A stretch of 64,000 bases of DNA from positions 186,001-250,000 of the forward strand of contig NZ_JAAN01000035.1 in NCBI RefSeq assembly GCF_000559025.1, written 5' to 3'. Origin of the DNA: Luteimonas huabeiensis HB2 (GTDB taxonomy: Bacteria > Pseudomonadota > Gammaproteobacteria > Xanthomonadales > Xanthomonadaceae). The position numbers and the translations under genes were made by a program. A model generated the notes under the pieces. The model searched no databases. It saw nothing but the letters and a program-made list of their open reading frames with translations, and was not told the DNA's origin. Positions 1 to 64,000 of this stretch are shown here, piece by piece (the first letter of the stretch is position 1; each line of letters begins with the position of its first letter).

Positions 1-1
1 G

Positions 2-973
2 ATGGACGAGGGCCAGGTCCCGGTGTTCGAACGCGAGCTGGAATTGAACATGGCCCTGTCGCTGCGCGATTCGGGCCGTTTCCGGGTCAACGTGTTCAAG
101 CAGCGCGGCGAGATCGGCATGGTGATCCGCGCCATCCGCAGCACGATTCCCAGCATCGAGGAGCTGCAACTGCCGCAGGTGCTCAAGCAGATCGTGATGG
201 CGCCGCGCGGGCTGGTGCTGATCGTCGGCTCCACCGGCTCCGGCAAGTCGACCACGCTGGCCTCGATGATCGACCACCGCAACGCCAGCACCCCGGGCCA
301 CATCCTCACGATCGAAGACCCGATCGAGTACCTGCACCGGCACAAGAAGTCGATCGTCAACCAGCGCGAGGTCGGGCTGGACACCCACAGCTTCCACAAC
401 GCGCTCAAGAACGCGATGCGCGAGGCGCCGGACGTGATCCTGATCGGCGAGATCCTCGACGCCACCACCATGGAGGCGGCGATCGCCTTCGCCGAGACCG
501 GGCACCTGTGCCTGGCCACGCTGCACTCCAACAACGCCGACCAGACGATCGAGCGCATCCTCAACTTCTTCAACGAGTCCGCGCACAAGAACGTGCTGAT
601 GAACCTGGCGCTGAACCTGCGCGCGGTGGTCAGCCAGCGCCTGGTCGTCGGCATCGACGGGCGGCGGCTGCCGGCCGCCGAGGTGCTGATCAACACGCCG
701 ATGATCCGCGACCTGCTGCGCCGCGGCCAGGTGCACGAGATCAAGCAGGCGATGGAGGAATCGCTGGAGGAAGGCATGGAGAGCTTCGACCAGTGCCTGT
801 TCCGGCTGCACAAGGAAGGCCGCATCGACCTGGAGGAAGCGCTGAAGGCGGCCGACTCCCGCGACGGGCTGGCGCTGAAGTTCCGCCTCTCCGAGGGCGG
901 CGACGTGCACGATCCCTACGCCGACGTGTTCTCCGCCGAGGAGCCGTTGCGCAGCGGCCCGGTCGCCGGCTGA
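2..973 (+). CDS. pilU: PilU-type twitching motility ATPase, 5' end outside window
   Basis: Hexameric ATPase of the PilT/PilU family that powers type IV pilus retraction together with PilT at the inner-membrane base. The 323 visible residues hold a Walker A loop (GSTGSGKST, about 76-84), an acidic Asp box (TIEDPIEYLH), Walker B (DVILIGEI) and a His box (LATLHSNNAD). Met-rich NMALSLRD sequence near the start belongs to the N-terminal PAS-like domain. PilU proteins are about 370-380 residues, so roughly 50 residues lie before the window and the ATG at base 2 is probably internal. The long acidic tail after the ATPase core favours PilU over PilT. A convergent maiA follows 17 bp downstream. Confidence 0.9.
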   Translation: MDEGQVPVFERELELNMALSLRDSGRFRVNVFKQRGEIGMVIRAIRSTIPSIEELQLPQVLKQIVMAPRGLVLIVGSTGSGKSTTLASMIDHRNASTPGHILTIEDPIEYLHRHKKSIVNQREVGLDTHSFHNALKNAMREAPDVILIGEILDATTMEAAIAFAETGHLCLATLHSNNADQTIERILNFFNESAHKNVLMNLALNLRAVVSQRLVVGIDGRRLPAAEVLINTPMIRDLLRRGQVHEIKQAMEESLEEGMESFDQCLFRLHKEGRIDLEEALKAADSRDGLALKFRLSEGGDVHDPYADVFSAEEPLRSGPVAG

Positions 974-990
974 CGGCCGCCGTCTCGGCG

Positions 991-1647
991 CTACGGCGCG
1001 TCGGGTTGCCGCTCGGGGCGCGCCGCGTCGAAGGCCGGCAGCGCGAGGCAGGCCCGCTCGACCGCGGCCAGGGTCGGGAAGGCATCCAGCGACACGCCGA
1101 AGCGCCGGGCGTTGTAGAGCTGCGGCACCAGGCAGCAGTCGGCCAGGCCCGGCTGGTCGCCGTCGCAGAAGGCGCCGGTCGAGGGGTGATCGCGCAGCAG
1201 CGCCTCGAAGGCGCCCAGGCCCTCGGTCATCCAGTGCTTCATCCACTCGTCGCGCTCGGGCTGCGGCACGTGCCATTCGTGCTCGAAGAAACGCATGACG
1301 CGCAGGTTGTTCAGGGGATGGATGTCGCAGGCGACCAGTTGCGCGAGTTCGCGCACGCGCTGGCGGCCGCGGGCGGACGAGGGCAGCAGCGGCGGCTGCG
1401 GCCACACCTCGTCCAGGTACTCCAGGATCGCCAGCGACTGCCGCATGCGGCGTTGCCCGTGCACCAGCACCGGCACCAGCTTCTGCGGATTCTGCGCGGC
1501 GTACTCGGGCCGGAGCTGCTCGCCGCCGTCGCGCACCAGGTGCACGGGCACGGTCTCGTACGGCAGGCCCTTGAGGTTGAGGCCGATGCGCACGCGGTAG
1601 GCCGCGCTCGATCGCCAGTAGGAATACAGCGCCAGGCGCTCGGTCAT
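991..1647 (-). CDS. maiA: Maleylacetoacetate isomerase (zeta-class GST)
   Basis: Glutathione-dependent isomerase converting maleylacetoacetate to fumarylacetoacetate, the next-to-last step of tyrosine/homogentisate degradation, in the cytoplasm. 218 residues, the usual family length. The N-terminal thioredoxin-like domain has the zeta-GST signature SYWRSSAAYRVRIGLNLKG with the catalytic Ser; the all-helical C-terminal domain follows from about residue 90. The ATG at 1647 is chosen because the upstream in-frame extension (54 residues) is Arg/Ser-rich and would run into fahA. It lies 103 bp downstream of the fumarylacetoacetase gene on the same strand, so the two probably form an operon controlled from the motif at 2761-2780. 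Confidence 0.92.
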   Translation of the reverse strand: MTERLALYSYWRSSAAYRVRIGLNLKGLPYETVPVHLVRDGGEQLRPEYAAQNPQKLVPVLVHGQRRMRQSLAILEYLDEVWPQPPLLPSSARGRQRVRELAQLVACDIHPLNNLRVMRFFEHEWHVPQPERDEWMKHWMTEGLGAFEALLRDHPSTGAFCDGDQPGLADCCLVPQLYNARRFGVSLDAFPTLAAVERACLALPAFDAARPERQPDAP

Positions 1648-1750
1648 GTGTCGTCCCCTGCCCCGCCGGCGCGCTGCCGGACCGAAGGGCACGTTAACCC
1701 GGCCGCCCGCGCGCGCGCATGCCGTCCGTCCCGTGCGGGACGCGCTTTCG

Positions 1751-2734
1751 TCAGTCCGCCCGCTCGATGCGCTGCTCGATCGCGCCGAAGATCGAACGCC
1801 CCTGCGCATCGAGCATCTCGATGCGCACCACGTCGCCGAAGGCGAGGAACGGCGTGCGCGGCGCGCCGTGCTCCAGCGTTTCGACGGTCCGCTTCTCGGC
1901 GAAGCAGGAGGCGCCCTTCGAGGTGTCGTGGTTGGCGATCGTGCCCGAGCCGACCAGCGTGCCCGCCGACAGCGGGCGGGTACGCGCCGCGTGCGCGATC
2001 AGCTGGGCGAAATCGAACTGCATGTCCACGCCGGCATCCGGCGCGCCGAACCACTGGCCGTTGACGTGGGTGACCAGCGGCAGGTGGAGCTTGTTCTCGC
2101 GCCAGGCCTCGCCCAGTTCGTCGGGCGTGACGAACACCGGCGACAGCGCCGAGCGGGGCTTGGACTGCAGGAACCCGAAGCCCTTGGCGAGCTCGGCCGG
2201 GATCAGGTTGCGCAGGGAGACGTCGTTGACCAGCCCCACCAGCTTCACGTGGCCGGCGGCCCGCGCGGGATCCACGGCCATCGGCACGTCGTCGGTGACC
2301 ACGACGATCTCCGCCTCCAAGTCGATGCCGTAGTCCTCGCTGGTCACCCGGACCGGCTCGCGCGGGGCCAGGAAGCCGGCGCTGGTGGCCTGGTACATCA
2401 ACGGGTCGGTGTAGAAGCTCTCCGGCACCTCGGCGCCGCGGGCGCGCCGCACGCGCTCCACGTGGGGCAGGTAGGCGCTGCCGTCGACGAACTCGTAGGC
2501 GCGCGGCAGCGGCGAGGCGAGCTGCTCGACGTCGAGGTCGAAGGCGCCGTCGGCCTCGCCCCGCTCCAGCCGCTCGGCCAGCGCCTGCAACGCCGGCGCG
2601 GCGTCCGCCCAGGTCTCGAGCGCGCGCTGCAGCGTGGGCGCGATCGCATCCGCGCGCACCGCGCGGGCCAGGTCGCGCGAGACCACCACCAGGGTGCCGT
2701 CGCGGCCGCCTTCCTTCAGGGAACCGAGCTTCAT
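1751..2734 (-). CDS. fahA: Fumarylacetoacetate hydrolase
   Basis: Metal-dependent C-C hydrolase splitting fumarylacetoacetate into fumarate and acetoacetate, the last step of tyrosine degradation. 327 residues, the short bacterial form of the family. The metal-binding core is visible: acidic residues in YGIDLEAEIVVVTDDV (about 145-160), VNDVS (about 190) and the Gly-rich GTLVGSGTIANHD loop near 255. The ATG at 2734 starts the family-typical MKLGSLKEGGRDGTL and has GGAGAAGAGG upstream; an in-frame start 14 codons earlier would run into the operator-like motif. First gene of a probable two-gene operon with maiA. It belongs to the same pathway as hmgA/hppD at 32-34.5 kb. Confidence 0.94.
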   Translation of the reverse strand: MKLGSLKEGGRDGTLVVVSRDLARAVRADAIAPTLQRALETWADAAPALQALAERLERGEADGAFDLDVEQLASPLPRAYEFVDGSAYLPHVERVRRARGAEVPESFYTDPLMYQATSAGFLAPREPVRVTSEDYGIDLEAEIVVVTDDVPMAVDPARAAGHVKLVGLVNDVSLRNLIPAELAKGFGFLQSKPRSALSPVFVTPDELGEAWRENKLHLPLVTHVNGQWFGAPDAGVDMQFDFAQLIAHAARTRPLSAGTLVGSGTIANHDTSKGASCFAEKRTVETLEHGAPRTPFLAFGDVVRIEMLDAQGRSIFGAIEQRIERAD

Positions 2735-2760
2735 GGACGCCTCTTCTCCGGGACAATCGA

Positions 2761-2780
2761 TTTCAATTGTAACCATTTGC
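2761..2780. promoter_or_regulatory. Putative tyrosine-catabolism operator upstream of fahA-maiA
   Basis: The 20 bases TTTCAATTGTAACCATTTGC lie 26 bp before the fahA start. They match 18 of 20 bases with 34595-34614 in the hppD/marR intergenic region. On the minus strand the motif contains TACAAT, a plausible -10 element, but no good -35 is seen. A site shared by two loci of one pathway, one of them beside a MarR gene, is best explained as the binding site of that regulator. Binding itself is inferred. Confidence 0.6.
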
Positions 2781-2800
2781 CGGCCGCGCGGACCGGCCGT

Positions 2801-3538
2801 TCAATCGTCGCCCTGGAACCCGCCCGCGCGCAGCGTGAGGACCAGCGTATCGCGATGGCCGTGGCCGGCCAGCGGCTGGATCGGCGTGGATTCGTGGATC
2901 ACCCGGGCGTCGTCGAGCAGCAGCAGCGACCACGGCGCGGACAGGGTGAACCGCTGCCCGTGGGGGCCGGCGGCCTCGAACACCCGGGTCTCGCCGCCCT
3001 TGATGCCCGACCGCGCCACCAGCGCCACCGCCACCAGGTCCACGCCATCGCGGTGCGCCCCCTCCGGCGTGGGCCGGCCGATGCCGTCGCTGGTGTCGAT
3101 GCGGAACTGGTGCGCCTCCACGTACCACGTCCGTGCGCCGCGCAGGGCGTCGGCCAGCCCCGCCAGACCGCGCACCAGCCCCTGCCAGGCGCGGCGCTCG
3201 ACGATGCCGGGTTCCACCGGCTCGAACCAGCGGCGCATGCCGCCGTGCAGGGCGTTGTAGTCGCGCGGCTGCCAGTGGGCCCGGTGCGGGGCCTGCACGA
3301 CCGCGCCGCCCTCGACCACGAAGCAGGCATGCCGGCGCCGGCGATAGCGGCCGCCGTCCATCAGGTAGGTATCGGGCGGCAGCCGGTCCCAGCTCTCGCG
3401 CATCGCCTCGAGGTCGTCCACGCAAACGCCGGCCAGACGGGCGACGTCGGAGGACGTCAGCACCGCGAAGCCGCGGTCGCGCATGGCCGCGGCCACGTCG
3501 GCCAACGGCGTGGAGGGCGGGGGGAGCATTGCGTTCAT
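2801..3538 (-). CDS. 2OG-Fe(II) dioxygenase family protein
   Basis: A 245-residue protein resembling the bacterial 2OG-Fe dioxygenase family (PF10014 type), non-haem iron enzymes that hydroxylate small molecules such as amino acids using 2-oxoglutarate. The facial triad can be read as H162-x-D164 (AHRDGVDL) and H215 (ARVIHEST), with R229 (HRDTLVLT) placed to bind 2-oxoglutarate. No signal peptide or membrane segment is present. The substrate cannot be deduced. It lies upstream of fahA on the same strand with a 66-bp gap that contains the operator-like motif, so it is probably a separate transcription unit. The ATG at 3538 is preferred because the upstream extension overlaps the tRNA and terminator. 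Confidence 0.7.
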   Translation of the reverse strand: MNAMLPPPSTPLADVAAAMRDRGFAVLTSSDVARLAGVCVDDLEAMRESWDRLPPDTYLMDGGRYRRRRHACFVVEGGAVVQAPHRAHWQPRDYNALHGGMRRWFEPVEPGIVERRAWQGLVRGLAGLADALRGARTWYVEAHQFRIDTSDGIGRPTPEGAHRDGVDLVAVALVARSGIKGGETRVFEAAGPHGQRFTLSAPWSLLLLDDARVIHESTPIQPLAGHGHRDTLVLTLRAGGFQGDD

Positions 3539-3650
3539 GCGCGATCCTGACAGCGGCCGCGGCGGCCGGCGCCCATTGTCGCGCTGCGGGGCCGCCAGCG
3601 GCCACCCGCGCGCGAACCGCCGGCCCATGCGGGCATGGAGCCGGCCAAAG

Positions 3651-3676
3651 AAAAACCCGCCGGGCGGCGGGTTTTT
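3651..3676 (-). terminator. Rho-independent terminator downstream of tRNA-Gln
   Basis: A-tract, then the stem ACCCGCC/GGCGGGT with a GGGC loop, then a T-tract. It is symmetric, so it can act on both strands, but it lies just downstream of the minus-strand tRNA-Gln gene and would end that transcript. Confidence 0.85.
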
Positions 3677-3713
3677 CGTGCGCGCCGAGGGGCGGGCGCG
3701 GCGGCGCGGAAAT

Positions 3714-3788
3714 TGGCAGCCCCGGATGGATTCGAACCACCGAATGCCTGAGTCAGAGTCAGGTGCCTTACCACTTGGCGACGGGGCT
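3714..3788 (-). tRNA. tRNA-Gln(CTG)
   Basis: The reverse complement folds as a cloverleaf. The 7-bp acceptor is AGCCCCG paired with CGGGGCT, with discriminator G and encoded CCA. The D arm is GCCAAGTGGTAAGGC, the anticodon stem CCTGA/TCAGG carries loop CTCTGAC (anticodon CTG), and the T arm contains TTCGAAT. 75 nt. It reads CAG codons. It lies between the terminator and rpsI on the same strand. Confidence 0.95.
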
Positions 3789-3857
3789 GTGGATGCCGAT
3801 TGTAGCGTCGATCCGCCGACGCCGCACCCCGTGGGGCAGCACCGGCGGGAACGCCGG

Positions 3858-4250
3858 TTAACGCTTCGAGAACTGGGTCGCGCGACGCGCCTTGTGCAGG
3901 CCGACCTTCTTGCGCTCGACCTCGCGGGCATCGCGGGTCATGAAGCCGGCCTTGCGCAGCTCGGGCTTGAGCGACTCGTCGTATTCCACCAGCGCGCGGG
4001 CGATCCCGAGGCGGATCGCACCGGCCTGGCCGGTGGTGCCGCCGCCGACGGCGGTGACCACGATGTCGAACTTGTCGGTGTTGCTGGTCAGCTCCAGCGG
4101 CTGGCGCACGATCATGCGCGCGGTCTCGCGGCCGAAGAACTCGTCCAGCGGACGGTCGTTGACGGTGATGTTGCCCGAGCCCTTGCGCAGGAACACGCGG
4201 GCGACGGAGGACTTGCGACGGCCGGTGCCGTAATTCTGGGAGATAGCCAT
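3858..4250 (-). CDS. rpsI: 30S ribosomal protein S9
   Basis: Small-subunit protein whose C-terminal tail reaches the P-site tRNA. 130 residues, identical in length to E. coli S9. It starts with the typical [15 protein letters not shown] and ends with the conserved ATQFSKR tail that contacts the anticodon stem-loop. It follows rplM by 54 bp, the conserved rplM-rpsI pair found in most bacteria, so it is presumably cotranscribed with it and regulated from the rplM leader. Confidence 0.98.
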
Positions 4251-4304
4251 GGGTTCTACCTTTGGAAGTCCGCGTGGATGCGCGGGCTCTTGCGAGGACT
4301 CGCG

Positions 4305-4733
4305 TTAAATATCCAGGGGCTGCGGCTGCTGGGCGGCGTGCGGATGCTCGGCGCCCTTGTAGACCTTGAGCTTGCGGTACATCGCGCGGCCCAGCGGGTT
4401 CTTCGGCAGCATGCCCTTGACGGCGATCTCGATGACGCGCTCGGGATGGCGCTCCAGCGCCTGGCCCAGCGACTCGGTCTTGAGGTTGCCGATGTAGCCG
4501 GTGAAGCGGTGGTAGTGCTTGTCGGTCAGCTTCTTGCCGGTCACCGCGACCTTCTCGGCGTTGACCACGATGATGTAGTCGCCGGTGTCGACGTGCGGGG
4601 TGTAGACGGGCTTGTGCTTGCCGCGCAGGCGGCGCGCGATCTCGCTGCTGAGGCGGCCGAGGGTCTTGCCGGTGGCATCGACGACGTACCAGTCACGCTG
4701 GACGGTCTCGGACTTGGCGCTGAAAGTCTTCAT
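4305..4733 (-). CDS. rplM: 50S ribosomal protein L13
   Basis: Early-assembling large-subunit protein. 142 residues, equal to the E. coli protein. It has the family start [20 protein letters not shown], the central [14 protein letters not shown] block and the [19 protein letters not shown] motif. The ATG at 4733 is chosen to match that start; the longer frame upstream is Pro/Arg-rich leader sequence. In several bacteria L13 represses its own operon by binding the mRNA leader; here about 100 bases of leader lie between a candidate -10 (4842-4847) and the start codon. Confidence 0.98.
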
Positions 4734-4841
4734 GACGGGATTTCCGGTACTCGGCTCGGTCGCTGGTCGGGCTGCTTCCGGGCGGCGGCTGGGCCGGGCG
4801 CGGAAGGTCGCCTCGCGATGTGGGCGGAACAAAGAAGCGGA

Positions 4842-4847
4842 ATCATA
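4842..4847 (-). promoter_or_regulatory. Candidate -10 element for rplM-rpsI
   Basis: TATGAT on the minus strand, 5 of 6 match to TATAAT, in an otherwise GC-only stretch. A weak -35 (CTTGCG) sits 18 bp upstream. It predicts a leader of about 100 nt before the rplM start. Confidence 0.4.
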
Positions 4848-4876
4848 GCGGGCCCGCCCCGCCGCCGCAAGTGGCC

Positions 4877-4900
4877 GGCCGGCCCCCGCGGGGGCCGGCC
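4877..4900. terminator. Perfect GC palindrome downstream of speD
   Basis: A 24-base self-complementary run centred on CCCGCGGG. It lies 17 bp past the speD stop and upstream of the rplM promoter. It lacks a T-tract, so it may be an mRNA 3'-end stabiliser rather than an intrinsic terminator. Confidence 0.4.
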
Positions 4901-4917
4901 CGGAAGGCGCGCCGCCC

Positions 4918-5709
4918 TCAGTCGGCCAGGTTGCGCCCGTGGTAGAGCTCCTCGATCTCGCGCTTCAGGCGCGCCTCGATCTTCATCCGCTCCTTGAACG
5001 AGAGATTGCGCGCCTTCTCCTCGAACAGGTACTGGTCGAGGTCGAAGTCCTTCAGGTGCATCTTGGTGTGGAAGATGTTCTCCTGGTAGACGTTGACGTC
5101 GAGCATCTCGTAGCGCGAGCGGATGTTCTTGGCCAGGTAGTCCTGGATCGAGTTGATCTTGTGGTCGATGTAGTGCTTCTTGCCCTTGATGTCGCGGGTG
5201 AAGCCGCGCACCCGGTAGTCCATGATGACGATGTCGGACTCGAGGCTTTCGATCAGGTAGTTGAGCGCCTTCAGCGGCGAGATCACCCCGCAGGTGGCGA
5301 CGTCGATGTCGGCGCGGAAGGTGGCGATGCCGTTGTCCGGGTGGGTTTCCGGGTAGGTGTGCACGGTGATGTGCGACTTGTCCATGTGCGCCACCACGGC
5401 GTCGGAGATCACGCCCTTGGCGTCCTTCCTGTCGATCACCGGCTCCTCGGAGATCAGGATGGTCACCGAGGCGCCCTGCGGGTCGTAGTCCTGCCGGGCG
5501 ATGTTGAGGATGTTGGCGCCGATGATCTCGGCCACGTCGGTCAGGATCTGGGTCAGCCGGTCAGCGTTGTACACCTCGTCGATGTACTCGATGTACCGGC
5601 GTCGCTCGTCCTCCGACGCGGCGTAGCAGACGTCGTAGATGTTGAAGGACAGGGCCTTCGTCAGGTTGTTGAAGCCCTGGAGCTTCAGGCGGGGCAACGG
5701 CTTGACCAC
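4918..5709 (-). CDS. speD: S-adenosylmethionine decarboxylase proenzyme
   Basis: Pyruvoyl enzyme that decarboxylates S-adenosylmethionine to supply aminopropyl groups for spermidine synthesis. The proenzyme cleaves itself; the site is the Lys111-Ser112 bond in [14 protein letters not shown], the same numbering as in E. coli SpeD. Length 263 residues from a GTG start at 5709, which has GAGGG upstream and gives the family N-terminus [19 protein letters not shown] at 5724 would add five residues but lacks a ribosome binding site. No speE is adjacent. It is divergent from clp with a 130-bp intergenic region, the arrangement known from Xanthomonas; a CATAAT box at 5747-5752 (minus) is a possible -10. 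Confidence 0.95.
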
Positions 5710-5839
5710 GTGGTCGACCCTCACTGCTGGACCGGCGAAAGGGCGAATTATGAGGCAATCGCCCCGAGTCCGCCCCCCCGGGTTTGCCCACTGGCCCGCA
5801 ACCGCCTACTCTCGCGGCATTCCCCTCTCTGTTCAGGCG

Positions 5840-6529
5840 ATGAGCGCGACCACTGTGGCCGTCATTCCTCCGATCCAGCGACCGGTGCACCCCCTCATGC
5901 CCACGCCGGCGACCATCGAACGATTCCTGGCGCACTGCCACCGCCGCCGGTACCCGCCGCGCACCGACATCTTCAGGCCGGGCGACCCCGCCGGCACCCT
6001 CTACTACGTGGTCAGCGGCTCGGTCAGCATCATCGCCGAGGAGGACGACGGGCGGGAACTGGTGCTGGGCTACTTCGGCGCCGGCGAGTTCGTGGGCGAA
6101 ATGGGACTGTTCATCGACTCCGACAGCCGCGAGGTGATCCTGCGCACCCGCATCCAGTGCGAGCTGGCCGAGATCAGCTACGAGCGCCTGCAGCAATTGC
6201 TGGAAGGCCCGCTGGCCCACGACGCCACCCGCATCCTGTACGCGATCGGCGCGCAGCTGTCCCGGCGCCTGATCGACACCAGCCGCAAGGCCGGCCGGCT
6301 GGCGTTCCTGGACGTCACCGACCGCATCGTCCGCACGCTGCACGACCTGACCCGGGAGCCGGAGGCCATGAGCCATCCCGACGGCACCCAGCTGCGGATC
6401 TCGCGGCAGGAACTGGCGCGGCTGGTCGGTTGCTCGCGCGAGATGGCCGGGCGGGTGCTGAAGAAGCTCCAGGCCGACGGCAAGCTGCACGCCCGCGGCA
6501 AGACCATCGTGCTGTACGGGACCCGCTGA
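5840..6529 (+). CDS. clp: Clp, CRP-like global transcriptional regulator
   Basis: Xanthomonad CRP homologue controlling extracellular enzymes, exopolysaccharide and virulence genes. In Xanthomonas it binds DNA in the apo state and is released by cyclic di-GMP. 229 residues: cyclic-nucleotide-binding beta-roll about 25-145 (FRPGDPAGTLYYVVSGSVSI, GEFVGEMGL), dimer helix about 130-165, winged HTH about 184-212 (SRQELARLVGCSREMAGRVL). Glu98 in SREVILRTR corresponds to Glu99 of X. campestris Clp, reported as important for cyclic di-GMP binding. It is followed after 5 bp by an acetyltransferase gene, so the two are probably cotranscribed. Confidence 0.93.
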   Translation: MSATTVAVIPPIQRPVHPLMPTPATIERFLAHCHRRRYPPRTDIFRPGDPAGTLYYVVSGSVSIIAEEDDGRELVLGYFGAGEFVGEMGLFIDSDSREVILRTRIQCELAEISYERLQQLLEGPLAHDATRILYAIGAQLSRRLIDTSRKAGRLAFLDVTDRIVRTLHDLTREPEAMSHPDGTQLRISRQELARLVGCSREMAGRVLKKLQADGKLHARGKTIVLYGTR

Positions 6530-6534
6530 CCGCG

Positions 6535-6999
6535 ATGGGCCGCGCCGACGCGACCGCGCTGCCGGAAGCCGACCTGCGCAGCGCCTCCCTGGTCGACGCC
6601 GACGACGTCGCCGCCCTGCTGTCGGAAATGGGCTACCCCTGCGACGTCCACGACGCCGCCCAGCGCATCCGCGCGATCATCGACAACGATCGCCAGGCCC
6701 TGGTGGTCGCGCGCTGCGGCGGCGTGGTCTGCGGCCTGCTGGCGCTGGACTTCATGTACTACCTGCCGCTGGGCACCACCACGTGCCGGATCACCGCCCT
6801 GGTGGTGCGCAACGACGCCCAGGGCCGCGGCCTGGGCCGGCAGCTGCTGCGCGAGGCCGAGCGCCGGGCGCGCTTCGGCGGCGCGGCGCGGCTGGAGATC
6901 ACCAGCGGCTCGCAGCGCACCGATGCCCACGCCTTCTACAAGGCCTGCGGCTACAGCGACGGTACCCTGCGCTTCATCAAGCGCCTCGGCGACGCCTGA
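6535..6999 (+). CDS. GNAT-family N-acetyltransferase
   Basis: 154-residue acetyl-CoA-dependent acetyltransferase. The GNAT fold is shown by the acetyl-CoA loop VRNDAQGRGLGRQLLREAE (the R/Q-x-x-G-x-G/A signature) around residues 87-105 and the C-terminal HAFYKACGYSDG strand-turn. Substrate unknown. It lies 5 bp after the clp stop codon, so translation is likely coupled. A clean terminator follows at 7027. Confidence 0.85.
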   Translation: MGRADATALPEADLRSASLVDADDVAALLSEMGYPCDVHDAAQRIRAIIDNDRQALVVARCGGVVCGLLALDFMYYLPLGTTTCRITALVVRNDAQGRGLGRQLLREAERRARFGGAARLEITSGSQRTDAHAFYKACGYSDGTLRFIKRLGDA

Positions 7000-7026
7000 C
7001 CGCCCGTCACGGCGACGGTTGGCGCC

Positions 7027-7052
7027 GACCGCGCCCGGCGCGGTCATTTTTT
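7027..7052 (+). terminator. Rho-independent terminator after clp-GNAT
   Basis: Perfect 8-bp stem GACCGCGC/GCGCGGTC with a CCG loop, followed by ATTTTTT, 27 bases after the acetyltransferase stop. Its 3' arm and T-tract are also the first bases of the 105-bp repeat. Confidence 0.9.
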
Positions 7053-7144
7053 CGCCACACATTCGCCGACCGCTGTCCGTTCAATGGCTTGGAAACGTTA
7101 TCCCCAGCTTTGTACCGGCCCCATCCACACGGCATGTGGATAGC
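7040..7144. repeat. 105-bp direct repeat, copy 1
   Basis: First of two equal-length copies, about 85% identical (about 16 mismatches, no gaps). It starts with GCGGTCATTTTTTCGCCACA and ends with ATGTGGATAGC. It contains three 9-mers close to the DnaA box TTATCCACA: TTATCCCCA at 7098, CCATCCACA at 7121 and CTATCCACA on the minus strand at 7135-7143. The last two form an inverted repeat. No coding function is evident. Confidence 0.8.
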
Positions 7145-7211
7145 CAGGACCGGACCGCCGGTCCGCGCGCGAATCGGGCCCGCACGACGCCGCCGAGCGC
7201 CTTTCCCCGGT

Positions 7212-7316
7212 GCGGTCATTTTTTCGCCACACAAGCGCCGACCGTCGTCCGCTCAATGGCTTGGCAGCCTTACCCACAGCTTTGCCTCGCCGCCATCCAC
7301 ACCGGATGTGGATAGC
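7212..7316. repeat. 105-bp direct repeat, copy 2
   Basis: Second copy, 172 bp downstream of the first and ending just before the stop codon of the convergent HAD gene. DnaA-box-like 9-mers are TTACCCACA at 7270, CCATCCACA at 7293 and CTATCCACA (minus) at 7307-7315. The box-like positions are kept although surrounding bases have drifted. Unlike copy 1, it is not preceded by the 5' arm of a terminator stem. The 67 bp between copies shows no gene. Confidence 0.8.
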
Positions 7317-7318
7317 GC

Positions 7319-8059
7319 TCAGGCTTCGTCGGAAGCGAGCGGCTCGCCGCCGCGCTCGCGGCAGCCCCAGTTGAGGATCGGGGTGCCGGCCGGCAGCAGG
7401 CGGCGGAAGCGCGCCACCGCCGCGGGCTTGGGATTGACCACCACCGGCGTCCGCGCCGCGACCAGCAGCGGCAGGTCGGCGGTGCTGTCGCTGTAGGCCA
7501 CGTCGATCGCCTCGTAGCCGGCCTCGCGCAGCATCCGCATCTTTTCCTCGGCGTGGCAGTGCCGGGTCACCAGCACCGCGCCGGCGCGCGGTCCGGTCTG
7601 GCTGCCGATGACCGGGACCGTCTCGTGGGCCACGAAGGCCAGGATCGCGCGCGCCAGTTCCGGCGGCGCGCCGGTGGCCACCACCACGCGGTCGCCGGCC
7701 GAGCGATGCCGGTGCAGCACCGCCAGCGCGACGGGCAGCAGGCGCGCGCGGATCGCCTCGGCGTCGGCGGCGACGTAGCGGTCGATCAGCGCATCCAGCG
7801 TGCGCGGACCGCGCAGGCCCACGGTGCCGATCCAGACGAAGCCGGAAATGCCGCGGCGGCGCGTGGGCAGCCAGGCGATCATCGGCCCGAGCACCGGCGC
7901 GGCCAGCAGCGCCAGCACGACGCGCCAGGCGTGGCGCCGGATCAGCCAAGCGAAGAGGTGGCTGCCGGAATCGCCGTCGTAGAGGGTGTGGTCGAAATCG
8001 AAGACCACCGTCGGCGCGCCCTCGCGCTCGCCCGGGAAGGGGGGCGCCGGCGCGCTCAC
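7319..8059 (-). CDS. HAD-IB family phosphatase
   Basis: 246-residue haloacid-dehalogenase-type phosphatase. Motif I is [14 protein letters not shown] (nucleophile and acid Asp, about 19-32), motif II is in VVVATGAPP, and motif III/IV is in [13 protein letters not shown]. The cap region contains a hydrophobic stretch ([18 protein letters not shown]) as in the PgpC/phosphatidylglycerophosphatase-like and SerB-like branch, so a phospholipid or small phosphomonoester substrate is possible but not shown. The GTG start overlaps the trpC stop in a GTGA, which implies translational coupling to the trp genes. Confidence 0.75.
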
Positions 8060-8874
8060 GGCCCGGCGTCCGCGTGGAACAGCGCGCGCAGGGCGGCGCC
8101 CGGATCCTCGGCGCGCATGAAGGCCTCCCCCACCAGGAAGGCGTGCACGCCGGCCGCGCGCAGGCGGGTCACGTCCTCGTGCGCGTGGATCCCGCTCTCG
8201 GCCACCAGCAGGCGCCCGGCCGGCACCCGGTCGCGCAGCGACAGCGTGGTGTCCAGCGAGACCTCGAAGGTGCGCAGGCTGCGGTTGTTGACGCCCAGCA
8301 GCGGCATGCGCCCGGCCGTGGCCGGCAGCCGCAGCGCGCGGGCCAGCTCGTCGCCGTCGTGGACTTCCACCAGCACGTCCATGCCCAGCGCCTGCGCCAG
8401 CGCCGCCAGTTCGGCGAGGCGGGCGTCGTCCAGCGCGGCGACGATCAGCAGGATGCAGTCGGCGCCGAGCGCGCGCGCCTCGTGGACCTGGTAGGGATCG
8501 ATGGTGAAGTCCTTGCGCAGCACCGGCAGCGCGCAGGCGGCGCGGGCGGCGGCAAGGTAGGCATCGGCGCCCTGGAAGAAGTCGCGGTCGGTGAGCACCG
8601 ACAGGCAGGCCGCGCCGGCGGCCTCGTAGCTGCGCGCGATCGCGACGGGGTCGAAGTCGGCGCGGATCACCCCCTTCGAAGGGCTGGCCTTCTTGACCTC
8701 GGCGATCACCGCCGCCCGGCCCTGCGCCACCGCCGCCTCCAGCGCGCGGACGAAGCCGCGCGCCGGCGGCGCATCGGCGGCACGGGCGCGCAGCTCGGCC
8801 AGCGGAGTCGTCGTGGCGCGCTCGGCCAGTTCGGCGCGCTTGCGTTCGAGGATGCGTTGCAGGATGTCGGACAT
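8056..8874 (-). CDS. trpC: Indole-3-glycerol phosphate synthase
   Basis: Closes the indole ring from carboxyphenylaminodeoxyribulose phosphate in tryptophan synthesis. 272 residues, a monofunctional TIM barrel with no fused TrpF. Catalytic segments are [14 protein letters not shown] (about 55-68), VLRKDFTID (about 117-125), [11 protein letters not shown] and the phosphate-binding LVAESGIH. Last trp gene of a trpG-trpD-trpC series, separated from trpD by a 55-bp gap that holds a perfect hairpin, and overlapping the following HAD gene by 4 bp. trpF, trpB and trpA are not in the window. Confidence 0.96.
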
Positions 8875-8890
8875 GGGCGAAGACGGCTGC

Positions 8891-8919
8891 GGCGGGGACG
8901 GTACCTTACCGTCCCCGCC
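8891..8919. promoter_or_regulatory. Perfect 13-bp intercistronic hairpin, trpD-trpC
   Basis: GGCGGGGACGGTA pairs fully with TACCGTCCCCGCC around a 3-base loop. It occupies over half of the 55-bp gap between the trpD stop and the trpC start. There is no T-tract, so it may slow ribosomes or protect or process the mRNA rather than terminate transcription. Confidence 0.6.
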
Positions 8920-8929
8920 CGGCGCGCGC

Positions 8930-9979
8930 TCAGCGGCCGGCGGCGGACGCCGCGGCCAGCTCGCGCGTGGTCTGCACGAAGGCCTCCAGCCGGCGCCGCG
9001 CGCCGCCGTCGGCGATCGCCGCGCGGGCGCGCTCGATGCCCTCGGGCAGCGAGTCCGCCACTCCGGCCACGTACAGCGCCGCGCCGGCATTGAGGGCGAC
9101 GACCTCGCGGGCCGGGCCCGGGCGGTCGGCCAGCACCTCATGGACGATCGCCTTCGATGCCGCCGCATCGGCCACGCGCAGGTTGCGGCTGGCCGACATC
9201 GCGATGCCGAAGTCCTCCGGATGCACCTCGTACTCGCGCACGCGGCCGTCGCGCAGTTCGCCGACCAGGGTGCCGGCGCCCAGCGAGATCTCGTCCATGC
9301 CGTCGCGGCCCCAGACCACCAGCGCGCGCTCGGCGCCCAGCTCCTGCAGCACGCGGGTCTGGATGCCGACCAGGTCCGGGTGGAACACGCCCATCAGGAT
9401 CGCCGGCGCGCCGGCCGGGTTGGTCAGCGGGCCCAGGATGTTGAAGATCGTGCGCACGCCCATCTCGCGGCGCACCGGCGCCACCGCCTTCATCGCCGGG
9501 TGGTGGACCGGCGCGAACATGAAGCCGATGCCGGTGCGGGCGATGGACTCGGCCACCTGCTCGGGCTGCAGCTCGATCGCCGCGCCCAGCGCCTCCAGCA
9601 CGTCGGCGCTGCCCGACTTCGAGGACACGCTGCGGTTGCCGTGCTTGGCGACCCGGGCGCCGGCGGCGGCGGCGACGAACATCGAGCAGGTGGAGATGTT
9701 GAAGGTATGCGAGCCGTCGCCGCCGGTGCCGACGATGTCGACCAGGCCGCGGCGGTCGTCCAGCGGCACCGGCCGCGCCAGCTCCCGCATCACCGCGGCC
9801 GCGCCGGCGATCTCGCCCACCGTCTCCTTCTTCACCCGCAGCCCGGTCAGGATCGCCGCGCTCATCGTCGGCGAGACCTCGCCGCGCATGATCTGGCGCA
9901 TCAGATCGACCATCTCGTCGTGGAAGATCTCGCGGTGCTCGATGGTGCGCTGCAGGGCTTCTTGCGGGGTAATGGGCAT
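8930..9979 (-). CDS. trpD: Anthranilate phosphoribosyltransferase
   Basis: Transfers phosphoribose from PRPP to anthranilate, the second step of tryptophan synthesis. 349 residues. The PRPP-binding loop is [19 protein letters not shown] (about 81-99), followed by [19 protein letters not shown]; anthranilate-binding [19 protein letters not shown] is near 154-172. It is not fused to TrpG, unlike in enterics. The gap to trpG is 42 bp and is largely the heptamer repeat at 9981-10008, so there is no recognisable Shine-Dalgarno sequence before the ATG. Confidence 0.97.
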
Positions 9980-9980
9980 G

Positions 9981-10008
9981 TCGGGGATCGGGGGCTCGGG
10001 ATCGGGAG
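9981..10008. repeat. Four GC-rich heptamers in the trpG-trpD gap
   Basis: TCGGGGA, TCGGGGG, CTCGGGA and TCGGGAG sit head to tail with exact 7-base phasing. They begin 2 bases from the trpD start codon and fill the place where a ribosome binding site would be expected. Confidence 0.55.
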
Positions 10009-10021
10009 GCGGACGGGGCGG

Positions 10022-10600
10022 TCAGCGGTCGAGGAAGTTCTTCAGCAGCGCGTGCCCGTGCTCGGTCAGGATGGACTCGGGGTGGAACTGCACGCCCTCC
10101 ACCGGGTACTCGCGGTGGCGCAGCCCCATGATTTCCTCGATCCCGCCGTCGTCGTGCTCGGTCCAGGCGGTGATCTCCAGGCAGTCGGGCAGGCTTTCGC
10201 GCTCGACCACCAGCGAGTGGTAGCGGGTGGCCTCGTAGCGGTCGGGCAGCGCGGCGAACACGCCCCGCCCCTCGTGCCGGATCGCCGAGGTCTTGCCGTG
10301 CATGATCCGGCCGGCGCGCACCACCTTGCCGCCGTAGGCCTGGCCGATGGCCTGGTGGCCCAGGCACACGCCGAGGATCGGCGTGCTCGCCCCCAGGCGC
10401 TCGATCACCTGCAGCGACACCCCCGCCTCGTCCGGCGTGCACGGGCCGGGCGAGATCACGATGCGGTCCGGCCGCAGGCGCTCGATCGCGTCCGCGTCGA
10501 GGGCGTCGTTGCGCTCCACCCGCACCTCGGCGCCCAGCGTCTGCAGGTACTGCACGAGGTTCCAGGTGAAACTGTCGTAGTTGTCGATCATCAACAGCAT
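10022..10600 (-). CDS. trpG: Anthranilate synthase glutamine amidotransferase subunit
   Basis: Class I glutaminase that feeds ammonia to TrpE; it may also serve PabB. 192 residues, typical length. The catalytic Cys is in [10 protein letters not shown] (about 77-86) and the His/Glu pair in [13 protein letters not shown] near 170. The ATG at 10600 ([15 protein letters not shown]) is the family start; a GTG 23 codons upstream would add an unrelated extension. It heads the trpG-trpD-trpC set and is divergent from the oxidase gene. Confidence 0.96.
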
Positions 10601-10758
10601 GGGTCGGTCCGCGATCGATGGATCGGCGTGGGGCACGCGCGGGGGCGCCAGCTTATCAGCCGCCCGCACGCCCGGCGCGGCGCCGATGGGCTACCCTCGG
10701 GCGCCCCGCCATCGCGCACCGCCCGCTTCCGCCCATGCGCGCCGACGCCCCGCACCAC

Positions 10759-11886
10759 ATGCCCGATACCCACGACCGCTCGCGCCGCCGCCTGCTCGCC
10801 GGCGCGCTGGCCGGCGGCGCGCTGCTGACGCTGGGCGGCTGCGCCACGCGCGCGGCCGGGCCCGTCCCGGCCGCCGGCCGTCTCGCGCTGCCGCTGCCGG
10901 ACCTGGACCCGAGCCTGCTGATCCGCGAGGTCGCCGGCCTGCGACCGTTCCGTCCGGCCGGCTTCCGGGTGGAGCCCGAGCGCTTCGGCGACACCCTGGT
11001 GATCCACCACTACGGCCACGGCGGCTGCGGGGTGACGCTGTCCTGGGGCACCGCCGATCTCGTCCTGCGCCACGCGCTGGCGCAGCCCGAGCGCCGCGCT
11101 GCGGTACTCGGCTGCGGCGCGGTCGGGCTGGCCACGGCGCGGCTGCTGCAGGACCATGGCTTCGAGGTCACGATCTACGCCCGCGAGCTGCCGCCCGATA
11201 CCGTCTCCAACGTCGCCGGCGCGCAGTTCGGGCCCAGCGGGCTGCTCGACGCCGAGCACCGCAGCGACGCCTTCGGCGCCCAGCTCGCGCATGCCGCGCG
11301 CTTCGCCCACCGCCGCTTCCAACTGCTGCCGGGCGAGCGCTACGGCGTGCGCTGGATGCCGCTGTACTTCGTCTCGCGGCGCCCGGCGTGGTCGCCGGGC
11401 TGGGAATGGGCGCTGACCCCGGAGCTGTTCCGCGCGCGCACCCACGCGCCCGGCACGCACCCGCTCGGCGACCGCTACCTGCACGAAGTGCAGACCATGA
11501 TCATCGAGCCGACGATCTACCTGCCGGCGATGACCGACGCCTTCCGCCTGGCCGGCGGCCGCATCGAGGTGCGGGCGCTGCGCGGCGTGGAGGACGTGCG
11601 CGCGCTGCCGGAGCGGCTGGCGGTCAACTGCACCGGGCTCGGCGCGCGGGCGCTGTTCGGCGACGCCAGCCTGCAGCCGGTACGCGGCCAGCTGGCGGTG
11701 ATCGTGCCGCAGCCGGAGATCGACTACGCGGTCATCGGCGCCGGCGGCACCTATCTGTTCCCGCGCCGCGACGGCCTGCAACTGGGCGGCACCCACGAGC
11801 GCGGCGCATGGTCCACGGCCCCCGATCCGGCCACCACCGCGGACATCCTGGCGCGCCACCGTCGCCTGTTCGGCGGCCAGGGCTGA
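10759..11886 (+). CDS. Tat-exported lipoprotein, D-amino-acid oxidase homologue with permuted order
   Basis: 375-residue FAD-dependent oxidoreductase of the DAO superfamily. The N-terminus has a twin-arginine motif (SRRRLL, 8-13), a hydrophobic core and lipobox LGGC (Cys28), so it should be exported folded and anchored outside the inner membrane. Residues 57-107 (GLRPFRP then VIHHYGHGGCGVTLSWG) match what is normally the C-terminal end of D-amino-acid oxidase. They precede the dinucleotide fold at about 115-160 (AVLGCGAVGLATARLL). The middle and end match the rest of the enzyme (VNCTGLGARALF; TYLFPRRDGLQLGG). The order therefore looks circularly permuted. The equivalent of the substrate-binding Arg (in GLRPFRP) and one active-site Tyr (TYLFP) remain. 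An ATG at 10735 is an alternative start. Substrate unknown; D-amino acid oxidation is inferred. Confidence 0.75.
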   Translation: MPDTHDRSRRRLLAGALAGGALLTLGGCATRAAGPVPAAGRLALPLPDLDPSLLIREVAGLRPFRPAGFRVEPERFGDTLVIHHYGHGGCGVTLSWGTADLVLRHALAQPERRAAVLGCGAVGLATARLLQDHGFEVTIYARELPPDTVSNVAGAQFGPSGLLDAEHRSDAFGAQLAHAARFAHRRFQLLPGERYGVRWMPLYFVSRRPAWSPGWEWALTPELFRARTHAPGTHPLGDRYLHEVQTMIIEPTIYLPAMTDAFRLAGGRIEVRALRGVEDVRALPERLAVNCTGLGARALFGDASLQPVRGQLAVIVPQPEIDYAVIGAGGTYLFPRRDGLQLGGTHERGAWSTAPDPATTADILARHRRLFGGQG

Positions 11887-11905
11887 AGCCGCGCCGGCAG
11901 CGCCG

Positions 11906-13405
11906 CTACAGCCCCCGCGCCGCCTGCGCCACCGCGCGGAACAGCGCGCGGCCCTTGTTCATGGTCTCGTCCCATTCCTTCTCGGGATCGGAGTCGTAGA
12001 CGATGCCGGCGCCGGCCTGCACGTACAGGCGGCCGTCCTGGATCACCGCGGTGCGGATCGCGATCGCGGTGTCGGCGTCGCCGTGCCAGCCGATGTAGCC
12101 GACCGCGCCGGAATACACGTTGCGCTTGACCGGTTCGAGGCTGCGGACGATCTCCAGCGCGCGCACCTTGGGCGCGCCGCTGACGGTACCGGCCGGGAAC
12201 GTCGCGCGCAGCACGTCGGCGTAGCTCAGGCCGGGCTTCAGGCGCCCGGTCACTTCGCTGACGATGTGCATGACGTGGCTGTAGCGCTCGATGACGAAGC
12301 GCTCGCCGAGTTCCACGCTGCCCGGCTCGGAGACGTGGCCGACGTCGTTGCGGCCGAGGTCGATCAGCATCAGGTGCTCGGCGCGCTCCTTGGGATCGGC
12401 CAGCAGCTCCGCCTCCAGCGCCTGGTCCTCCTCCGGCGTGGCGCCGCGCGGGCGGGTGCCGGCGATCGGGCGCACGGTGACCTCGCTGCCGCCGTCGCCG
12501 GTTCCCTGCAGGCGCACCAGGATCTCCGGCGAGCTGCCGACCACCTGGGTGCCGCCGACGTCGAGGAAGTACATGTAGGGCGACGGGTTCAGCGCGCGCA
12601 GGGCGCGGTAGACGTCCACCGGCCGCGCGTTGAACGGCACCGACATCCGCTGCGAGAGCACGACCTGGAAGGCGTCGCCCGAGGCGATGTATTCCTTGGT
12701 CTTCTCCACCGCGGCGATGAAGCCCTCGCGGGTGAAGCCGGAGACGAAGTCGGCCTCGTCCAGCGCCGCCGGCTGCAGCGTCTCCGGGTAGCCGGCGCCG
12801 CCCTGCCGCAGGCGGTGGGTCAGCGCGTCCAGCCGGCGGCCGGCGCGCGCCCAGGCCTGCGGCTGGCGCGGGTCCGCGTGCACGATCAGGTACAGCCGGC
12901 CCTTGAGGTTGTCGAACACCGCGACCTCCTCGCTGCGCATCAGCAGGATGTCGGGCGTCCCCAGCTCGTCGCGCACGTCCGCCCGCGCCGCGCGCGCCAG
13001 GCGCGGCTCGATGTACTCGATGCACTCGAAGCCGAACCAGCCGACCAGGCCGCCGGCGAAGCCCGGCAGACCCGGCAGGCGCGGCACGCGGTGCTCGGCG
13101 CGCAGGCGCTCGACCTCGGCGAACGGGTCCTCGACCTCGCGCGTCTCGATCGTCTCGCCGTACTCGCCGACGGTCAGCGTGCGGCCTTGGAAGGCGTACA
13201 CGCGCGAGGCCGGCAGGCCGATGATCGAGTAGCGGCCGAAGCGCTCGCCGCCCTCGACCGATTCGAACAGGTAGGTGTGCGGGCCGTCGGCGAGCTTGAG
13301 GTAGACCGACAGCGGGGTGTCGAGGTCGGACAGCACCTCGCGCACCACCGGGATGCGGGTATGGCCTTCGGCGGCGAAGCGGTCGAACTGCTGCTGGGTG
13401 ATCAC
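11906..13405 (-). CDS. trpE: Anthranilate synthase component I
   Basis: Converts chorismate to anthranilate with ammonia from TrpG; the committed and feedback-inhibited step of tryptophan synthesis. 499 residues. N-terminal regulatory region with LLES-type element [17 protein letters not shown] (about 45-62). The catalytic chorismate-binding domain contains [38 protein letters not shown] and [14 protein letters not shown]. The GTG at 13405 is chosen because GGAG sits 6 bases upstream and it gives the family start [19 protein letters not shown]; an ATG at 13456 is the alternative. It is separated from trpGDC by the oppositely oriented oxidase gene. Confidence 0.96.
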
Positions 13406-13506
13406 GAATGGCTCCACGATGGATGGACGGGCGACGGCGGCTGGCGGCGTCACCATCGCGCGCGGGCGGCGGGCATCGGGAGCGGGCGGTGTCGAAACAT
13501 GGGGCG

Positions 13507-14472
13507 CTACTGTAGCGGCTGCGCGTGCGGCTCGCGCGTGCGCGCCAGCAGCGGCGAATCCGCCGGCAGCGCCATCCGCACCCGGCCGGGCACGCAGTCG
13601 ATGCGGAAATGGCGCGCCTGGACCGGCTCGCCGTCGAGGTTGAGCGGCAGCGGCTGCCGGGATTCGATCTCGATCCACGGCAGCCGCGCGCGCGCGGCGA
13701 CCTGTTCCAGGGCGGCGGCCTTGCCTTCGCTGACCACCGCGCCGATCGTCGCGGCCACCTCGCCGGAGAGCTCCGGCACCACGGTCACGTCCAGCAGCCC
13801 GTCGTCGATCAGCGCCTCCGGGCACAGCGCCTGCCCGCCGCCGGCCTGGCGGCCGTTGCCCACGCCCAGGGCGATGAAGTCGCCGGCCCACTCGAAGCCG
13901 GGGCCGCGCAGCCGTGCCGGCGTGGGCTCGATGCGCCCCAGCCGGGCGATGCCGGTCAGGAAGTAGGCCAGCCCGCCCAGCATCTTCTTCAGACCTTCGC
14001 GGGTCTCCAGGGTGATCCGGGTACCGAAACCGCCGCTGGCGAGGTTGGCGCACCAATGCACGGCGTCGTCGGCGCGCAGCCGCAGCAGGTCGACCGCGAC
14101 CGGCGCGGCGCCGGCGATCAGCGCCAGCGCGTCCGCGGGCGCCTCGGGGATGCCGGCCGCGCTGGCGAAATCGTTGGCGGTGCCCAGCGGCAACACGCCC
14201 AGCGCCGGCAGCGCGCCGGCGTCGCGATCGGTGCCGGCGAGCGCCCCGGCCACTTCGCGCAGCGTGCCGTCGCCGCCGCCGGCGACCACGTGGGTGGCGC
14301 CGGCGGCGACGGCCTCGCGCACGTAGCGCTCGGCGTCGCCGCGTTCCCAGGTCACCCGCACCGCCAGCCGCCGGCCGGCCTCGCGCTGCGCGGCCACGGC
14401 CTCGCGCAGGGCCTCGTCGCCCGCGGCCTTGCCGTTGAGGATCAGGAACCAGGAGCTTGCGTCCATGGACAT
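13507..14472 (-). CDS. YegS/diacylglycerol-kinase-like lipid kinase
   Basis: 321-residue member of the DAGK catalytic family related to YegS, soluble kinases that phosphorylate lipids such as phosphatidylglycerol or diacylglycerol. The nucleotide-binding [10 protein letters not shown] motif is at about 70-79, followed by [13 protein letters not shown]; the C-terminal beta-sandwich begins near 130 ([31 protein letters not shown]). No membrane segment. Starts at 14472 (MSMDASSWF) or 14466 are both possible, with no clear ribosome binding site. It lies upstream of trpE on the same strand with 101 bp between them. Confidence 0.82.
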
Positions 14473-14639
14473 GCGCGGGAGGCGGGAAGCGGACGCGGGG
14501 TCCGGCGCGGCAGTGTAGAGCGTGCGGCGCGCGCGCCGCGAGCGGCCCGCCGTCATCGTGCCGTCACGAATGGCCCGGAACATGGGAGGCCATATCAGGG
14601 ACGACGGGCGGAGGCTGGATCGCCTCCAATTTCTTCCGG

Positions 14640-14671
14640 CGAAGGGCGCGCTCCAAGGGGCGCGCCCTTCG
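14640..14671 (-). terminator. Inverted repeat after the RraA-like gene
   Basis: GAAGGGCGCGC pairs with GCGCGCCCTTC. It begins 4 bases past the rraA-like stop codon and could end the rpe operon transcript. The T-tract is missing, so confidence is moderate. Confidence 0.5.
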
Positions 14672-14675
14672 TGCG

Positions 14676-15173
14676 TCAGGGGCTGTCGAGCGCGCCGTCG
14701 GCGACCACGATGCCGTCGGCGTCCGCCCACAGCAGATCGCCCGGCGCGATCGCCGCGCCGCCGATCTCCAGCGCCACGTCGCGCAGCCCCTGGCCGCGCT
14801 TGTCGGTCCTGCGCGGGCTCGCGCCCAGCGCGCGCACGCCCAGGTCCAGCCGCGCCAGCGCCGCCACGTCGCGCACCGCCCCCGCCACGACCACCCCGGC
14901 CCAGCCGTTCGCGACCGCGGCCTCGGCGAGCTGGTCGCCCAGCATCGAACGCCGCAGCGAGCCGCCGCCGTCCACCACCAGCACCCGGCCCTCGCCCGCC
15001 GCGTTCACCGCCTCGCGCACGCGCGAGTTGTCCTCGAACGCCAGCACGGTGGCGACCGGGCCGCAGAACGCCGCCCGCCCGCCGTAGTCGCGCCAGGGCA
15101 GCGCCAGCACGCGCACGCGCTCGCCGTGCCGATCGCACAGGTCGCAGGTGGAGAACGCGCCCGGGGAGGCCAT
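14676..15173 (-). CDS. RraA-like protein (HMG aldolase or RNase E inhibitor family)
   Basis: 165-residue protein of the RraA/MenG-like family. Members are either metal-dependent class II 4-hydroxy-4-methyl-2-oxoglutarate/oxaloacetate aldolases or the E. coli RNase E inhibitor. The beta-sandwich core shows [30 protein letters not shown] broken across about 75-105, including the G-x-x-x-x-D-x-x (GDQLAE) pyruvate-binding loop, then [20 protein letters not shown]. Arg in VRD and the GDQ loop fit the aldolase active site. The start at 15173 ([14 protein letters not shown]) is typical. It follows rpe after 4 bp on the same strand. Aldolase versus regulator cannot be decided from sequence. Confidence 0.8.
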
Positions 15174-15177
15174 GTCG

Positions 15178-15852
15178 CTAGCGCCGCGCCGCATCGGCGG
15201 CCGCGCGCAGACGGCCGACCACGTCGGCGTAGTCGGCCTGGCCGAAGATCGCCGAGCCGGCGACGAAGGTGTCGGCGCCGGCGGCCGCGATCTCGCCGAT
15301 GTTGTCCGGCTTCACGCCGCCGTCGATCTCCAGCCGGATCGGCTTGCCGGTGGCGTCGATGCGCTCGCGCACCCGGCGCAGCTTGTCCAGCGCCGACGGG
15401 ATGAAGGCCTGCCCGCCGAAGCCGGGGTTGACCGACATCAGCAACACCAGGTCCAGGTCCTCCAGCACGTAGTCCAGCGCCTCCACCGGCGTGGCCGGGT
15501 TGAGCACCAGCCCGGCCCGGCAGCCCTCGGCCTTGATCAGCTGGATCGTGCGGTGGACGTGGCGGCTGGCCTCGGGATGGAAGCTGATCAGCGTCGCCCC
15601 GGCGCGGGCGAAGTCCGGGACCAGGCGATCGACCGGTTCCACCATCAGGTGGACGTCGATCGGGGCGGTCACGCCATGCCGGCGCAGCGCCTCGCAGACC
15701 AGCGGCCCGATGGTCAGGTTCGGCACGTAGTGGTTGTCCATGACGTCGAAATGCACCCAGTCGGCGCCGGCGGCGAGCACGGCATCGACTTCCTCGCCCA
15801 GGCGGGCGAAGTCGGCGGACAGGATGGACGGCGCGATGATCGTGGGCTGCAT
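15178..15852 (-). CDS. rpe: Ribulose-phosphate 3-epimerase
   Basis: Interconverts ribulose-5-phosphate and xylulose-5-phosphate in the pentose phosphate pathway. 224-residue TIM barrel. Metal and catalytic residues are in [31 protein letters not shown] (His/Asp), [20 protein letters not shown] and [11 protein letters not shown]. First gene of a rpe/rraA-like pair. In many gammaproteobacteria rpe is followed by gph and the trp genes; here gph is absent and the RraA-like and lipid kinase genes lie between rpe and trpE. Confidence 0.97.
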
Positions 15853-15916
15853 GGTGTCGTGGGAGCCTGGAGGAAGGGGAGCGGATGGAGAAAGCGGCCG
15901 AGCGGCGCGCGGGGCA

Positions 15917-16243
15917 TCAGCGCCGGCGGCGGCGACGGATGCGGCTGTAGGCGGCGTTGATCTCGGCGGCGCGGCGCTCGGCCTGCGCGCGCAGTTCGGG
16001 CTCGGCGTTGGCCACCCGGTCCGGGTGGTACTGCGAGATCAGGCGGCGGTAGGTCTGGTCGATTTCGGCATCGCTGGCGCTGCGGGTCAGGCCCAGCACC
16101 TTGTACGGCGCCGCGCGCTGCGGCAGCAGCCAGTCGGCGTCCAGGGCGTGGCCGATCAGCAGGCCGACCAGCCCGCCGGCCGGGTGGCGCAGCAGCAGCC
16201 AGCCGGCGACGAAGCCCAGGAGTTTCCCGTACCAGCGGTTCAT
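15917..16243 (-). CDS. Membrane-anchored J-domain protein
   Basis: 108-residue DnaJ-class cochaperone resembling a shortened DjlA. The N-terminus has one membrane segment ([24 protein letters not shown], split 8-31) and the C-terminal J domain (about 46-108) carries the HPD tripeptide in [13 protein letters not shown] that stimulates DnaK ATPase, ending in a run of Arg residues. DjlA is about 270 residues with a central TerB-like region that is absent here. Role beyond DnaK recruitment at the membrane is unknown. It is followed 64 bp downstream by rpe. Confidence 0.8.
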
Positions 16244-16257
16244 GGCGCTTAGTGTAA

Positions 16258-16366
16258 GGGGCCAGGGATCAGAGGCCAGGGATCAGGGAAGAGCCAAAGA
16301 GTGGAATCCCCTGCCCCCTGGCCTCCGGCCTCTGGCCTCTGGCCCCTGCCCCCTGATCCCTGCCCC
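16258..16366. repeat. Inverted arrays of 7-bp units upstream of purC
   Basis: From 16258 to 16292 five heptamers run in register: GGGGCCA, GGGATCA, GAGGCCA, GGGATCA, GGGAAGA. From 16311 to 16366 eight heptamers follow on the complementary pattern: CTGCCCC, CTGGCCT, CCGGCCT, CTGGCCT, CTGGCCC, CTGCCCC, CTGATCC, CTGCCCC. The two blocks can pair to a long imperfect hairpin between the J-domain gene start and purC. Confidence 0.75.
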
Positions 16367-16408
16367 GCGCTACACTGCCCGGCCCTCCAGTGCGCGGGGC
16401 CGACGCCC

Positions 16409-17335
16409 TTGTCCACCACGCTCATCCAAGCCGACCTGCCCCTGCCGCTGCGCCATCGCGGCAAGGTTCGCGACGTGTTCGACCTGCCCGAGCGCCAGTT
16501 GCCGCAGGGCGCGCGCGGGACCGGCGACCACCTGCTGATCGTCGCCACCGACCGCCTGTCCGCCTTCGACGTGGTGCTGCCGGACCCGATCCCCGGAAAG
16601 GGCGAGATGCTGTGCCGGATCAGCAACTTCTGGTTCGAGAAGACCGCGCACCTGATGCCCAACCACCTGACCGGCATCGCGGTGGCCGACGTGCTGCCCG
16701 AAGGCATCGACCCGGCGCCCTACGCGCAGCGGTCGGTGGTGACCCGTCGCCTGCGGCCGGTGCCGGTGGAGGCGATCGCGCGCGGCTACCTGATCGGCAG
16801 CGGCTGGAAGGACTACCAGCGCACCGGGCGCGTCTCCGGGATCGCCCTGCCCGACGGCCTGCGCCAGGCCGAGCGGCTCGCCGAGCCGATCTTCACCCCG
16901 TCCACCAAGGCCGCCGTCGGCGAGCACGACGAGAACATCGACTTCGACAGCATGGTCCGCCGCATCGGCGCGGAACTGGCCGAGCAGATCCGCGACGCCA
17001 CCCTGCGCCTGTACCGCTACGCCGCCGAGTACGCCGCCGCGCGCGGCATCCTGCTGGCCGACACCAAGTTCGAGTTCGGCACCGACGCCGACGGCCGGCT
17101 CTACGTGATGGACGAGATGCTCACCCCCGACTCCTCGCGCTACTGGCCGGCCGAGGAATACGCCGTGGGCAGCAGCCCGCCGAGCTACGACAAGCAGATC
17201 GTGCGCGACTGGCTGGAGACCCAGGACTGGGACAAGACCGCGCCCGGGCCGCGCCTGCCGGCCGAGGTGATCGAGCGCACCCGCGCCCGCTACGCCGAGG
17301 CGCTGCAGCGCCTGGCCGGGATCGAGATCGGCTGA
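16409..17335 (+). CDS. purC: Phosphoribosylaminoimidazole-succinocarboxamide synthase
   Basis: ATP-dependent ligase joining CAIR and aspartate to give SAICAR in purine synthesis. 308 residues, the longer eukaryote-like type found in xanthomonads. Motifs are [12 protein letters not shown] (ATP loop, about 14-25), [44 protein letters not shown] and [12 protein letters not shown]. The start is taken as TTG at 16409, giving (M)[18 protein letters not shown], which matches the family start; upstream in-frame sequence is the heptamer repeat. Probably transcribed alone. Confidence 0.95.
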
Positions 17336-17402
17336 CCGCGCGCCGCCGCGCGGCTCGGGTATGCTCCCGACGAGGGCGGAAGACGGCCCCGGGGAGATGC
17401 CG

Positions 17403-17870
17403 ATGGCACGGAACATGGCCCTGCGGATCGCACTGGCGTGCGCGCCGGCCGCGATCTGCGCGCACCCGATCGCGACGGCGGCGCCGCCCGCCTCGCACGC
17501 CTGCGCGGAAGTGGCGCGCGCCGCGGAGCGGCTGGCCTGCTACGACCGTGCCTTTCCGCCCAGCGAGGCGGCGCGGCACGCGGCGGCGGAACTGGCCCGC
17601 GAGGACTTCGGCCTGCCCGATCGCACCGGCGCGCCGGCCGCCGAACCGGTGCCCGAGCGCATCGAGGCACGGGTGACGCGGGTGACCTACGCCGATGGCG
17701 GCCGCCGGGTGGTGACGCTGGACAACGGCCAGACCTGGGCCACCACCGAGGGCGGCAGCCGCGGCCACGTCGCCGAGGGCGACAGCGTGAGCGTGCGCAC
17801 CGGCGCGCTCGGCGGCTACCTGCTGCGCACGCCGGCGGGCGTCTCGCTGCGCGTGCGGCGGGTGCGCTGA
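17403..17870 (+). CDS. Exported protein of unknown function with RLACYD motif
   Basis: 155 residues. A signal peptide (about 1-24, hydrophobic ALRIALACAPAAICA) is followed by CAEVARAAERLACYDRAF, a Cys-pair motif seen in many small exported proteobacterial proteins. The C-terminal half (about 85-155) is a small beta-rich domain, VTRVTYADGGRRVVTLDNGQTW. The ATG at 17403 is chosen because GGGGAG lies 6 bases upstream. It precedes the TPR-oxygenase gene by 4 bp, so the two are likely coexpressed. I do not recognise a specific function. Confidence 0.7.
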   Translation: MARNMALRIALACAPAAICAHPIATAAPPASHACAEVARAAERLACYDRAFPPSEAARHAAAELAREDFGLPDRTGAPAAEPVPERIEARVTRVTYADGGRRVVTLDNGQTWATTEGGSRGHVAEGDSVSVRTGALGGYLLRTPAGVSLRVRRVR

Positions 17871-17874
17871 CGCG

Positions 17875-19707
17875 ATGCCCGCGCCCGCCGGGCCGCGACC
17901 GCTGACGGCCTCGCAGGCGGCACGGTTTTCGCGCGCGCTGGGCCACTTGCGCCACGGCGAGACGCTCCGGGCCGAACAGGAGGCGCGGCGCCTGCTGCAG
18001 GAAGCGCCGGAGGCCGCCGACGCCTGGCAACTGCTCGGCATGTGCCTGGCCGACGGCGGGCGCCTGCCGGAAGCGCTGGCGGCCTTCGAGCAGGCGCTGC
18101 AGCGCGCACCGGACAGCGTGCCGGTGCTCTCCAATGCCGCCGCCTGCCTGCGCCGGGCGGGCCGCCTCGAGGACGCCTACGCCCTGCTCGGCCGCGCCGC
18201 CGGCAGCGCCGAGGCCGCACTGCAGCAGAGCCGCCTCGCGCTGCAGCTGCGCGATCCCGCGCGCGCGGTCGATGCCTGCCGGCGCGCCCTGGCGCTGGCG
18301 CCCGATTCCGCCGCAGCCTGGCTCGGCCTGGGCCATGCGCTGCGCGCGCAAGGCGACTGGGACGCCGCCGCGCAGGCGCTGGAGCAGGCGGTCGCGCGCG
18401 CACCGGCGCACGCGCCGGCCTGGGCGGCGCTGGGCGCCGTCCACCGGCTGGCCGGGCGCGTCGAAGCGGCGCTGCGCTGCCTGCGCCGCGCCGAAGCCCT
18501 GGGCGAGGTCGGCCCCGACCTGCTCGACGCGCTCAGCGGGGCGCTGGTGGACGCGGGGCAGCCCGAGGCCGCGCTCGACAACGCCCGCCGCCTGGTGATG
18601 CGGCACCCGGCCTACGCCGGCGGCCACGACACCCTGGCCCGCCTGCTGTGGGAACACGGGGATGAGGATCCGCTGGCGGGATTCCGCGCCGCCGCGCGCG
18701 CCCAGCCCGGCAACCGGCCGCTGTGGCTGGCGTTCGCCCGGCTGCTGCTGCGCGCCCGTCGCGCGGAGGAGGCGCTGGCCGCGGCCGAAGCGTTGCGCCT
18801 GCGCCACGGCGACGACCCCACGCTGTGCTGGCTGCGCGCCGAGGCGCTGGACCGGCTGGACCGGATGGACGAGGCCGCGGCGGCGTTCGCCGAGGCGCAT
18901 CGCGCGCTCGGCCGCGACCACGTCGCCTTCCTCAACGCCCATGCGCGGCACCTGTTCCGCCGCGGCGACTGGCGCCGCGCGGGCGAGCTCGCCGAGGCCG
19001 CGACCCGGCTCGCGCCCGGCGACCAGGAGGCCTGGAGCCACCTGGGCACCGCCTGGCGGCTGGCCGGCGACGCGCGCGAGTTCTGGCTGTGCGACTACGA
19101 TCGCCTGGTCGGCGACGTCGAGGTCCGGCCGCCGCCGGGCTACCGCGATCCCGCCGCCTTCCTCGACGCCCTCGCCGCCCGCCTCGAGGCCCTGCACCGG
19201 GCCGTGCGCGAGCCGGTGGACCAGAGCGTGCGCAACGGCTCGCAGACGCCCGGGCGCCTGTTCGGCCGCGGCGATCCGATTCTCGATGCGGCGCAGGCCG
19301 CGCTGCACGAGGCCGTGCGCGGCTGGCTGCAGGCGCTGCCCGAGGACGACCGCCACCCCTTCCTCGGCCGCAAGCGCCGCGACGTGCGCATGCTCGGCTC
19401 GTGGTCGGTGCGGCTGCGCGCCTCCGGGCGGCACGCCAACCACATCCATCCGCAGGGCTGGCTGAGCTCGGCGTTCTACGTCGCCCTGCCGGAGGACGTG
19501 CGGCGCGAGGGCCCCCACCCCGCGGGCTGCCTGCAGCTGGGCCAGCCGCTGGAAGACCTGGGCCTGGCGCTGCCGCCACGGCGCATCGTCCGGCCCGCGC
19601 CGGGGCGCCTGGCGCTGTTTCCCTCCTACGTCTGGCACGGCACGGTGCCGTTCTCCAGCCCCGCGCCGCGGCTCACCATCGCGGTGGACATGCTGCCCGC
19701 CGCCTGA
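17875..19707 (+). CDS. TPR protein with C-terminal 2OG-Fe(II) oxygenase-like domain
   Basis: 610 residues. About 1-390 are tandem tetratricopeptide repeats (for example AWLGLGHALRAQGDWDAAAQ, DAWQLLGMCLADGGRLPEAL). From about 410 comes a putative 2OG-Fe(II) oxygenase domain (PF13759-like). It carries HANHIHPQGWLSSAFYVALP near 520, with the likely iron His residues, and WHGTVPFSSPAPRLTIAVD near 587, with the distal His and the 2-oxoglutarate Arg. No signal peptide. Such TPR-oxygenase fusions probably modify a partner protein bound by the TPRs, but the substrate is unknown. It starts 4 bp after the upstream exported-protein gene. Confidence 0.78.
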   Translation: MPAPAGPRPLTASQAARFSRALGHLRHGETLRAEQEARRLLQEAPEAADAWQLLGMCLADGGRLPEALAAFEQALQRAPDSVPVLSNAAACLRRAGRLEDAYALLGRAAGSAEAALQQSRLALQLRDPARAVDACRRALALAPDSAAAWLGLGHALRAQGDWDAAAQALEQAVARAPAHAPAWAALGAVHRLAGRVEAALRCLRRAEALGEVGPDLLDALSGALVDAGQPEAALDNARRLVMRHPAYAGGHDTLARLLWEHGDEDPLAGFRAAARAQPGNRPLWLAFARLLLRARRAEEALAAAEALRLRHGDDPTLCWLRAEALDRLDRMDEAAAAFAEAHRALGRDHVAFLNAHARHLFRRGDWRRAGELAEAATRLAPGDQEAWSHLGTAWRLAGDAREFWLCDYDRLVGDVEVRPPPGYRDPAAFLDALAARLEALHRAVREPVDQSVRNGSQTPGRLFGRGDPILDAAQAALHEAVRGWLQALPEDDRHPFLGRKRRDVRMLGSWSVRLRASGRHANHIHPQGWLSSAFYVALPEDVRREGPHPAGCLQLGQPLEDLGLALPPRRIVRPAPGRLALFPSYVWHGTVPFSSPAPRLTIAVDMLPAA

Positions 19708-19763
19708 GCGGCGTCATGCCGGGCCTGCGGACGGGCGGCGACGTCGCCGCCCGTCCGGTGCGG

Positions 19764-22643
19764 TCAGAACTGGAAGCTCAGCGTGCTGAAGATGTAGCGA
19801 CCGGCCTGGTCGTAGCCGCCCAGGGAGTTGCCGTTGAGCACCAGCGTGCCGCCCACCAGCGGCGGCTCCTTGTCGGCGATGTTGTTCACGCCCACCGTCC
19901 AGGTGGCGACGTCCCACAGGTCCATCGAGGCGGACAGGTCGAAGTAGCTGTAGCTGCCGAGGCGATGGCCGTTGGCGATCAGCAGTCGGTCGTCGGTGCC
20001 CGGCGTGCCGTCGATGCCCTCGTAGTCCAGCGCGCCCACGTAGCGCCAGCGCAGGCCGACGCTGTAGCGGTCGAAGCCGTAGCGCAGGCTGGCGATGTGC
20101 CGCCATTCGGGCGCGTTGCAGGCTTCGTTGATCAGCCCGGCGCAATCGTAGGCGGTGGTCGGATCGTCGGCGATCGGCTGGAAGGTCTGCTCCAGCAGGT
20201 GGGTGCCGACGATCGAGGCGGTCATCCGTCCCGGGCCGAGCGCCCAGGCATAGGAGGCGGACAGGTCGATGCCGCTGAAGTCGAAGCTGCCGTAGTTGCC
20301 CAGGGTGTTGACGACCAGGCCCGAGGTCTCCGGATTGCTGCCCAGCCACAGGTCGCCGGTCGTCGGATTGCGCCGGATCAGCGAGCACATCGCGCTCTGC
20401 CCGCCCGCGCACAGGTCGATGATGACCCGCGGGCCGATGTCGGTGATCGAGTCCTCGACCTCGATGCGGTAATAGTCGATGGCCAGGTTGAGATCGTCGA
20501 TCGGGCTGGCGGCGAAGCCGATCGTCCAGGTGTCCGCGGTCTCGGGGTCGAGGCCGAGGTTGCCGCCCGCGAACTGGTTGTACTGGCCGGCCGGATTGTC
20601 CGGCACGAAACCGTACTGGGACGGCGCAAGACCGGTCGCCGCGCATTGCTCGACGGTGAACGTCGGCGTCGGGCCCGCGCAGGGATCGGAACCGCCCCAC
20701 AGGGCGATGCCCTGGGCGCTGAACAGTTCGTTGATGCTGGGTGCGCGGATGGCGCGGTTCCAGCCGGCGCGCAGCAGGTAGCGGCCGTCGTCGAAGCTGG
20801 CGCCGAGGCCGGCCTTGTAGGTGTTCACGCCGCCGGAGTTGCTGTAGTCGGAATAGCGGTAGCCCAGCTCCAGGTCCAGCCCGCTCAGCGCGCCGGCATC
20901 GGCGATCAGCGGCACCGCGCTCTCCAGGAAGAACTCGTGCACGTACAACTCGCCCGCCAGGGGCGTCGTCGGGCCGCCGAGGCCGGTGAAGTTGCCGGTC
21001 GCCATGTTGGTGTCGGGGGTGCGCTCGTAGGTCTCCTCGCGCCATTCGTAGCCCAGCGCCAGCGCGATCGGGCGGTCCGCCGCCCAGGGCAGGCCGACGC
21101 CCAGGTCGCCCGAGGCGTAGGCGTTGACGGTCTTCATCGAGGTCACGTAGTTGACGATGCCCACGCCCTGCAGGGCCTGCGCGGCTTCCTCGGTCACCGC
21201 GTCCTGCCAGACGTTGTAGAACACGCAGCCGTCGAACGAGCCGTCCGGGCAGCCCAGCAACGCGGAGCGCACGCGATCGGTGATGAAGTCGTTGACGCTC
21301 TCTTCCTTGATCGAGCTGCGGTTGTAGGTGAACGAGGCGTCGTAGTTCCAGCGCTCGTTGATCTCGCCGCCCAGGCCGGTGGTGATGCGGTAGTTGGTGG
21401 ACTCGGCCTTGGAGATGCGGGGGCCGCCCTCGACGTTGCGCTTGTTGACCAGCACCGTGATCTCGTCGTCGGTGATGCCCAGGTCGCCGCACAGGGTGCC
21501 GATGATCTCGTTGTCGCAGGCCACGTCGACGTCGGTGTTGAAGGTGCCGCTGGGCGCGATCTGGGTGGAACTGCGGCGGTTGACGAACATCGCCTCCACG
21601 TAGGGCACGAAGTGCGGGGTGATCTCGTACTTGATGCGGGTGCCGGCGGTGTAGCGGCTGTCCGGGCGCTGGTAGTAGTTGATCGGCGCGTAGTTGTAGA
21701 GCGCGCCGACGCCGGGCTGCCAGGTGCCGTCGGCACCGAGGTGGGCCGCGGTGTTGCCGCCGGTCAGCGACGGCGCCAGGATGGTGAAGTTGGCGGGATC
21801 GGCGCCGCCGGAGCCGCCGCAGGCGGTGCCGCTGTTGTTGAGCGCGCAGGACGAATAGTCGCGCTCGCCCTGCAGCATCGCCTCGTTCTTGCGCCAGGTC
21901 GCCCAGGCCACGGCATGGCCGCCGTTGCCGAAGCTGCCGCCGATGGACAGGTCGATGTTGCGCGAGATGCCGTCGAAGCCGGAATTTCCGGTGGGGTAAT
22001 CGTAGCCGGCCGCATCCATCAGGCCCTGCATGTAGCGGTTGTCGTTGTCGTGCTGGTAGGCCGAGTAGCCCAGGTTGACGTTGACGCCCTCGAACTCGTC
22101 GTCGAGGACGAAGTTGACCACGCCGGCGACCGCGTCGGAGCCGTACACCGCGGAGGCGCCGCCGGTCAGCACGTCCACGCGCTGCACCAGCGCCGAGGGA
22201 ATGATGCTGAGGTCGGGCGTCTCGCCCAGGCCCTTCGGAATGCGGCGGCCGTTGACCAGGGTCAGCGTGCGCTGGGGCCCCAGGTCGCGCAGGTCGACGG
22301 TGGCGTAGCCCTGCGACGGGTTGTTCATGAAGTTGTCGAAGCCGTTCTGGAAGCCCAGCTGCGGATACTGGTTCACCAGGTCCTCGACCTTGGTCGCGCC
22401 CGAGTACTGGAACTCCTCTTTCTGGATCTCCGCCACCGGACTGGCGGCGGTCATGGTCTGGCTGCGCAGGCGGGTACCGGTGACGGTGACCGTATCCAGG
22501 GTCGCGGCCGGATCCTCGGAGGGCGCCGGAGGCGGGACGGTGTCCTGCGCGATGGCCCCGAAACTCCCGGAACAACACAGCGCCCCGGCGAGGGCGACGG
22601 ACAAGCGATTGCGGCGAGCGGCGATTCTGCGGACGTGCGTCAT
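19764..22643 (-). CDS. TonB-dependent outer-membrane receptor
   Basis: 959-residue outer-membrane transporter energised by TonB. Signal peptide about 1-32 (cleavage after GAIA). A TonB-box-like stretch is LDTVTVTGTRLRS, and the plug domain runs about 55-200 (PVAEIQKEEFQYSGATKVEDLV, GGASAVYGSDAVAGVVNFVL). A long 22-strand-type barrel follows, ending in YIFSTLSFQF with the terminal Phe needed for assembly. AGGGGAGAATC precedes the ATG at 22643. The length and plug type resemble the large oligomeric-substrate receptors common in xanthomonads. Substrate unknown; no adjacent transporter or hydrolase helps. Confidence 0.92.
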   Translation of the reverse strand: MTHVRRIAARRNRLSVALAGALCCSGSFGAIAQDTVPPPAPSEDPAATLDTVTVTGTRLRSQTMTAASPVAEIQKEEFQYSGATKVEDLVNQYPQLGFQNGFDNFMNNPSQGYATVDLRDLGPQRTLTLVNGRRIPKGLGETPDLSIIPSALVQRVDVLTGGASAVYGSDAVAGVVNFVLDDEFEGVNVNLGYSAYQHDNDNRYMQGLMDAAGYDYPTGNSGFDGISRNIDLSIGGSFGNGGHAVAWATWRKNEAMLQGERDYSSCALNNSGTACGGSGGADPANFTILAPSLTGGNTAAHLGADGTWQPGVGALYNYAPINYYQRPDSRYTAGTRIKYEITPHFVPYVEAMFVNRRSSTQIAPSGTFNTDVDVACDNEIIGTLCGDLGITDDEITVLVNKRNVEGGPRISKAESTNYRITTGLGGEINERWNYDASFTYNRSSIKEESVNDFITDRVRSALLGCPDGSFDGCVFYNVWQDAVTEEAAQALQGVGIVNYVTSMKTVNAYASGDLGVGLPWAADRPIALALGYEWREETYERTPDTNMATGNFTGLGGPTTPLAGELYVHEFFLESAVPLIADAGALSGLDLELGYRYSDYSNSGGVNTYKAGLGASFDDGRYLLRAGWNRAIRAPSINELFSAQGIALWGGSDPCAGPTPTFTVEQCAATGLAPSQYGFVPDNPAGQYNQFAGGNLGLDPETADTWTIGFAASPIDDLNLAIDYYRIEVEDSITDIGPRVIIDLCAGGQSAMCSLIRRNPTTGDLWLGSNPETSGLVVNTLGNYGSFDFSGIDLSASYAWALGPGRMTASIVGTHLLEQTFQPIADDPTTAYDCAGLINEACNAPEWRHIASLRYGFDRYSVGLRWRYVGALDYEGIDGTPGTDDRLLIANGHRLGSYSYFDLSASMDLWDVATWTVGVNNIADKEPPLVGGTLVLNGNSLGGYDQAGRYIFSTLSFQF

Positions 22644-22894
22644 GATTCTCCCCTTGCGTGAAAAATGCTTGGTGTTCGTTCTTCGAAACCCCTGCCCTCC
22701 CCCCCGCTCCCTGGGCATCGGTATCGGCGAATACGCCCGGCTCCCTGGCGCGACCTGAACGTAACACAAATTTTTCGACGTCAATACGGGATTTTTACAA
22801 CCGTGCTGCAGTTCCCAAACCGGCGCAGAATGCCGCCGGGACGCCCCACCGGGGCGGAAGATAATGTTTCAGAAGAAACCATCCGGAGGGAAAC

Positions 22895-23377
22895 ATGAGC
22901 GCGCACGCCGCCGAGCGCCCGATCGACCGCTGGTTCGCCAGTTACTCCGACGACCACCGCAACCGGACCAACCAGCGCATCCACGTCGTCGCCGTCCCGC
23001 TGATCCTGTGGAGCGTCATCGCCCTGCTGTGGTGCATTCCCACTGCCGAGGGCCTGCTCCGTCCCGGCGCCTGGGCGGGTCTGGCGATGTTCGCCGCCTG
23101 GCTGTTCTACTTCCGCGCCTCGCGCCGGCTGGGCCTGGGCATGGCGGGGATGTTCCTCGCGATGGGCGCGCTCACCCACGTCCTGCACGCTTCGCTCGGC
23201 GCTCGCGGGCTGCTCGCCCTGGCGCTGGCGGTGTTCGTGGCGGCCTGGATCGCGCAGTTCGTCGGCCACAAGATCGAAGGGCGCAAGCCCAGCTTCCTGA
23301 CCGATCTGGTGTACCTCTTGATCGGTCCGGCCTGGGTGCTGGCCAAGGGCTACCGGCTGCTCGGCCTGCGCTGGTGA
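22895..23377 (+). CDS. DUF962/Mpo1-like membrane protein
   Basis: 160 residues with four predicted membrane helices. It matches the YGL010w/Mpo1 family (DUF962): DRWFASYSDDHRNRTNQRIH near the N-terminus, then SRRLGLGMAGMFLAM, AWIAQFVGHKIEGRKPSF and DLVYLLIGPAWVLAK. Yeast Mpo1 is an Fe(II)-dependent dioxygenase that alpha-oxidises 2-hydroxy fatty acids; the conserved His residues (H21, H30, H92, H129 region) are present. GGAGGGAAAC precedes the ATG. Role in bacteria not established. It stands alone, divergent from the TonB receptor. Confidence 0.85.
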   Translation: MSAHAAERPIDRWFASYSDDHRNRTNQRIHVVAVPLILWSVIALLWCIPTAEGLLRPGAWAGLAMFAAWLFYFRASRRLGLGMAGMFLAMGALTHVLHASLGARGLLALALAVFVAAWIAQFVGHKIEGRKPSFLTDLVYLLIGPAWVLAKGYRLLGLRW

Positions 23378-23381
23378 GCGT

Positions 23382-24281
23382 TCACGGCCGCTTCGGATCG
23401 GCGGCGTCGGCGAGCAGCATCCGCGCCGTGGGGCGGAACGGCCGCGGCGCATAGTCGAGGTCGGCCCGGGCCGGCCCCGCATCGAAGACCAGGTCCTCGC
23501 GCAGGCGCGCCACCGCGCCGGCGGGCAGGCCGCGCAGGCGGCCGGCCGCGTGCGCGGCGGCCAGCGCAGCGCGGAACAGCGGGACCGGCACCCGCCACAG
23601 CCGCGGCCTGCCGGGCAACGCGGCCAGGACGCGCCGCACCATCTCGTCGTAGGGCAGCGTCTCGCCGCCGGGAAGGGCGTAGGCGCGGCCGCCGGCGGCC
23701 GGTGCCCGGGCCGCGGCCACGGCGGCCTGCGCCAGATCGTCCACATGCACCGGCTGCCGCAGCCCGGTGGCGTCGCGCGGAAGCACGAAGCCGCCGCAGC
23801 GCCGGGCGATCGCGGCGATCCGGCACAGGTTGGCGTCGCGCGCGGCGCCGTAGACCAGCGTCGGGCGCAGCAGCGTCGCCTGCGCGCCATGCCTGCGCGC
23901 CGCCTCGAACACGCGCGCCTCCGCTTCGCGCAGGGTGGCGGCCAGGGCGCGTTCGCCGGCGTCCTCGGCGTCCGCCTTGGTGGCCAGGCTGGTCGAGCCG
24001 AACGCGACCACCCGCGGCGCCCGCAGCCGCGCGGCGGCGTACCAGTGCGAGAAGCGGTCGAGCGGGCCGCAGCTGAAGACCGTGTCGTACTCCGGCGACG
24101 GCGGCTCGAACCCGGGGAAGCCGCCGCGATGCCAGCGCAACCCGGCATCGTCGCCATCGGCCGGCGGCGTGCGCGACACCGCATCGACCCGCCAGCCGGC
24201 CGCGCGCAGCCGCGCCAGCAGCGCCGCGCCGATCTGCCCGCTGGCGCCGAACACCAGCGCCCGTCGCGCGCGGTCGCTCAT
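23382..24281 (-). CDS. NAD(P)-binding epimerase/dehydratase-like protein
   Basis: 299-residue Rossmann-fold protein of the extended/atypical SDR group. The dinucleotide loop is GASGQIGAALLARL (about 13-26), with VDDLAQAAVAA near 190 as in sugar epimerases. The usual catalytic YxxxK is not evident; the region RPTLVYGAARDANL resembles the epimerase RPxxxYG element. It may bind quinones or act as an oxidoreductase; substrate unknown. It converges on the Mpo1-like gene with only 4 bp between stop codons. Confidence 0.7.
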   Translation of the reverse strand: MSDRARRALVFGASGQIGAALLARLRAAGWRVDAVSRTPPADGDDAGLRWHRGGFPGFEPPSPEYDTVFSCGPLDRFSHWYAAARLRAPRVVAFGSTSLATKADAEDAGERALAATLREAEARVFEAARRHGAQATLLRPTLVYGAARDANLCRIAAIARRCGGFVLPRDATGLRQPVHVDDLAQAAVAAARAPAAGGRAYALPGGETLPYDEMVRRVLAALPGRPRLWRVPVPLFRAALAAAHAAGRLRGLPAGAVARLREDLVFDAGPARADLDYAPRPFRPTARMLLADAADPKRP

Positions 24282-24399
24282 GCGCGGCTCGCCGAACGTG
24301 CGCAGCGATGGGGGCGTGGCGTCATCGCGACAGCATAGCCGCGCCGCGCGACCGGGACGGGTAGACTCGCAACGGCCATCGCTCTTTCCGGACCAGGAC

Positions 24400-25290
24400 A
24401 TGCGCCTTCCGCCCTCGGCCCTGCTGCTGGCCACCGACCTCAGCGCGCGCTGCGACCGCGCGCTCGACCGCGCCGCCCAGCTGGCCGCGCAATGGGACGC
24501 GCGGCTGGTCGCCGCGACGGTCGCGCCCGACGAACGCGCGCAGGAGATCCGCGACGAAGTCCTGCCGCTGCCGGCGTGGGCGCGCCGGGAATCGCCCCCG
24601 GAGGCTGCGCGGCGGCGGCTGCGCCGCGACCTCGACGACGCCGGCCTGACCCGGGCCGAGGCGGTGATCGCCCACGGCGCCCCGGGCCCGGCCCTGCTCG
24701 AGGCCGCCCGGGCCCACGACTGCGGCCTGATCGTGCTCGGCATCGCGCGCAACGAGGCCTTCCAGCGGCCGGTCGTGGGTTCGACGATCGCCTGGCTGGC
24801 GCGGCATTCGCCGCTGCCGGTGCTGGTGGTCCACGACCGCGTCCGCGGCGCGTACCGCAGGCTCGCCGTGGCCAGCGACTTCTCCGCCACCGCCGGGCGC
24901 GCGCTCGAAACCGCCGCACGGCTGTTTCCGGACGCCCCGCGCTACGCGCTGGTCCACGGCGCCGACGCGCCGCGCCTGGGCCTGGTCGACAACGCGCGCA
25001 GCCGCGCCGCGCTGGGCGCGGCGGCCGCCGGGGAAGCGCGCGCGGCCGCCGCCGCGCATCTCGACGGACTCGACCTCGGCGATGGGGTGCGCGGGCGGAT
25101 CGAGTGCGTGATCGAGCCCGTGGAACCGGTGCGCCTGATCGATGCCTGGGTCGCCGCCGACGGCGCCGACCTCGCGATTCTGGGCAGCCACGGGCGCAGC
25201 GCGTTGTCGGACATGCTGCTGGGCAGCGTGGCGCAGCGCCTGCTCGACACGGTCGACATCGACACGCTGATCGTCCGCCGGCAGGACTGA
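24400..25290 (+). CDS. Tandem universal stress protein
   Basis: 296 residues with two UspA domains (about 1-145 and 150-296). The second has the ATP-binding signature GSHGRSALSDMLLGSVAQRL near 265-285; the first has a degenerate version (GIARNEAFQRPVVGSTIAWL). Two-domain Usp proteins form pseudo-dimers and respond to stress or respiratory limits, but the exact role is open. AGGA precedes the ATG. It is divergent from the epimerase-like gene and lies 82 bp before the antiporter operon on the same strand. Confidence 0.85.
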   Translation: MRLPPSALLLATDLSARCDRALDRAAQLAAQWDARLVAATVAPDERAQEIRDEVLPLPAWARRESPPEAARRRLRRDLDDAGLTRAEAVIAHGAPGPALLEAARAHDCGLIVLGIARNEAFQRPVVGSTIAWLARHSPLPVLVVHDRVRGAYRRLAVASDFSATAGRALETAARLFPDAPRYALVHGADAPRLGLVDNARSRAALGAAAAGEARAAAAAHLDGLDLGDGVRGRIECVIEPVEPVRLIDAWVAADGADLAILGSHGRSALSDMLLGSVAQRLLDTVDIDTLIVRRQD

Positions 25291-25332
25291 CCGGCCCGGC
25301 CGGGGGCTCGCGGAGCGCCGCAAAACGCCTGC

Positions 25333-25338
25333 TAGAAT
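25333..25338 (+). promoter_or_regulatory. Candidate -10 box for the antiporter operon
   Basis: TAGAAT, 5 of 6 match to TATAAT, 34 bp before the mrpA start. No strong -35 is seen in the GC-rich sequence upstream. It suggests the antiporter operon has its own promoter rather than reading through from the stress-protein gene. Confidence 0.35.
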
Positions 25339-25372
25339 CGAACGCCTTGCTCGCGAATCGCGCATTCCCTGC

Positions 25373-28174
25373 ATGCCTTCGATTCTCCTCATCCTCCTGG
25401 CGCTGCCGTTCGCGGTCGCGGCAGCGGTGGCGGCCCTGCCGCGCACGCTGTCGCGCGGCGCGATCGCCTGGGTCGCCGCGGGCGCGCCGCTGGTCGGCCT
25501 GGCGCTCGTCGCGGCGCTGACGCCGGAGATCATGGCGGGCGGGCAGCCCAAGACCGTGCTGCCGTGGATCCCGTCGGCCGGCCTGCAGCTGACCCTGCGG
25601 ATGGACGGCCTGGCCTGGATGTTCGCCGGGCTGATCCTGGGCATCGGCGCGCTGGTGGTGATGTATGCGCGCTACTACCTCAGCCCGCGCGACTGCGCGC
25701 CGCGCTTCTTCGCCTACCTGCTGCTGTTCATGGGCGCGATGCTGGGCGTGGTGCTGGCCGGCAACCTGCTCCTGCTGGTGGTGTTCTGGGAGCTGACGTC
25801 GATCAGTTCGTTCCTGCTGATCGGCTTCTGGACCCATCGCGAGGACGCCCGCCAGGGCGCGCGGATGGCGCTGACCATCACCGGCCTGGGCGGGCTGGCA
25901 CTGCTGGGCGGCGTGCTGCTGATCGGCCGCGTGGCCGGCAGCTTCGATCTCGACGTGGTGCTCGCCTCCGGCGACGCAATCCGCGCCAGCGCCGAGTACC
26001 CCGCCATCCTGGCCCTGGTGCTGGCCGGCGTCTTCACCAAGAGCGCGCAGTTCCCCTTCCACTTCTGGCTGCCGCAGGCGATGGCCGCGCCCACCCCGGT
26101 GTCGGCCTACCTGCACTCGGCGACGATGGTGAAGGCCGGGGTGTTCCTGCTCGCCCGCCTGCACCCGGCGCTCGCCGGCACCGACCTGTTCTTCTACGTG
26201 GTCACCGTGGTCGGCGCGCTGACCCTGCTGGTCGGCGCCTGGTACGCCATCTTCCAGCACGACCTCAAGGGCCTGCTGGCCTACTCGACCATCTCGCACC
26301 TGGGCCTGATCACGCTGCTGTTCGGCCTGTCCACGCCGATGGCGGTGGTCGCCGGCGTGTTCCACATCGTCAACCACGCCACCTTCAAGGCCTCGCTGTT
26401 CATGGCCGCGGGCATCATCGACCACGAGACCGGCACCCGCGACATGCGCCGGCTCGGCAACCTGCGCCGCTTCCTGCCCTGGACCAGCGCGCTGGCGATC
26501 ATCGCCTCGCTGGCGATGGCCGGCATTCCCCTGCTCAACGGCTTCCTGTCGAAGGAGATGTTCTTCGCCGAGGCGCTGCAGGTGGAGGCCCAGGACGGCA
26601 TGCGCCTGTTCGTGACCGTGGCCGCAGCGCTGGCCGGCGTGCTGGGCGTGGCCTACAGCCTGCGCTTCGTCCACGACACTTTCTTCGGCCACGGCCCGCG
26701 CGACCTCGACCTGGACCCGCACGAGCCGCCGCGCTGGATGCGGATCCCGGTCGCGGTGCTGGTGCTGATCTGCCTGGCCGTCGGCATCCTGCCCGCGCTG
26801 ACGGTCGAGCCGATGCTCAAGACCGCCGTGGCCGGCACCCTGGGCACGGCCGCGCCCGACTTCACCCTCGCCGTCTGGCACGGCTGGAACCTGCCGCTGG
26901 CGATGAGCGTGCTGGGCGTGGTCGGCGGCGTGGCGTTCTACTTCGCCCTGCGCCGGCTGTTCGCGCTGCACGACGCCATGCTGCGCTCCTGGGGCCAGTA
27001 CCTGTTCCAGGTCAACATCGATGCGCTGTTCTCCGCGGCCGGCAAGTTCACCGAACGCGTGGCCGCGGGCGGCATCCGCCGCAGCCTGTTCTGGATGATC
27101 GTGGTGGTGCTGGCGGTCGGCTCGGCGCCGTTCGTCGGCGACGCCGCCGACCGCGCGCTCGGGTTCGAGGGTTTCGGCGCGCCGCAGCCGATGCCGCTGC
27201 TGGGCTGGGTGGTGTGGGCGGTGCTGGTCGCCGGCACCCTCGCCACCGTGGCCGTGCACGGGCGGCGCCTGACCGCGCTGATCGTGATCGGCGCGGTGGG
27301 CCTGATGGTCAGCGTGGCCTTCACCCTGCTGTCAGCGCCCGATCTGGCGCTGACCCAGCTGCTGGTGGAAATGGTCACCATCGCGCTGATGATGATGGCG
27401 CTCAACTACCTGCCCAAGCAGTCCAAGCAATCGCGCACCCGCGTGCGCCGCTGGCGCGACGCGCTGATCTCCACCGCCGCCGGCGTCGGCGTGGCCGCGC
27501 TGGCCTACGGCGTGCTGATGCGGCCCTCGCAGACGATCTCCGGCGAGATGCTCGCCCGCTCGCTGCCCGAGGCCTACGGCGCCAACGTGGTCAACGTGAT
27601 CCTGGTGGACTTCCGCGGCTTCGATACCTTCGGCGAGATCACCGTGTTCGCGGTCGCCGCGCTGGTGGTGCACGCGCTGCTGCGCTGGGCGCGGCTGAAG
27701 CCCGACGAGGTGGTGCCCGGGCCGCCGGTGCAGCTGCCGATCCCGGCCGACCTCACCCAACTGCTGTTCCCGCTGGCGATGACGGTGTCGATCTACCTGT
27801 TCCTGCGCGGCCACAACGCGCCGGGCGGCGGCTTCATCGCCGGCCTCGCGATCGCGGTGCCGGTGCTGATCAAGTACGTGCTGCAGGGCGCGCGCGCGGT
27901 CGAGGCGACCTTCGGCTTCGACTACCTGCGCGGCATCGGCGTCGGGCTGATCGTCGCCTGCATCGGCGGCCTCGGCTCGCTGCTGTTCGGGCTGCCGTTC
28001 CTCACCAGCGGGCACCTGGATCTCGAGCTGCCGGTGATCGGCCAGCTGCCGCTGGCCAGCGCGCTGGTGTTCGACACCGGCGTCTACATCGTGGTGTTCG
28101 CCGGCGCGCTGCTGATCCTGTCGACGATCGGCACCGTCAAGCAGCGCCAGCAGGCCGAGGAGGACAAGCTCTAG
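25373..28174 (+). CDS. mrpA: Mrp/Pha cation:proton antiporter subunit A fused to B
   Basis: 933-residue membrane subunit of the multi-protein Na+(K+)/H+ antiporter. The N-terminal 14-helix part is homologous to complex I NuoL/MrpA, with LLVVFWELTSISSFLLIGFW (key Glu), FTKSAQFPFHFWLP and SAYLHSATMVKAGVFLL. The C-terminal 250 residues after about 680 form the MrpB-type domain (LFPLAMTVSIYLFLRGHNAPGG, FVAGL-like GGGFIAGLAIAVP). This AB fusion is the group 2 (PhaAB) layout, with six rather than seven genes. First gene of the operon; its TAG stop overlaps the next GTG. Confidence 0.93.
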   Translation: MPSILLILLALPFAVAAAVAALPRTLSRGAIAWVAAGAPLVGLALVAALTPEIMAGGQPKTVLPWIPSAGLQLTLRMDGLAWMFAGLILGIGALVVMYARYYLSPRDCAPRFFAYLLLFMGAMLGVVLAGNLLLLVVFWELTSISSFLLIGFWTHREDARQGARMALTITGLGGLALLGGVLLIGRVAGSFDLDVVLASGDAIRASAEYPAILALVLAGVFTKSAQFPFHFWLPQAMAAPTPVSAYLHSATMVKAGVFLLARLHPALAGTDLFFYVVTVVGALTLLVGAWYAIFQHDLKGLLAYSTISHLGLITLLFGLSTPMAVVAGVFHIVNHATFKASLFMAAGIIDHETGTRDMRRLGNLRRFLPWTSALAIIASLAMAGIPLLNGFLSKEMFFAEALQVEAQDGMRLFVTVAAALAGVLGVAYSLRFVHDTFFGHGPRDLDLDPHEPPRWMRIPVAVLVLICLAVGILPALTVEPMLKTAVAGTLGTAAPDFTLAVWHGWNLPLAMSVLGVVGGVAFYFALRRLFALHDAMLRSWGQYLFQVNIDALFSAAGKFTERVAAGGIRRSLFWMIVVVLAVGSAPFVGDAADRALGFEGFGAPQPMPLLGWVVWAVLVAGTLATVAVHGRRLTALIVIGAVGLMVSVAFTLLSAPDLALTQLLVEMVTIALMMMALNYLPKQSKQSRTRVRRWRDALISTAAGVGVAALAYGVLMRPSQTISGEMLARSLPEAYGANVVNVILVDFRGFDTFGEITVFAVAALVVHALLRWARLKPDEVVPGPPVQLPIPADLTQLLFPLAMTVSIYLFLRGHNAPGGGFIAGLAIAVPVLIKYVLQGARAVEATFGFDYLRGIGVGLIVACIGGLGSLLFGLPFLTSGHLDLELPVIGQLPLASALVFDTGVYIVVFAGALLILSTIGTVKQRQQAEEDKL

Positions 28175-28536
28175 TGGAACTCGCACTCGCCAGCGCCATC
28201 GGCGTGCTCACCGCAGCGGGGGTCTACCTGCTGCTGCGCGCGCGCACCTTCGACGTGATCCTGGGCCTGACCCTGCTGTCCTACGCCACCAACCTGCTGA
28301 TCTTCTCCGCCGGCCGCATGGTCGTGGGCCGTCCGCCGGTGCTGCGCGGCGGCGCCGAGCCGACGCTGGCGAACTACGCCGATCCGCTGCCGCAGGCGCT
28401 GGTGCTGACCGCGATCGTGATCGCCTTCGCGATGACCGCGGTGACCGTGGTGGTGGCCATGCGCAACCACGCCGACCTGCACAGCGACCACGTGGACGGC
28501 CATGAGCCCGACCGCAAGCCCGACGAGCGCCCATGA
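28174..28536 (+). CDS. mrpC: Antiporter subunit C
   Basis: 120-residue, three-helix protein homologous to NuoK/MrpC. Characteristic are LLLRARTFDVILGLTLLSYATNLLIF and ADPLPQALVLTAIVIAFAMTA. It starts with GTG at 28174, sharing its first base with the TAG stop of mrpA (TAGTG), and its end overlaps mrpD by 4 bp. Both overlaps suggest coupled translation and fixed subunit ratios. Confidence 0.92.
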   Translation: MELALASAIGVLTAAGVYLLLRARTFDVILGLTLLSYATNLLIFSAGRMVVGRPPVLRGGAEPTLANYADPLPQALVLTAIVIAFAMTAVTVVVAMRNHADLHSDHVDGHEPDRKPDERP

Positions 28537-30059
28537 CGCAGCACCTGATCCTCGCCCCGATCCTGGTGCCGCTGCTGACCGGCGCGATCCTGCTGCTGCT
28601 CGAGCGCCGCCACAACACCTCGGTGCTGCGCACCGGCGCCTGGATCGGCCTGTCGCTGCTGCTGGCCGCGGCGCTGGCGCTGTTCGCCCGCGCCGCGCAG
28701 GGCGGCATCGAGGTCTACCTGCTCGGCGACTGGCCGGCGCGGCTGGGCATCGTGCTGATGCTCGATCGCCTGAGCGCGCTGATGGTGCTGACCACCACCC
28801 TGCTCGCCATCCCCTGCCTGCTCTACGCCTGCGCCGGCTGGGACAAGCGCGCGCTGCACTTCCACGCGCTGTTCCAGATCCAGCTGGCCGGGCTCAACGG
28901 CGCGTTCCTCACCGGCGACGTGTTCAACCTGTTCGTGTTCTTCGAGGTGATGCTGATCGCCTCCTACGGCCTGCTGCTGTCCGGCGGACGCGGCGCGCGG
29001 ATGGCGGCCGGCCTGCACTACGTCGTGTTCAACATCGCCGCCTCGACGCTGTTCCTGATCGCGCTGGGGCTGCTGTACGGCCTGCTCGGCACGCTCAACT
29101 TGGCCGAGATCGCGGTGCGCATCGCCGAGGTCGCCCCGCAGGACCTGGCCATCGTGCGCGCGGCCTGCGGGATGCTGCTGGTGGTGTTCTGCGCCAAGGC
29201 CGCGCTGCTGCCGATGTACCTGTGGCTGCCGGAGACCTACTCGCGGGCGCCGGCCGCGGTGGCGGCGCTGTTCACCATCATGACCAAGGTCGGCCTGTAC
29301 GCGCTGCTGCGCATGACCACCCTGGTCTTCGGCGACGAGGCCGGGGCGATGGCCGGCTTCGGCCGCGACACCCTGCTGACGTTCGGCATGGTGACCCTGG
29401 TGCTCGCCGGGCTCGGCGTGGTCGGCGCGCTGCGCCTGCGCATCGGCGCCGCCTACCTGGTGCTGCTGTCGGCCGGCACCTTGTTCGTCGCCTTCGCCCT
29501 CGCCCGGCCGGGCACCATCGCCGCCGGCCTGTACTACCTGCCGCACAGCTGTTTCGCCGCCGCAGCGATGTTCCTGATCGCGCACATCGTGCAGCGCGAG
29601 CGCGGCCGGATCGGCGACCGCGTCCTCGATCCCGCGCCGCCGCTGCGCGCGCTGACCGGCACCCTGTACCTGATCGCGGCGATCTCGATCGTCGGCCTGC
29701 CGCCGCTGTCGGGCTTCATCGGCAAGTTCCTGCTGCTCGACGCGGTCCCGGGCGAGGACGCGGGCTGGGTCTACGCCGCGGTGCTGGGCAGCAGCCTGCT
29801 GGCGCTGATCGGCCTGACGCGCACCGGCACCCGGCTGTTCTGGCGGGTCGAGGTGCCGGACCTGCCGCAGCCGCCGCCGCCGACCATCCGCGGGATCGAG
29901 ATCGGCGCGACCGTGCTGCTCATCGCCTACGGCCTGGCGATGACGGTGGCCGCCGAACCGGTGCTGCGCCACGCGCAGGCGATCGCCGCGCAGTTGCTCG
30001 CCCCCGCCGACTACGTGCGCGCGGTCCGCGATACCCTGCCGCTGCTGAGGGAGCCCTGA
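28533..30059 (+). CDS. mrpD: Antiporter subunit D
   Basis: 508-residue membrane subunit homologous to NuoM/NuoN and MrpD, one of the two proton-translocating antiporter-like subunits. Visible are FNLFVFFEVMLIASYGLLLS with the conserved Glu, CAKAALLPMYLWLPETYSRAP, FTIMTKVGLYALLRM with the broken-helix Lys, and GLPPLSGFIGKFLLL. ATGA overlap with mrpC. Length is normal for the family. Confidence 0.94.
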   Translation: MTQHLILAPILVPLLTGAILLLLERRHNTSVLRTGAWIGLSLLLAAALALFARAAQGGIEVYLLGDWPARLGIVLMLDRLSALMVLTTTLLAIPCLLYACAGWDKRALHFHALFQIQLAGLNGAFLTGDVFNLFVFFEVMLIASYGLLLSGGRGARMAAGLHYVVFNIAASTLFLIALGLLYGLLGTLNLAEIAVRIAEVAPQDLAIVRAACGMLLVVFCAKAALLPMYLWLPETYSRAPAAVAALFTIMTKVGLYALLRMTTLVFGDEAGAMAGFGRDTLLTFGMVTLVLAGLGVVGALRLRIGAAYLVLLSAGTLFVAFALARPGTIAAGLYYLPHSCFAAAAMFLIAHIVQRERGRIGDRVLDPAPPLRALTGTLYLIAAISIVGLPPLSGFIGKFLLLDAVPGEDAGWVYAAVLGSSLLALIGLTRTGTRLFWRVEVPDLPQPPPPTIRGIEIGATVLLIAYGLAMTVAAEPVLRHAQAIAAQLLAPADYVRAVRDTLPLLREP

Positions 30060-30060
30060 G

Positions 30061-30549
30061 ATGAGACGACGCCTCCTGCCCTCCATCCCGCAGAGCCTGA
30101 CGGTCTTCGTCTTCTGGCTGCTGATGGCCGAGGACTACAGCGCCGGCAACGTGCTGATGGCGCTGCTGCTGGCCTGGGCGATGCCGCAGCTCGCCGCCCG
30201 GCTGCAGCGCGAGTTCGCGCAACTGGGCAACGTCGGCATCCTGGTGCCGCTGGGGCTGAAGCTGATCTGGGACGTCGTGGTCGCCAACGTCACCGTCGCC
30301 CTCCAGGTGCTGGGGCCGGAGGCGAAGCTGCGCTCGGGCTTCGTCTGGGTCCCGCTGGAACTGACCAACATCCACGGCATCTCCGTGCTGGCCAGCATCA
30401 TGACCCTCACCCCGGGCACGGTCACCGCCGAGCTTTCCGAGGACCGGCGCTACCTGCTGGTGCACTGCCTCAACATCGACGATCCGCAGCGGATGGTCGA
30501 CGGCATCAAGCGCCGCTACGAAGCGCCCCTGCGCAAGGTGTTCCCATGA
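30061..30549 (+). CDS. mrpE: Antiporter subunit E
   Basis: 162-residue membrane subunit. Two N-terminal helices (SLTVFVFWLLMAEDYSAGNVL region and LKLIWDVVVANVTVALQVL) are followed by a cytoplasmic domain with the family signature GISVLASIMTLTPGTVTAELSED. It lies 1 bp after mrpD and overlaps mrpF by 4 bp. Confidence 0.92.
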   Translation: MRRRLLPSIPQSLTVFVFWLLMAEDYSAGNVLMALLLAWAMPQLAARLQREFAQLGNVGILVPLGLKLIWDVVVANVTVALQVLGPEAKLRSGFVWVPLELTNIHGISVLASIMTLTPGTVTAELSEDRRYLLVHCLNIDDPQRMVDGIKRRYEAPLRKVFP

Positions 30550-30815
30550 TCGCAATCGCCATCGTCGCGGGGATGAGCGTGGTCGGGCTGGCCATGCTGC
30601 TGTCGCTGTGGCGGCTGATCCGCGGCCCCTCCGCGCCCGACCGCATCCTCGCGCTCGACACGCTGTACGTGAGCACCATCGCCGAGCTGGTGCTGTTCGG
30701 CATGCACCTGGACACCGAGATCTACTTCGAGGCCGCGCTGATCATCGCCATGCTCGGCTTCTTCGGCACGGTGGTGCTGAGCAAGTACGTGATCCGCCGG
30801 GACATCGTCGAATGA
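30546..30815 (+). CDS. mrpF: Antiporter subunit F
   Basis: 89-residue, three-helix subunit. It contains the family motif RLIRGPSAPDRILALDTLYV, with the conserved Pro-Asp-Arg, and ends ALIIAMLGFFGTVVLSKYVIRRD. ATGA overlaps link it to mrpE and mrpG. Confidence 0.92.
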   Translation: MIAIAIVAGMSVVGLAMLLSLWRLIRGPSAPDRILALDTLYVSTIAELVLFGMHLDTEIYFEAALIIAMLGFFGTVVLSKYVIRRDIVE

Positions 30816-31210
30816 TCGCGACGCTGCTCGACGGCCTCACCATCCTGCTGCTCGCGATCGGGTGCTTCTTCGTGTTCCTGGGCAGCTTCGCGCTGGTCAA
30901 GATGACCGGCTTCTTCCATCGCATCCACGGCCCGACCAAGGGCAGCACCCTGGGCGTGGGGTGCATCCTGCTCGCCTCGATCGTCTACCACACCGTGTAC
31001 GGCAGCGGCCTGCATCCGCGCGAACTGCTGATCACGGTGTTCCTGTTCCTGACCGCGCCGGTGGCCGCGCACCTGATGTCGCGCGCCGCGCTGTCGCTGA
31101 TGGAAGGCCGGCCCACGGACCCGTCCACAATCCCGGACCCGGAAGGACACATCCGCGACGACGCCGACGAGCGCGCGGCCGAGCGGGCCGGCGAGCGGGA
31201 CGACGGCTGA
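30812..31210 (+). CDS. mrpG: Antiporter subunit G
   Basis: 132-residue last subunit of the operon. Three helices with the conserved KMTGFFHRIHGPTKGSTLGVG segment and FLTAPVAAHLMSRAA. The C-terminal 35 residues form a hydrophilic, Asp/Arg/Glu-rich tail (PDPEGHIRDDADERAAERAG) that would lie in the cytoplasm. It overlaps mrpF by 4 bp. The complex exchanges Na+ or K+ for protons and supports alkaline or salt tolerance. Confidence 0.92.
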   Translation: MIATLLDGLTILLLAIGCFFVFLGSFALVKMTGFFHRIHGPTKGSTLGVGCILLASIVYHTVYGSGLHPRELLITVFLFLTAPVAAHLMSRAALSLMEGRPTDPSTIPDPEGHIRDDADERAAERAGERDDG

Positions 31211-31259
31211 GCGCCCGGCCCGGCCCGGCACCCACGCCGGCGCCGCGCGCGTCCGCGGA

Positions 31260-31901
31260 TCAGCCGCAACCTTCCACGTAGTCGACCTGCGGCGGCACGC
31301 CGATGCGCCACGCCGCGACGCGGTCGTCGGCGCCGGTCTCGAACAGCAGCACGCTGCGCCCGCCGTCGGGCGCCGGGATGCGCAGGTCGTGCGCGCCCTC
31401 CACGTACTTGTGCGGCCGGCGCTCGACCAGCCCGGGATACAGCGCATCGATCCGCGCGATGTCCATGCCGACGCGGCCGCCGCCCGGCGCCTCGATGTCC
31501 GCGGCGCGCACGTCGATGCGCACGAAGCGCTCGCCCTCGATCATGAAGGCGATGCGGTCGCCGGCCGTGCCCCGCGGCTGCGGGACCAGGTAGCGGCAGC
31601 CGCCGGGTTCGGACGTCCCGGCTTCGCCGAGGTCGCGCCCCCATGCCTGGCGCACCGCCTCCGGGTCGGCGCCGAACGCGGCCGAGCCGAAGCCCGCCCA
31701 GCCGATCGCGCCCGGTGCGGGCACGGCCTCGGGCGCATCGAACGGCGGCGGCGCGTCGGGCCGGTCGAGCGCGTCCGGAACGGATGCGGCGGCGGCATCG
31801 GTCGAGGGCGTCTCCGGCGCGGGCGACGGCGCGCGCTCGCAGGCGGCCAGCGCGAGCGCGAGCAGGCAGGCGGCGGACCATGGCGCGATGGGATTGCTCA
31901 C
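31260..31901 (-). CDS. Lipoprotein of unknown function
   Basis: 213 residues with a lipoprotein signal peptide (CLLALALAACE, lipobox LAAC, Cys21). A Pro/Ala-rich linker runs to about 65, then a compact domain holds GIGWAGFGSA-type sequence, a single SEPGGCRYLVP and a C-terminal VDYVEGCG. Two Cys residues (about 104 and 212) may form a disulfide. The GxxxFGxxPEAVRQAWG stretch resembles small exported domains in lysobacters, but I do not recognise a named family. It converges on mrpG and lies after hmgA on the same strand with 73 bp between. Confidence 0.7.
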   Translation of the reverse strand: MSNPIAPWSAACLLALALAACERAPSPAPETPSTDAAAASVPDALDRPDAPPPFDAPEAVPAPGAIGWAGFGSAAFGADPEAVRQAWGRDLGEAGTSEPGGCRYLVPQPRGTAGDRIAFMIEGERFVRIDVRAADIEAPGGGRVGMDIARIDALYPGLVERRPHKYVEGAHDLRIPAPDGGRSVLLFETGADDRVAAWRIGVPPQVDYVEGCG

Positions 31902-31974
31902 GGGGCGCTCCGGGAACGGCGTAGGAGCGGCCAGCCTCGGCCAGCGCGCGTCGATGGCCCGCGAACGGGCGCGG

Positions 31975-33330
31975 TCAGCCCCGCGGCGGCGAGAAGTGGC
32001 GCCGCAGCCCGGCCCAGCAGGCCTGGTAGTCGCGTTGCCGGTGCGCGGCCTCGATCGCCTGCCGGGTCGGCCGGATCACCGCGCGCGACTCGAACATGAA
32101 GGCCATCGTGTCGGTCACCACGTCCGGCTTCGACAGGTCCGCCGCCGAGGCCTTCTCGAAGGTGGCCGCGTCCGGGCCGTGGCCGGTCATGCAGTTGTGC
32201 AGCGAGCAGCCGCCCGGCGCGAACCCGTCGGCCTTGGCGTCGTAGACGCCGTGCACCAGGCCCATGAACTCGCTGGCCACGTTGCGGTGGAACCACGGCG
32301 GCCGGAAGGTGTGCTGCGCCACCAGCCAGCGCGGGGGGAAGATCACGAAGTCCAGGTTGCCCACGCCGGGCGTGTCGCTGGGCGAGGTGAGCACCAGGAA
32401 GATGCTCGGGTCCGGATGGTCGAAGCTGATCGAGCCGATCGTGTTGAAGCGGCGCAGGTCGTACTTGTAGGGCGCGTAGTTGCCGTGCCAGCCGACCACG
32501 TCCAGCGGCGAGTGGCCGATCTCGGCACGCCACAGGTGGCCCTGGAACTTGGCGATCAGCTCGAACTCGCCGTCCACGTCCTCGTAGGCCGCCTGCGGCG
32601 TCAGGAAGTCGCGCGGGTTGGCCAGGCCGTTGGCGCCGATCGGCCCCAGGTCGGGCAGGCGCAGCAGGGCGCCGAAGTTCTCGCACACGTAGCCGCGCGA
32701 CGGGCCGTCGGGCAGTTCCACCCGGAAGCGCACGCCGCGCGGGATCACCGCGATCTCCTGCGGCGCCACGTCCAGCACGCCCAGCTCGGTGGCGATCCGC
32801 AGCCGGCCCTGCTGCGGCACGATCAGCTGCTCGCCGTCGGCGCTGTAGAAGTAGCGCCCGCGCATCGGCGCGTTGGCCGCGTAGAGGCGCACGCCGATGC
32901 CGGTCTGCGCGGCCGGCGATCCGTTGCCGGCCACCGTGTAGAGGCCCTCGACGAAATCCACCGGCGTCTCCGGCAGCGGCATCGGGCTCCAGCGCAGCTG
33001 GTCCGGCGACACCGGACCGTCGCCGAAATCGTCGTGCAGCCGCGGCTGCGCGAACGGCTCGAACGCGCCGTGCATGGCGGCCGGGCGGATGCGGTACAGC
33101 CAGCTGCGCCGGTTCTGCGCGCGCGGGGCGGTGAACGCCGTGCCCGAGAGCTGCTCGGCGTACAGCCCGTGGGCCACCCGCTGCGGCGAGTTCTGGCCCA
33201 CCGGCAGCGTGCCCGGTTCCGCCTCGCTGGCGAACTCGTTGCCGAATCCGCTCATGTAGCCGCGCGGCTGCAGGCCGTCGGCGTCGCGCTGCGGCATGGC
33301 GATCACGGTATCGTCGGTCGATGCGTTCAT
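31975..33330 (-). CDS. hmgA: Homogentisate 1,2-dioxygenase
   Basis: Fe(II) ring-cleavage enzyme converting homogentisate to maleylacetoacetate, the substrate of MaiA. 451 residues. The start [19 protein letters not shown] is typical. The iron ligands are in the C-terminal cupin: [18 protein letters not shown] (His and Glu) and [12 protein letters not shown] (His). The ATG at 33330 is taken; MPQRD 11 residues later is an alternative. It follows hppD by 89 bp on the same strand and is probably cotranscribed from the promoter at 34588-34616. Confidence 0.96.
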
Positions 33331-33419
33331 CTGCTTGGTCCGGTGGGGAGTCTGGCACGGGTTCGCGCGGCAGAACGCGGATCCGGGGCGGCGCCGGGCG
33401 CGGCCGGAGCGGACCGCGC

Positions 33420-34526
33420 CTACAGCACGCCGCGCTTCATCTGGTCGCGCTCGATCGATTCGAACAGCGCCTGGAAGTTGCCCTCGCCGAAGCCCTCGTT
33501 GCCCTTGCGCTGGATGATCTCGAAGAAGATCGGCCCGAACGCGTTCTGGGTGAAGATCTGCAGCAGCTTGCGGCTCTTGGTCTCCGGGTCGGCGTCGATC
33601 AGGATCTTGTTCTTCGCCAGCCGCGCGACGTCCTCGCCGTGGTCGGGGATGCGCTGGTCGATGACCTCGAAGTAGGTGTCCGGGGTGTCGAGGAACTCGA
33701 TCCCGGCCGCGCGCATCTTCTCCACCGACTCGTAGATGTCGTCGGTGAACAGCGCGATGTGCTGGATGCCCTCGCCCTTGTAGTCGCGCAGGTACTCGTT
33801 GATCTGGCTCTTCTCGTCGCTGGACTCGTTGAGCGGGATGCGCACCACGCCGTCGGGGGCGGTCATCGCCTTCGACAGCAGGCCGGTCTTGGCGCCCTTG
33901 ATGTCGAAGTAGCGGATCTCGCGGAAGTTGAACAGCTTCTCGTAGTAGTCCGACCACTTCTGCATGTTCCCGAGGAACAGGTTGTGGGTCAGGTGGTCGA
34001 TGAAGGTCAGGCCGAAGCCGCGCGGGTGCTGCTCCACGCCGGGCAGAGGCTCGTAGTCGGCGTAGACGTTCTCGCTGCCGTCGTCGATCAGGTACAGCAT
34101 GCAGTCGCCGATGCCCTTGATCGCCGGGAACGCCACCGCGCCGGTCTCCGCCTTGTGGTCGGCCTTCTCGCCGCCGCTGGCCAGCACGTGCTCGAGCACC
34201 TCGGCCGGCGCCTTGCGGAAGCGGATCGCGAACCCGCAGGCCGAGGGCCCGTGCTGGGCGGCGAAATCCGAGGCGAACGAATCCGGCGTCTGGTTGAGCA
34301 GGAAGTTGATCCTGCCCTGGCGGAACAGGGTGATGTCGCGCTCGCGGTGCCGGGCGATCGCGGTGAAGCCGAGGTTCTCCAGGTACCGGCGCATGCGCGG
34401 GCCCTCGCCCGCCGGCGCGGCGAATTCGACGAACTCGAAGCCGTTGATGCCCATCGGGTTCTCGAACGTGGTGACCTGCATGCCAAGATTGGCGGGCGGG
34501 TTCGAAGTCTGCGGCTGCGCGCTCAT
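33420..34526 (-). CDS. hppD: 4-Hydroxyphenylpyruvate dioxygenase
   Basis: Fe(II) enzyme converting 4-hydroxyphenylpyruvate, the transamination product of tyrosine, to homogentisate. 368 residues, two vicinal-oxygen-chelate domains. The iron triad can be read as His178 (FIDHLTHN), His256 (GIQHIALF) and Glu336 (GPIFFEII). The C-terminal gating helix region [18 protein letters not shown] is complete. The ATG at 34526 has GAGGAG upstream. First gene of the hppD-hmgA unit, divergent from the MarR gene. Confidence 0.97.
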
Positions 34527-34587
34527 GGTCGGCTCCTCGGCGTGGCGGGCGGGCCGCCGGCGGCAGCCCTGTTGGCTCGAAACGTCT

Positions 34588-34616
34588 TTTATAGTTTCAC
34601 CTGTAACCATTTGCAA
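34588..34616 (-). promoter_or_regulatory. hppD promoter overlapping the shared operator
   Basis: On the minus strand TTGCAA (34611-34616) and TATAAA (34588-34593) are separated by exactly 17 bp, a strong sigma70 promoter by this genome's standards. The 20-bp motif at 34595-34614, which matches 2761-2780 in 18 of 20 bases, covers the spacer and part of the -35, so a bound protein would block RNA polymerase. The motif ends 15 bp before the marR start, so the same site could also control marR. On the plus strand TATAGT at 34590-34595 is a possible -10 for marR. Confidence 0.65.
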
Positions 34617-34629
34617 GGTGCGATGCAGC

Positions 34630-35142
34630 ATGCCGAAGGACGCCTCCCCCGCTCCCGCCCCCGGTCCCGAGCCGCCGCTGCGGCTGGAACGCTTCCTGCC
34701 CTATCGCCTGAGCGTGCTGTCCAACCGGGTCAGCTCGGCGATCGCCCAGGTCTATTCCGACCGCTTCGGCCTGGCGATCACCGAGTGGCGGGTGATCGCG
34801 GTGCTGGGGCGCTTCCCGGAGCTGTCGGCCAACGAGGTCGCCCGGCGCACCGCGATGGACAAGGTCGCGGTGAGCCGCGCGGTCTCGCGGCTGCTGGAAT
34901 CCGGACGGCTGGAACGCGAGACCCACGATGGCGACCGCCGCCGCTCGGTGCTGCGGCTGTCGCCGGAAGGGCAGCGGATCTACCGCGAAATCGCGCCGCT
35001 CGCGCTCGATTTCGAGCGCCGGCTGCTGGCGGGCATGAGCGACGACGAGCGCGCGCTGCTGTTCGGCCTGCTGGACCGGCTCGACCGGCTGGAGCTGGAG
35101 GCCGAGGCCGAAGCCGCCGGCCCGCCGCCGCCGGGCGAATGA
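34630..35142 (+). CDS. MarR-family regulator, probable tyrosine-catabolism repressor
   Basis: 170-residue winged-helix repressor. The DNA-binding part is about 45-110: ITEWRVIAVLGRFPELSANE, then RTAMDKVAVSRAVSRLLESG as recognition helix, and the wing THDGDRRRSVLRLSPEG with the conserved DxR. The ATG at 34630 has AAGGTG upstream. Its position, divergent from hppD-hmgA with the shared motif between them, suggests it represses hppD-hmgA and fahA-maiA and is released by a pathway metabolite such as homogentisate or 4-hydroxyphenylpyruvate. Ligand and autoregulation are inferred. Confidence 0.85.
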   Translation: MPKDASPAPAPGPEPPLRLERFLPYRLSVLSNRVSSAIAQVYSDRFGLAITEWRVIAVLGRFPELSANEVARRTAMDKVAVSRAVSRLLESGRLERETHDGDRRRSVLRLSPEGQRIYREIAPLALDFERRLLAGMSDDERALLFGLLDRLDRLELEAEAEAAGPPPPGE

Positions 35143-35147
35143 GGCGT

Positions 35148-35173
35148 GCCCGCCCGGCGTGCGCCGGGCGGGC
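35148..35173. terminator. 12-bp GC hairpin between marR and the POT gene
   Basis: GCCCGCCCGGCG pairs perfectly with CGCCGGGCGGGC around a 2-base loop, centred between two convergent stop codons. No T-tract on either side. It may be a two-way transcript end. Confidence 0.5.
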
Positions 35174-35184
35174 GCCGCGCGCGG

Positions 35185-36711
35185 CTACTTCACGCCGTGC
35201 ATCAGCCTCTGGATCAGCGGCGCGATCAGGAACAGCAGCACGCCGGCGCCCAGCAGCGCCCAGAAGCCGAACGTGTAGCCCGCATGCGCCGAGGCGAGCG
35301 TCATGCCGCCCTCGCCGCTGACGCTGCTGGCGAACATGCCCGACAGGTTGTTGCCGATCGCGATCGACAGGAACCAGCCGCCCATCGCCAGGCCGGTGAG
35401 CTTGGCCGGCGCCAGCTTGGTGGTCATCGACAGCCCGATCGGCGACAGGCACAGCTCGCCCACCGACTGGATGACGTACACCATGAACAGCGTCCAGAAC
35501 GGGATCTTCAGCGTGGCGGGGTCCACCAGGCTCGACAGCGCGAACATCAGCAGCAGGAACGCCAGGCCATTGAAGATCAGTCCCAGGCCGAACTTGCGCG
35601 GGATCGACGGGTTGGCCGAACCCATCTTCACCCACAGCCAGGCGACGATCGGCGCGAGGGTGATGATCGCGATGGAGTTGACCGACTGGAACCAGCCGAC
35701 CGGGAACATCCAGCCGCCCAGGTCGCGATCGACGATGTTCTGCGCAAGGAAGTTGAAGGAGCTGCCGGCCTGCTCGAAGAACATCCAGAACAGCACGTTG
35801 AAGCCGAAGATGATCAGCATGGCGATCACCATGTCGCGCTGCCTGGCGCCTTCGCGGATGCCCTCGACCAGCAGCATGATCGCCGGCGCCACGAACAGCG
35901 CGATCAGGATCCAGTTCAGCACGCCGGCGTCGATCGTCAGCAGGAAGTAGTAGACCGGGATCGCGGCCAGCGCGCCGATCGTCACCGCCACCATCCGGCC
36001 CGGGCCCGTCGCCCCGGCGGGGGCCGCGCCGACGCCCTTGAGCTGCTTGCGGCCGAACCAGAACCACAGCAGGCTGATCATCATGCCGATGCCCGAGGCG
36101 ATGAACACCACCTTGTAGGCCGGCATGCCGTCGCTGCCGAACACCTTCTCGGCCAGCAGGCCGGTCAGGATCGGCGCGAGGAACGCGCCCATGTTGATGC
36201 CCATGTAGAAGATCGTGAAACCGGAGTCGCGGCGCGAATCGGTCGGCGCGTAGAGCTTGCCGACCATGGTCGAGATGATCGGCTTGAACAGGCCGTTGCC
36301 GACGATGATGGTGGCCAGGCCGAGCTTGAGCCAGGCATCGGTAGGGATCGTGATCAGGAACAGCCCCGCGGCCATGAACAGCGCGCCGAGCAGGATCGCG
36401 CGCTGGTAGCCGATCAGCTTGTCGGCGACGTAGCCGCCGAAGATCGCCGCCGCGTACACCAGCGCCAGGTACGCCCCGTACAGTTCGCTGGCCGGCGCCT
36501 CGCCGGACGCGTCGCCGCGGTAGAACTGGGCCACGATGTACAGCACCAGCGCCCAGCGCATGCCGTAGAAGGCGAAGCGCTCCCAGAACTCGGTCATGAA
36601 CAGCATCCACAGCGGCTTGGGATGCCCCAGCCACTGCGGGTAGGTCGGCGGCTCGGCCGGCGGTTGCGGCGGGATCGGTGCGGGTTTAGGCGCGATGGCG
36701 TCGACGCTCAT
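35185..36711 (-). CDS. POT-family proton:peptide symporter
   Basis: 508-residue inner-membrane transporter with about 14 helices. The family signature EFWERFAFYGMRWALVLY (the ExxERFxxY motif) is at about 41-58, and GNGLFKPIISTMVGKLY follows. A later helix carries QSVGELCLSPIGLSMTTKLAP (PTR2 signature). It would import di- and tripeptides, and its position beside amino-acid degradation genes fits use of peptides as carbon source. The N-terminus has a Pro-rich cytoplasmic stretch (PKPAPIPPQPPAEPP). Confidence 0.92.
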   Translation of the reverse strand: MSVDAIAPKPAPIPPQPPAEPPTYPQWLGHPKPLWMLFMTEFWERFAFYGMRWALVLYIVAQFYRGDASGEAPASELYGAYLALVYAAAIFGGYVADKLIGYQRAILLGALFMAAGLFLITIPTDAWLKLGLATIIVGNGLFKPIISTMVGKLYAPTDSRRDSGFTIFYMGINMGAFLAPILTGLLAEKVFGSDGMPAYKVVFIASGIGMMISLLWFWFGRKQLKGVGAAPAGATGPGRMVAVTIGALAAIPVYYFLLTIDAGVLNWILIALFVAPAIMLLVEGIREGARQRDMVIAMLIIFGFNVLFWMFFEQAGSSFNFLAQNIVDRDLGGWMFPVGWFQSVNSIAIITLAPIVAWLWVKMGSANPSIPRKFGLGLIFNGLAFLLLMFALSSLVDPATLKIPFWTLFMVYVIQSVGELCLSPIGLSMTTKLAPAKLTGLAMGGWFLSIAIGNNLSGMFASSVSGEGGMTLASAHAGYTFGFWALLGAGVLLFLIAPLIQRLMHGVK

Positions 36712-36836
36712 GCGGTAGGGTTCCCCTGGGACGCGGGTGGGACGGAAAGGCCAGCGCCCGCGGCCTGGCCGCGGGACGCGGCAGCATTACCGACCCGGGC
36801 GGTCCGCGTCAAAGGCCGGCCGCGGCCGGCGGCGCG

Positions 36837-38426
36837 CTACGTTGCCGGGTAGTCGTAGCTCGCGCCGATCCCCAGCGGCACGCCCAGCGCCCAGAACGCC
36901 AGCAGGAACAGCGTCCACAGCACCGACAGCGCCAGCGAGTACGGGATCATCAGCGAGACCAGGGTGCCGATGCCGGCCGACTTCACGTAGCGCTGGCAGA
37001 ACACGACGATCAGCGGGAAGTACGGCATCAGCGGGGTGATGATCGTGGTCATCGAATCGCCCACGCGGTAGGCCGCCTGGGTCAGGTCGGGCGACACGCC
37101 CAGCTGCATCATCAGCGGCACCATGATCGGCGCCAGCAGCGCCCACTTCGCCGAGGCCGAGCCGATGAACAGGTTGACGATCGAGGTCATCGCGATCAGG
37201 CCGATGATCGTCAGCCACATCGGCAGCCCCAGCGCGCGCAGGAAGTCCGCGCCCTCCACCGCCATCAGCGTGCCCAGGCCCGAGCCGTTGAAGCCGGCGA
37301 GGAACTGCGCGATGAAGAACGCGATGACGATGTAGTAGCCCATCCCGCTCATCGCCTTGGTCATCGCCGCGATCACGTCGCGGTGGCTGTGCACCGTGCC
37401 GGCGACGTAGCCGTAGACCACGCCCGGGATCAGGAACAGCACGAAGATCAGCGCCACGATCGACTGCATCACCGGCGCCGCGGCCACCAGCAGCGGATGG
37501 CTGCCCTCGGGCACCGCCTCGGCCGGCGCGCGCCAGGGCGAGGTCTCCGGCACCAGGCTCAGCGCGAACAGCCCGGCGGCGACCAGCATCGCCAGCATCG
37601 CCCACAGCAGCCCGCGGCGCTCGGCGGCGCTCAGCGGCTGCATCGTCGGCAGATCGGCGCGATCGCCGTCCACCGCGGTGCGCTGGAGCCGGGGCTCGAC
37701 GAGCCGGTCGGTCACGAACCAGCCGATCGCCACGATCAGGAAGGTCGAGGCGGTGGTGAAGATCCAGTTGTTGAGCGGGTTGATCTCCAGCGCCGGGTCC
37801 AGCACCCGGCCGGCCTCCTGGGTGAAGGAGGCCAGCATCGGATCCAGCGAGGACGGCACGAACAGGGTGGCCGAGAACCCGCCGGAGACGCCGCAGAACG
37901 CCGCCGCGATGCCCGCCAGCGGGTGCCGGCCGGCGGCGTAGAAGATCACCCCGCCCAGCGGGATCACCAGCACGTAGCCCGCATCCACCGCCACGTGGCT
38001 CAGCACCGCCACCGCGACCAGGGCCGGGGTCAGCAGCCGCTTCGGGGTCACCGACAGCACGCGCCGCAGCGCCGCGTTGATGAAGCCGGTGTGCTCGGCC
38101 ACGCCCAGGCCCAGCATCGCCACCAGCACGATGCCCAGCGGCGCGAAGCCGACGAAGGTGCGCACCATGTTGGCCATGAAGCCGGTCAGCGACTCGCCCG
38201 ACAGCAGGTTCACCACCTGGATCGGCTCGCCGCTGCGCGGGTCGATGGCCTGGAAGTCGACGCCCGACAGCGCCCAGGACAGGGCCCACACCGCCAGCAT
38301 CAGCAGCAGGAACAGCATCGCCGGGTCCGGCAGCCGGTTGCCGACGCGCTCCACCGCGTCCAGGAAGCGGCCCATGAGGCCGGTCGGCGCGCCGGGCGCG
38401 GATGGGTCGGTGCCGGGCTGGGTCAT
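36837..38426 (-). CDS. AbgT-family transporter
   Basis: 529-residue membrane protein of the AbgT family, which includes E. coli AbgT (p-aminobenzoyl-glutamate uptake) and MtrF-type drug exporters. Typical segments are GFAPLGIVLVAMLGLGVAEHTG, LTPALVAVAVLSHVAVDAGY, GVSGGFSATLFVPSSLDPML and MTSIVNLFIGSASAKWALLAPIMVPLM. Substrate and direction (folate fragments, sulfonamides or peptides) cannot be told. It lies between the POT transporter and the CbiM-like gene, all on the same strand with gaps of 125 and 58 bp. Confidence 0.9.
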   Translation of the reverse strand: MTQPGTDPSAPGAPTGLMGRFLDAVERVGNRLPDPAMLFLLLMLAVWALSWALSGVDFQAIDPRSGEPIQVVNLLSGESLTGFMANMVRTFVGFAPLGIVLVAMLGLGVAEHTGFINAALRRVLSVTPKRLLTPALVAVAVLSHVAVDAGYVLVIPLGGVIFYAAGRHPLAGIAAAFCGVSGGFSATLFVPSSLDPMLASFTQEAGRVLDPALEINPLNNWIFTTASTFLIVAIGWFVTDRLVEPRLQRTAVDGDRADLPTMQPLSAAERRGLLWAMLAMLVAAGLFALSLVPETSPWRAPAEAVPEGSHPLLVAAAPVMQSIVALIFVLFLIPGVVYGYVAGTVHSHRDVIAAMTKAMSGMGYYIVIAFFIAQFLAGFNGSGLGTLMAVEGADFLRALGLPMWLTIIGLIAMTSIVNLFIGSASAKWALLAPIMVPLMMQLGVSPDLTQAAYRVGDSMTTIITPLMPYFPLIVVFCQRYVKSAGIGTLVSLMIPYSLALSVLWTLFLLAFWALGVPLGIGASYDYPAT

Positions 38427-38484
38427 GCGGTCGGGATCCCCGTCGAATCGAGACCTGCCGCATCCTAGAGCATTCCCCGCCCGC

Positions 38485-39147
38485 TCACATGGGCCGCTGC
38501 GGCCACAGGTAGTCGCGGTCGTCGAAGCTGCGGCACCAGTGCGGCCGGTAGACCACGATCAGCACCATCACCGTGCCGGCGAAGAACGCCTCGGCGAACA
38601 TCAGCAGCGGCGTCGCCGCCAGGTAGGCAGCGGCCGCGCGCCCGCCCAGCCAGGCCGTCAGCGCGGCCTTGGCCAGCACCGAGGCGGCCATCGCCAGCGC
38701 GGCCGCGGCGAAGGCATTGAGCATCACGTAGACGAAGATGTTGCGCGGCGCCCAGCGCAGCGCCGCGCGCGAGACCAGCGCGGTGACCGCCACCGGCAGC
38801 GCGCCGGCGACCAGGAAGTCCACCGCCCAGCCGTGCCACGCCGCGCCCAGCAGCACGCCGGCCAGGCTGACCGCGGCCATCGCCCAGCAGGCCACGCCGG
38901 CGCCGAACATCAGCGTGGCGATCGTCGCGCCCAGGAAGTGCAGCATCACCCCCTGCAGCGCGGCGGTGTTGAACCAGCGCATCCCCGCCAGCGCGGCCGT
39001 CGCGATCAGCAGCAGGCGCAGCGCGTCCGCGTCGGCGCCGCGCACGTAGGCGCGCAGCGGCCCGGCGCCGCGCAGCAGCGCCAGCAGCGCGCCCGCCCAG
39101 GCCAGCGCGTGCGACCAGGCCGGCAGCGCGACCTCGGCGGCGCCCAT
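38485..39147 (-). CDS. CbiM-like multi-pass membrane protein
   Basis: 220 residues, about six to seven membrane helices. The stretch QGVMLHFLGATIATLMFGAG and RNIFVYVMLNAFAAAAL resemble CbiM/NikM, the substrate-binding component of cobalt or nickel energy-coupling-factor transporters. However, the N-terminal metal-binding Met-His tail (MHIxxG) is missing and no ECF ATPase or T component is nearby. The C-terminus is FDDRDYLWPQRPM, cytoplasmic. It could be a diverged orphan with a different role. Starts 10 bp after the kynA stop, so likely cotranscribed with kynA. Confidence 0.55.
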   Translation of the reverse strand: MGAAEVALPAWSHALAWAGALLALLRGAGPLRAYVRGADADALRLLLIATAALAGMRWFNTAALQGVMLHFLGATIATLMFGAGVACWAMAAVSLAGVLLGAAWHGWAVDFLVAGALPVAVTALVSRAALRWAPRNIFVYVMLNAFAAAALAMAASVLAKAALTAWLGGRAAAAYLAATPLLMFAEAFFAGTVMVLIVVYRPHWCRSFDDRDYLWPQRPM

Positions 39148-39157
39148 GCGCGCGCCG

Positions 39158-40033
39158 TCAGCCCGGCGCGCCCGGCGCCGGCTGGCCCAGCCGCGTGCGC
39201 ACGTCGAACAGTTCGGGGAAGAAGGTCAGCTCCAGGGCCTGCTTCAGGAAACCGACCCCGCTGGAGCCGCCGGTGCCGCGCTTGAAGCCGATGATGCGCA
39301 TCACCGTGCGCATGTGGCGGAACCGCCACAGCTGGAACTGCGATTCCAGGTCCACCAGGTCCTCGCACAGCGAGTACTCGCGCCAATAGCGGTCGGTGCC
39401 GTTGTAGACCGCCTCGAACACCGGCAGCAGCTCCGGGTCGTGCACGTGCGCCTCGCGCCAGTCGCGCTGCAGGTGCCGCGCCGGCACCGCATGGCCCCAG
39501 CGCGCGAGGTAGCGCAGGAACTCGTCGTACAGGCTCGGCGCCTCCAGCACCGCGCGCAGCGCGGCCTGGCCGTCGGGGTCGTAGGCGAACACCCGCAGCA
39601 TCGCCGCGTTCTTGTTGCCCAGCAGGAACTCCACGGTACGGTACTGCAGCGACTGGAAGCCCGAGGACGGGCCCAGGACGCCGCGGAACTCCATGTACTC
39701 GGCCGGGGTGAGCGTCTCCAGCACCGACCATTGCTCGGTCAGCTGCCGCAGCACCTGCTTGCAGCGCGAGAGCACCTTGCGGCAGCGCCAGACCTCGTCG
39801 CGCCGAAGGTGGGCGATCGCCGCGCCCAGTTCGTGGATCATCAGCTTGATCCACAGCTCGGAGACCTGGTGCTGGACGATGAACAGCATCTCGTCGTGGT
39901 GCGGCGGGACCGATTGCGGGACCTGCGCGGCCAGCAGCCGGTCCAGCCTCAGGTAGCCGGAATAGGTCAGGCGCCCGTTGAGGTCGGTGTGGATGCCCTC
40001 TTCCAGGGGCCGCTGGTTGCGGTCGATGCTCAT
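39158..40033 (-). CDS. kynA: Tryptophan 2,3-dioxygenase
   Basis: Haem enzyme opening the indole ring of tryptophan to N-formylkynurenine, the first step of the kynurenine pathway. 291 residues, close to the well-studied X. campestris enzyme. Substrate-pocket residues lie in [15 protein letters not shown] and [16 protein letters not shown]; the haem-ligand His is in [15 protein letters not shown]; the active-site loop is [16 protein letters not shown] (GTGGSSG). The ATG at 40033 gives [15 protein letters not shown]. No kynB or kynU is adjacent, so the pathway is scattered as are the tyrosine genes. Confidence 0.96.
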
Positions 40034-40164
40034 CCGGCGAAGGGTACTCCATCGGCCGCCGGCGCCCGGGCGCCTGAATGCGCCTGCGCGAAGCCTGTCA
40101 TGCGCGCGCCATCGGAAGCGGGCAGAATCGGCCGGGGGACAGGGGATCACAAGGGGAGCGAACG

Positions 40165-43100
40165 ATGCGCAGGTTCGGCTGCCGGCTCTGGCTGGCGACG
40201 GCGATGGTGTGCGGGCTGGGCGGCACCGCCCAGGCCCAGGTGGCGATCAGCCAGGTCTACGGCGGCGGCGGCAACAGCGGCGCCGCCTACAACGCGGACT
40301 ACGTGGAGCTGTTCAACCGCGGGACCGAGCCGGTCTCGCTCTCGGGCAAGTCCCTGCAGTACACCAGCGCCAGCGGCACCGGCAACTTCGGCGCCAGCGC
40401 CGGGCAACTGGTGGTCCTGCCCGCCGCCACCCTGGAGCCCGGCCAGTACTACCTGATCGGCCTGGCCGGCGGCGCCAACGGCGATCCGCTGCCGACGCCG
40501 GACGCGACCGGCACCATCAACATGTCCGCCAGCGCCGGCAAGGCCGCGCTGGTGGAGGGCACCGCCGGCCTCGGCTGCAACGGCGGCAGCACGCCCTGCA
40601 CGCCGGAGCAGCAGGCGCGGATCCTCGACCTGGTCGGCTTCGGCGGCGCCAACTACTACGAAGGCAGCGGCCCGGCGCCGGCGCTGTCGGCCGCGGCGGC
40701 CGCGCTGCGCGCCGGCGACGGCTGCACCGACAGCGACGACAACGCCGCCGACTTCGCCGCCGGCGCGCCCGCGCCGCGCAACAGCGCGTCGATCCCGAAC
40801 CCCTGCGCCGGCGGCGGCACGCCCTGGCTGTCGGTGGCCGACACCGCCGCCGCCGAGGGCGACAGCGGCACCACGCCGTTCTTCTTCACCGTCAGCCTCA
40901 ACCAGCCGGCCGGCCCGGAGGGCGTCAGCGTCGACTACGCGACCGCCGATGGCACCGCCACCGTCGCCGACGGCGACTACGTCGCCAAGTCCGGCACCCT
41001 GACCTTCGCCGAAGGGCAGAGCGCGCTGACCTTCACCGTCGAGGTCCTCGGCGACACCGCGACCGAGCCCGACGAGGTCTTCTACGTCGATCTCGACAAC
41101 CCGCAGGGCGCGCAGATCGCCCGCGCGCGGGCGACCGGCACCATCCTCAACGACGACGTGGTCACCCTGCCGATCCACGCCATCCAGGGCAGCGGCGCGC
41201 GCTCGCCCTACGAGAACCAGGCGGTCGCCACCGAGGGCATCGTCACCGCGCGCAAGAACAACGGCTTCTTCCTGCAGACCGCGATCGGCGAAGACGACGG
41301 CGATCCGGCCACCTCGGAAGGCCTGTTCGTGTTCACCTCCAGCGCGCCGCCGGCCGCCGCCGCGGTGGGCAACCGCGTGCTGGTGCAGGGCACGGTGACC
41401 GAGTACGTCCCGGCCGCCGATCCCTACCAGCTGCCGCTGACCGAGATCGTCTCGCCGAGCGTGGTGCAGCTGTCCTCCGGCCACCCGCTGCCGCCGCCGG
41501 TCGCGCTGACCACCGCCCTGCCCAACGCCGATGGCGGCCTGGACCAGCTCGAGCACCTGGAAAGCATGCGGGTGACCGCGCCGAGCTTCACCGTGGTCGC
41601 GCCGACCGGCGGCAACGTCAACGAGACCCAGGCCACCGCCACCAGCAACGGCCGCTTCGCGGTGGTGGTCACCGGCACCCCGCGCCCGTTCCGCGAGCCC
41701 GGCATCCAGGTGCCCGACCCCGACCCGCTCGGCAGCACCGCGCCGAACATCCCGCGCTGGGACTTCAACCCCGAGCTGATCGCCGTCAACAGCACCACCA
41801 TCGGCGCGCCCACCGCCAACCTGGCCGCCGGTTGCCGGATCGTGGACGGCACCCTGACCGGCTCGCTGGACTACACCTTCCGCCGCTACACGATCTACCC
41901 GGAGACCGAACTGAGCGTAGACTGCGGCGGCGCCGACCAGCCGCGCCCGGCGCAGTTGCCAGGCCCGGATCACGCCACCTTCGCCACCTACAACCTCGAG
42001 CGCTTCTTCGACACCGTCAACGATCCCGCGATCGGCGAGCCGGTGCTGACCGCCGAGGCGCTGGAGCGGCGCCTGCGGAAGGCCTCGCTGGCGGTGCGCG
42101 GCTACCTGCACTTCCCGGACGTGCTGGGCGTGACCGAGGTCGAGAACCTGTCGGTGCTGCAGGCGCTCGCCCAGCGCATCAACACCGACGCCGTGGCCGC
42201 CGGCCAGGCCGATCCGGGCTACGTCGCCTACCTCGAGGAAGGCAACGACGTCGGCGGCATCGACGTCGGCTTCCTGGTCCGCGCCGGCGACAACGGCGCG
42301 GGCGCGGCGCGCGTGCAGGTGGCCTCGGTCGCCCAGCACGGCGCCGACGAGGTGCTGACCAACCCCGACGGCAGCACCAGCCTGCTCAACGACCGCCCGC
42401 CGCTGCGGCTGGAGGCCACGGTGCAGTTCGCCGACGGCCGCGCGCTGCCGGTGACCGCGATCGTGGTCCACCAGCGCTCGCTCAGCGGCATCGAGGACGA
42501 CACCGGCGGCAGCGCCGGCTGGAGCAGCACCGGCGCCCGCGTGCGCGCCAAGCGCCAGGCGCAGGCCGAATCGCTGGCCACCCTGCTGCAGTCGCTGCAG
42601 CAGGAAGATCCGGCGCGCAAGCTGGTGGTGCTGGGCGACTTCAACGCCTTCGAGTTCAACGACGGCTACGTCGATGCCCTGGGCGTGGTCACCGGCCGGC
42701 CCTCGCCCGACGACGAGACCGCGGTGGACGGCGACGGCATCGACCTGGTCGAGCCCGACCTGCGCAACACCACCCTCGACGCCGACCCGACCGAGCGCTA
42801 CTCGTTCGTGTTCGACTACCAGGCGCAGAGCCTCGACCACGTGCTGGTCAACCAGGCCCTGATCGACTCGCCGCTGGTGGCCGGCTACGCGATCAGCCAC
42901 GCGCGCATCAACGCCGACTTCCCCGAGGTCGCGCGCAACGACGCCGCCACGCCGACCCGCCTGTCCGACCACGACCCGACCCTGCTGCTGGTGCGGCTGG
43001 CCCCGGCCCACTACGCCGACCTGTCGGCGGTGGCCGAGACCGAGGCCGCCGAGGTCGTCGCCGGGACCGCGATGGGCTTCGCCGCCACCGTGGCCAACGC

Positions 43101-43731
43101 CGGCCCCGACGCGGCCGCCTTCCCGGGCGTGGGCTTCTCCCTCGACAGCGAGCTGGCCGACCTCGAGGTCGCGGCCCCCGCCGGCTGGAGCTGCGACGCG
43201 CCGGCGGCCGGCGACGGTGCCACCACCGTGGCCTGCACCGCCGACACCCTGGCCGCCGACGCCGACGCGGTGTTCGGCCTGAGCGCCACCGCGCCGGAAA
43301 GTGCCATCGGCGCCACCGTGACGCTGGCCGTCGCCGCCACCTCGCAGACCGCCGACCCGGACGAGTCGGACAACAGCGCCAGCGCGGAGGTGACCGTGGT
43401 CGAGGACGCGCAGGCCGTGCCCGAGCTGGTCAACGGTACCCCCGAGACCGGCCTCTCCGGCGCGGCGGGCGACGCCCTGCTCTACCGCATCGAGGTGCCG
43501 GCCGGCGCGCGCCACCTGCGCGTGCTCAGCTACGGCGGCAGCGGCGACGTGACCCTGACGCTGCGCCACGGCGAATCGCCCACCGACGAGGCCTACGACC
43601 TGCGCTCCGCCCGCCCGGGCAACTCCGAGGTGGCGCACGTCGCCGCCCCGGTCGCCGGCACCTGGTACGTGCGCATCGTCGGCGAGCGCGCCTTCGCCCG
43701 CCTCGCCCTCCGGGCCAGCTTCCAGCCCTGA
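40165..43731 (+). CDS. Secreted ExeM/NucH-type multidomain endonuclease
   Basis: 1188-residue extracellular or surface nuclease. Signal peptide 1-24 (GTAQA cut). A lamin-tail domain about 25-200 ([20 protein letters not shown]) is followed by a Calx-beta domain about 225-335 ([17 protein letters not shown]) and an OB-fold region about 340-480. The endonuclease/exonuclease/phosphatase domain spans about 605-950, with [10 protein letters not shown] (Glu), [14 protein letters not shown] near 824 and SDHDPTLL near 933 (catalytic Asp-His). A DUF11-like repeat domain about 970-1090 and a C-terminal PPC-type beta domain complete it. AGGGGAG precedes the ATG. ExeM homologues degrade extracellular DNA in biofilms; that role is inferred. 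A strong terminator follows. Confidence 0.9.
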
Positions 43732-43747
43732 GCGCCCAGGCGGCCCC

Positions 43748-43783
43748 GCAGAGACCCCGGCCCAGGCCGGGGTCTCTGCTTTT
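43748..43783 (+). terminator. Rho-independent terminator after the nuclease gene
   Basis: A 15-bp perfect stem (GCAGAGACCCCGGCC with its complement) and a 2-base loop, followed by TTTT, 17 bp after the stop codon. It isolates the nuclease gene from the dehydrogenase operon. Confidence 0.92.
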
Positions 43784-43982
43784 CGGCCCCAAGCGCCCAC
43801 GAAGGCGGCGGCATCGTTTGCCGGACATGACGCCGCCCCTTCCGGGAAGGCCGTTTTCGGGGGGCGCCTGCCGCCGCGGCTGCCAGCTCCGCGCGCCGCT
43901 GTCATGACGCGATGCGCAACGGGGCTTTACATGCGAGCCGCTATCATCGCGGGCCTCACGCAGAACCGGCAGAGACCACCCC

Positions 43983-45053
43983 ATGGCCGTCGCCGCCACC
44001 TTCGAAATCGAGTATCTCCAGTACCTGGGCCCGGACGGCAAGCCCGTCGGCGCCCTGCCCGAGCACGCCGATCCCGCCCGCATGGTCGAGCTGTTCCGGC
44101 AGATGCTGTTCGTGCGCACCTTCGACAGCAAGGCCATCGCCCTGCAGCGCACCGGCAAGCTGGGCACCTACGCCAGCTGCCTGGGCCACGAGGCCACCCA
44201 CGTCGGCATCGGCGCCGCCATGCGCCCCGAGGACGTGTTCGCCCCCAGCTACCGCGAGTACGGCGCGCAGTTCATGCGCGGCGTGCACCCGCGCGAAGTC
44301 CTGATGTACTGGGGCGGCGACGAGCGCGGCAACGATTTCGAGATCCCCCGCCACGACTTCCCCTGGTGCGTGCCGATCGCCACCCAGTGCCTGCACGCCG
44401 CCGGCGCGGCGCTGGCGTTCAAGCTGCGCGGCGAGCCGCGCGTGGCGGTGACCTGCTGCGGCGACGGCGGCAGCTCCAAGACCGATACCTACGCCGCGAT
44501 CAACTCCGCCGGCGCCTACGACCTGCCGTTCGTCCAGTGCATCATCAACAACGGCTGGGCGATCAGCGTGCCGCGCAAGGCCCAGACCGGCGCCAGGACC
44601 CTGGCCCAGAAGGGCCTGGCCGGCGGCCTCTACTGCCTGCAGGTGGACGGCAACGACCTGTTCGCCGTGCTCGAGGGCATGCGCCGCGCGATGGAGCGCG
44701 CGCGCAGCGGCCAGGGCGGCAGCGTCGTCGAGTTCCTCACCTACCGCCTGCACGACCACACCACCGCCGACGACGCCCGCCGCTACCGCGACGAGGCCGA
44801 GGTCAAGGCCGCCTGGGAGAGGGAACCCATCGCGCGGCTGCGCACCTGGCTCACCGACAACGGCCACTGGGACGAGGAGCGCGAGCGCGCCTGGGCCGAG
44901 GAATGCGGCCGCCGCGTGGACGCCGAGATCGACGCCTACCTCGGCACCCAGGTGCAGCCGGTCGAGGCCATGTTCGACTACCTCTACGCCGACCCGCCGC
45001 CCGATCTGCTCGCCCAGCGCGCGGCCGCCATCGCCCGGGAGCAGCGCGCATGA
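43983..45053 (+). CDS. pdhA: 2-Oxoacid dehydrogenase E1 component, alpha subunit
   Basis: Thiamine-diphosphate subunit that, with E1-beta, decarboxylates a 2-oxoacid and acylates the lipoyl group of E2. 356 residues. The ThDP/Mg motif runs from GDGGSSKTDTYAAINSAGAY to IINNGWAIS (the GDG...NN pattern, about 160-190). The region YREYGAQFMRGVHPREVLMYW and the phosphorylation-loop-like RLHDHTTADDARRYRD are also typical. Pyruvate versus branched-chain 2-oxoacid specificity cannot be fixed from sequence; xanthomonad homologues are usually named pyruvate dehydrogenase. ATGA overlap with pdhB. Confidence 0.9.
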   Translation: MAVAATFEIEYLQYLGPDGKPVGALPEHADPARMVELFRQMLFVRTFDSKAIALQRTGKLGTYASCLGHEATHVGIGAAMRPEDVFAPSYREYGAQFMRGVHPREVLMYWGGDERGNDFEIPRHDFPWCVPIATQCLHAAGAALAFKLRGEPRVAVTCCGDGGSSKTDTYAAINSAGAYDLPFVQCIINNGWAISVPRKAQTGARTLAQKGLAGGLYCLQVDGNDLFAVLEGMRRAMERARSGQGGSVVEFLTYRLHDHTTADDARRYRDEAEVKAAWEREPIARLRTWLTDNGHWDEERERAWAEECGRRVDAEIDAYLGTQVQPVEAMFDYLYADPPPDLLAQRAAAIAREQRA

Positions 45054-46093
45054 ACGTCGCCGCGAACGCCAAGACCGCCGGTGCCGCCGCGCCGGCCGCC
45101 GCCGCGGGCACCGACGCGCCGATCACCCTGATCGAGGCGATCACCCAGGCGCTGGCCTGGGAGATGCGCCACGACGACTCGGTCGTCGTGCTCGGCGAGG
45201 ACGTCGGCGTCAACGGCGGCGTGTTCCGCGCCACCGCCGGCCTGCAGCAGCGCTTCGGGCCCGGGCGCGTGCTCGACACCCCGCTCGACGAGACCACCAT
45301 CGCCGGCCTCACCGTGGGCATGGCCGCGATGGGCATGAAGCCGGTCGCCGAGGCGCAGTTCGACGGCTTCATGTATCCGATGGTCGATCACATCGTCTGC
45401 CACGCCGCGCGCTTCCGCTACCGCACCCGCGGCCGCCTGCACTGCCCGATGGTGCTGCGCGTGCCCTGGGGCGGCGGCATTCGCGCGCCCGAGCACCACA
45501 GCGAGGCCAACGAGGCGATCTTCACCAACGTGCCCGGCCTGCGCGTGGTCATGCCCAGCTCCCCGGCGCGCGCCTACGGCCTGCTGCTGGCCGCGATCCG
45601 CGAGCCGGACCCGGTGATCTACTTCGAGCCCAAGCGCATCTACCGCCAGTACAAGGAGCGGGTGCCCGACGACGGCGAGGCGCTGCCGCTGGACGTGTGC
45701 TACGTGCTGCGCGACGGCACCGACATCACCCTGGTCACCTGGGGCGCGCAGGTCAAGGAGACGCTGGAGGCCGCCGACCGGCTGGCCGAGGAAGGCATCG
45801 GCGCCGAGGTCATCGACGTGGCCACGCTGCGCCCGCTGGACTTCGCCACCATCGCCGAATCCGTGGCCCGCACCGGCCGTTGCGTGATCGTGCACGAGGC
45901 GCCGAAGACGGCGGGCTTCGGCGCCGAGATCGCCGCGCGCCTGGCAGAGGAATGCATGTACGACCTGCTCGCCCCGGTCGAGCGCGTCGCCGGCTACGAC
46001 ACCCACATCCCGCTGTTCCGGCTGGAGATGAAGTACCTGCCCAGCACCGCGCGGATCGTCGAAGCCGCGAAGCGGGCGCTGGCGGCGGGCTGA
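45050..46093 (+). CDS. pdhB: 2-Oxoacid dehydrogenase E1 component, beta subunit
   Basis: 347-residue partner of E1-alpha, forming an alpha2-beta2 heterotetramer. An Ala-rich N-terminal extension (about 1-22) precedes the family sequence ITLIEAITQALAWEMRHDDS. Active-site and cofactor segments are VLGEDVGVNGGVFRATAGL, PLDETTIAGLTVGMAAMGM, and APEHHSEANEAIFTNVPGL. The C-terminal domain has CVIVHEAPKTAGFGAEIAA. The ATG overlaps the pdhA stop (ATGA) and the next gene starts 1 bp after the stop. Confidence 0.92.
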   Translation: MNVAANAKTAGAAAPAAAAGTDAPITLIEAITQALAWEMRHDDSVVVLGEDVGVNGGVFRATAGLQQRFGPGRVLDTPLDETTIAGLTVGMAAMGMKPVAEAQFDGFMYPMVDHIVCHAARFRYRTRGRLHCPMVLRVPWGGGIRAPEHHSEANEAIFTNVPGLRVVMPSSPARAYGLLLAAIREPDPVIYFEPKRIYRQYKERVPDDGEALPLDVCYVLRDGTDITLVTWGAQVKETLEAADRLAEEGIGAEVIDVATLRPLDFATIAESVARTGRCVIVHEAPKTAGFGAEIAARLAEECMYDLLAPVERVAGYDTHIPLFRLEMKYLPSTARIVEAAKRALAAG

Positions 46094-46094
46094 G

Positions 46095-46457
46095 ATGCGG
46101 CGGGCCCGCGTCCTGCGCGCCCACCGCGCCCCGGACCGCCCGCCGATCCGGGTGTCGGCCGGCGAGCGCCTCGCGCTCGGCGAACGCGACACCGATTGGC
46201 CCGAGTTCGTGTGGGCGGTGAACGCCGCGGGCGACGGCGGCTGGGTGCCGGCGGCGCTGTTCGACCGCGCGCAGGGCGAGGCGACCGCGCTGGCGGACTA
46301 CGACACCCGCGAACTGGAGGCCGACCCCGGCGAGCGGCTGTGCCTGCATCGCGAGCTGGCCGGCTGGTGGTGGGCCGAGAACGCGCACGGCGCCTGCGGG
46401 TGGATTCCCGCGCGCGCCATCGAAGAGCCGTCCGAGGACGGCGAGGAAGAGGACTGA
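46095..46457 (+). CDS. SH3-like domain protein inside the dehydrogenase operon
   Basis: 120-residue acidic protein made of two SH3-like repeats. The first is about 1-55 (IRVSAGERLALGERDTDWPEF, GGWVPAALF) and the second about 60-112 (TALADYDTRELEADPGERL, AGWWWAENAHGACGWIPARAI). The ALADYDxxEL and GWIPxxAI elements look like the ALYDY and GxxPSNYV ends of SH3 domains. No signal peptide. It sits 1 bp after pdhB and 1 bp before the E2 gene, so it must be made with the complex. A structural or regulatory partner of E1 or E2 is likely; no function is established. Confidence 0.75.
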   Translation: MRRARVLRAHRAPDRPPIRVSAGERLALGERDTDWPEFVWAVNAAGDGGWVPAALFDRAQGEATALADYDTRELEADPGERLCLHRELAGWWWAENAHGACGWIPARAIEEPSEDGEEED

Positions 46458-46458
46458 C

Positions 46459-47886
46459 ATGGCGGACAAGAAGAGCTTCAGGCTTCCCGATCTCGGCGAA
46501 GGCCTGCCCGACGCGACCATCGTCGAGTGGTCGGTGAAGGTCGGCGACACCATCCGGCTGGACGAGCCGCTGGTCTCGATGGAAACGGCCAAGGCCGTGG
46601 TGGAAGTGCCTTCGCCGGTCTCCGGCAAGGTGCTCAAGCTCGCCGGCGAACCCGGCGACGTCATCGAGACCGGCGCGGTGCTGGCCGAGTTCGAGATCGA
46701 CCCGGCCCTGCCGCAGCGCGCCGAGGGCCAGGACACCGGCCATCACCACGGCCCGCCGAAGCCCGCCAAGGGCGCCGGCAGCGACGCTCCCGGCGCGGGC
46801 GCGCGGGTGGTCGCCTCCGACGACGGCGGCGCGATCGCCGATGCCGGCGAGCCGGCCCCGCAGGGCGCGCCGGGCGGCGAACGCGCCGACAGCGGCACCG
46901 TGGTCGGTGCCATGCAGAGCTCCGACGCCGTGCACAGCGAGCGCCCCAGCTCCGTGGGCGGCGTGCGCGCGATGCCGGCCGTGCGCGCGCTGGCGCGCAA
47001 GCTGCAGGTCGACATCACCCGCGTGCGCGGCACCGGCGCCGACGGCGTGGTCACCATGGCCGACGTCAAGCAGGCCGCCGCCGAGGGAAGCGCCGCGGCG
47101 AATGCGCCGCTTCCGCGCGCGGGAGCGGTCAGCGCGCCGGGCGAGGGCAAGCCCACCGCCGCGCCGTCCTCCCGTCCGCCCGAGCAGCGCACCGCGCTGT
47201 CCGCCTCGGGCAGGCCCATGCGCACCCAGCCGCCCTCGGTCTCCGCCAGCGGCCAGCCCGAGCAGCTCAAGGGCGTGCGCCGCAACATGGCGCGGGTGAT
47301 GGCCGACGCCCACGCCAAGGTGGTGCCGACCACGCTGACCGACGACGCCGACATCCACGCCTGGGCCCCGGGCAACGACGTCACCGCGCGCCTGGTGCGC
47401 GCGATCTGCGCCGCCGCGCGCGCGGTCCCCGCGCTCAACGCCTGGTTCGACGGCGACAAGCTCACCCGCACCCTGCACCCGCACGTCGACATCGGCATCG
47501 CCGTGGACACCGACGACGGCCTGTTCGTGCCCGCGCTGCGCAACGCCGACGTGCTCGACGCCGCCGGCGTGCGCGAGGGCGTGAACCGCCTGCGCGCGCA
47601 GGTCGAGGACCGCAGCCTGCCGGCCAGCGAACTCACCGGCTACACCATCTCGCTGTCCAACTTCGGCATGTTCGCCGGCCGCTACGCCACCCCGGTGATC
47701 GTGCCGCCGTGCGTGGCGATCGTCGCCGCCGGCCGCGCCCGCCACCAGATCACCCCGGTGATCGGCGGCTTCGAATCGCACAAGGTGATCCCGCTGTCGC
47801 TGACCTTCGACCACCGCGCCTGCACCGGCGGCGAGGCCGCGCGCTTCCTGCGCGCGCTGCTGGACGACCTGGCGCTGCCGCAGTGA
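46459..47886 (+). CDS. pdhC: 2-Oxoacid dehydrogenase E2 (dihydrolipoamide acyltransferase)
   Basis: 475-residue core subunit. One lipoyl domain about 1-80 with the lipoylated Lys45 in METAKAVVEV. A long Ala/Pro/Gly-rich linker follows to about 165, then a peripheral-subunit-binding domain about 170-205 (VRAMPAVRALARKLQVDITRV). The acyltransferase domain runs about 255-475. The catalytic motif near the C-terminus reads FDHRACTGGEAARFL: His452 is present, but the Asp of the usual HxxxDG is Thr456. Such DHRxxTGG sequences occur in some E2 relatives, so activity is likely kept. No E3 gene follows. Confidence 0.92.
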   Translation: MADKKSFRLPDLGEGLPDATIVEWSVKVGDTIRLDEPLVSMETAKAVVEVPSPVSGKVLKLAGEPGDVIETGAVLAEFEIDPALPQRAEGQDTGHHHGPPKPAKGAGSDAPGAGARVVASDDGGAIADAGEPAPQGAPGGERADSGTVVGAMQSSDAVHSERPSSVGGVRAMPAVRALARKLQVDITRVRGTGADGVVTMADVKQAAAEGSAAANAPLPRAGAVSAPGEGKPTAAPSSRPPEQRTALSASGRPMRTQPPSVSASGQPEQLKGVRRNMARVMADAHAKVVPTTLTDDADIHAWAPGNDVTARLVRAICAAARAVPALNAWFDGDKLTRTLHPHVDIGIAVDTDDGLFVPALRNADVLDAAGVREGVNRLRAQVEDRSLPASELTGYTISLSNFGMFAGRYATPVIVPPCVAIVAAGRARHQITPVIGGFESHKVIPLSLTFDHRACTGGEAARFLRALLDDLALPQ

Positions 47887-47916
47887 AACCGTAGGCCCGC
47901 GCGCGCGACGCGGTGT

Positions 47917-47939
47917 CGCGGCCGGCTCAGCCGGCCGCG
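47917..47939. terminator. 10-bp hairpin around the MBL stop codon
   Basis: CGCGGCCGGC and GCCGGCCGCG pair perfectly, and the 3-base loop is the stop codon of the minus-strand MBL gene. It lies between two convergent genes. No T-tract. Confidence 0.4.
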
Positions 47940-48865
47940 GCGTCCCGGTCGACCCACACCCCCAGCCCCTGGGCGTTGAGCTCGATGTCCATCGCCAGCA
48001 GCGTCGGCACCTGGGTCGCCGCGTCCTTGACCCCGTGCCGCTGCGCGCGCTCCACGTACAGCCGCGTCAGCGCCTCGATCAGACGGCCGTGGCGGTCGGG
48101 GTCGCGCGCCAGCGATCGCGCCAGCGCCGCCATCGCATCGACCTGCGCGATCAGGTCGGTGCCCAGCCGCTGGCAGTCGCTCACTTCGCCGTAGTGGGTC
48201 AGATAGACCCGCGCCGGCGCCTCGGCGAGCATCCGGCGCACCGAGTCCTTCATCGCGTCCGGGTCGAACTGCACCGGCGAGCTGGTGGGGATGACGAAGG
48301 CGCCGCGCGGCGTATCCAGTTCGCGGTAGGAGATGCCGAACACGTCGCCGCCGAACCAGCCGCGGCTGCGCGCGTCCCAGACCGCCAGGTGATGGCGCGC
48401 GTGGCCGGGCGTGTCCACGCAGCGCAGACGGCGGCCGGCCAGCTCGACGACGTGCCCGTCGGCCGCCGCCACCACGCGCTCGGCGGGGACCGGCACCAGT
48501 TCGCCGTAGCTGCGCTCGAATTCCTCGTCGCCGTAGACCTGCCGCGCGCTGGCGGCGAGCCGCGCCGGATCGATCATGTGCGGCGCACCGCGCGGATGCA
48601 CCACCAGGGTCGCGTTGGGCAGCGCGCGCATCAGTTCGCCGGCGCCGCCGGCGTGGTCCAGGTGCACGTGGGTCAGGATCACCCAGTCCACCGCCGCGCG
48701 GCGCAGGCCGCGCGCGTCCAGCTCGGCCAGCAGCCGCGGCACGCTGCGCGCCGGGCCGGTGTCCACGAACGCGGCGCGCCCGTCCTGCACCACCAGGTAG
48801 GCAGCGCAGAACGCCGGTCGCTGGTAGCCGGTATCGATGGTCGCCACGCCATGGGAGTCGGACAT
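47927..48865 (-). CDS. Metallo-beta-lactamase fold hydrolase
   Basis: 312-residue MBL-fold protein. The zinc site is shown by VILTHVHLDHAGGAG (HxHxDH, about 65-79), the His in DTPGHARHHLAVW, the bridging Asp in GWFGGDVFG and a C-terminal His in YLTHYGEVSD. The C-terminal third is helical. No signal peptide. Possible roles include thioester or lactone hydrolysis; substrate unknown. The ATG at 48865 (MSDSHGVATIDTG) is chosen; the 227 bp upstream hold no recognisable gene or repeat. Confidence 0.85.
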   Translation of the reverse strand: MSDSHGVATIDTGYQRPAFCAAYLVVQDGRAAFVDTGPARSVPRLLAELDARGLRRAAVDWVILTHVHLDHAGGAGELMRALPNATLVVHPRGAPHMIDPARLAASARQVYGDEEFERSYGELVPVPAERVVAAADGHVVELAGRRLRCVDTPGHARHHLAVWDARSRGWFGGDVFGISYRELDTPRGAFVIPTSSPVQFDPDAMKDSVRRMLAEAPARVYLTHYGEVSDCQRLGTDLIAQVDAMAALARSLARDPDRHGRLIEALTRLYVERAQRHGVKDAATQVPTLLAMDIELNAQGLGVWVDRDAAAG

Positions 48866-49092
48866 GCGTTCGCTCTGGATGCTCGATGACGCGCCCAGTG
48901 TAGGCAAGCGCCGGCACGGCCGGGATTCGGCTTTGGTCGCAGGCCGCCCGCGCCGCGCAGAAACGCGTTCGCGCAAGCGGGTTTCGCGCCGGGAGCGGGA
49001 AAGCGACGCCGGTGGCGGCCCGTGCCGTTCGCCGGCTGCGCAGGTCCGGCGTCGCGGCCCCGGCGGCGCCTTGCCCGGTCGCGCGAGCGCCG

Positions 49093-49440
49093 CTACGACC
49101 GCGTGCGGGCGCTTGCCGGCGGCGCCGGCCGCGCACGGCGGCGCAGCCAGAACGCGCGCAGCGCGAACGCGGCCAGCATCGCCGCCAGGTACACGCCATA
49201 GCCCAGCGCGGTGGCCAGGATCTGCCGCCACATGCCGCCGTAGGCGGGGTCGGCGGTGCGATGCGCCCAGTGGATGCTGACCACGAACGCGACGACCGAC
49301 AGCGCGAGCGCGGCCACGTCGAACAGGCGGCGCGCGGCGTCGCGCGGCTGCCGCGGATAGATCCAGTACAGCGCGCCGAGGATCAGGAACCAGGGCAGGA
49401 ACAGGATCAACGCCAGGTTGAGCTCGACCAGCGCGCTCAT
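49093..49440 (-). CDS. Small integral membrane protein next to trpS
   Basis: 115 residues with three predicted membrane helices (LNLALILFLPWFLILGALYW, LFDVAALALSVVAFVVSI, LGYGVYLAAMLAAFALRAFW) and an Arg/Pro-rich C-terminus. The YPRQPRDAARRLFD loop is short and basic. I do not recognise a named family. Its ATG overlaps the trpS stop (ATGA), so it is translated with trpS. Confidence 0.65.
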   Translation of the reverse strand: MSALVELNLALILFLPWFLILGALYWIYPRQPRDAARRLFDVAALALSVVAFVVSIHWAHRTADPAYGGMWRQILATALGYGVYLAAMLAAFALRAFWLRRRARPAPPASARTRS

Positions 49441-50777
49441 GCCGCCTCCGCCAGCCTCGCCAGCGCGGCCGCGACGCGATCGAGCCCGATGCCTGGCGCC
49501 AGGGTTCCCACCACCGTGCCGTCCACCCGCAGCGCGCCGCCCTCCTCCGCCAGCGGCGCGTCGCCGCGCTTGAGCCGCGCGATCAGCAGGCCGACCTCGC
49601 GCGGGGCCTCGAAGGCCGCGCCCTGCAGCAGCAGCGCGTCGCCCTCGACCAGCTTGAACGAAAACCGGCCGTCGGCCTCGCGGTACTGCTTGAACGTGGG
49701 CGGCGCGGTCGCGGCCGGGGCCGCGGCGGTGCCCGCAGGCTCCGGCGCCGCCGGCAGCGCGGACAGGTCGCGCAGGCCCACCGCGTGCCGCAGCTCGGCC
49801 AGCAGCGGCGTGGCGTAGCGCTCGCGCAGCCGCCTCGCGCCATCGCGCAGGACGTCCTCGATGTCGCCCGGGCGCGCGATCAGCGCCTCGTAGCGCTCGC
49901 GCATCGGCGCGATTTCCGCCTCCACCCGCTCGAACAGCCGCTGCTTGGCGTCGCCCCAGCCGATGCCCTCGGCGAAGGCCTGCGCGAACTCGGCGGTCTC
50001 GGCCGGGCTGGCGAAGGCCTGGTAGATCTGGAACAGCGGCGAGCCGGCGGCGTCCTTCGGCTCGCCCGGCGCGCGCGAGTCGGTGACGATGGAGAAGATC
50101 AGCTTGCGCAGTTCGCCGCTGCGCGCGAACAGCGGGATCGTGTTGCCGTAGCTCTTGCTCATCTTGCGGCCGTCCAGCCCCGGCAGCGTCGCCACCTGCT
50201 CGTCGACGACCGCCTCGGGCAGGGCGAAGTATTCGCGGCCGTAGACGTGATTGAAGCGCTGGCCGAAATCGCGGGCCATCTCGATGTGCTGGATCTGGTC
50301 GCGGCCCACCGGCACCTTGTCGGCGTTGAAGATCAGGATGTCGGCGGCCATCAGCACCGGGTACATGAAGAGGCCCGCGGTGACGCCGGCGTCGTCGTCC
50401 TCGCCCTCGGCGCGGTTCCGGTCCACCGCGGCCTTGTAGGCGTGCGCCCGGTTGAGGATGCCCTTGGCCGCCACGCAGGTCAGGAACCAGGTCAGCTCCG
50501 GGATCTCGGGGATGTCGCTCTGGCGATAGAACCAGACCTTGGCCGGGTCGAGCCCGGCGGCCAGCCACGTCGCGGCGATCTCCAGCGTCGAGCGCTGGGT
50601 GCGCGCCGGGTCCTGCGCCTTGATCAGGCTGTGCAGGTCGGCCAGGAAATAGAAGCTCTCCGCGCCGGGCGCACGGCTGGCGGCGATCGCCGGGCGCACG
50701 GCGCCGACGTAGTTGCCCAGGTGGGGGGTGCCGGAGGTGGTGATGCCGGTGAGGACGCGGGTGGGACGTGGGGACAT
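49437..50777 (-). CDS. trpS: Tryptophanyl-tRNA synthetase with C-terminal extension
   Basis: Class I synthetase charging tRNA-Trp. 446 residues. The HIGH-like sequence is TSGTPHLGNYVGAV (about 12-25) and KMSKS is in GRKMSKSYGNTIPLF near 205. The catalytic and anticodon-binding parts end near 350, where most bacterial TrpRS stop (about 330-350). About 90 further residues (TFKQYREADGRFSFKLVEGD to the end) form an extra domain, also present in xanthomonad homologues as far as I know. Role of the extension is unknown. Likely coupled to the downstream membrane-protein gene. Confidence 0.95.
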   Translation of the reverse strand: MSPRPTRVLTGITTSGTPHLGNYVGAVRPAIAASRAPGAESFYFLADLHSLIKAQDPARTQRSTLEIAATWLAAGLDPAKVWFYRQSDIPEIPELTWFLTCVAAKGILNRAHAYKAAVDRNRAEGEDDDAGVTAGLFMYPVLMAADILIFNADKVPVGRDQIQHIEMARDFGQRFNHVYGREYFALPEAVVDEQVATLPGLDGRKMSKSYGNTIPLFARSGELRKLIFSIVTDSRAPGEPKDAAGSPLFQIYQAFASPAETAEFAQAFAEGIGWGDAKQRLFERVEAEIAPMRERYEALIARPGDIEDVLRDGARRLRERYATPLLAELRHAVGLRDLSALPAAPEPAGTAAAPAATAPPTFKQYREADGRFSFKLVEGDALLLQGAAFEAPREVGLLIARLKRGDAPLAEEGGALRVDGTVVGTLAPGIGLDRVAAALARLAEAA

Positions 50778-50857
50778 CGGGAAAAGGCGCGAGAACGGGA
50801 CATCCCAGTCTAACCGTCCCGTCGCCCCGCGCCGCCGCCGGCCGCCGCCCGGACAGA

Positions 50858-50885
50858 ACGAGGGCCGGCGATCGCCGGCCCTCGT
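50858..50885. terminator. 28-bp perfect palindrome between csbD and trpS
   Basis: A fully self-complementary run centred on GGCGATCGCC lies 23 bp past the csbD stop and before trpS. It could end csbD transcription, but lacks a T-tract. Confidence 0.5.
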
Positions 50886-50908
50886 CCCGCTTTCCCGACG
50901 AGCTGGGA

Positions 50909-51106
50909 CTAGAGGGTGCGCTCGAACTCGCGCACTTCCTTCTCCGCCCGCTCGCGCTCCCAGCCGTAGCGTTCCTGCAGCTTGCCGGCCAGGTACTTGC
51001 TGTCGCCCTCGGCCACGTCGAACACGTCGTCGGTGAGGTCGCCCCACTTGGCCTGCGCCTTGCCCTTGATCTGGGACCACTTGCCGGAAATGATGTCCTT
51101 GTTCAT
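50909..51106 (-). CDS. CsbD-family stress protein
   Basis: 65-residue small hydrophilic protein. It has the family pattern [20 protein letters not shown] and [27 protein letters not shown]. CsbD-like proteins are made under general stress in many bacteria and have no known biochemical activity. The ATG at 51106 has GAGG upstream. Between it and the entericidin gene lies a terminator. Confidence 0.9.
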
Positions 51107-51250
51107 GCCTGCCTCGTCAGTCACGGTGGAAGTACCGTGCGACCAGCTTCGCGGGGAACGGCTTCAGGACGGATCAAGATTGCGTTGGATGCGCCGTCAA
51201 CTCCATGAACGCTTCATCGCCCGGCCGCGCCGGCCGACGCGGCGGAAACG

Positions 51251-51276
51251 AAAAAGCCGGCATTCGCCGGCTTTTT
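51251..51276 (-). terminator. Rho-independent terminator after the entericidin gene
   Basis: AAAAAGCCGGC, loop ATTC, GCCGGCTTTTT: a 6-bp GC stem flanked by A and T tracts, 20 bp past the entericidin stop on the minus strand. Confidence 0.9.
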
Positions 51277-51296
51277 CGCTCGCAACGCACGGCCGA

Positions 51297-51452
51297 TCAG
51301 TCGCGACCGGTGCCGCCGGTGTTGTCCGCGGCGTCCTCGAGCTTGCCGCCCACCTTCTGGACGTCCTGGCCGGCGCCCTTGACGGTGTTGCAGGCGGTCA
51401 GCGTGCCTGCGGAGAACAGGGCGAGCAGCAGCAGGGCAGTGAAACGCTTCAT
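51297..51452 (-). CDS. Entericidin A/B-family small lipoprotein
   Basis: 51 residues. Signal peptide with lipobox LTAC (Cys21), then NTVKGAGQDVQKVGGKLEDAA, the entericidin pattern. The E. coli EcnA/EcnB pair is a proposed antidote/toxin system for envelope-mediated cell death; single genes are widespread and their role is unclear. Upstream GGAGATTTCC serves as ribosome binding site. Monocistronic, with its own terminator. Confidence 0.9.
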   Translation of the reverse strand: MKRFTALLLLALFSAGTLTACNTVKGAGQDVQKVGGKLEDAADNTGGTGRD

Positions 51453-51623
51453 GGAAATCTCCTGATGGGATGTTGAGAGCCGCCCCTGGACAGGGACACG
51501 AAACCCGCGGCCCGGGGACGCATGAGAACGCACGATGCTGTGAACGCCGTGTCGATTCAATGCAAACGCGGCGGAGCCCACGAACTCCTGTTCAGGTTTC
51601 GGGCGCGGCGCCCCCTCCTCGGC

Positions 51624-52547
51624 TCAGTCGCGCATCAGCGTCGACTTCCCGAACAGGCTCTCCACCAGGTCCACCGCCAGTTCCGCGGTGCTGTTGCGCA
51701 CGTCCAGCGCCGGGCTCACCTCCACCACGTCCAGCGAGCCCATCCGCCCGGTATCGGCGATCATCTCCATCACCAGTTGCGCCTCGCGGTAGTTCAGGCC
51801 GCCGGGCACGGTGGTGCCGGTGCCGGGCGCGATCGACGGGTCGAGCACGTCCACGTCGAAGCTCACGTGCAGGTGCGTGTTCTCGTCCAGGCCGTCCAGC
51901 GCCGCCTCCATGGTGCGCTTCATGCCGACCTCGTCGATGTGGCGCATGTCGTAGATGTCCAGGCCGTGCTCCTTGACCAGGCGCTTCTCCTCCTGGTCCA
52001 CCGAGCGGATGCCCACCTGGCGGACCTGCGCCGGCACGATCGCCGGCACGTGCCCGCCGATGCGCACCAGCGCCTCGGGTCCGATCCCGCACAGGCAGGC
52101 CACCGGCATGCCGTGCAGGTTGCCCGAGGGCGTGACCTGGTTGGTGTTGAAATCCGAGTGCGCATCCAGCCACAGCACGCGCAGTTTTCGGCCGGCCTCG
52201 CGGCAATGCGCGGCCACCGCGGCGATCGAGCCGATCGCCAGCGAATGGTCGCCGCCCAGCACCACCGGCATCCGGCCCGCGCGCAGCTCCGCCAGCGATG
52301 CCGCCAGCAGCGCCTCGTTCCACGCCACCACCCCGTCGAGGTGCCGGTAGCCCCCGACCGGCGGTTGCACCGGATTGGGCGGACCGTCCAGATTGCCGCG
52401 ATCGGCCACGTCCACGCCGCGCGCGCGCAGCGCCTCCGCCAGCCCCGCGATGCGCAGCGCATCCGGCCCAAGGCGGGCGCCGAGATGGCCGGCGCCGATG
52501 TCGGTCGGCACGCCGATGAGCGAGACGGGGGGATAGGATCGAGGCAT
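51624..52547 (-). CDS. rocF: Arginase
   Basis: Mn-dependent ureohydrolase splitting arginine to ornithine and urea. 307 residues. Metal ligands are in VVLGGDHSLAIGS (His), VLWLDAHSDFNT (Asp-His-Asp) and HVSFDVDVLDPSIAPGTGT (Asp-Asp), and the C-terminal SLDVVEVSPALD holds the conserved Glu. The length and SxHxD pattern favour arginase over agmatinase. The ATG at 52547 lies after GGGGGGATAGG. No ornithine or urease genes are adjacent. Confidence 0.93.
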   Translation of the reverse strand: MPRSYPPVSLIGVPTDIGAGHLGARLGPDALRIAGLAEALRARGVDVADRGNLDGPPNPVQPPVGGYRHLDGVVAWNEALLAASLAELRAGRMPVVLGGDHSLAIGSIAAVAAHCREAGRKLRVLWLDAHSDFNTNQVTPSGNLHGMPVACLCGIGPEALVRIGGHVPAIVPAQVRQVGIRSVDQEEKRLVKEHGLDIYDMRHIDEVGMKRTMEAALDGLDENTHLHVSFDVDVLDPSIAPGTGTTVPGGLNYREAQLVMEMIADTGRMGSLDVVEVSPALDVRNSTAELAVDLVESLFGKSTLMRD

Positions 52548-52839
52548 TGCGGCAGGTCCGGTTTCCGAGGAAGCCCGCGGACGCCGCGAGCGCAACCGAC
52601 CGCCGCGACCGCAGGGCGGTGGGAGTCTAGCATCGGCTCCCGCGGCGAACCGGCGGCACCGCGGGCCCGAAGAATCGGGAACCGGCTGCCCCCGTTGCGG
52701 GGGCGTGCACGTTGGGTCGTACCCGCGACAAGGGGATGGGGAGTCGTCGGGTACCGTGCGCCGGTCGGAACAGAATGCCCCCATTCACGTGCGCTGTCTG
52801 TCGGGACGTTCCCGACGCCGGCCCGCGCCCCCGCGGGAT
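52548..52839. other. Intergenic region with no recognised gene
   Basis: 292 bp between arginase and tRNA-Thr. No gene, tandem repeat or terminator is apparent. A short inverted repeat, CCCCGTTGCGGGG, lies near 52690. Confidence 0.5.
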
Positions 52840-52915
52840 TGGTGCCGACAGTCCGGATCGAACGGACGACCTACCGCTTACAAGGCGGTTGCTCTACCAG
52901 CTGAGCTATGCCGGC
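52840..52915 (-). tRNA. tRNA-Thr(TGT)
   Basis: The reverse complement folds as a cloverleaf. The acceptor is GCCGGCA/TGTCGGC with discriminator A and encoded CCA. The D arm is GCTCAGCTGGTAGAGC, the anticodon stem ACCGC/GCGGT carries loop CTTGTAA (anticodon TGT), and the T arm is GTCCG TTCGATC CGGAC. 76 nt. It reads ACA codons. Confidence 0.95.
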
Positions 52916-52960
52916 ACGGCATGCCGGGGCGATTCTAGCGGATGCGGCACCGCGCCCACG

Positions 52961-53716
52961 CTAGCCGCGCACGGCCGCGCAGTCGAGCGGCCGCACCTCC
53001 GCCCCGCTGGCGCGACCCGCGGCCTGGGCGTCGAACTCCGCGGCGGCGACCACGTCCAGCCATTGCGCGGTGGTCGCCGCGCCCAGCGCCTCGGCGCGCG
53101 CGTCGAAGCCGGCCGCCCGCAGCGCGGCGGCGTGCCGGCGCGCTGCCGACTCGCTGCCGAAGCGGCCCAGGGCGATCGCGTTGGCCTCGTCGCCGCCGAG
53201 GATGAAGTGGTCGTCGAAGCCTGCCGCGCGCAACCGTTCGACGACGGCCTGGGCCGCCTCGCGGTCGGGCTGCGGCGGCAGCCACACGCGCCAGCCGCGC
53301 GGCGCGGTCGCCGTCGCATGGGCGACCGCGCGCTCGACCTGCGCTTGCAGGCGCGCGCTGGCCCGGGCGAGCGCGGCCTCGTCGGCGAAGGGACCGATGC
53401 GCAGGCAGACCGGCGCGGTTGCAGCGGCGGCCGGAGCGAGCGCGCCCTCGGCGGCCGGCGCATCTTCGCCCGGCGCTGGCGTCGATGTCTCGATCGCAGG
53501 CGGGGCGGCGCGCGCCGCGCCATCGGCGGCGGCGATGCCACCGGCGCGCGGCGCCTCGCTGGCGGCGTGCCGGACCTCCGAAGCCAGCAGCAGCGGCGGT
53601 ACGCCCGGCGGCTGCGCCGGCGGCGGTTCGGCCTGCGGCGGCGCGCGCAGCGCCCACCACAGGCCCACGCCGAGGTTGAGGACGATCAGCAACAGGACGA
53701 CGGCGCGCGCGAACAT
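52961..53716 (-). CDS. SPOR-like membrane-anchored protein
   Basis: 251 residues. One N-terminal membrane helix (VVLLLIVLNLGVGLWWAL, 6-23) leads into a Pro/Ala-rich periplasmic linker to about 100. A sporulation-related-repeat-like domain then runs about 105-205 (CLRIGPFADEAALARASARL, DDHFILGGDEANAIALGRFG). SPOR domains bind denuded glycan strands at division sites. The C-terminal LDCAAVRG carries a Cys that could pair with the Cys at about 104. It lies 45 bp from tRNA-Thr on the same strand. Confidence 0.75.
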   Translation of the reverse strand: MFARAVVLLLIVLNLGVGLWWALRAPPQAEPPPAQPPGVPPLLLASEVRHAASEAPRAGGIAAADGAARAAPPAIETSTPAPGEDAPAAEGALAPAAAATAPVCLRIGPFADEAALARASARLQAQVERAVAHATATAPRGWRVWLPPQPDREAAQAVVERLRAAGFDDHFILGGDEANAIALGRFGSESAARRHAAALRAAGFDARAEALGAATTAQWLDVVAAAEFDAQAAGRASGAEVRPLDCAAVRG

Positions 53717-53820
53717 GGGCCGATTCTAGGCCCTGCGCTCCGCGCTTTCGGCGACAGGCGGCGCGTTATCCGCTCTTGGGCCTGTATCGACATTCGGCCC
53801 GCAGCACCGGGCTGTCCCTA

Positions 53821-53936
53821 CTCCCGCAAGCGAGCCCATGCCGTTCCTTCTCCCGCGAGCGGGTGCATGTCGCTCCTTCTCCCGCAAGCGGGGCCATGTC
53901 GCTCCTTCTCCCGCAAGCGGGGCCATGTCGTCCCTT
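53821..53936. repeat. Left arm: four tandem 29-bp palindromic units
   Basis: Exactly four contiguous 29-bp units (53821, 53850, 53879, 53908). Each starts with CTCCCGCAAGCGGGG or a close variant, a short palindrome, followed by CCATGTCGCTCCTT. Units 3 and 4 are nearly identical and unit 1 is the most diverged, as expected of an array growing by duplication. Confidence 0.85.
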
Positions 53937-54001
53937 CTCCCCGCCGGATGAGGGCCGCTTTGCACGCCTGCGGCGTGCCCCCATCCGCCTTCGGCACCTT
54001 C
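53937..54001. repeat. Central element between the two repeat arms
   Basis: 65 bp holding CCGGATGAGGGCC on the left and CCCCATCCGCCTTCGGCACC on the right, with GCACGCCTGCGGCGTGC, an inverted repeat, between them. The GGATGAGGG and its complement face each other, so the element looks like two copies of one palindromic repeat joined head to head. Confidence 0.7.
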
Positions 54002-54135
54002 CCCCGCTTGCGGGGGAAGGGAAAAACAGAGTGCTCCCCGCTTGCGGGGGAAGGGAAAAACAGAGTGTTCCCGCGCTTGCGGGGGGAGGAAGAAGAGAAT
54101 GCTCCCCGCTTGTGAGGCAAGGAAAGCAGCTTGCG
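54002..54135. repeat. Right arm: three tandem 34-bp units and one decayed unit
   Basis: Units at 54002, 54036 and 54070 are 34 bp each and a fourth, shorter one starts at 54104. The core is CCCCGCTTGCGGGGG followed by AAGGGAAAAACAGAGTG. The core is the reverse complement of the left-arm core, so the arms point in opposite directions. Units 1 and 2 differ at only one base. Confidence 0.85.
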
Positions 54136-54438
54136 CCCGCCTCCGGGGAAGGGGCCTTGCGCACGCTGAATGTCGATTCCGCCTGGGACGCGGGCGGAAC
54201 ACGCCGTGCGGGTCCGCACCGTTCGCCGAGCGGGTCATTTCCGCCGCGTTCGCGGCCCGTGGCCCCAGCCGCCGGCGAAGCGGCGCGCGACCGGCGCCGG
54301 CCGACCGCCGCCGCCTCGAACGCGCTGCCGCGCACGCGCCCGGGCGCGCGCAACGCTCATCGATGCGCCATACCCGGGAGCGACGTTCGTGCACGCCCGC
54401 GGCACCGCGATGCGCCACCCGGATCGCGGCGGCGCCCG
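54136..54438. other. Intergenic region downstream of coaX, no recognised gene
   Basis: 303 bp between the last repeat unit and the coaX stop codon. GC-rich, with open frames in several phases but none with a ribosome binding site or a recognisable protein. I see nothing further in it. Confidence 0.45.
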
Positions 54439-55191
54439 TCATCCGCTTCGCGCCGGGCGCCGCGTGCGGCCCGCCCAGCGCGCGAGCCCTTCCATCACCA
54501 GGTGCGGCGCGGCCGTCGCCGCGGGCAGACCCGCCAGCAGCGCCGCGGCGCCGCCGCCGTGGACCAGCAGTCGCGGCGGCGCGCCGAGCAGCGCCTCGGC
54601 CTCCACCGCGCTGGCCTGCACCAGCGCGCAGGCGGCGCCGAGGCAGCCGGAGGCCAGCGCATCGTCGGTATCGGCGGCGAACGCGGTGTAGCGCCCGCCC
54701 TCGGCGGGCAGGTGCGGGGCGCGCCGGTGCAGGCTCTCGCGCATCAGCGCCGGCGCGGGCGCGATCCGGCCGCCGCGATGCACGCCCTGCGCGTCCAGCA
54801 GGTCCACCGTCAGCGCCGTGCCCACCCCGGCGACCAGCCACGGGCCGGGACCGCGCGCATGCGCACCGACCAGGGCCAGGAAGCGATCCACCCCCAGCCG
54901 TTCCGGCCGCGCGTAGGCGATGCGCATGCCGTCGAAGACCGCCTCGGTCCGCACCCGGACCACTCGCCCGCAACGCCCGGCCAGGGTCCGCAGCACCGCC
55001 GTTCGCAACGCCTCGCGGGCGACGCTGGCCAGGGCCACCGCATCCACCCGCGGCGGCAGCGCGTCGGCCCAGTCCGCCGGCAGCGCCTGGCCGTCGTGCG
55101 GCACCGCGAAGCCTTCGCCGGCGCGGCCGTCGGCCTGCAGCGGCGCGCACTTGAGACGGGTGTTGCCGAGATCGATCAGCCACTCAGTCAT
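54439..55191 (-). CDS. coaX: Type III pantothenate kinase
   Basis: First enzyme of coenzyme A synthesis, phosphorylating pantothenate; the type III form is insensitive to CoA feedback. 250 residues with an ASKHA fold. The phosphate loop is DLGNTRLK (7-14), the pantothenate site contains LGVDRFLALVGAHAR, and GVGTALTVDLLD binds the second phosphate region. The start overlaps the birA stop by 8 bp, so the two are coupled; birA-coaX is a common pair in gammaproteobacteria. Confidence 0.93.
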   Translation of the reverse strand: MTEWLIDLGNTRLKCAPLQADGRAGEGFAVPHDGQALPADWADALPPRVDAVALASVAREALRTAVLRTLAGRCGRVVRVRTEAVFDGMRIAYARPERLGVDRFLALVGAHARGPGPWLVAGVGTALTVDLLDAQGVHRGGRIAPAPALMRESLHRRAPHLPAEGGRYTAFAADTDDALASGCLGAACALVQASAVEAEALLGAPPRLLVHGGGAAALLAGLPAATAAPHLVMEGLARWAGRTRRPARSG

Positions 55192-56173
55192 CGTCGCGCC
55201 TCCGCACGCTCACTTCGCCAGCGTGCACCTGGCGCTCGACCCCGCCCTCGCGCACGCGCAGCGCGCCGTCCGCGGCCAGTCCCAGCGCGACGCCGGCGCG
55301 ATCGCCGGCGGTCCCGTGCAGCACGATCGGCCGCCCCGCCAGCGCATCCAGCGCCGCGTAGCGCGGCAGGAACGGCGCCAGGCCGTCGCGGTCGAAGATC
55401 TCCAGCGCCGGCAGCAACGCCGCGATCAGTTCGGCGGCCAGGCGCTCGCGCAGCGGCGGCGCCAGGCCCAGGCCGCGCAGGTCCGCCCAGGGTTGTCCGA
55501 TCGCCGCCGCCGGGGCCGCCGGCATGGCCACGTTGAGGCCGATCCCGATCACCGCCCGCACCGGCCCCGCGTGCTCGCCACCGCCCTCCACCAGCACGCC
55601 CCCGAGCTTGCGCAGCGCGCCGTCGCCGGCCTCGACCACCAGGTCGTTGGGCCACTTCAGGCCGACCGGCGCACCCAGGGCGCGCACCGTCTCGGCCGCG
55701 CAGATGCCGGCGACCAGGCTCAGCCCGCCCAGCCGCGCCAGCCCGCCGGCGAAGGCGCGCGACACCGAGAGGTAGAGATTGGCCGCCAGCGGCGAAGCCC
55801 AGGCGCGCCCGCGGCGGCCGCGGCCGCCGGTCTGGCGCTCGGCCAGCAGCGCCTGGGCGCCCTGCGCGGGCGCGGGCCTGCGCAGCAGCTCGGAATTGGT
55901 GGAATCGATCGACCAGGCCACCTCCAGCCCGGTCAGCAACGACGCGGCTTCGGCCGGCAGCCGCGCGAGGATCGCGCCGGCATCGAGCAGGTCGAGCGGC
56001 CCCTCGAGGACGTACCCCCGCCCTGCGCGCGCCGCGATCGGCACCCCCGCCGCGCGCAGCGCCTCGATCCGCTTCCAGACCGCCGCGCGGGTCAGGCCGT
56101 GCTCGCGCGCCAGCCGATCGCCGGAGACCGGCCCCGCGGCCAGGCGTTGCAACAGTGCGCGCTCCATGGACAT
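55184..56173 (-). CDS. birA: Biotin operon repressor and biotin-protein ligase
   Basis: Bifunctional protein that attaches biotin to carboxylases and, in the biotinyl-AMP form, represses biotin synthesis genes. 329 residues. A winged helix at about 1-65 (REHGLTRAAVWKRIEALRAAG) is kept, so the repressor function is probably retained. The ligase domain has the adenylate loop GGRGRRGRAWASP near 115-127 and LKWPNDLVVEAGD. The C-terminal SH3-like domain is present. ATG at 56173 or 56167. First gene of the birA-coaX pair. Confidence 0.94.
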   Translation of the reverse strand: MSMERALLQRLAAGPVSGDRLAREHGLTRAAVWKRIEALRAAGVPIAARAGRGYVLEGPLDLLDAGAILARLPAEAASLLTGLEVAWSIDSTNSELLRRPAPAQGAQALLAERQTGGRGRRGRAWASPLAANLYLSVSRAFAGGLARLGGLSLVAGICAAETVRALGAPVGLKWPNDLVVEAGDGALRKLGGVLVEGGGEHAGPVRAVIGIGLNVAMPAAPAAAIGQPWADLRGLGLAPPLRERLAAELIAALLPALEIFDRDGLAPFLPRYAALDALAGRPIVLHGTAGDRAGVALGLAADGALRVREGGVERQVHAGEVSVRRRDDD

Positions 56174-56285
56174 GGGTTCCCGATCGACCCGCCGCGCTCG
56201 CGGCGAGCCCGGCAGGATGCCCAGCCTGCAGCGCGGGCGCAACCGCGCTATAGTCGGCGATCCGTCCGCCACCCTGCGACCCGTC

Positions 56286-56537
56286 ATGGCCCTGCGACTC
56301 GCGATCCTGCTGTTGCTCGGCTGCGCCAGCACACCGGCGCTGGCGACCGAACTGCGCCAGTCGCCCGGCGACGGCTGCGGCGAAACGTCCGCACAGGACC
56401 CCACCAATCCCCGCCCCGCCGAGCATCGCGGCAGCCTGGGCGATGGCGAGGATCGCGCCCCGCTCCACCGCGGCGTGCCCGAGAACGGCATGCGCGCTCC
56501 GCGCTGGCACAGCTTCCTGCCGGGCATGTTCCGCTGA
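56286..56537 (+). CDS. Small exported protein of unknown function
   Basis: 83 residues. A signal peptide (LRLAILLLLGCASTPALA) ends near residue 20, leaving about 60 hydrophilic residues that end WHSFLPGMFR. GCAS could also be a lipobox, making it a lipoprotein, but the ALA cut site fits as well. A TATAGT box at 56250-56255 lies upstream. No known family recognised. Ends 4 bp before the MtfA-type gene, so likely coexpressed. Confidence 0.6.
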   Translation: MALRLAILLLLGCASTPALATELRQSPGDGCGETSAQDPTNPRPAEHRGSLGDGEDRAPLHRGVPENGMRAPRWHSFLPGMFR

Positions 56538-56541
56538 TCCG

Positions 56542-57315
56542 GTGAACGGCTGGTTCCGGCGCCTGCGGCGCCGTCCCGATCCGCTCGCGCCCGCGCTCTG
56601 GGCCGACGTCCGCGAACGCGCCGCCTGGGTCGGCCGGCTCGACGCCGCGCGCGACGCGCGGCTGCAGTCGCTGGCCGCGCGCTTCCTGCACGACAAGACG
56701 ATCACCCCGGTCGCAGGGCTCGAACTCGACGAGACCCGGCACGCGCTGCTGGCCGCGCTGTGCTGCCTGCCGCTGCTGGAGTTCGGCGCCGAGGGCCTGC
56801 ACGGCTGGTCGCAGCTGATCGTGTATCCGGAGGCGTTCCGGGTGAACCGCAGCCACCTCGACGCCGCCGGCGTGCTGCACGAGTGGGAGGACGAACTGAT
56901 CGGCGAGGCCTGGGAATCAGGGCCGCTGATCCTGTCCTGGGCCGACGTCGAGGCCGACCTGGACCAGCCCGACCGCGGCTTCTGCGTGGCCGTGCACGAG
57001 ATGGCGCACAAGCTCGACGCGCTCGACGGCGTGCTCGACGGCACCCCCGCCCTGCCGCGCGACTGGCAGCGGCGCTGGGCGCGCGACTTCCAGCGGGCCT
57101 TCGACGGCTTCGTCGCCCGCCTGGAGCGCGACGAGGCCACCGCGCTCGATCCCTACGCCGGCGAGGCGCCGGAGGAGTTCTTCGCGGTGTGCAGCGAATA
57201 CCACTTCAGCGCCCCGGCGCTGCTGGCGCGCGAGCTGCCCGAAGTGGCCGGGCACCTGCGGCGCTTCTACGGTCCTTCGCCGTTCGCCGACCGCCCCGCG
57301 CCGGACCTGCCGTAG
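56542..57315 (+). CDS. mtfA: MtfA-type zinc peptidase (M90)
   Basis: 257-residue cytoplasmic zinc peptidase. The catalytic motif is VHEMAHKLDALDG with His152, Glu153 and His156; the third ligand probably lies in PEEFFAVCSEYHF near 214. E. coli MtfA binds the glucose repressor Mlc and affects PTS regulation, though many hosts lack Mlc. The start is GTG at 56542 (VNGWFRRLRRRPDPL), just after the exported-protein gene. Confidence 0.9.
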   Translation: MNGWFRRLRRRPDPLAPALWADVRERAAWVGRLDAARDARLQSLAARFLHDKTITPVAGLELDETRHALLAALCCLPLLEFGAEGLHGWSQLIVYPEAFRVNRSHLDAAGVLHEWEDELIGEAWESGPLILSWADVEADLDQPDRGFCVAVHEMAHKLDALDGVLDGTPALPRDWQRRWARDFQRAFDGFVARLERDEATALDPYAGEAPEEFFAVCSEYHFSAPALLARELPEVAGHLRRFYGPSPFADRPAPDLP

Positions 57316-57337
57316 GCCTGCGCGCACGCCGCGGCGC

Positions 57338-58762
57338 TCACAGCCCCGGCGGCAGCACCACCTCGAAGCGCGCCCCGCCCAGTTCCTCGGAACGGCCCAC
57401 GTGCAGCTCGCCGCGATAGCTATGCACGATGTCCTGCACGATCGCCAGCCCGATGCCGTGGCCCTGCACGCGCTCGTCGCCGCGCACCCCGCGCTGCAGG
57501 ACGTGCGCGATGCGGTCGGGCTGGATGCCGGGGCCGTCGTCGTCCACCGCCAGCCGCAGGCCGGGGCGGCGGTTGGGCTGCGGCTCCCCCGGGCGTACCG
57601 TCAGCAGCACGCGGCGCCGCGCCCACTTGAAGGCGTTCTCCAGCAGGTTGCCGAGCAGTTCCTGCAGATCGCCGGGTTCGCCGTGGAAGCGCGCGGACGG
57701 GTCGATGTCGAACTCGCAGATCACCCCCTGCGCGGCGTAGATCTTCTCCAGCCCACGCACGATTTCCTCGGCATAGGGCTCGATCTCCACCGGCGCGGAG
57801 AACAGCTTGTGTCCGCTGGAGGCGGCGCGCCCGAGCTGGTAGCCGACCAGATCGTTCATGCGCCGCAGCTGGATGGCCAGCTCGTCGCGCAGCTCGGCGT
57901 CGCTGGCGCCGGCCTGCAGCCGGGTATGCAGCACCGCCAGCGGAGTCTTCAGGCTGTGCGCCAGGTCCGACATGGTGTTGCGCTGGTGCTCGAGGTTCTG
58001 CCGCTCGCTCTCGATCAGCGCGTTGATGCTGTCGGTCAACGGCTCCAGCTCGCGCGGGTGCAGCTCCCCCATGCGATTGGCCTCGCCGCGCTGCACGCGC
58101 TTGAGCTCGGCGATCACGTTGCGCAGCGGGCGCAGGCTCCAGCGCAGCACCAGCGCCTGCAGCAGCAGCAGGATCACGCCGGCCACGCCGAGGTAGCGCC
58201 ACAGCGCCTGGCGGAACACCTGCACCTGCCGCGGCAGCGTGCCGGCATCCTCGAGGATGTACACCGTATAGAGCAGTTCGGTTTCCTCGCCGCCGCTCTC
58301 GCGCACCAGGGCGAAGCCGCGGCCGTAGCGGATAACCTCGCCGGGCAGCCCGGCGCTGTCGAGGATCGGCAAGGGGCCGTCGATCTTTTCCTGGCCCGGT
58401 TCCAGCAGTTCGAGCTCCGGCAGCACCGGCCCCTGCGCCGAGCCCGACAGCCAGATGCCGTCCTCCATCACCACCGCGGCATAGCTGCCGCTGCCGGGAC
58501 GCTCGAAGCGCTCGTCGGGCGGGAATTCGGGCGCGATGAGCGTGCCGTCGCGGGCGAACTCGACGTCGCCGGCGTAGGTGAAGGCCGAGCCGCGCAGGCG
58601 GTCGCGCTGGCCCTGGCTGGCGACGTCCACGAAGGCGCGGTCGAGCGCATAGCCCGCCAGGGCGAGGAAGGCGACCAGGCCCAGGCTCGCGGCCAGCATC
58701 TGCCGCGCCTGCAGCGAGCGCGGGCGCCAGGGCAGTTCGCGCTTGATCGGCCGCTGGCTCAT
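57338..58762 (-). CDS. phoQ: PhoQ-like sensor histidine kinase
   Basis: 474-residue inner-membrane sensor. TM1 is about 22-40 and TM2 about 192-210, with a periplasmic sensor of about 150 residues that contains acidic patches (ELELLEPGQEKIDGP; RESGGEETELL). A HAMP-like region leads to the H box DLAHSLKTPLAVLHTRL near 270. The ATP-binding domain has N box NLLENAFKWA, DDDGPGI and GHGIGLAIV. The ligand is inferred by analogy (divalent cations or cationic peptides). The ATG at 58762 lies 76 bp after the phoP stop on the same strand. Confidence 0.9.
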   Translation of the reverse strand: MSQRPIKRELPWRPRSLQARQMLAASLGLVAFLALAGYALDRAFVDVASQGQRDRLRGSAFTYAGDVEFARDGTLIAPEFPPDERFERPGSGSYAAVVMEDGIWLSGSAQGPVLPELELLEPGQEKIDGPLPILDSAGLPGEVIRYGRGFALVRESGGEETELLYTVYILEDAGTLPRQVQVFRQALWRYLGVAGVILLLLQALVLRWSLRPLRNVIAELKRVQRGEANRMGELHPRELEPLTDSINALIESERQNLEHQRNTMSDLAHSLKTPLAVLHTRLQAGASDAELRDELAIQLRRMNDLVGYQLGRAASSGHKLFSAPVEIEPYAEEIVRGLEKIYAAQGVICEFDIDPSARFHGEPGDLQELLGNLLENAFKWARRRVLLTVRPGEPQPNRRPGLRLAVDDDGPGIQPDRIAHVLQRGVRGDERVQGHGIGLAIVQDIVHSYRGELHVGRSEELGGARFEVVLPPGL

Positions 58763-58838
58763 CGCGCCGGTTCCTCAATCGCGCACGCGGCGCCCCGGGG
58801 GCGCCGCGCGGTCGGCCACGGTCGGTGCGGCCGGCAAG

Positions 58839-59525
58839 TCAGCCCTCGGTGCTCCGCGGAATGGCGAAGCGGTAGCCGCGGCCGCGCACGGTCTCGATCG
58901 GCTTCAGCGTGCCCTCGGGGTCCAGCTTCTTGCGCAGGCGGCCGATGAAGACCTCCAGCACGTTGGAGTCGCGGTCGAAGTCCTGCTGATAGATGTGCTC
59001 GGTCAGGTCGGCCTTCGAGACCAGTTCGCCGGCGTGCATCATCAGGTACTCGAGCACCTTGTACTCGTAGCTGGTGAGATCGACGTTCTGCCCGTTGACG
59101 CTCACCGTCTGCGCGGCGAGATCCAGGGTGACCGCACCGCACTCCAGGGTCGGCTTGCTCCAGCCCGCCGCGCGCCGCACCAGCGCGTTGATGCGCGCCA
59201 GCAGTTCCTCGACGTGGAACGGCTTGACCAGATAGTCGTCGGCGCCCTGCTTGAGCCCGTCGACCTTGTCCTGCCAGCTGGAACGCGCGGTCAGGATCAG
59301 CACCGGGAACTGCTTGCCCTCGTCGCGCAGGGCCTTGATCAGCTCCATGCCCGACATCTTGGGCAGGCCCAGATCGATGATGCCCACATCGAAGGGGACT
59401 TCGCGGCCCATGTACAGGCCTTCCTCGCCGTCCTGGGCGGCATCGACCGCGAAACCCTCGCGCTTGAGCCGCGCGGCCAGGGTCTCGCGCAGCGGGGCTT
59501 CGTCTTCGACGAGCAGGATACGCAT
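58839..59525 (-). CDS. phoP: PhoP-like OmpR-family response regulator
   Basis: 228-residue transcription factor. The receiver domain is about 1-115 with phosphoacceptor Asp51 (GIIDLGLPKMSG), acidic pocket VEDEAPL and Lys in DDYLVKPFHVEE. The OmpR-type winged helix is about 125-225 (LTSYEYKVLEYLMMHAGELV, VLEVFIGRLRKKLD, IETVRGRGYRF). ATG at 59525 with GGAG 9 bases upstream. It forms the regulator-sensor pair with phoQ. The pair typically controls envelope and virulence genes in xanthomonads. Confidence 0.93.
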   Translation of the reverse strand: MRILLVEDEAPLRETLAARLKREGFAVDAAQDGEEGLYMGREVPFDVGIIDLGLPKMSGMELIKALRDEGKQFPVLILTARSSWQDKVDGLKQGADDYLVKPFHVEELLARINALVRRAAGWSKPTLECGAVTLDLAAQTVSVNGQNVDLTSYEYKVLEYLMMHAGELVSKADLTEHIYQQDFDRDSNVLEVFIGRLRKKLDPEGTLKPIETVRGRGYRFAIPRSTEG

Positions 59526-59581
59526 GGGGTTCAACTCCGTGTCAGACGGCCGTGGCGGCCTGTGCGTTCAAGTATCTGAAC

Positions 59582-59911
59582 TCAATCGTCGCGGCGACGT
59601 GTAGGCGCCAGCCGCGCGTCGCGCATGCGTCGCTGCGGATCGTCCTCGTACACCCGCACCCGGCCGCGATCGTCCAGGATCTTGATCCGGTTGATCTCGC
59701 GGCCGTCGATGTGCATCGACTCCGCGCTCAGCACCTCGCCGCGCGCGGCGCTGCTGATGTGGCGAATGGAATCGGCCATCGCATCCTGGCCGCGCGGCAG
59801 CGGGCGCTCGGGCCGGGGCGGTTCCGGCCGCCCCTGCGCCTGCGCCACGCCGCCCGCCAGCAGGGCGGCGGCGAGCAGGCAGGTCGGCAGCGGGCGGAAC
59901 GGTGCGGACAT
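59582..59911 (-). CDS. Exported PepSY-like small protein upstream of phoPQ
   Basis: 109 residues. Signal peptide about 1-24 (cut after AQA). After a Pro/Arg-rich linker comes SIRHISSAARGEVLSAESMH-IDGREINRIKILDDRGRVRVY, which has the alternating helix-strand pattern of a PepSY domain. Acidic and basic residues alternate near the C-terminus. It precedes phoP by 56 bp on the same strand, so it may be cotranscribed and modulate or report on the sensor. That role is inferred. Confidence 0.75.
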   Translation of the reverse strand: MSAPFRPLPTCLLAAALLAGGVAQAQGRPEPPRPERPLPRGQDAMADSIRHISSAARGEVLSAESMHIDGREINRIKILDDRGRVRVYEDDPQRRMRDARLAPTRRRDD

Positions 59912-60058
59912 CGGAGGGGCCGTGGCGAGGGGGCGTCCTATCGGCAGGACGCTGTGGATTGTCGAAATCGAGCAGTGAATCCGTCCTTAACTTTTCCGTC
60001 AACACCCTGACCCCGGTTCAGCCGCGAGCCTCCTCGATGACGGAATTGTGGCCCGGCC

Positions 60059-61066
<1,008 letters not shown>

Positions 61067-61105
61067 GGGGGGCATTCTAGCCTCGCTCCGGCAGCGCTCC
61101 GGCCT

Positions 61106-61681
61106 TCATGGCGTCGGCGGGCGCGCGTCCTCGGGGATGGCGCGGCGCAGTTCGGCGTCCAGGGCCAGCGGCCGCGCCCAGCGCCGGTAGCTGGCGGCGA
61201 TGCCTTCCTTCAGCCGCCGGTACGGGGCCGAGCCGGGCGCGGCACCGAGTTCCTCGGCCAGTTCCGCCCACGGGCGGTCGCGGTCGCGGTCGCGCGCGGC
61301 GACCACCGCACGGCAGGGCCGGCCGACCACCTGCGCCAGCGCGCAGGCGAAGTAGGCCTCGCCGGCGCTCCAGTCCTCGCGGCCGAGCAGTTCGTCGGCG
61401 AACGCGCGCGGCGTGTCGCGGTAGCGCACCAGTTCGTCGGCGAGCGCACGGCGGTGGCGCGCGGCATAGCGGTCGATGTCGGCCAGTTGCGCGTCCACCC
61501 AGGCATCGCCGGTGCGCGGCCCGGCGGCCACCGCTTCGGCGTCGCCGGTCGCTTCCGCGCCCTGCGCCGGTGGCGCCTGGGCGACGACCGGCCCGGCCGT
61601 GGCCAGCGCGATCGCCAGCAGCCAGGCCGGGGCGATGCGCGGGGGAGATGGGGGCATGTCGGGCTCGCGGTCGGAAGGCAT
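61106..61681 (-). CDS. Exported protein of unknown function
   Basis: 191 residues. A signal sequence (APAWLLAIALATAGPVVAQA) follows a short polar start; cleavage after VAQA is likely. The mature part is mainly helical and charged, with DAWVDAQLADIDRYAARHRRAL and DELLGREDWSAGEAYFACALAQ, and two Cys that may pair (YFACALAQVVGRPC). An internal ATG at 61657 is an alternative start. I do not recognise the family. It starts 12 bp after the stop of the NlpE-like gene and is probably cotranscribed with it. Confidence 0.65.
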   Translation of the reverse strand: MPSDREPDMPPSPPRIAPAWLLAIALATAGPVVAQAPPAQGAEATGDAEAVAAGPRTGDAWVDAQLADIDRYAARHRRALADELVRYRDTPRAFADELLGREDWSAGEAYFACALAQVVGRPCRAVVAARDRDRDRPWAELAEELGAAPGSAPYRRLKEGIAASYRRWARPLALDAELRRAIPEDARPPTP

Positions 61682-61692
61682 GGGCGTGGGGT

Positions 61693-62100
61693 TCAAGGCT
61701 CGTCGGCGGGGATCGGCTGCAGCACGTGGCCGCCGCCCGGCAGCGCTCCGCCCCCGGCATCGCGCGACTGCAGCCTGCCGTCGTCCAGCACGGCGTAGGC
61801 GCGCTCGCTGCCGCCTTCGCCTTCCAGGCGGATCAACGAGGCGTCCACGCGCCAGCCGCCGCTGTCGACGAAGGGCGTCGCGCCGAGGTCGGTCAGGTAG
61901 GTCTCGGTCAGGCGGAAGGAGCGCGTGCCGTCCATGCGCTCGAGCACCAGTTCGGTTTCGATGCCGGCGCAGTCGGCGCAGGCCTGCAGGCCTTGCCAGG
62001 CCATGCGCTCGCCCTCCCCCACCGGTTGCGGCGCGGTCCAGCCGCAGGCGGCCAGCAGCAGGCAGGACGTGGGCAGCACGGCGACGCGCGGGAAGGCCAT
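61693..62100 (-). CDS. NlpE-N-like lipoprotein
   Basis: 135 residues. Lipobox LAAC (Cys19) after a short signal sequence. The stretch WQGLQACADCAGIETELVLE matches the start of the NlpE N-terminal domain, in which a CxxC pair sits in a short beta-barrel. NlpE in E. coli reports surface contact and copper stress to Cpx. Here only the N-terminal domain is present, so signalling is unproved. First gene of a pair with the downstream exported protein. Confidence 0.78.
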   Translation of the reverse strand: MAFPRVAVLPTSCLLLAACGWTAPQPVGEGERMAWQGLQACADCAGIETELVLERMDGTRSFRLTETYLTDLGATPFVDSGGWRVDASLIRLEGEGGSERAYAVLDDGRLQSRDAGGGALPGGGHVLQPIPADEP

Positions 62101-62214
62101 GCGGCGATTGTGCCGCAGGCCGGCGCGCGACGCCTGCACGCCGCCGCTACGTCGGTGCGCGCAGCATGCGCTCCTCGCCCCGGCGGATCGCCGTGGCCGC
62201 ATCGGAGCGCGTCC

Positions 62215-62430
62215 ATGGTCCCGTCAACCCCCTCTTCCGATTCCGCCTCGCCGTCCGCCGGCGGACGGCGCCTGCGCCGCTGGCTGCTGGGCCTGGGCAT
62301 CGGCGCCCTGCTGCTGGTCGGCTACGCGCTGGCGCTGCAGGCGATCGGAACGCGGATCGGCGATGGCGTGGAGAGCAGCCTGCGGTCCGCGCCGGTGGTC
62401 GACGACCGCCAGCACCGCGCCGCGGACTGA
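62215..62430 (+). CDS. Small single-pass membrane protein
   Basis: 71 residues. A Ser/Arg-rich N-terminus (PSSDSASPSAGGRRLRRW) leads into one membrane helix (LLGLGIGALLLVGYALALQAI), then a short hydrophilic tail. The RRLRR before the helix favours a cytoplasmic N-terminus. It converges on a secreted-protein gene with a 2-bp gap. No family recognised and no clear ribosome binding site; reality moderate. Confidence 0.45.
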   Translation: MVPSTPSSDSASPSAGGRRLRRWLLGLGIGALLLVGYALALQAIGTRIGDGVESSLRSAPVVDDRQHRAAD

Positions 62431-62432
62431 CC

Positions 62433-62831
62433 TCAGCGCCAGCGGCGGCGATCGCGGTCGTAGCGCGGGTCGTAGTACTGCGCGGTGCAGCGGCCGCGGC
62501 TGTCGCAACGCACGTTGCGGCGATCGTGACGGCGGTCGCGCCGGTCGTCGTAGCGATGCGAATGGCGACGGTCGCGGTCGTACGCACGAGGGTCGTAGCG
62601 AGGCGCGTCGCGATAGTAGACCGGGCGACCGTAGCGGTCGCGACCGACGACCAGGCGCCGATCGTCGCCGTGGCGATAGTAGGGTTCGCCGCCGCGCAGG
62701 ATGACGTCGGCGGCATCGACGATGATGCGCACGAGTTCGTCGTCGGCATGCGCGGGCGTGGGCGCGAGCGCGACGGCGCCGAAACCGGCGGCGAGGACGA
62801 CGGGGGCGAACCAGCGGGAGAGGACGGACAT
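62433..62831 (-). CDS. Exported Arg/Asp/Tyr-rich low-complexity protein
   Basis: 132 residues. Signal peptide about 1-29 (cut after AHA). A short conserved-looking stretch, DDELVRIIVDAADVILRGG, is followed by about 80 residues rich in Arg, Asp, Tyr and His (YRHGDDRRL, RYDPRAYDRDRRH, RYDDRRDRRHDRR) with two Cys (NVRCDSRGRC) near the end. Such tails may bind polyanions or metals. Family not recognised; similar proteins are common in lysobacters. Confidence 0.7.
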   Translation of the reverse strand: MSVLSRWFAPVVLAAGFGAVALAPTPAHADDELVRIIVDAADVILRGGEPYYRHGDDRRLVVGRDRYGRPVYYRDAPRYDPRAYDRDRRHSHRYDDRRDRRHDRRNVRCDSRGRCTAQYYDPRYDRDRRRWR

Positions 62832-62962
62832 GGCAGGCGCTCCTGGCGACGCGGCCCCGCGACCATCGCGGCGGCGCCCCCACAACATGCGAACACCGAA
62901 GTGAACGCCGACTGGCTCCGCGTCGCCCGCGCGCACGCTCCCGCGCCCGGGATGGCTGCGGT

Positions 62963-63748
62963 TCACACGTAACCGTTTCCAGCGCGCGGCGCGTCTGGGC
63001 CGGCGGCCGCGGCCCGCGCGTCGAGCTCGCGGATCGCCCCGGGCAGGGCATGCAGATCCTCCACCTCGCGCATGCGCGCGCGCATCGCCGGCGCGATGTC
63101 GGCTTCCCGTTCGTGCTCCCAGGTCAGGTGGTAGGGCACGTGCACGGCCCAGGCGCCCAGCCGCAGCACCGGCGCGATGTCGGAGCGCAACGAGTTGCCG
63201 ACCATGCAGAACCGCGCCGGCGGCAGGCCGAACTCGTCCAGCACGCGCTGGTAGGTGGCGGCGTCCTTTTCGCTGACGATCTCGATGCGCCCGAACAGGT
63301 CGGCCAGGCCCGACTGGCGCACCTTCGCCTCCTGGTGGAACAGGTCGCCCTTGGTGATGAGGACGATGTCGTGATCGGCGGCCACGGCCTCGACCGCGGC
63401 GCGCACGCCCGGCAGCACTTCCACCGGATGACGCAGCATGTCCTTGGCGATGGCGACGATGCGGTGCAGATCGGCGGCGGCGATCCGCTGCGCGGTGATC
63501 TCCACCGCCGCCTCGATCATCGACAGCGCCATGCCCTTGACGCCGTAGCCGAACAGCGCGAGGTTGCCGCGCTCGATCGCCAGCAGCCGCTGCCGTGCGC
63601 GCGCGTCGTCGAGTTCCACGTAGGCGCCGACGATGCGCTCGAACTCGGCCTGCGCGGCGGCGAAGTAGTCCTCGCTGCGCCAGAGGGCGTCGTCGGCGTC
63701 GAAGCCGACGAGCCGGATGCCGGCTTCGAGCTGGGGGATCGCGTGCAT
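62963..63748 (-). CDS. HAD-family hydrolase
   Basis: 261-residue phosphatase-like protein of the haloacid dehalogenase superfamily. Motif I is LVGFDADDALWRSE (Asp nucleophile and Asp+2), motif II IVLITKGDL (Thr), motif III Lys in VSEKDAATYQ, and motif IV MVGNSLRSDIAPVL. A helical cap lies between about 25 and 110. Replacement of the usual DxT by DADDA is normal in this subgroup. No signal peptide. Substrate unknown. The ATG at 63748 (MHAIPQLEAGIRLVG) is chosen. Confidence 0.85.
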   Translation of the reverse strand: MHAIPQLEAGIRLVGFDADDALWRSEDYFAAAQAEFERIVGAYVELDDARARQRLLAIERGNLALFGYGVKGMALSMIEAAVEITAQRIAAADLHRIVAIAKDMLRHPVEVLPGVRAAVEAVAADHDIVLITKGDLFHQEAKVRQSGLADLFGRIEIVSEKDAATYQRVLDEFGLPPARFCMVGNSLRSDIAPVLRLGAWAVHVPYHLTWEHEREADIAPAMRARMREVEDLHALPGAIRELDARAAAAGPDAPRAGNGYV

Positions 63749-63800
63749 CCGTGCATTGTAGGCGGCCCGGCGCCGCGCCCCGCGGACGCCGTCGCCCGCG

Positions 63801-63842
63801 GCGCAAGGCACGAGGCGCGAGGCGCGAGGCACGAGGCGCGAG
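63801..63842. repeat. Six tandem heptamers upstream of the HAD gene
   Basis: GCGCAAG, GCACGAG, GCGCGAG, GCGCGAG, GCACGAG, GCGCGAG in perfect register, 52 bp before the HAD gene start. Same 7-bp phasing as the repeats at 9981 and 16258, but a different unit. Confidence 0.75.
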
Positions 63843-63956
63843 AATCGCGGCGCGAAAGCGCGCCCGGGCGCCTGTCCGACCACGACGATGCCGCGACCCG
63901 ATCCCCGATGCCTGCCGCTCGCACGCACTCCGCCGCGGGGCCGCGCGTCCAATGAG

Positions 63957-63980
63957 AAGGGCGGCCCGGAGGCCGCCCTT
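63957..63980. terminator. Inverted repeat near the window end
   Basis: AAGGGCGGCC pairs perfectly with GGCCGCCCTT around CGGA. It probably ends a gene that lies beyond the window. No T-tract is present. Confidence 0.45.
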
Positions 63981-64000
63981 CGTGGCGCCGCGACGCATCG

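Follow-up and report, generated by a model that had tools for sequence, protein, structure and literature searches.

A gene in a 64,000-nucleotide stretch of the Luteimonas huabeiensis HB2 genome (the window, by which we mean the whole stretch that was analysed) encodes a protein whose sequence marks it, almost certainly, as a natural circular permutant of the D-amino-acid oxidase (DAAO) fold. DAAO is familiar both as a textbook example of a flavoenzyme and as a tool of biotechnology. The permuted order is a family trait, apparently unreported in the portions of the literature that were searched. The open reading frame runs on the plus strand from an ATG at 10759 to a stop at 11886, and its product has 375 amino acids. 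Its neighbours are trpG on one side and trpE on the other, each on the minus strand, an adjacency that says nothing on the function of the permuted gene. The features of the locus and of the protein are:

10022..10669, minus strand: trpG, a neighbouring gene (GATase match)
10759..11886, plus strand: permuted DAAO-family flavoprotein gene, 375 aa plus stop (open reading frame, phmmer, profile match)
10759..10839, plus strand: Tat-like signal peptide, residues 1-27, with the motif SRRRLL (sequence; R9 and R10 are nearly invariant in A1)
10831..10842, plus strand: putative lipobox LGGC, Cys28 (sequence)
10894..11070, plus strand: moved segment, residues 46-104, the C-terminal part of an ordinary DAAO (profile match, positions 253-311 of 316)
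10936..10953, plus strand: GxRPxR motif GLRPFR, residues 60-65, in which R62 is the equivalent of pig R283 (alignment; motif in the excerpts of PMC9844085)
11005..11031, plus strand: HHYGHGGCG, residues 83-91, the flavin-closing loop (alignment)
11050..11094, plus strand: joint, residues 98-112, with the presumed former C-terminal helix and a short linker that leads into the first Rossmann strand
11095..11868, plus strand: residues 113-370, the N-terminal and middle part of an ordinary DAAO (profile match, positions 3-252)
11110..11127, plus strand: GxGxxG as GCGAVG, residues 118-123 (Pfam match, alignment)
11752..11754, plus strand: Y332, the equivalent of pig Y228 (alignment)
11906..14056, minus strand: trpE, a convergent neighbouring gene (Chorismate_bind and Anth_synt_I_N matches)

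Chain order of the window protein

The preliminary description had placed the closing segment of the FAD site ahead of the dinucleotide fold, and this is the order we found, with GLRPFR and HHYGHGGCG preceding GCGAVG. To score it, a profile of ordinary-order DAAOs was built from nine proteins (seven bacterial ones, pig DAAO and 6rkf, a D-aspartate oxidase), each of which, as a member of the profile, gives one collinear match. In the window protein, profile positions 253-311 match residues 46-104 with 58.3 bits and positions 3-252 match residues 113-370 with 143.0 bits; the two pieces, in swapped order, abut in the profile with neither gap nor overlap, and the whole protein scores 203.3 bits. 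When the mature chain was cut at each position, rejoined and rescored against the same profile, the best rotations were those cut after residues 105-112, giving one single match of 204 bits, and the top score in 200 shuffles was 3.5 bits. Since the rotated chain scores 204 bits and the native one 203.3, rotation joins the pieces and adds little score.

With the Pfam DAO profile, the best stretch covers residues 114-371 (profile 2-297 of 353). In the whole-genome scan the main match covers profile positions 2-299, and a weak second match, which covers positions 219-350 and is under the curated cut-off (20.7 bits, E 6.7e-4), lies upstream of it. Once rotated, the chain matches nearly the whole profile in one stretch, 2-350 of 353, with 117.8 bits (103.7 unrotated), as expected of full-length DAAO homology. 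Searches of the PDB with phmmer aligned residues 106-366 with 7-266 of 6rkf and residues 47-100 with 272-328; pig DAAO was likewise matched as two stretches in swapped order, and 7ct4 was also found. After rotation 6rkf is matched in a single stretch (4-322 to 14-327) with 115.9 bits, compared with 111.2 for the two stretches before, and both 6rkf and pig DAAO are homologous to the window protein over nearly the whole length; for 7ct4 a weak separate match at the front persists. The swapped order is absent from all 25 PDB sequences matched.

A search for homologues of the same order, proposed in the preliminary description, revealed a large family that extends beyond this genome. All of the 149 extracted relatives have the swapped order and a single YGHG, and in none of them is the C-terminal end of the profile matched downstream; these relatives were retrieved with permuted queries, which biases the count, and at least three of them are repeat loci. 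At the level of sequence, the earlier proposal of a circular permutation is thus supported, because the profile coverage is complementary and non-overlapping, because the rotation scan yields one match and because every extracted relative shares the order. What can be read directly is the order itself, the exact way in which the two pieces complement each other, conservation across distant bacteria, purifying selection and the retention of the DAAO motifs.

As to the ends of the chain, the preliminary description was right in part. The protein does stop without a C-terminal segment, but it does not end just after TYLFPRRDGLQLGG, which finishes at residue 344 and is followed by 31 more residues; the breakpoint is not directly after LGG but beyond the next, probably helical, stretch downstream of LGGT. 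As had been claimed, no second copy of the moved segment was found at the C-terminus: the HxYGHGG pattern has its sole exact occurrence in the DNA at 11008-11024, one match with two mismatches elsewhere being at chance level, and the C-terminus gives no profile match to that segment. A C-terminus restored by a frameshift is excluded, because the stop codon of the convergent trpE starts 19 bases past the stop of the gene, which leaves no room downstream for a frameshifted tail.

Two explanations that would do away with the permutation can be weighed here. The front segment could be a separate, added domain, the protein then being an ordinary DAO minus its C-terminus; nothing except the position of the segment at the front speaks for this, and we regard it as very improbable, given that the segment fills precisely the missing profile positions (253-311 after 3-252) and that 149/149 rows have one YGHG and none has a C-terminal copy. 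An artefact of assembly or gene prediction, for which one may cite the draft state of the genome (86 contigs), is scarcely conceivable. A second genome of the genus has the same order in a 94% identical gene, likewise flanked by trpG and trpE, and this identical setting disfavours misassembly; further relatives occur in single-contig genomes. Moreover, dN and dS (NG86) between the window gene and the 94% homologue are 0.037 and 0.15, and for a 73% homologue, which trpE adjoins, they are 0.19 and 0.684; dN is well under dS, and the window gene is therefore maintained by purifying selection. Thirteen loci were examined, and in the remaining 11 trpG and trpE are absent from the flanks (1.5 kb, or less at L010, which lies at a contig end).

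Subtypes, tree and spread of the family

The relatives fall into three subtypes. Subtype A (93 rows, including the window protein) keeps GLRP and mostly TYxFPR..LGG, and in 85 of its 93 rows the spacing from YGHGGxG to GxGxxG is 26 residues. In subtype B (51 rows) the motif reads C[TLI]RPF, and both LGG and the Tyr are gone. Among the five rows of subtype C are the rhizobial and the actinobacterial genes; four of the rows are signal-less and one (L064) has a Tat-like front. Within the genus of the window genome there are four A genes and five B genes, in different genomes. The breakpoints lie in the same region in all three subtypes, although the match ends scatter across about 25 positions of the profile. 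Subtype B loci such as L005-L009 and L011-L035, in which the LGG/Tyr signature is lost, keep the Arg, YGHGG and GxGxxG; the loss of the signature suggests that the subtype B enzymes may act on another substrate.

An ingroup tree of 70 rows separates the 61 permuted rows from the 9 ordinary ones with an SH-aLRT of 100. Rooting with two distant DAO proteins from the same genome, an outgroup that leaves the root unsure, gave a best tree in which the permuted rows do not stand together, three subtype C rows being placed beside the ordinary DAAOs with weak support (80/62). In that rooted analysis the permuted rows form a single clade in 22% of 200 bootstrap trees, and one permuted clade is not rejected by the AU test (p 0.436). 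The sequences are compatible with a single origin of the permutation, without rooting or dating it.

Searched in its natural order, the window protein has relatives in 9 of the 52 genomes of the genus. Of 297 genomes in the taxonomic family, 43 give a match at E <=0.001, in some cases weak or partial, and 34 of these reach <=1e-30. With profile A1 at 1e-20, matches were obtained in 13/200 genomes of the order, 20/398 of the phylum and 1/369 of the class, the last being the window genome itself; these counts are lower bounds, as 4 to 9 candidates were scored per genome, and the samples include the window genome. A tblastn scan of named genomes returned at least 583 relatives, of which the best 80 were kept. 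These 80 are labelled as Pseudomonadota, Acidobacteriota, Gemmatimonadota, Verrucomicrobiota, Bacteroidota (Ekhidna), Myxococcota, Zixiibacteriota and a bin labelled Dadabacteria, many of them being metagenome bins whose labels are possibly wrong.

The permuted form also occurs on plasmid records of Niveispirillum, Rhizobium, Bradyrhizobium, Mesorhizobium, Kozakia and the actinobacterium Nonomuraea, and relatives of ordinary order occur on plasmid records of Tsukamurella, Streptomyces, Streptantibioticus, Nocardia and Mycobacterium. At 1e-25, an ordinary-order profile made from seven of the plasmid-record proteins has matches in 9/299 genomes of the phylum; the permuted profile finds each of these genomes too, and all nine matches end early, at 193-273 of 314. 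At this threshold, with at most 7 candidates scored per genome, the ordinary-order form was unseen among the 299 genomes. The Actinomycetota proteins L153-L159 are ordinary-order bacterial DAAO homologues of 305-372 aa with the dinucleotide fold first, and no export signal was seen in them by eye (the starts of L154, L156 and L157 were chosen by hand). In three genomes (G256, G152 and G248) the matches are split into several pieces, one of the G256 pieces having an internal stop, and these may be decayed copies.

Export, active site and probable function

The twin-arginine signal and lipobox noted earlier hold at the level of motifs. The chain opens with MPDTHDRSRRRLLAGALAGGALLTLGGC, which resembles a twin-arginine signal closing in a lipobox; by inspection and motif, residues 1-28 contain a twin-Arg (RRR at 9-11), a hydrophobic stretch and LGGC ending at Cys28, which we take to be the lipobox. 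TatC is encoded in the window genome (1.9e-71). At chosen starts, a strict twin-Arg motif is present in 123/149 relatives and a lipobox in 87/149; by subtype, RRx[FLIMVW][LIVMFAG] is found in 75/93 A, 47/51 B and 1/5 C rows and the lipobox in 67 A, 20 B and 0 C rows, counts that lean upward because the starts were picked partly to take in the twin-Arg. When full open frames were used with no start chosen, 71 of 80 named-genome rows had RRx[FLIMVW] at a distance of 45-100 residues ahead of YGHG; in control stretches of equal length, taken further along these proteins, it was present in 180 of 1600. Proteins cross by Tat already folded and loaded with their cofactor, a route that would suit an FAD enzyme. 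We infer that the window protein is exported and lipid-anchored at Cys28.

By alignment, the window protein has GxGxxG, GxRPxR, YGHGGxG, the carboxylate-binding Arg and one Tyr. GxGxxG, GxRPxR, YGHG, the carboxylate Arg and one of the two Tyr are shared with 6rkf and with DAAOs (pig 1dao and 1an9; 7ct4). Unlike the window protein, 6rkf, pig DAAO and 7ct4 have the other chain order and no Tat-lipoprotein front. With the residue numbers and roles that we assume for pig DAAO (R283, Y228, Y224, H307, G313, Q53, Y55), the equivalents of R283 (R62), H307 (H83) and G313 (G89) are kept in 149/149 rows. The position of Y228 (Y332) holds Tyr in 70/93 and His in 20/93 subtype A rows, and Tyr in 0 of the 48 subtype B rows shown (of 51). 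An equivalent of Y224 is missing in the window protein, and the positions of Q53 and Y55 differ.

According to the excerpted text of PMC9844085, the GxGxxG FAD fingerprint must stand at the N-terminus of a DAAO, the Arg and Tyr of the yeast enzymes bind the carboxylate, and bacterial DAAOs conserve GxRPxR and YGHGGxG, the Tyr not always being kept; the same text cautions that some glycine oxidases carry GxRPxR and YGHGGxG too. In the window protein the fingerprint is not at the N-terminus, the order being swapped. By homology the window protein is of the DAAO kind, and by its order it is outside the usual DAAO definition. No report of a natural permuted or exported DAAO was found in the portions of literature searched, which leaves its absence from print unproven, and the excerpts of PMC4432964 and PMC4699246 contain no mention of a natural permuted DAAO. 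The latter excerpt describes the role of bacterial DAAOs as largely unknown. LucY (PMC4408115) is a MurB protein whose permutation was engineered, and PMC12502724 lists an Asaia protein named D-amino acid oxidase among released proteins. Where four plasmid records are annotated at the permuted gene, the product name is just FAD-dependent oxidoreductase.

Taken as a whole, we consider it probable that the window protein is an old circular permutant of DAAO that is exported folded through Tat, lipid-anchored, and probably oxidises D-amino acids outside the cytoplasm; D-amino-acid oxidation, taken as a separate claim, is one that we favour with less assurance. According to this model, the part that used to be C-terminal (strand, GxRPxR, YGHGGxG loop and final helix) would lead the chain, and from its final helix a short linker would run into the Rossmann strand that used to be N-terminal. 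Because the former C-terminal helix would end beside this first Rossmann strand, a few linker residues could close the ring. The ring would have been opened, giving the new ends, in the loop that joins the stretch following LGGT to the strand ahead of GLRP. The permutant would fold like DAAO and take up FAD in the cytoplasm, pass folded through Tat, and then receive its lipid anchor at Cys28. Outside the cytoplasm D-amino acids, for example from peptidoglycan or peptides, would be turned into 2-oxo acids, with R62 and Y332 presumably holding the substrate carboxylate.

A less likely alternative is a permuted flavoenzyme of the DAO fold with another substrate or acceptor. Examples would be an oxidase of glycine or secondary amines that is exported, or a dehydrogenase whose electrons go to the respiratory chain instead of to oxygen. 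The 51 subtype B rows, which are without the LGG and Tyr signature, could point to another substrate; the window protein, however, retains the DAAO set, and among its relatives in the PDB the D-aspartate and D-amino-acid oxidases come first. For a glycine oxidase one may invoke ThiO (TIGR02352), which shares the DAO superfamily and presumably has the ordinary chain order. ThiO is the best NCBIfam match and is matched by 61/61 A3 members (best E-value 1.1e-19), but the window protein reaches 46.5 bits with it, far under the cut-off of 250.8. Another electron acceptor would fit the cytochrome c gene after the subtype B gene of Kozakia and the CxxCH proteins downstream at two subtype A loci, yet a signal-bearing CxxCH protein lies downstream at just 3 of 145 loci.

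If the anchored, exported D-amino-acid oxidase that we prefer is indeed a natural permutant with relatives in many phyla, the FAD fold of DAAO can accommodate new termini in one defined loop, and the permutation would explain why ordinary-order profiles see these genes in part. The family would supply many exported flavoenzymes, possibly D-amino-acid oxidases, and makes the bacterial use of D-amino acids outside the cytoplasm a testable question. One may speculate, quite tentatively, that the permutation founded a branch of exported, lipid-anchored D-amino-acid oxidases across many phyla, the main DAAO-like enzyme of Pseudomonadota. According to this speculation, with the new N-terminus placed in a surface loop the FAD-binding strand no longer sat at the chain end, which permitted a signal peptide and a membrane anchor, and subtype B then changed its substrate or electron acceptor.

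Neighbouring genes of the relatives

Among 90 near neighbours scanned, a subset of the 145 called that was picked by distance and length, no neighbour family recurs above 11; the commonest of the families listed (25 of 98) are AAA (11), Proteasome (7) and Cation_efflux (4). A generally conserved neighbourhood was thus not found among them. A general cytochrome c partner was rejected, 3 being the number of loci with a signal-bearing CxxCH protein among the 145 with enough downstream sequence. In Kozakia (L152, 681-4493) the subtype B gene is followed by the cytochrome c gene, a possible respiratory electron acceptor, and preceded by an S9-type hydrolase.

At sphingomonad loci (L091 3424-6453, L101 3387-6419, L145 3207-6318 and others) the permuted gene lies between hslV and hslU. 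HslV and HslU were confirmed by NCBIfam at 3/3 loci tested, and AAA_2 and Proteasome are found in 10 and 7, respectively, of the 90 neighbours.

On rhizobial plasmids of Rhizobium and Bradyrhizobium (L148 1482-5708 and L150 1366-5693), a signal-less permuted gene of subtype C is preceded by an FAD-binding oxidoreductase, of the BBE type in Rhizobium, and directly followed by a ThDP enzyme resembling 2-oxo-acid decarboxylases, whose best NCBIfam model is indolepyruvate/phenylpyruvate decarboxylase, below the cut-off. Such a neighbour fits the production of 2-oxo acids by the permuted enzyme, and the cluster may represent an uncharacterised amino-acid pathway. A ThDP enzyme also follows the permuted gene of Mesorhizobium onobrychidis (L151, 2926-3989), which is annotated as two adjoining genes and is probably a broken copy.
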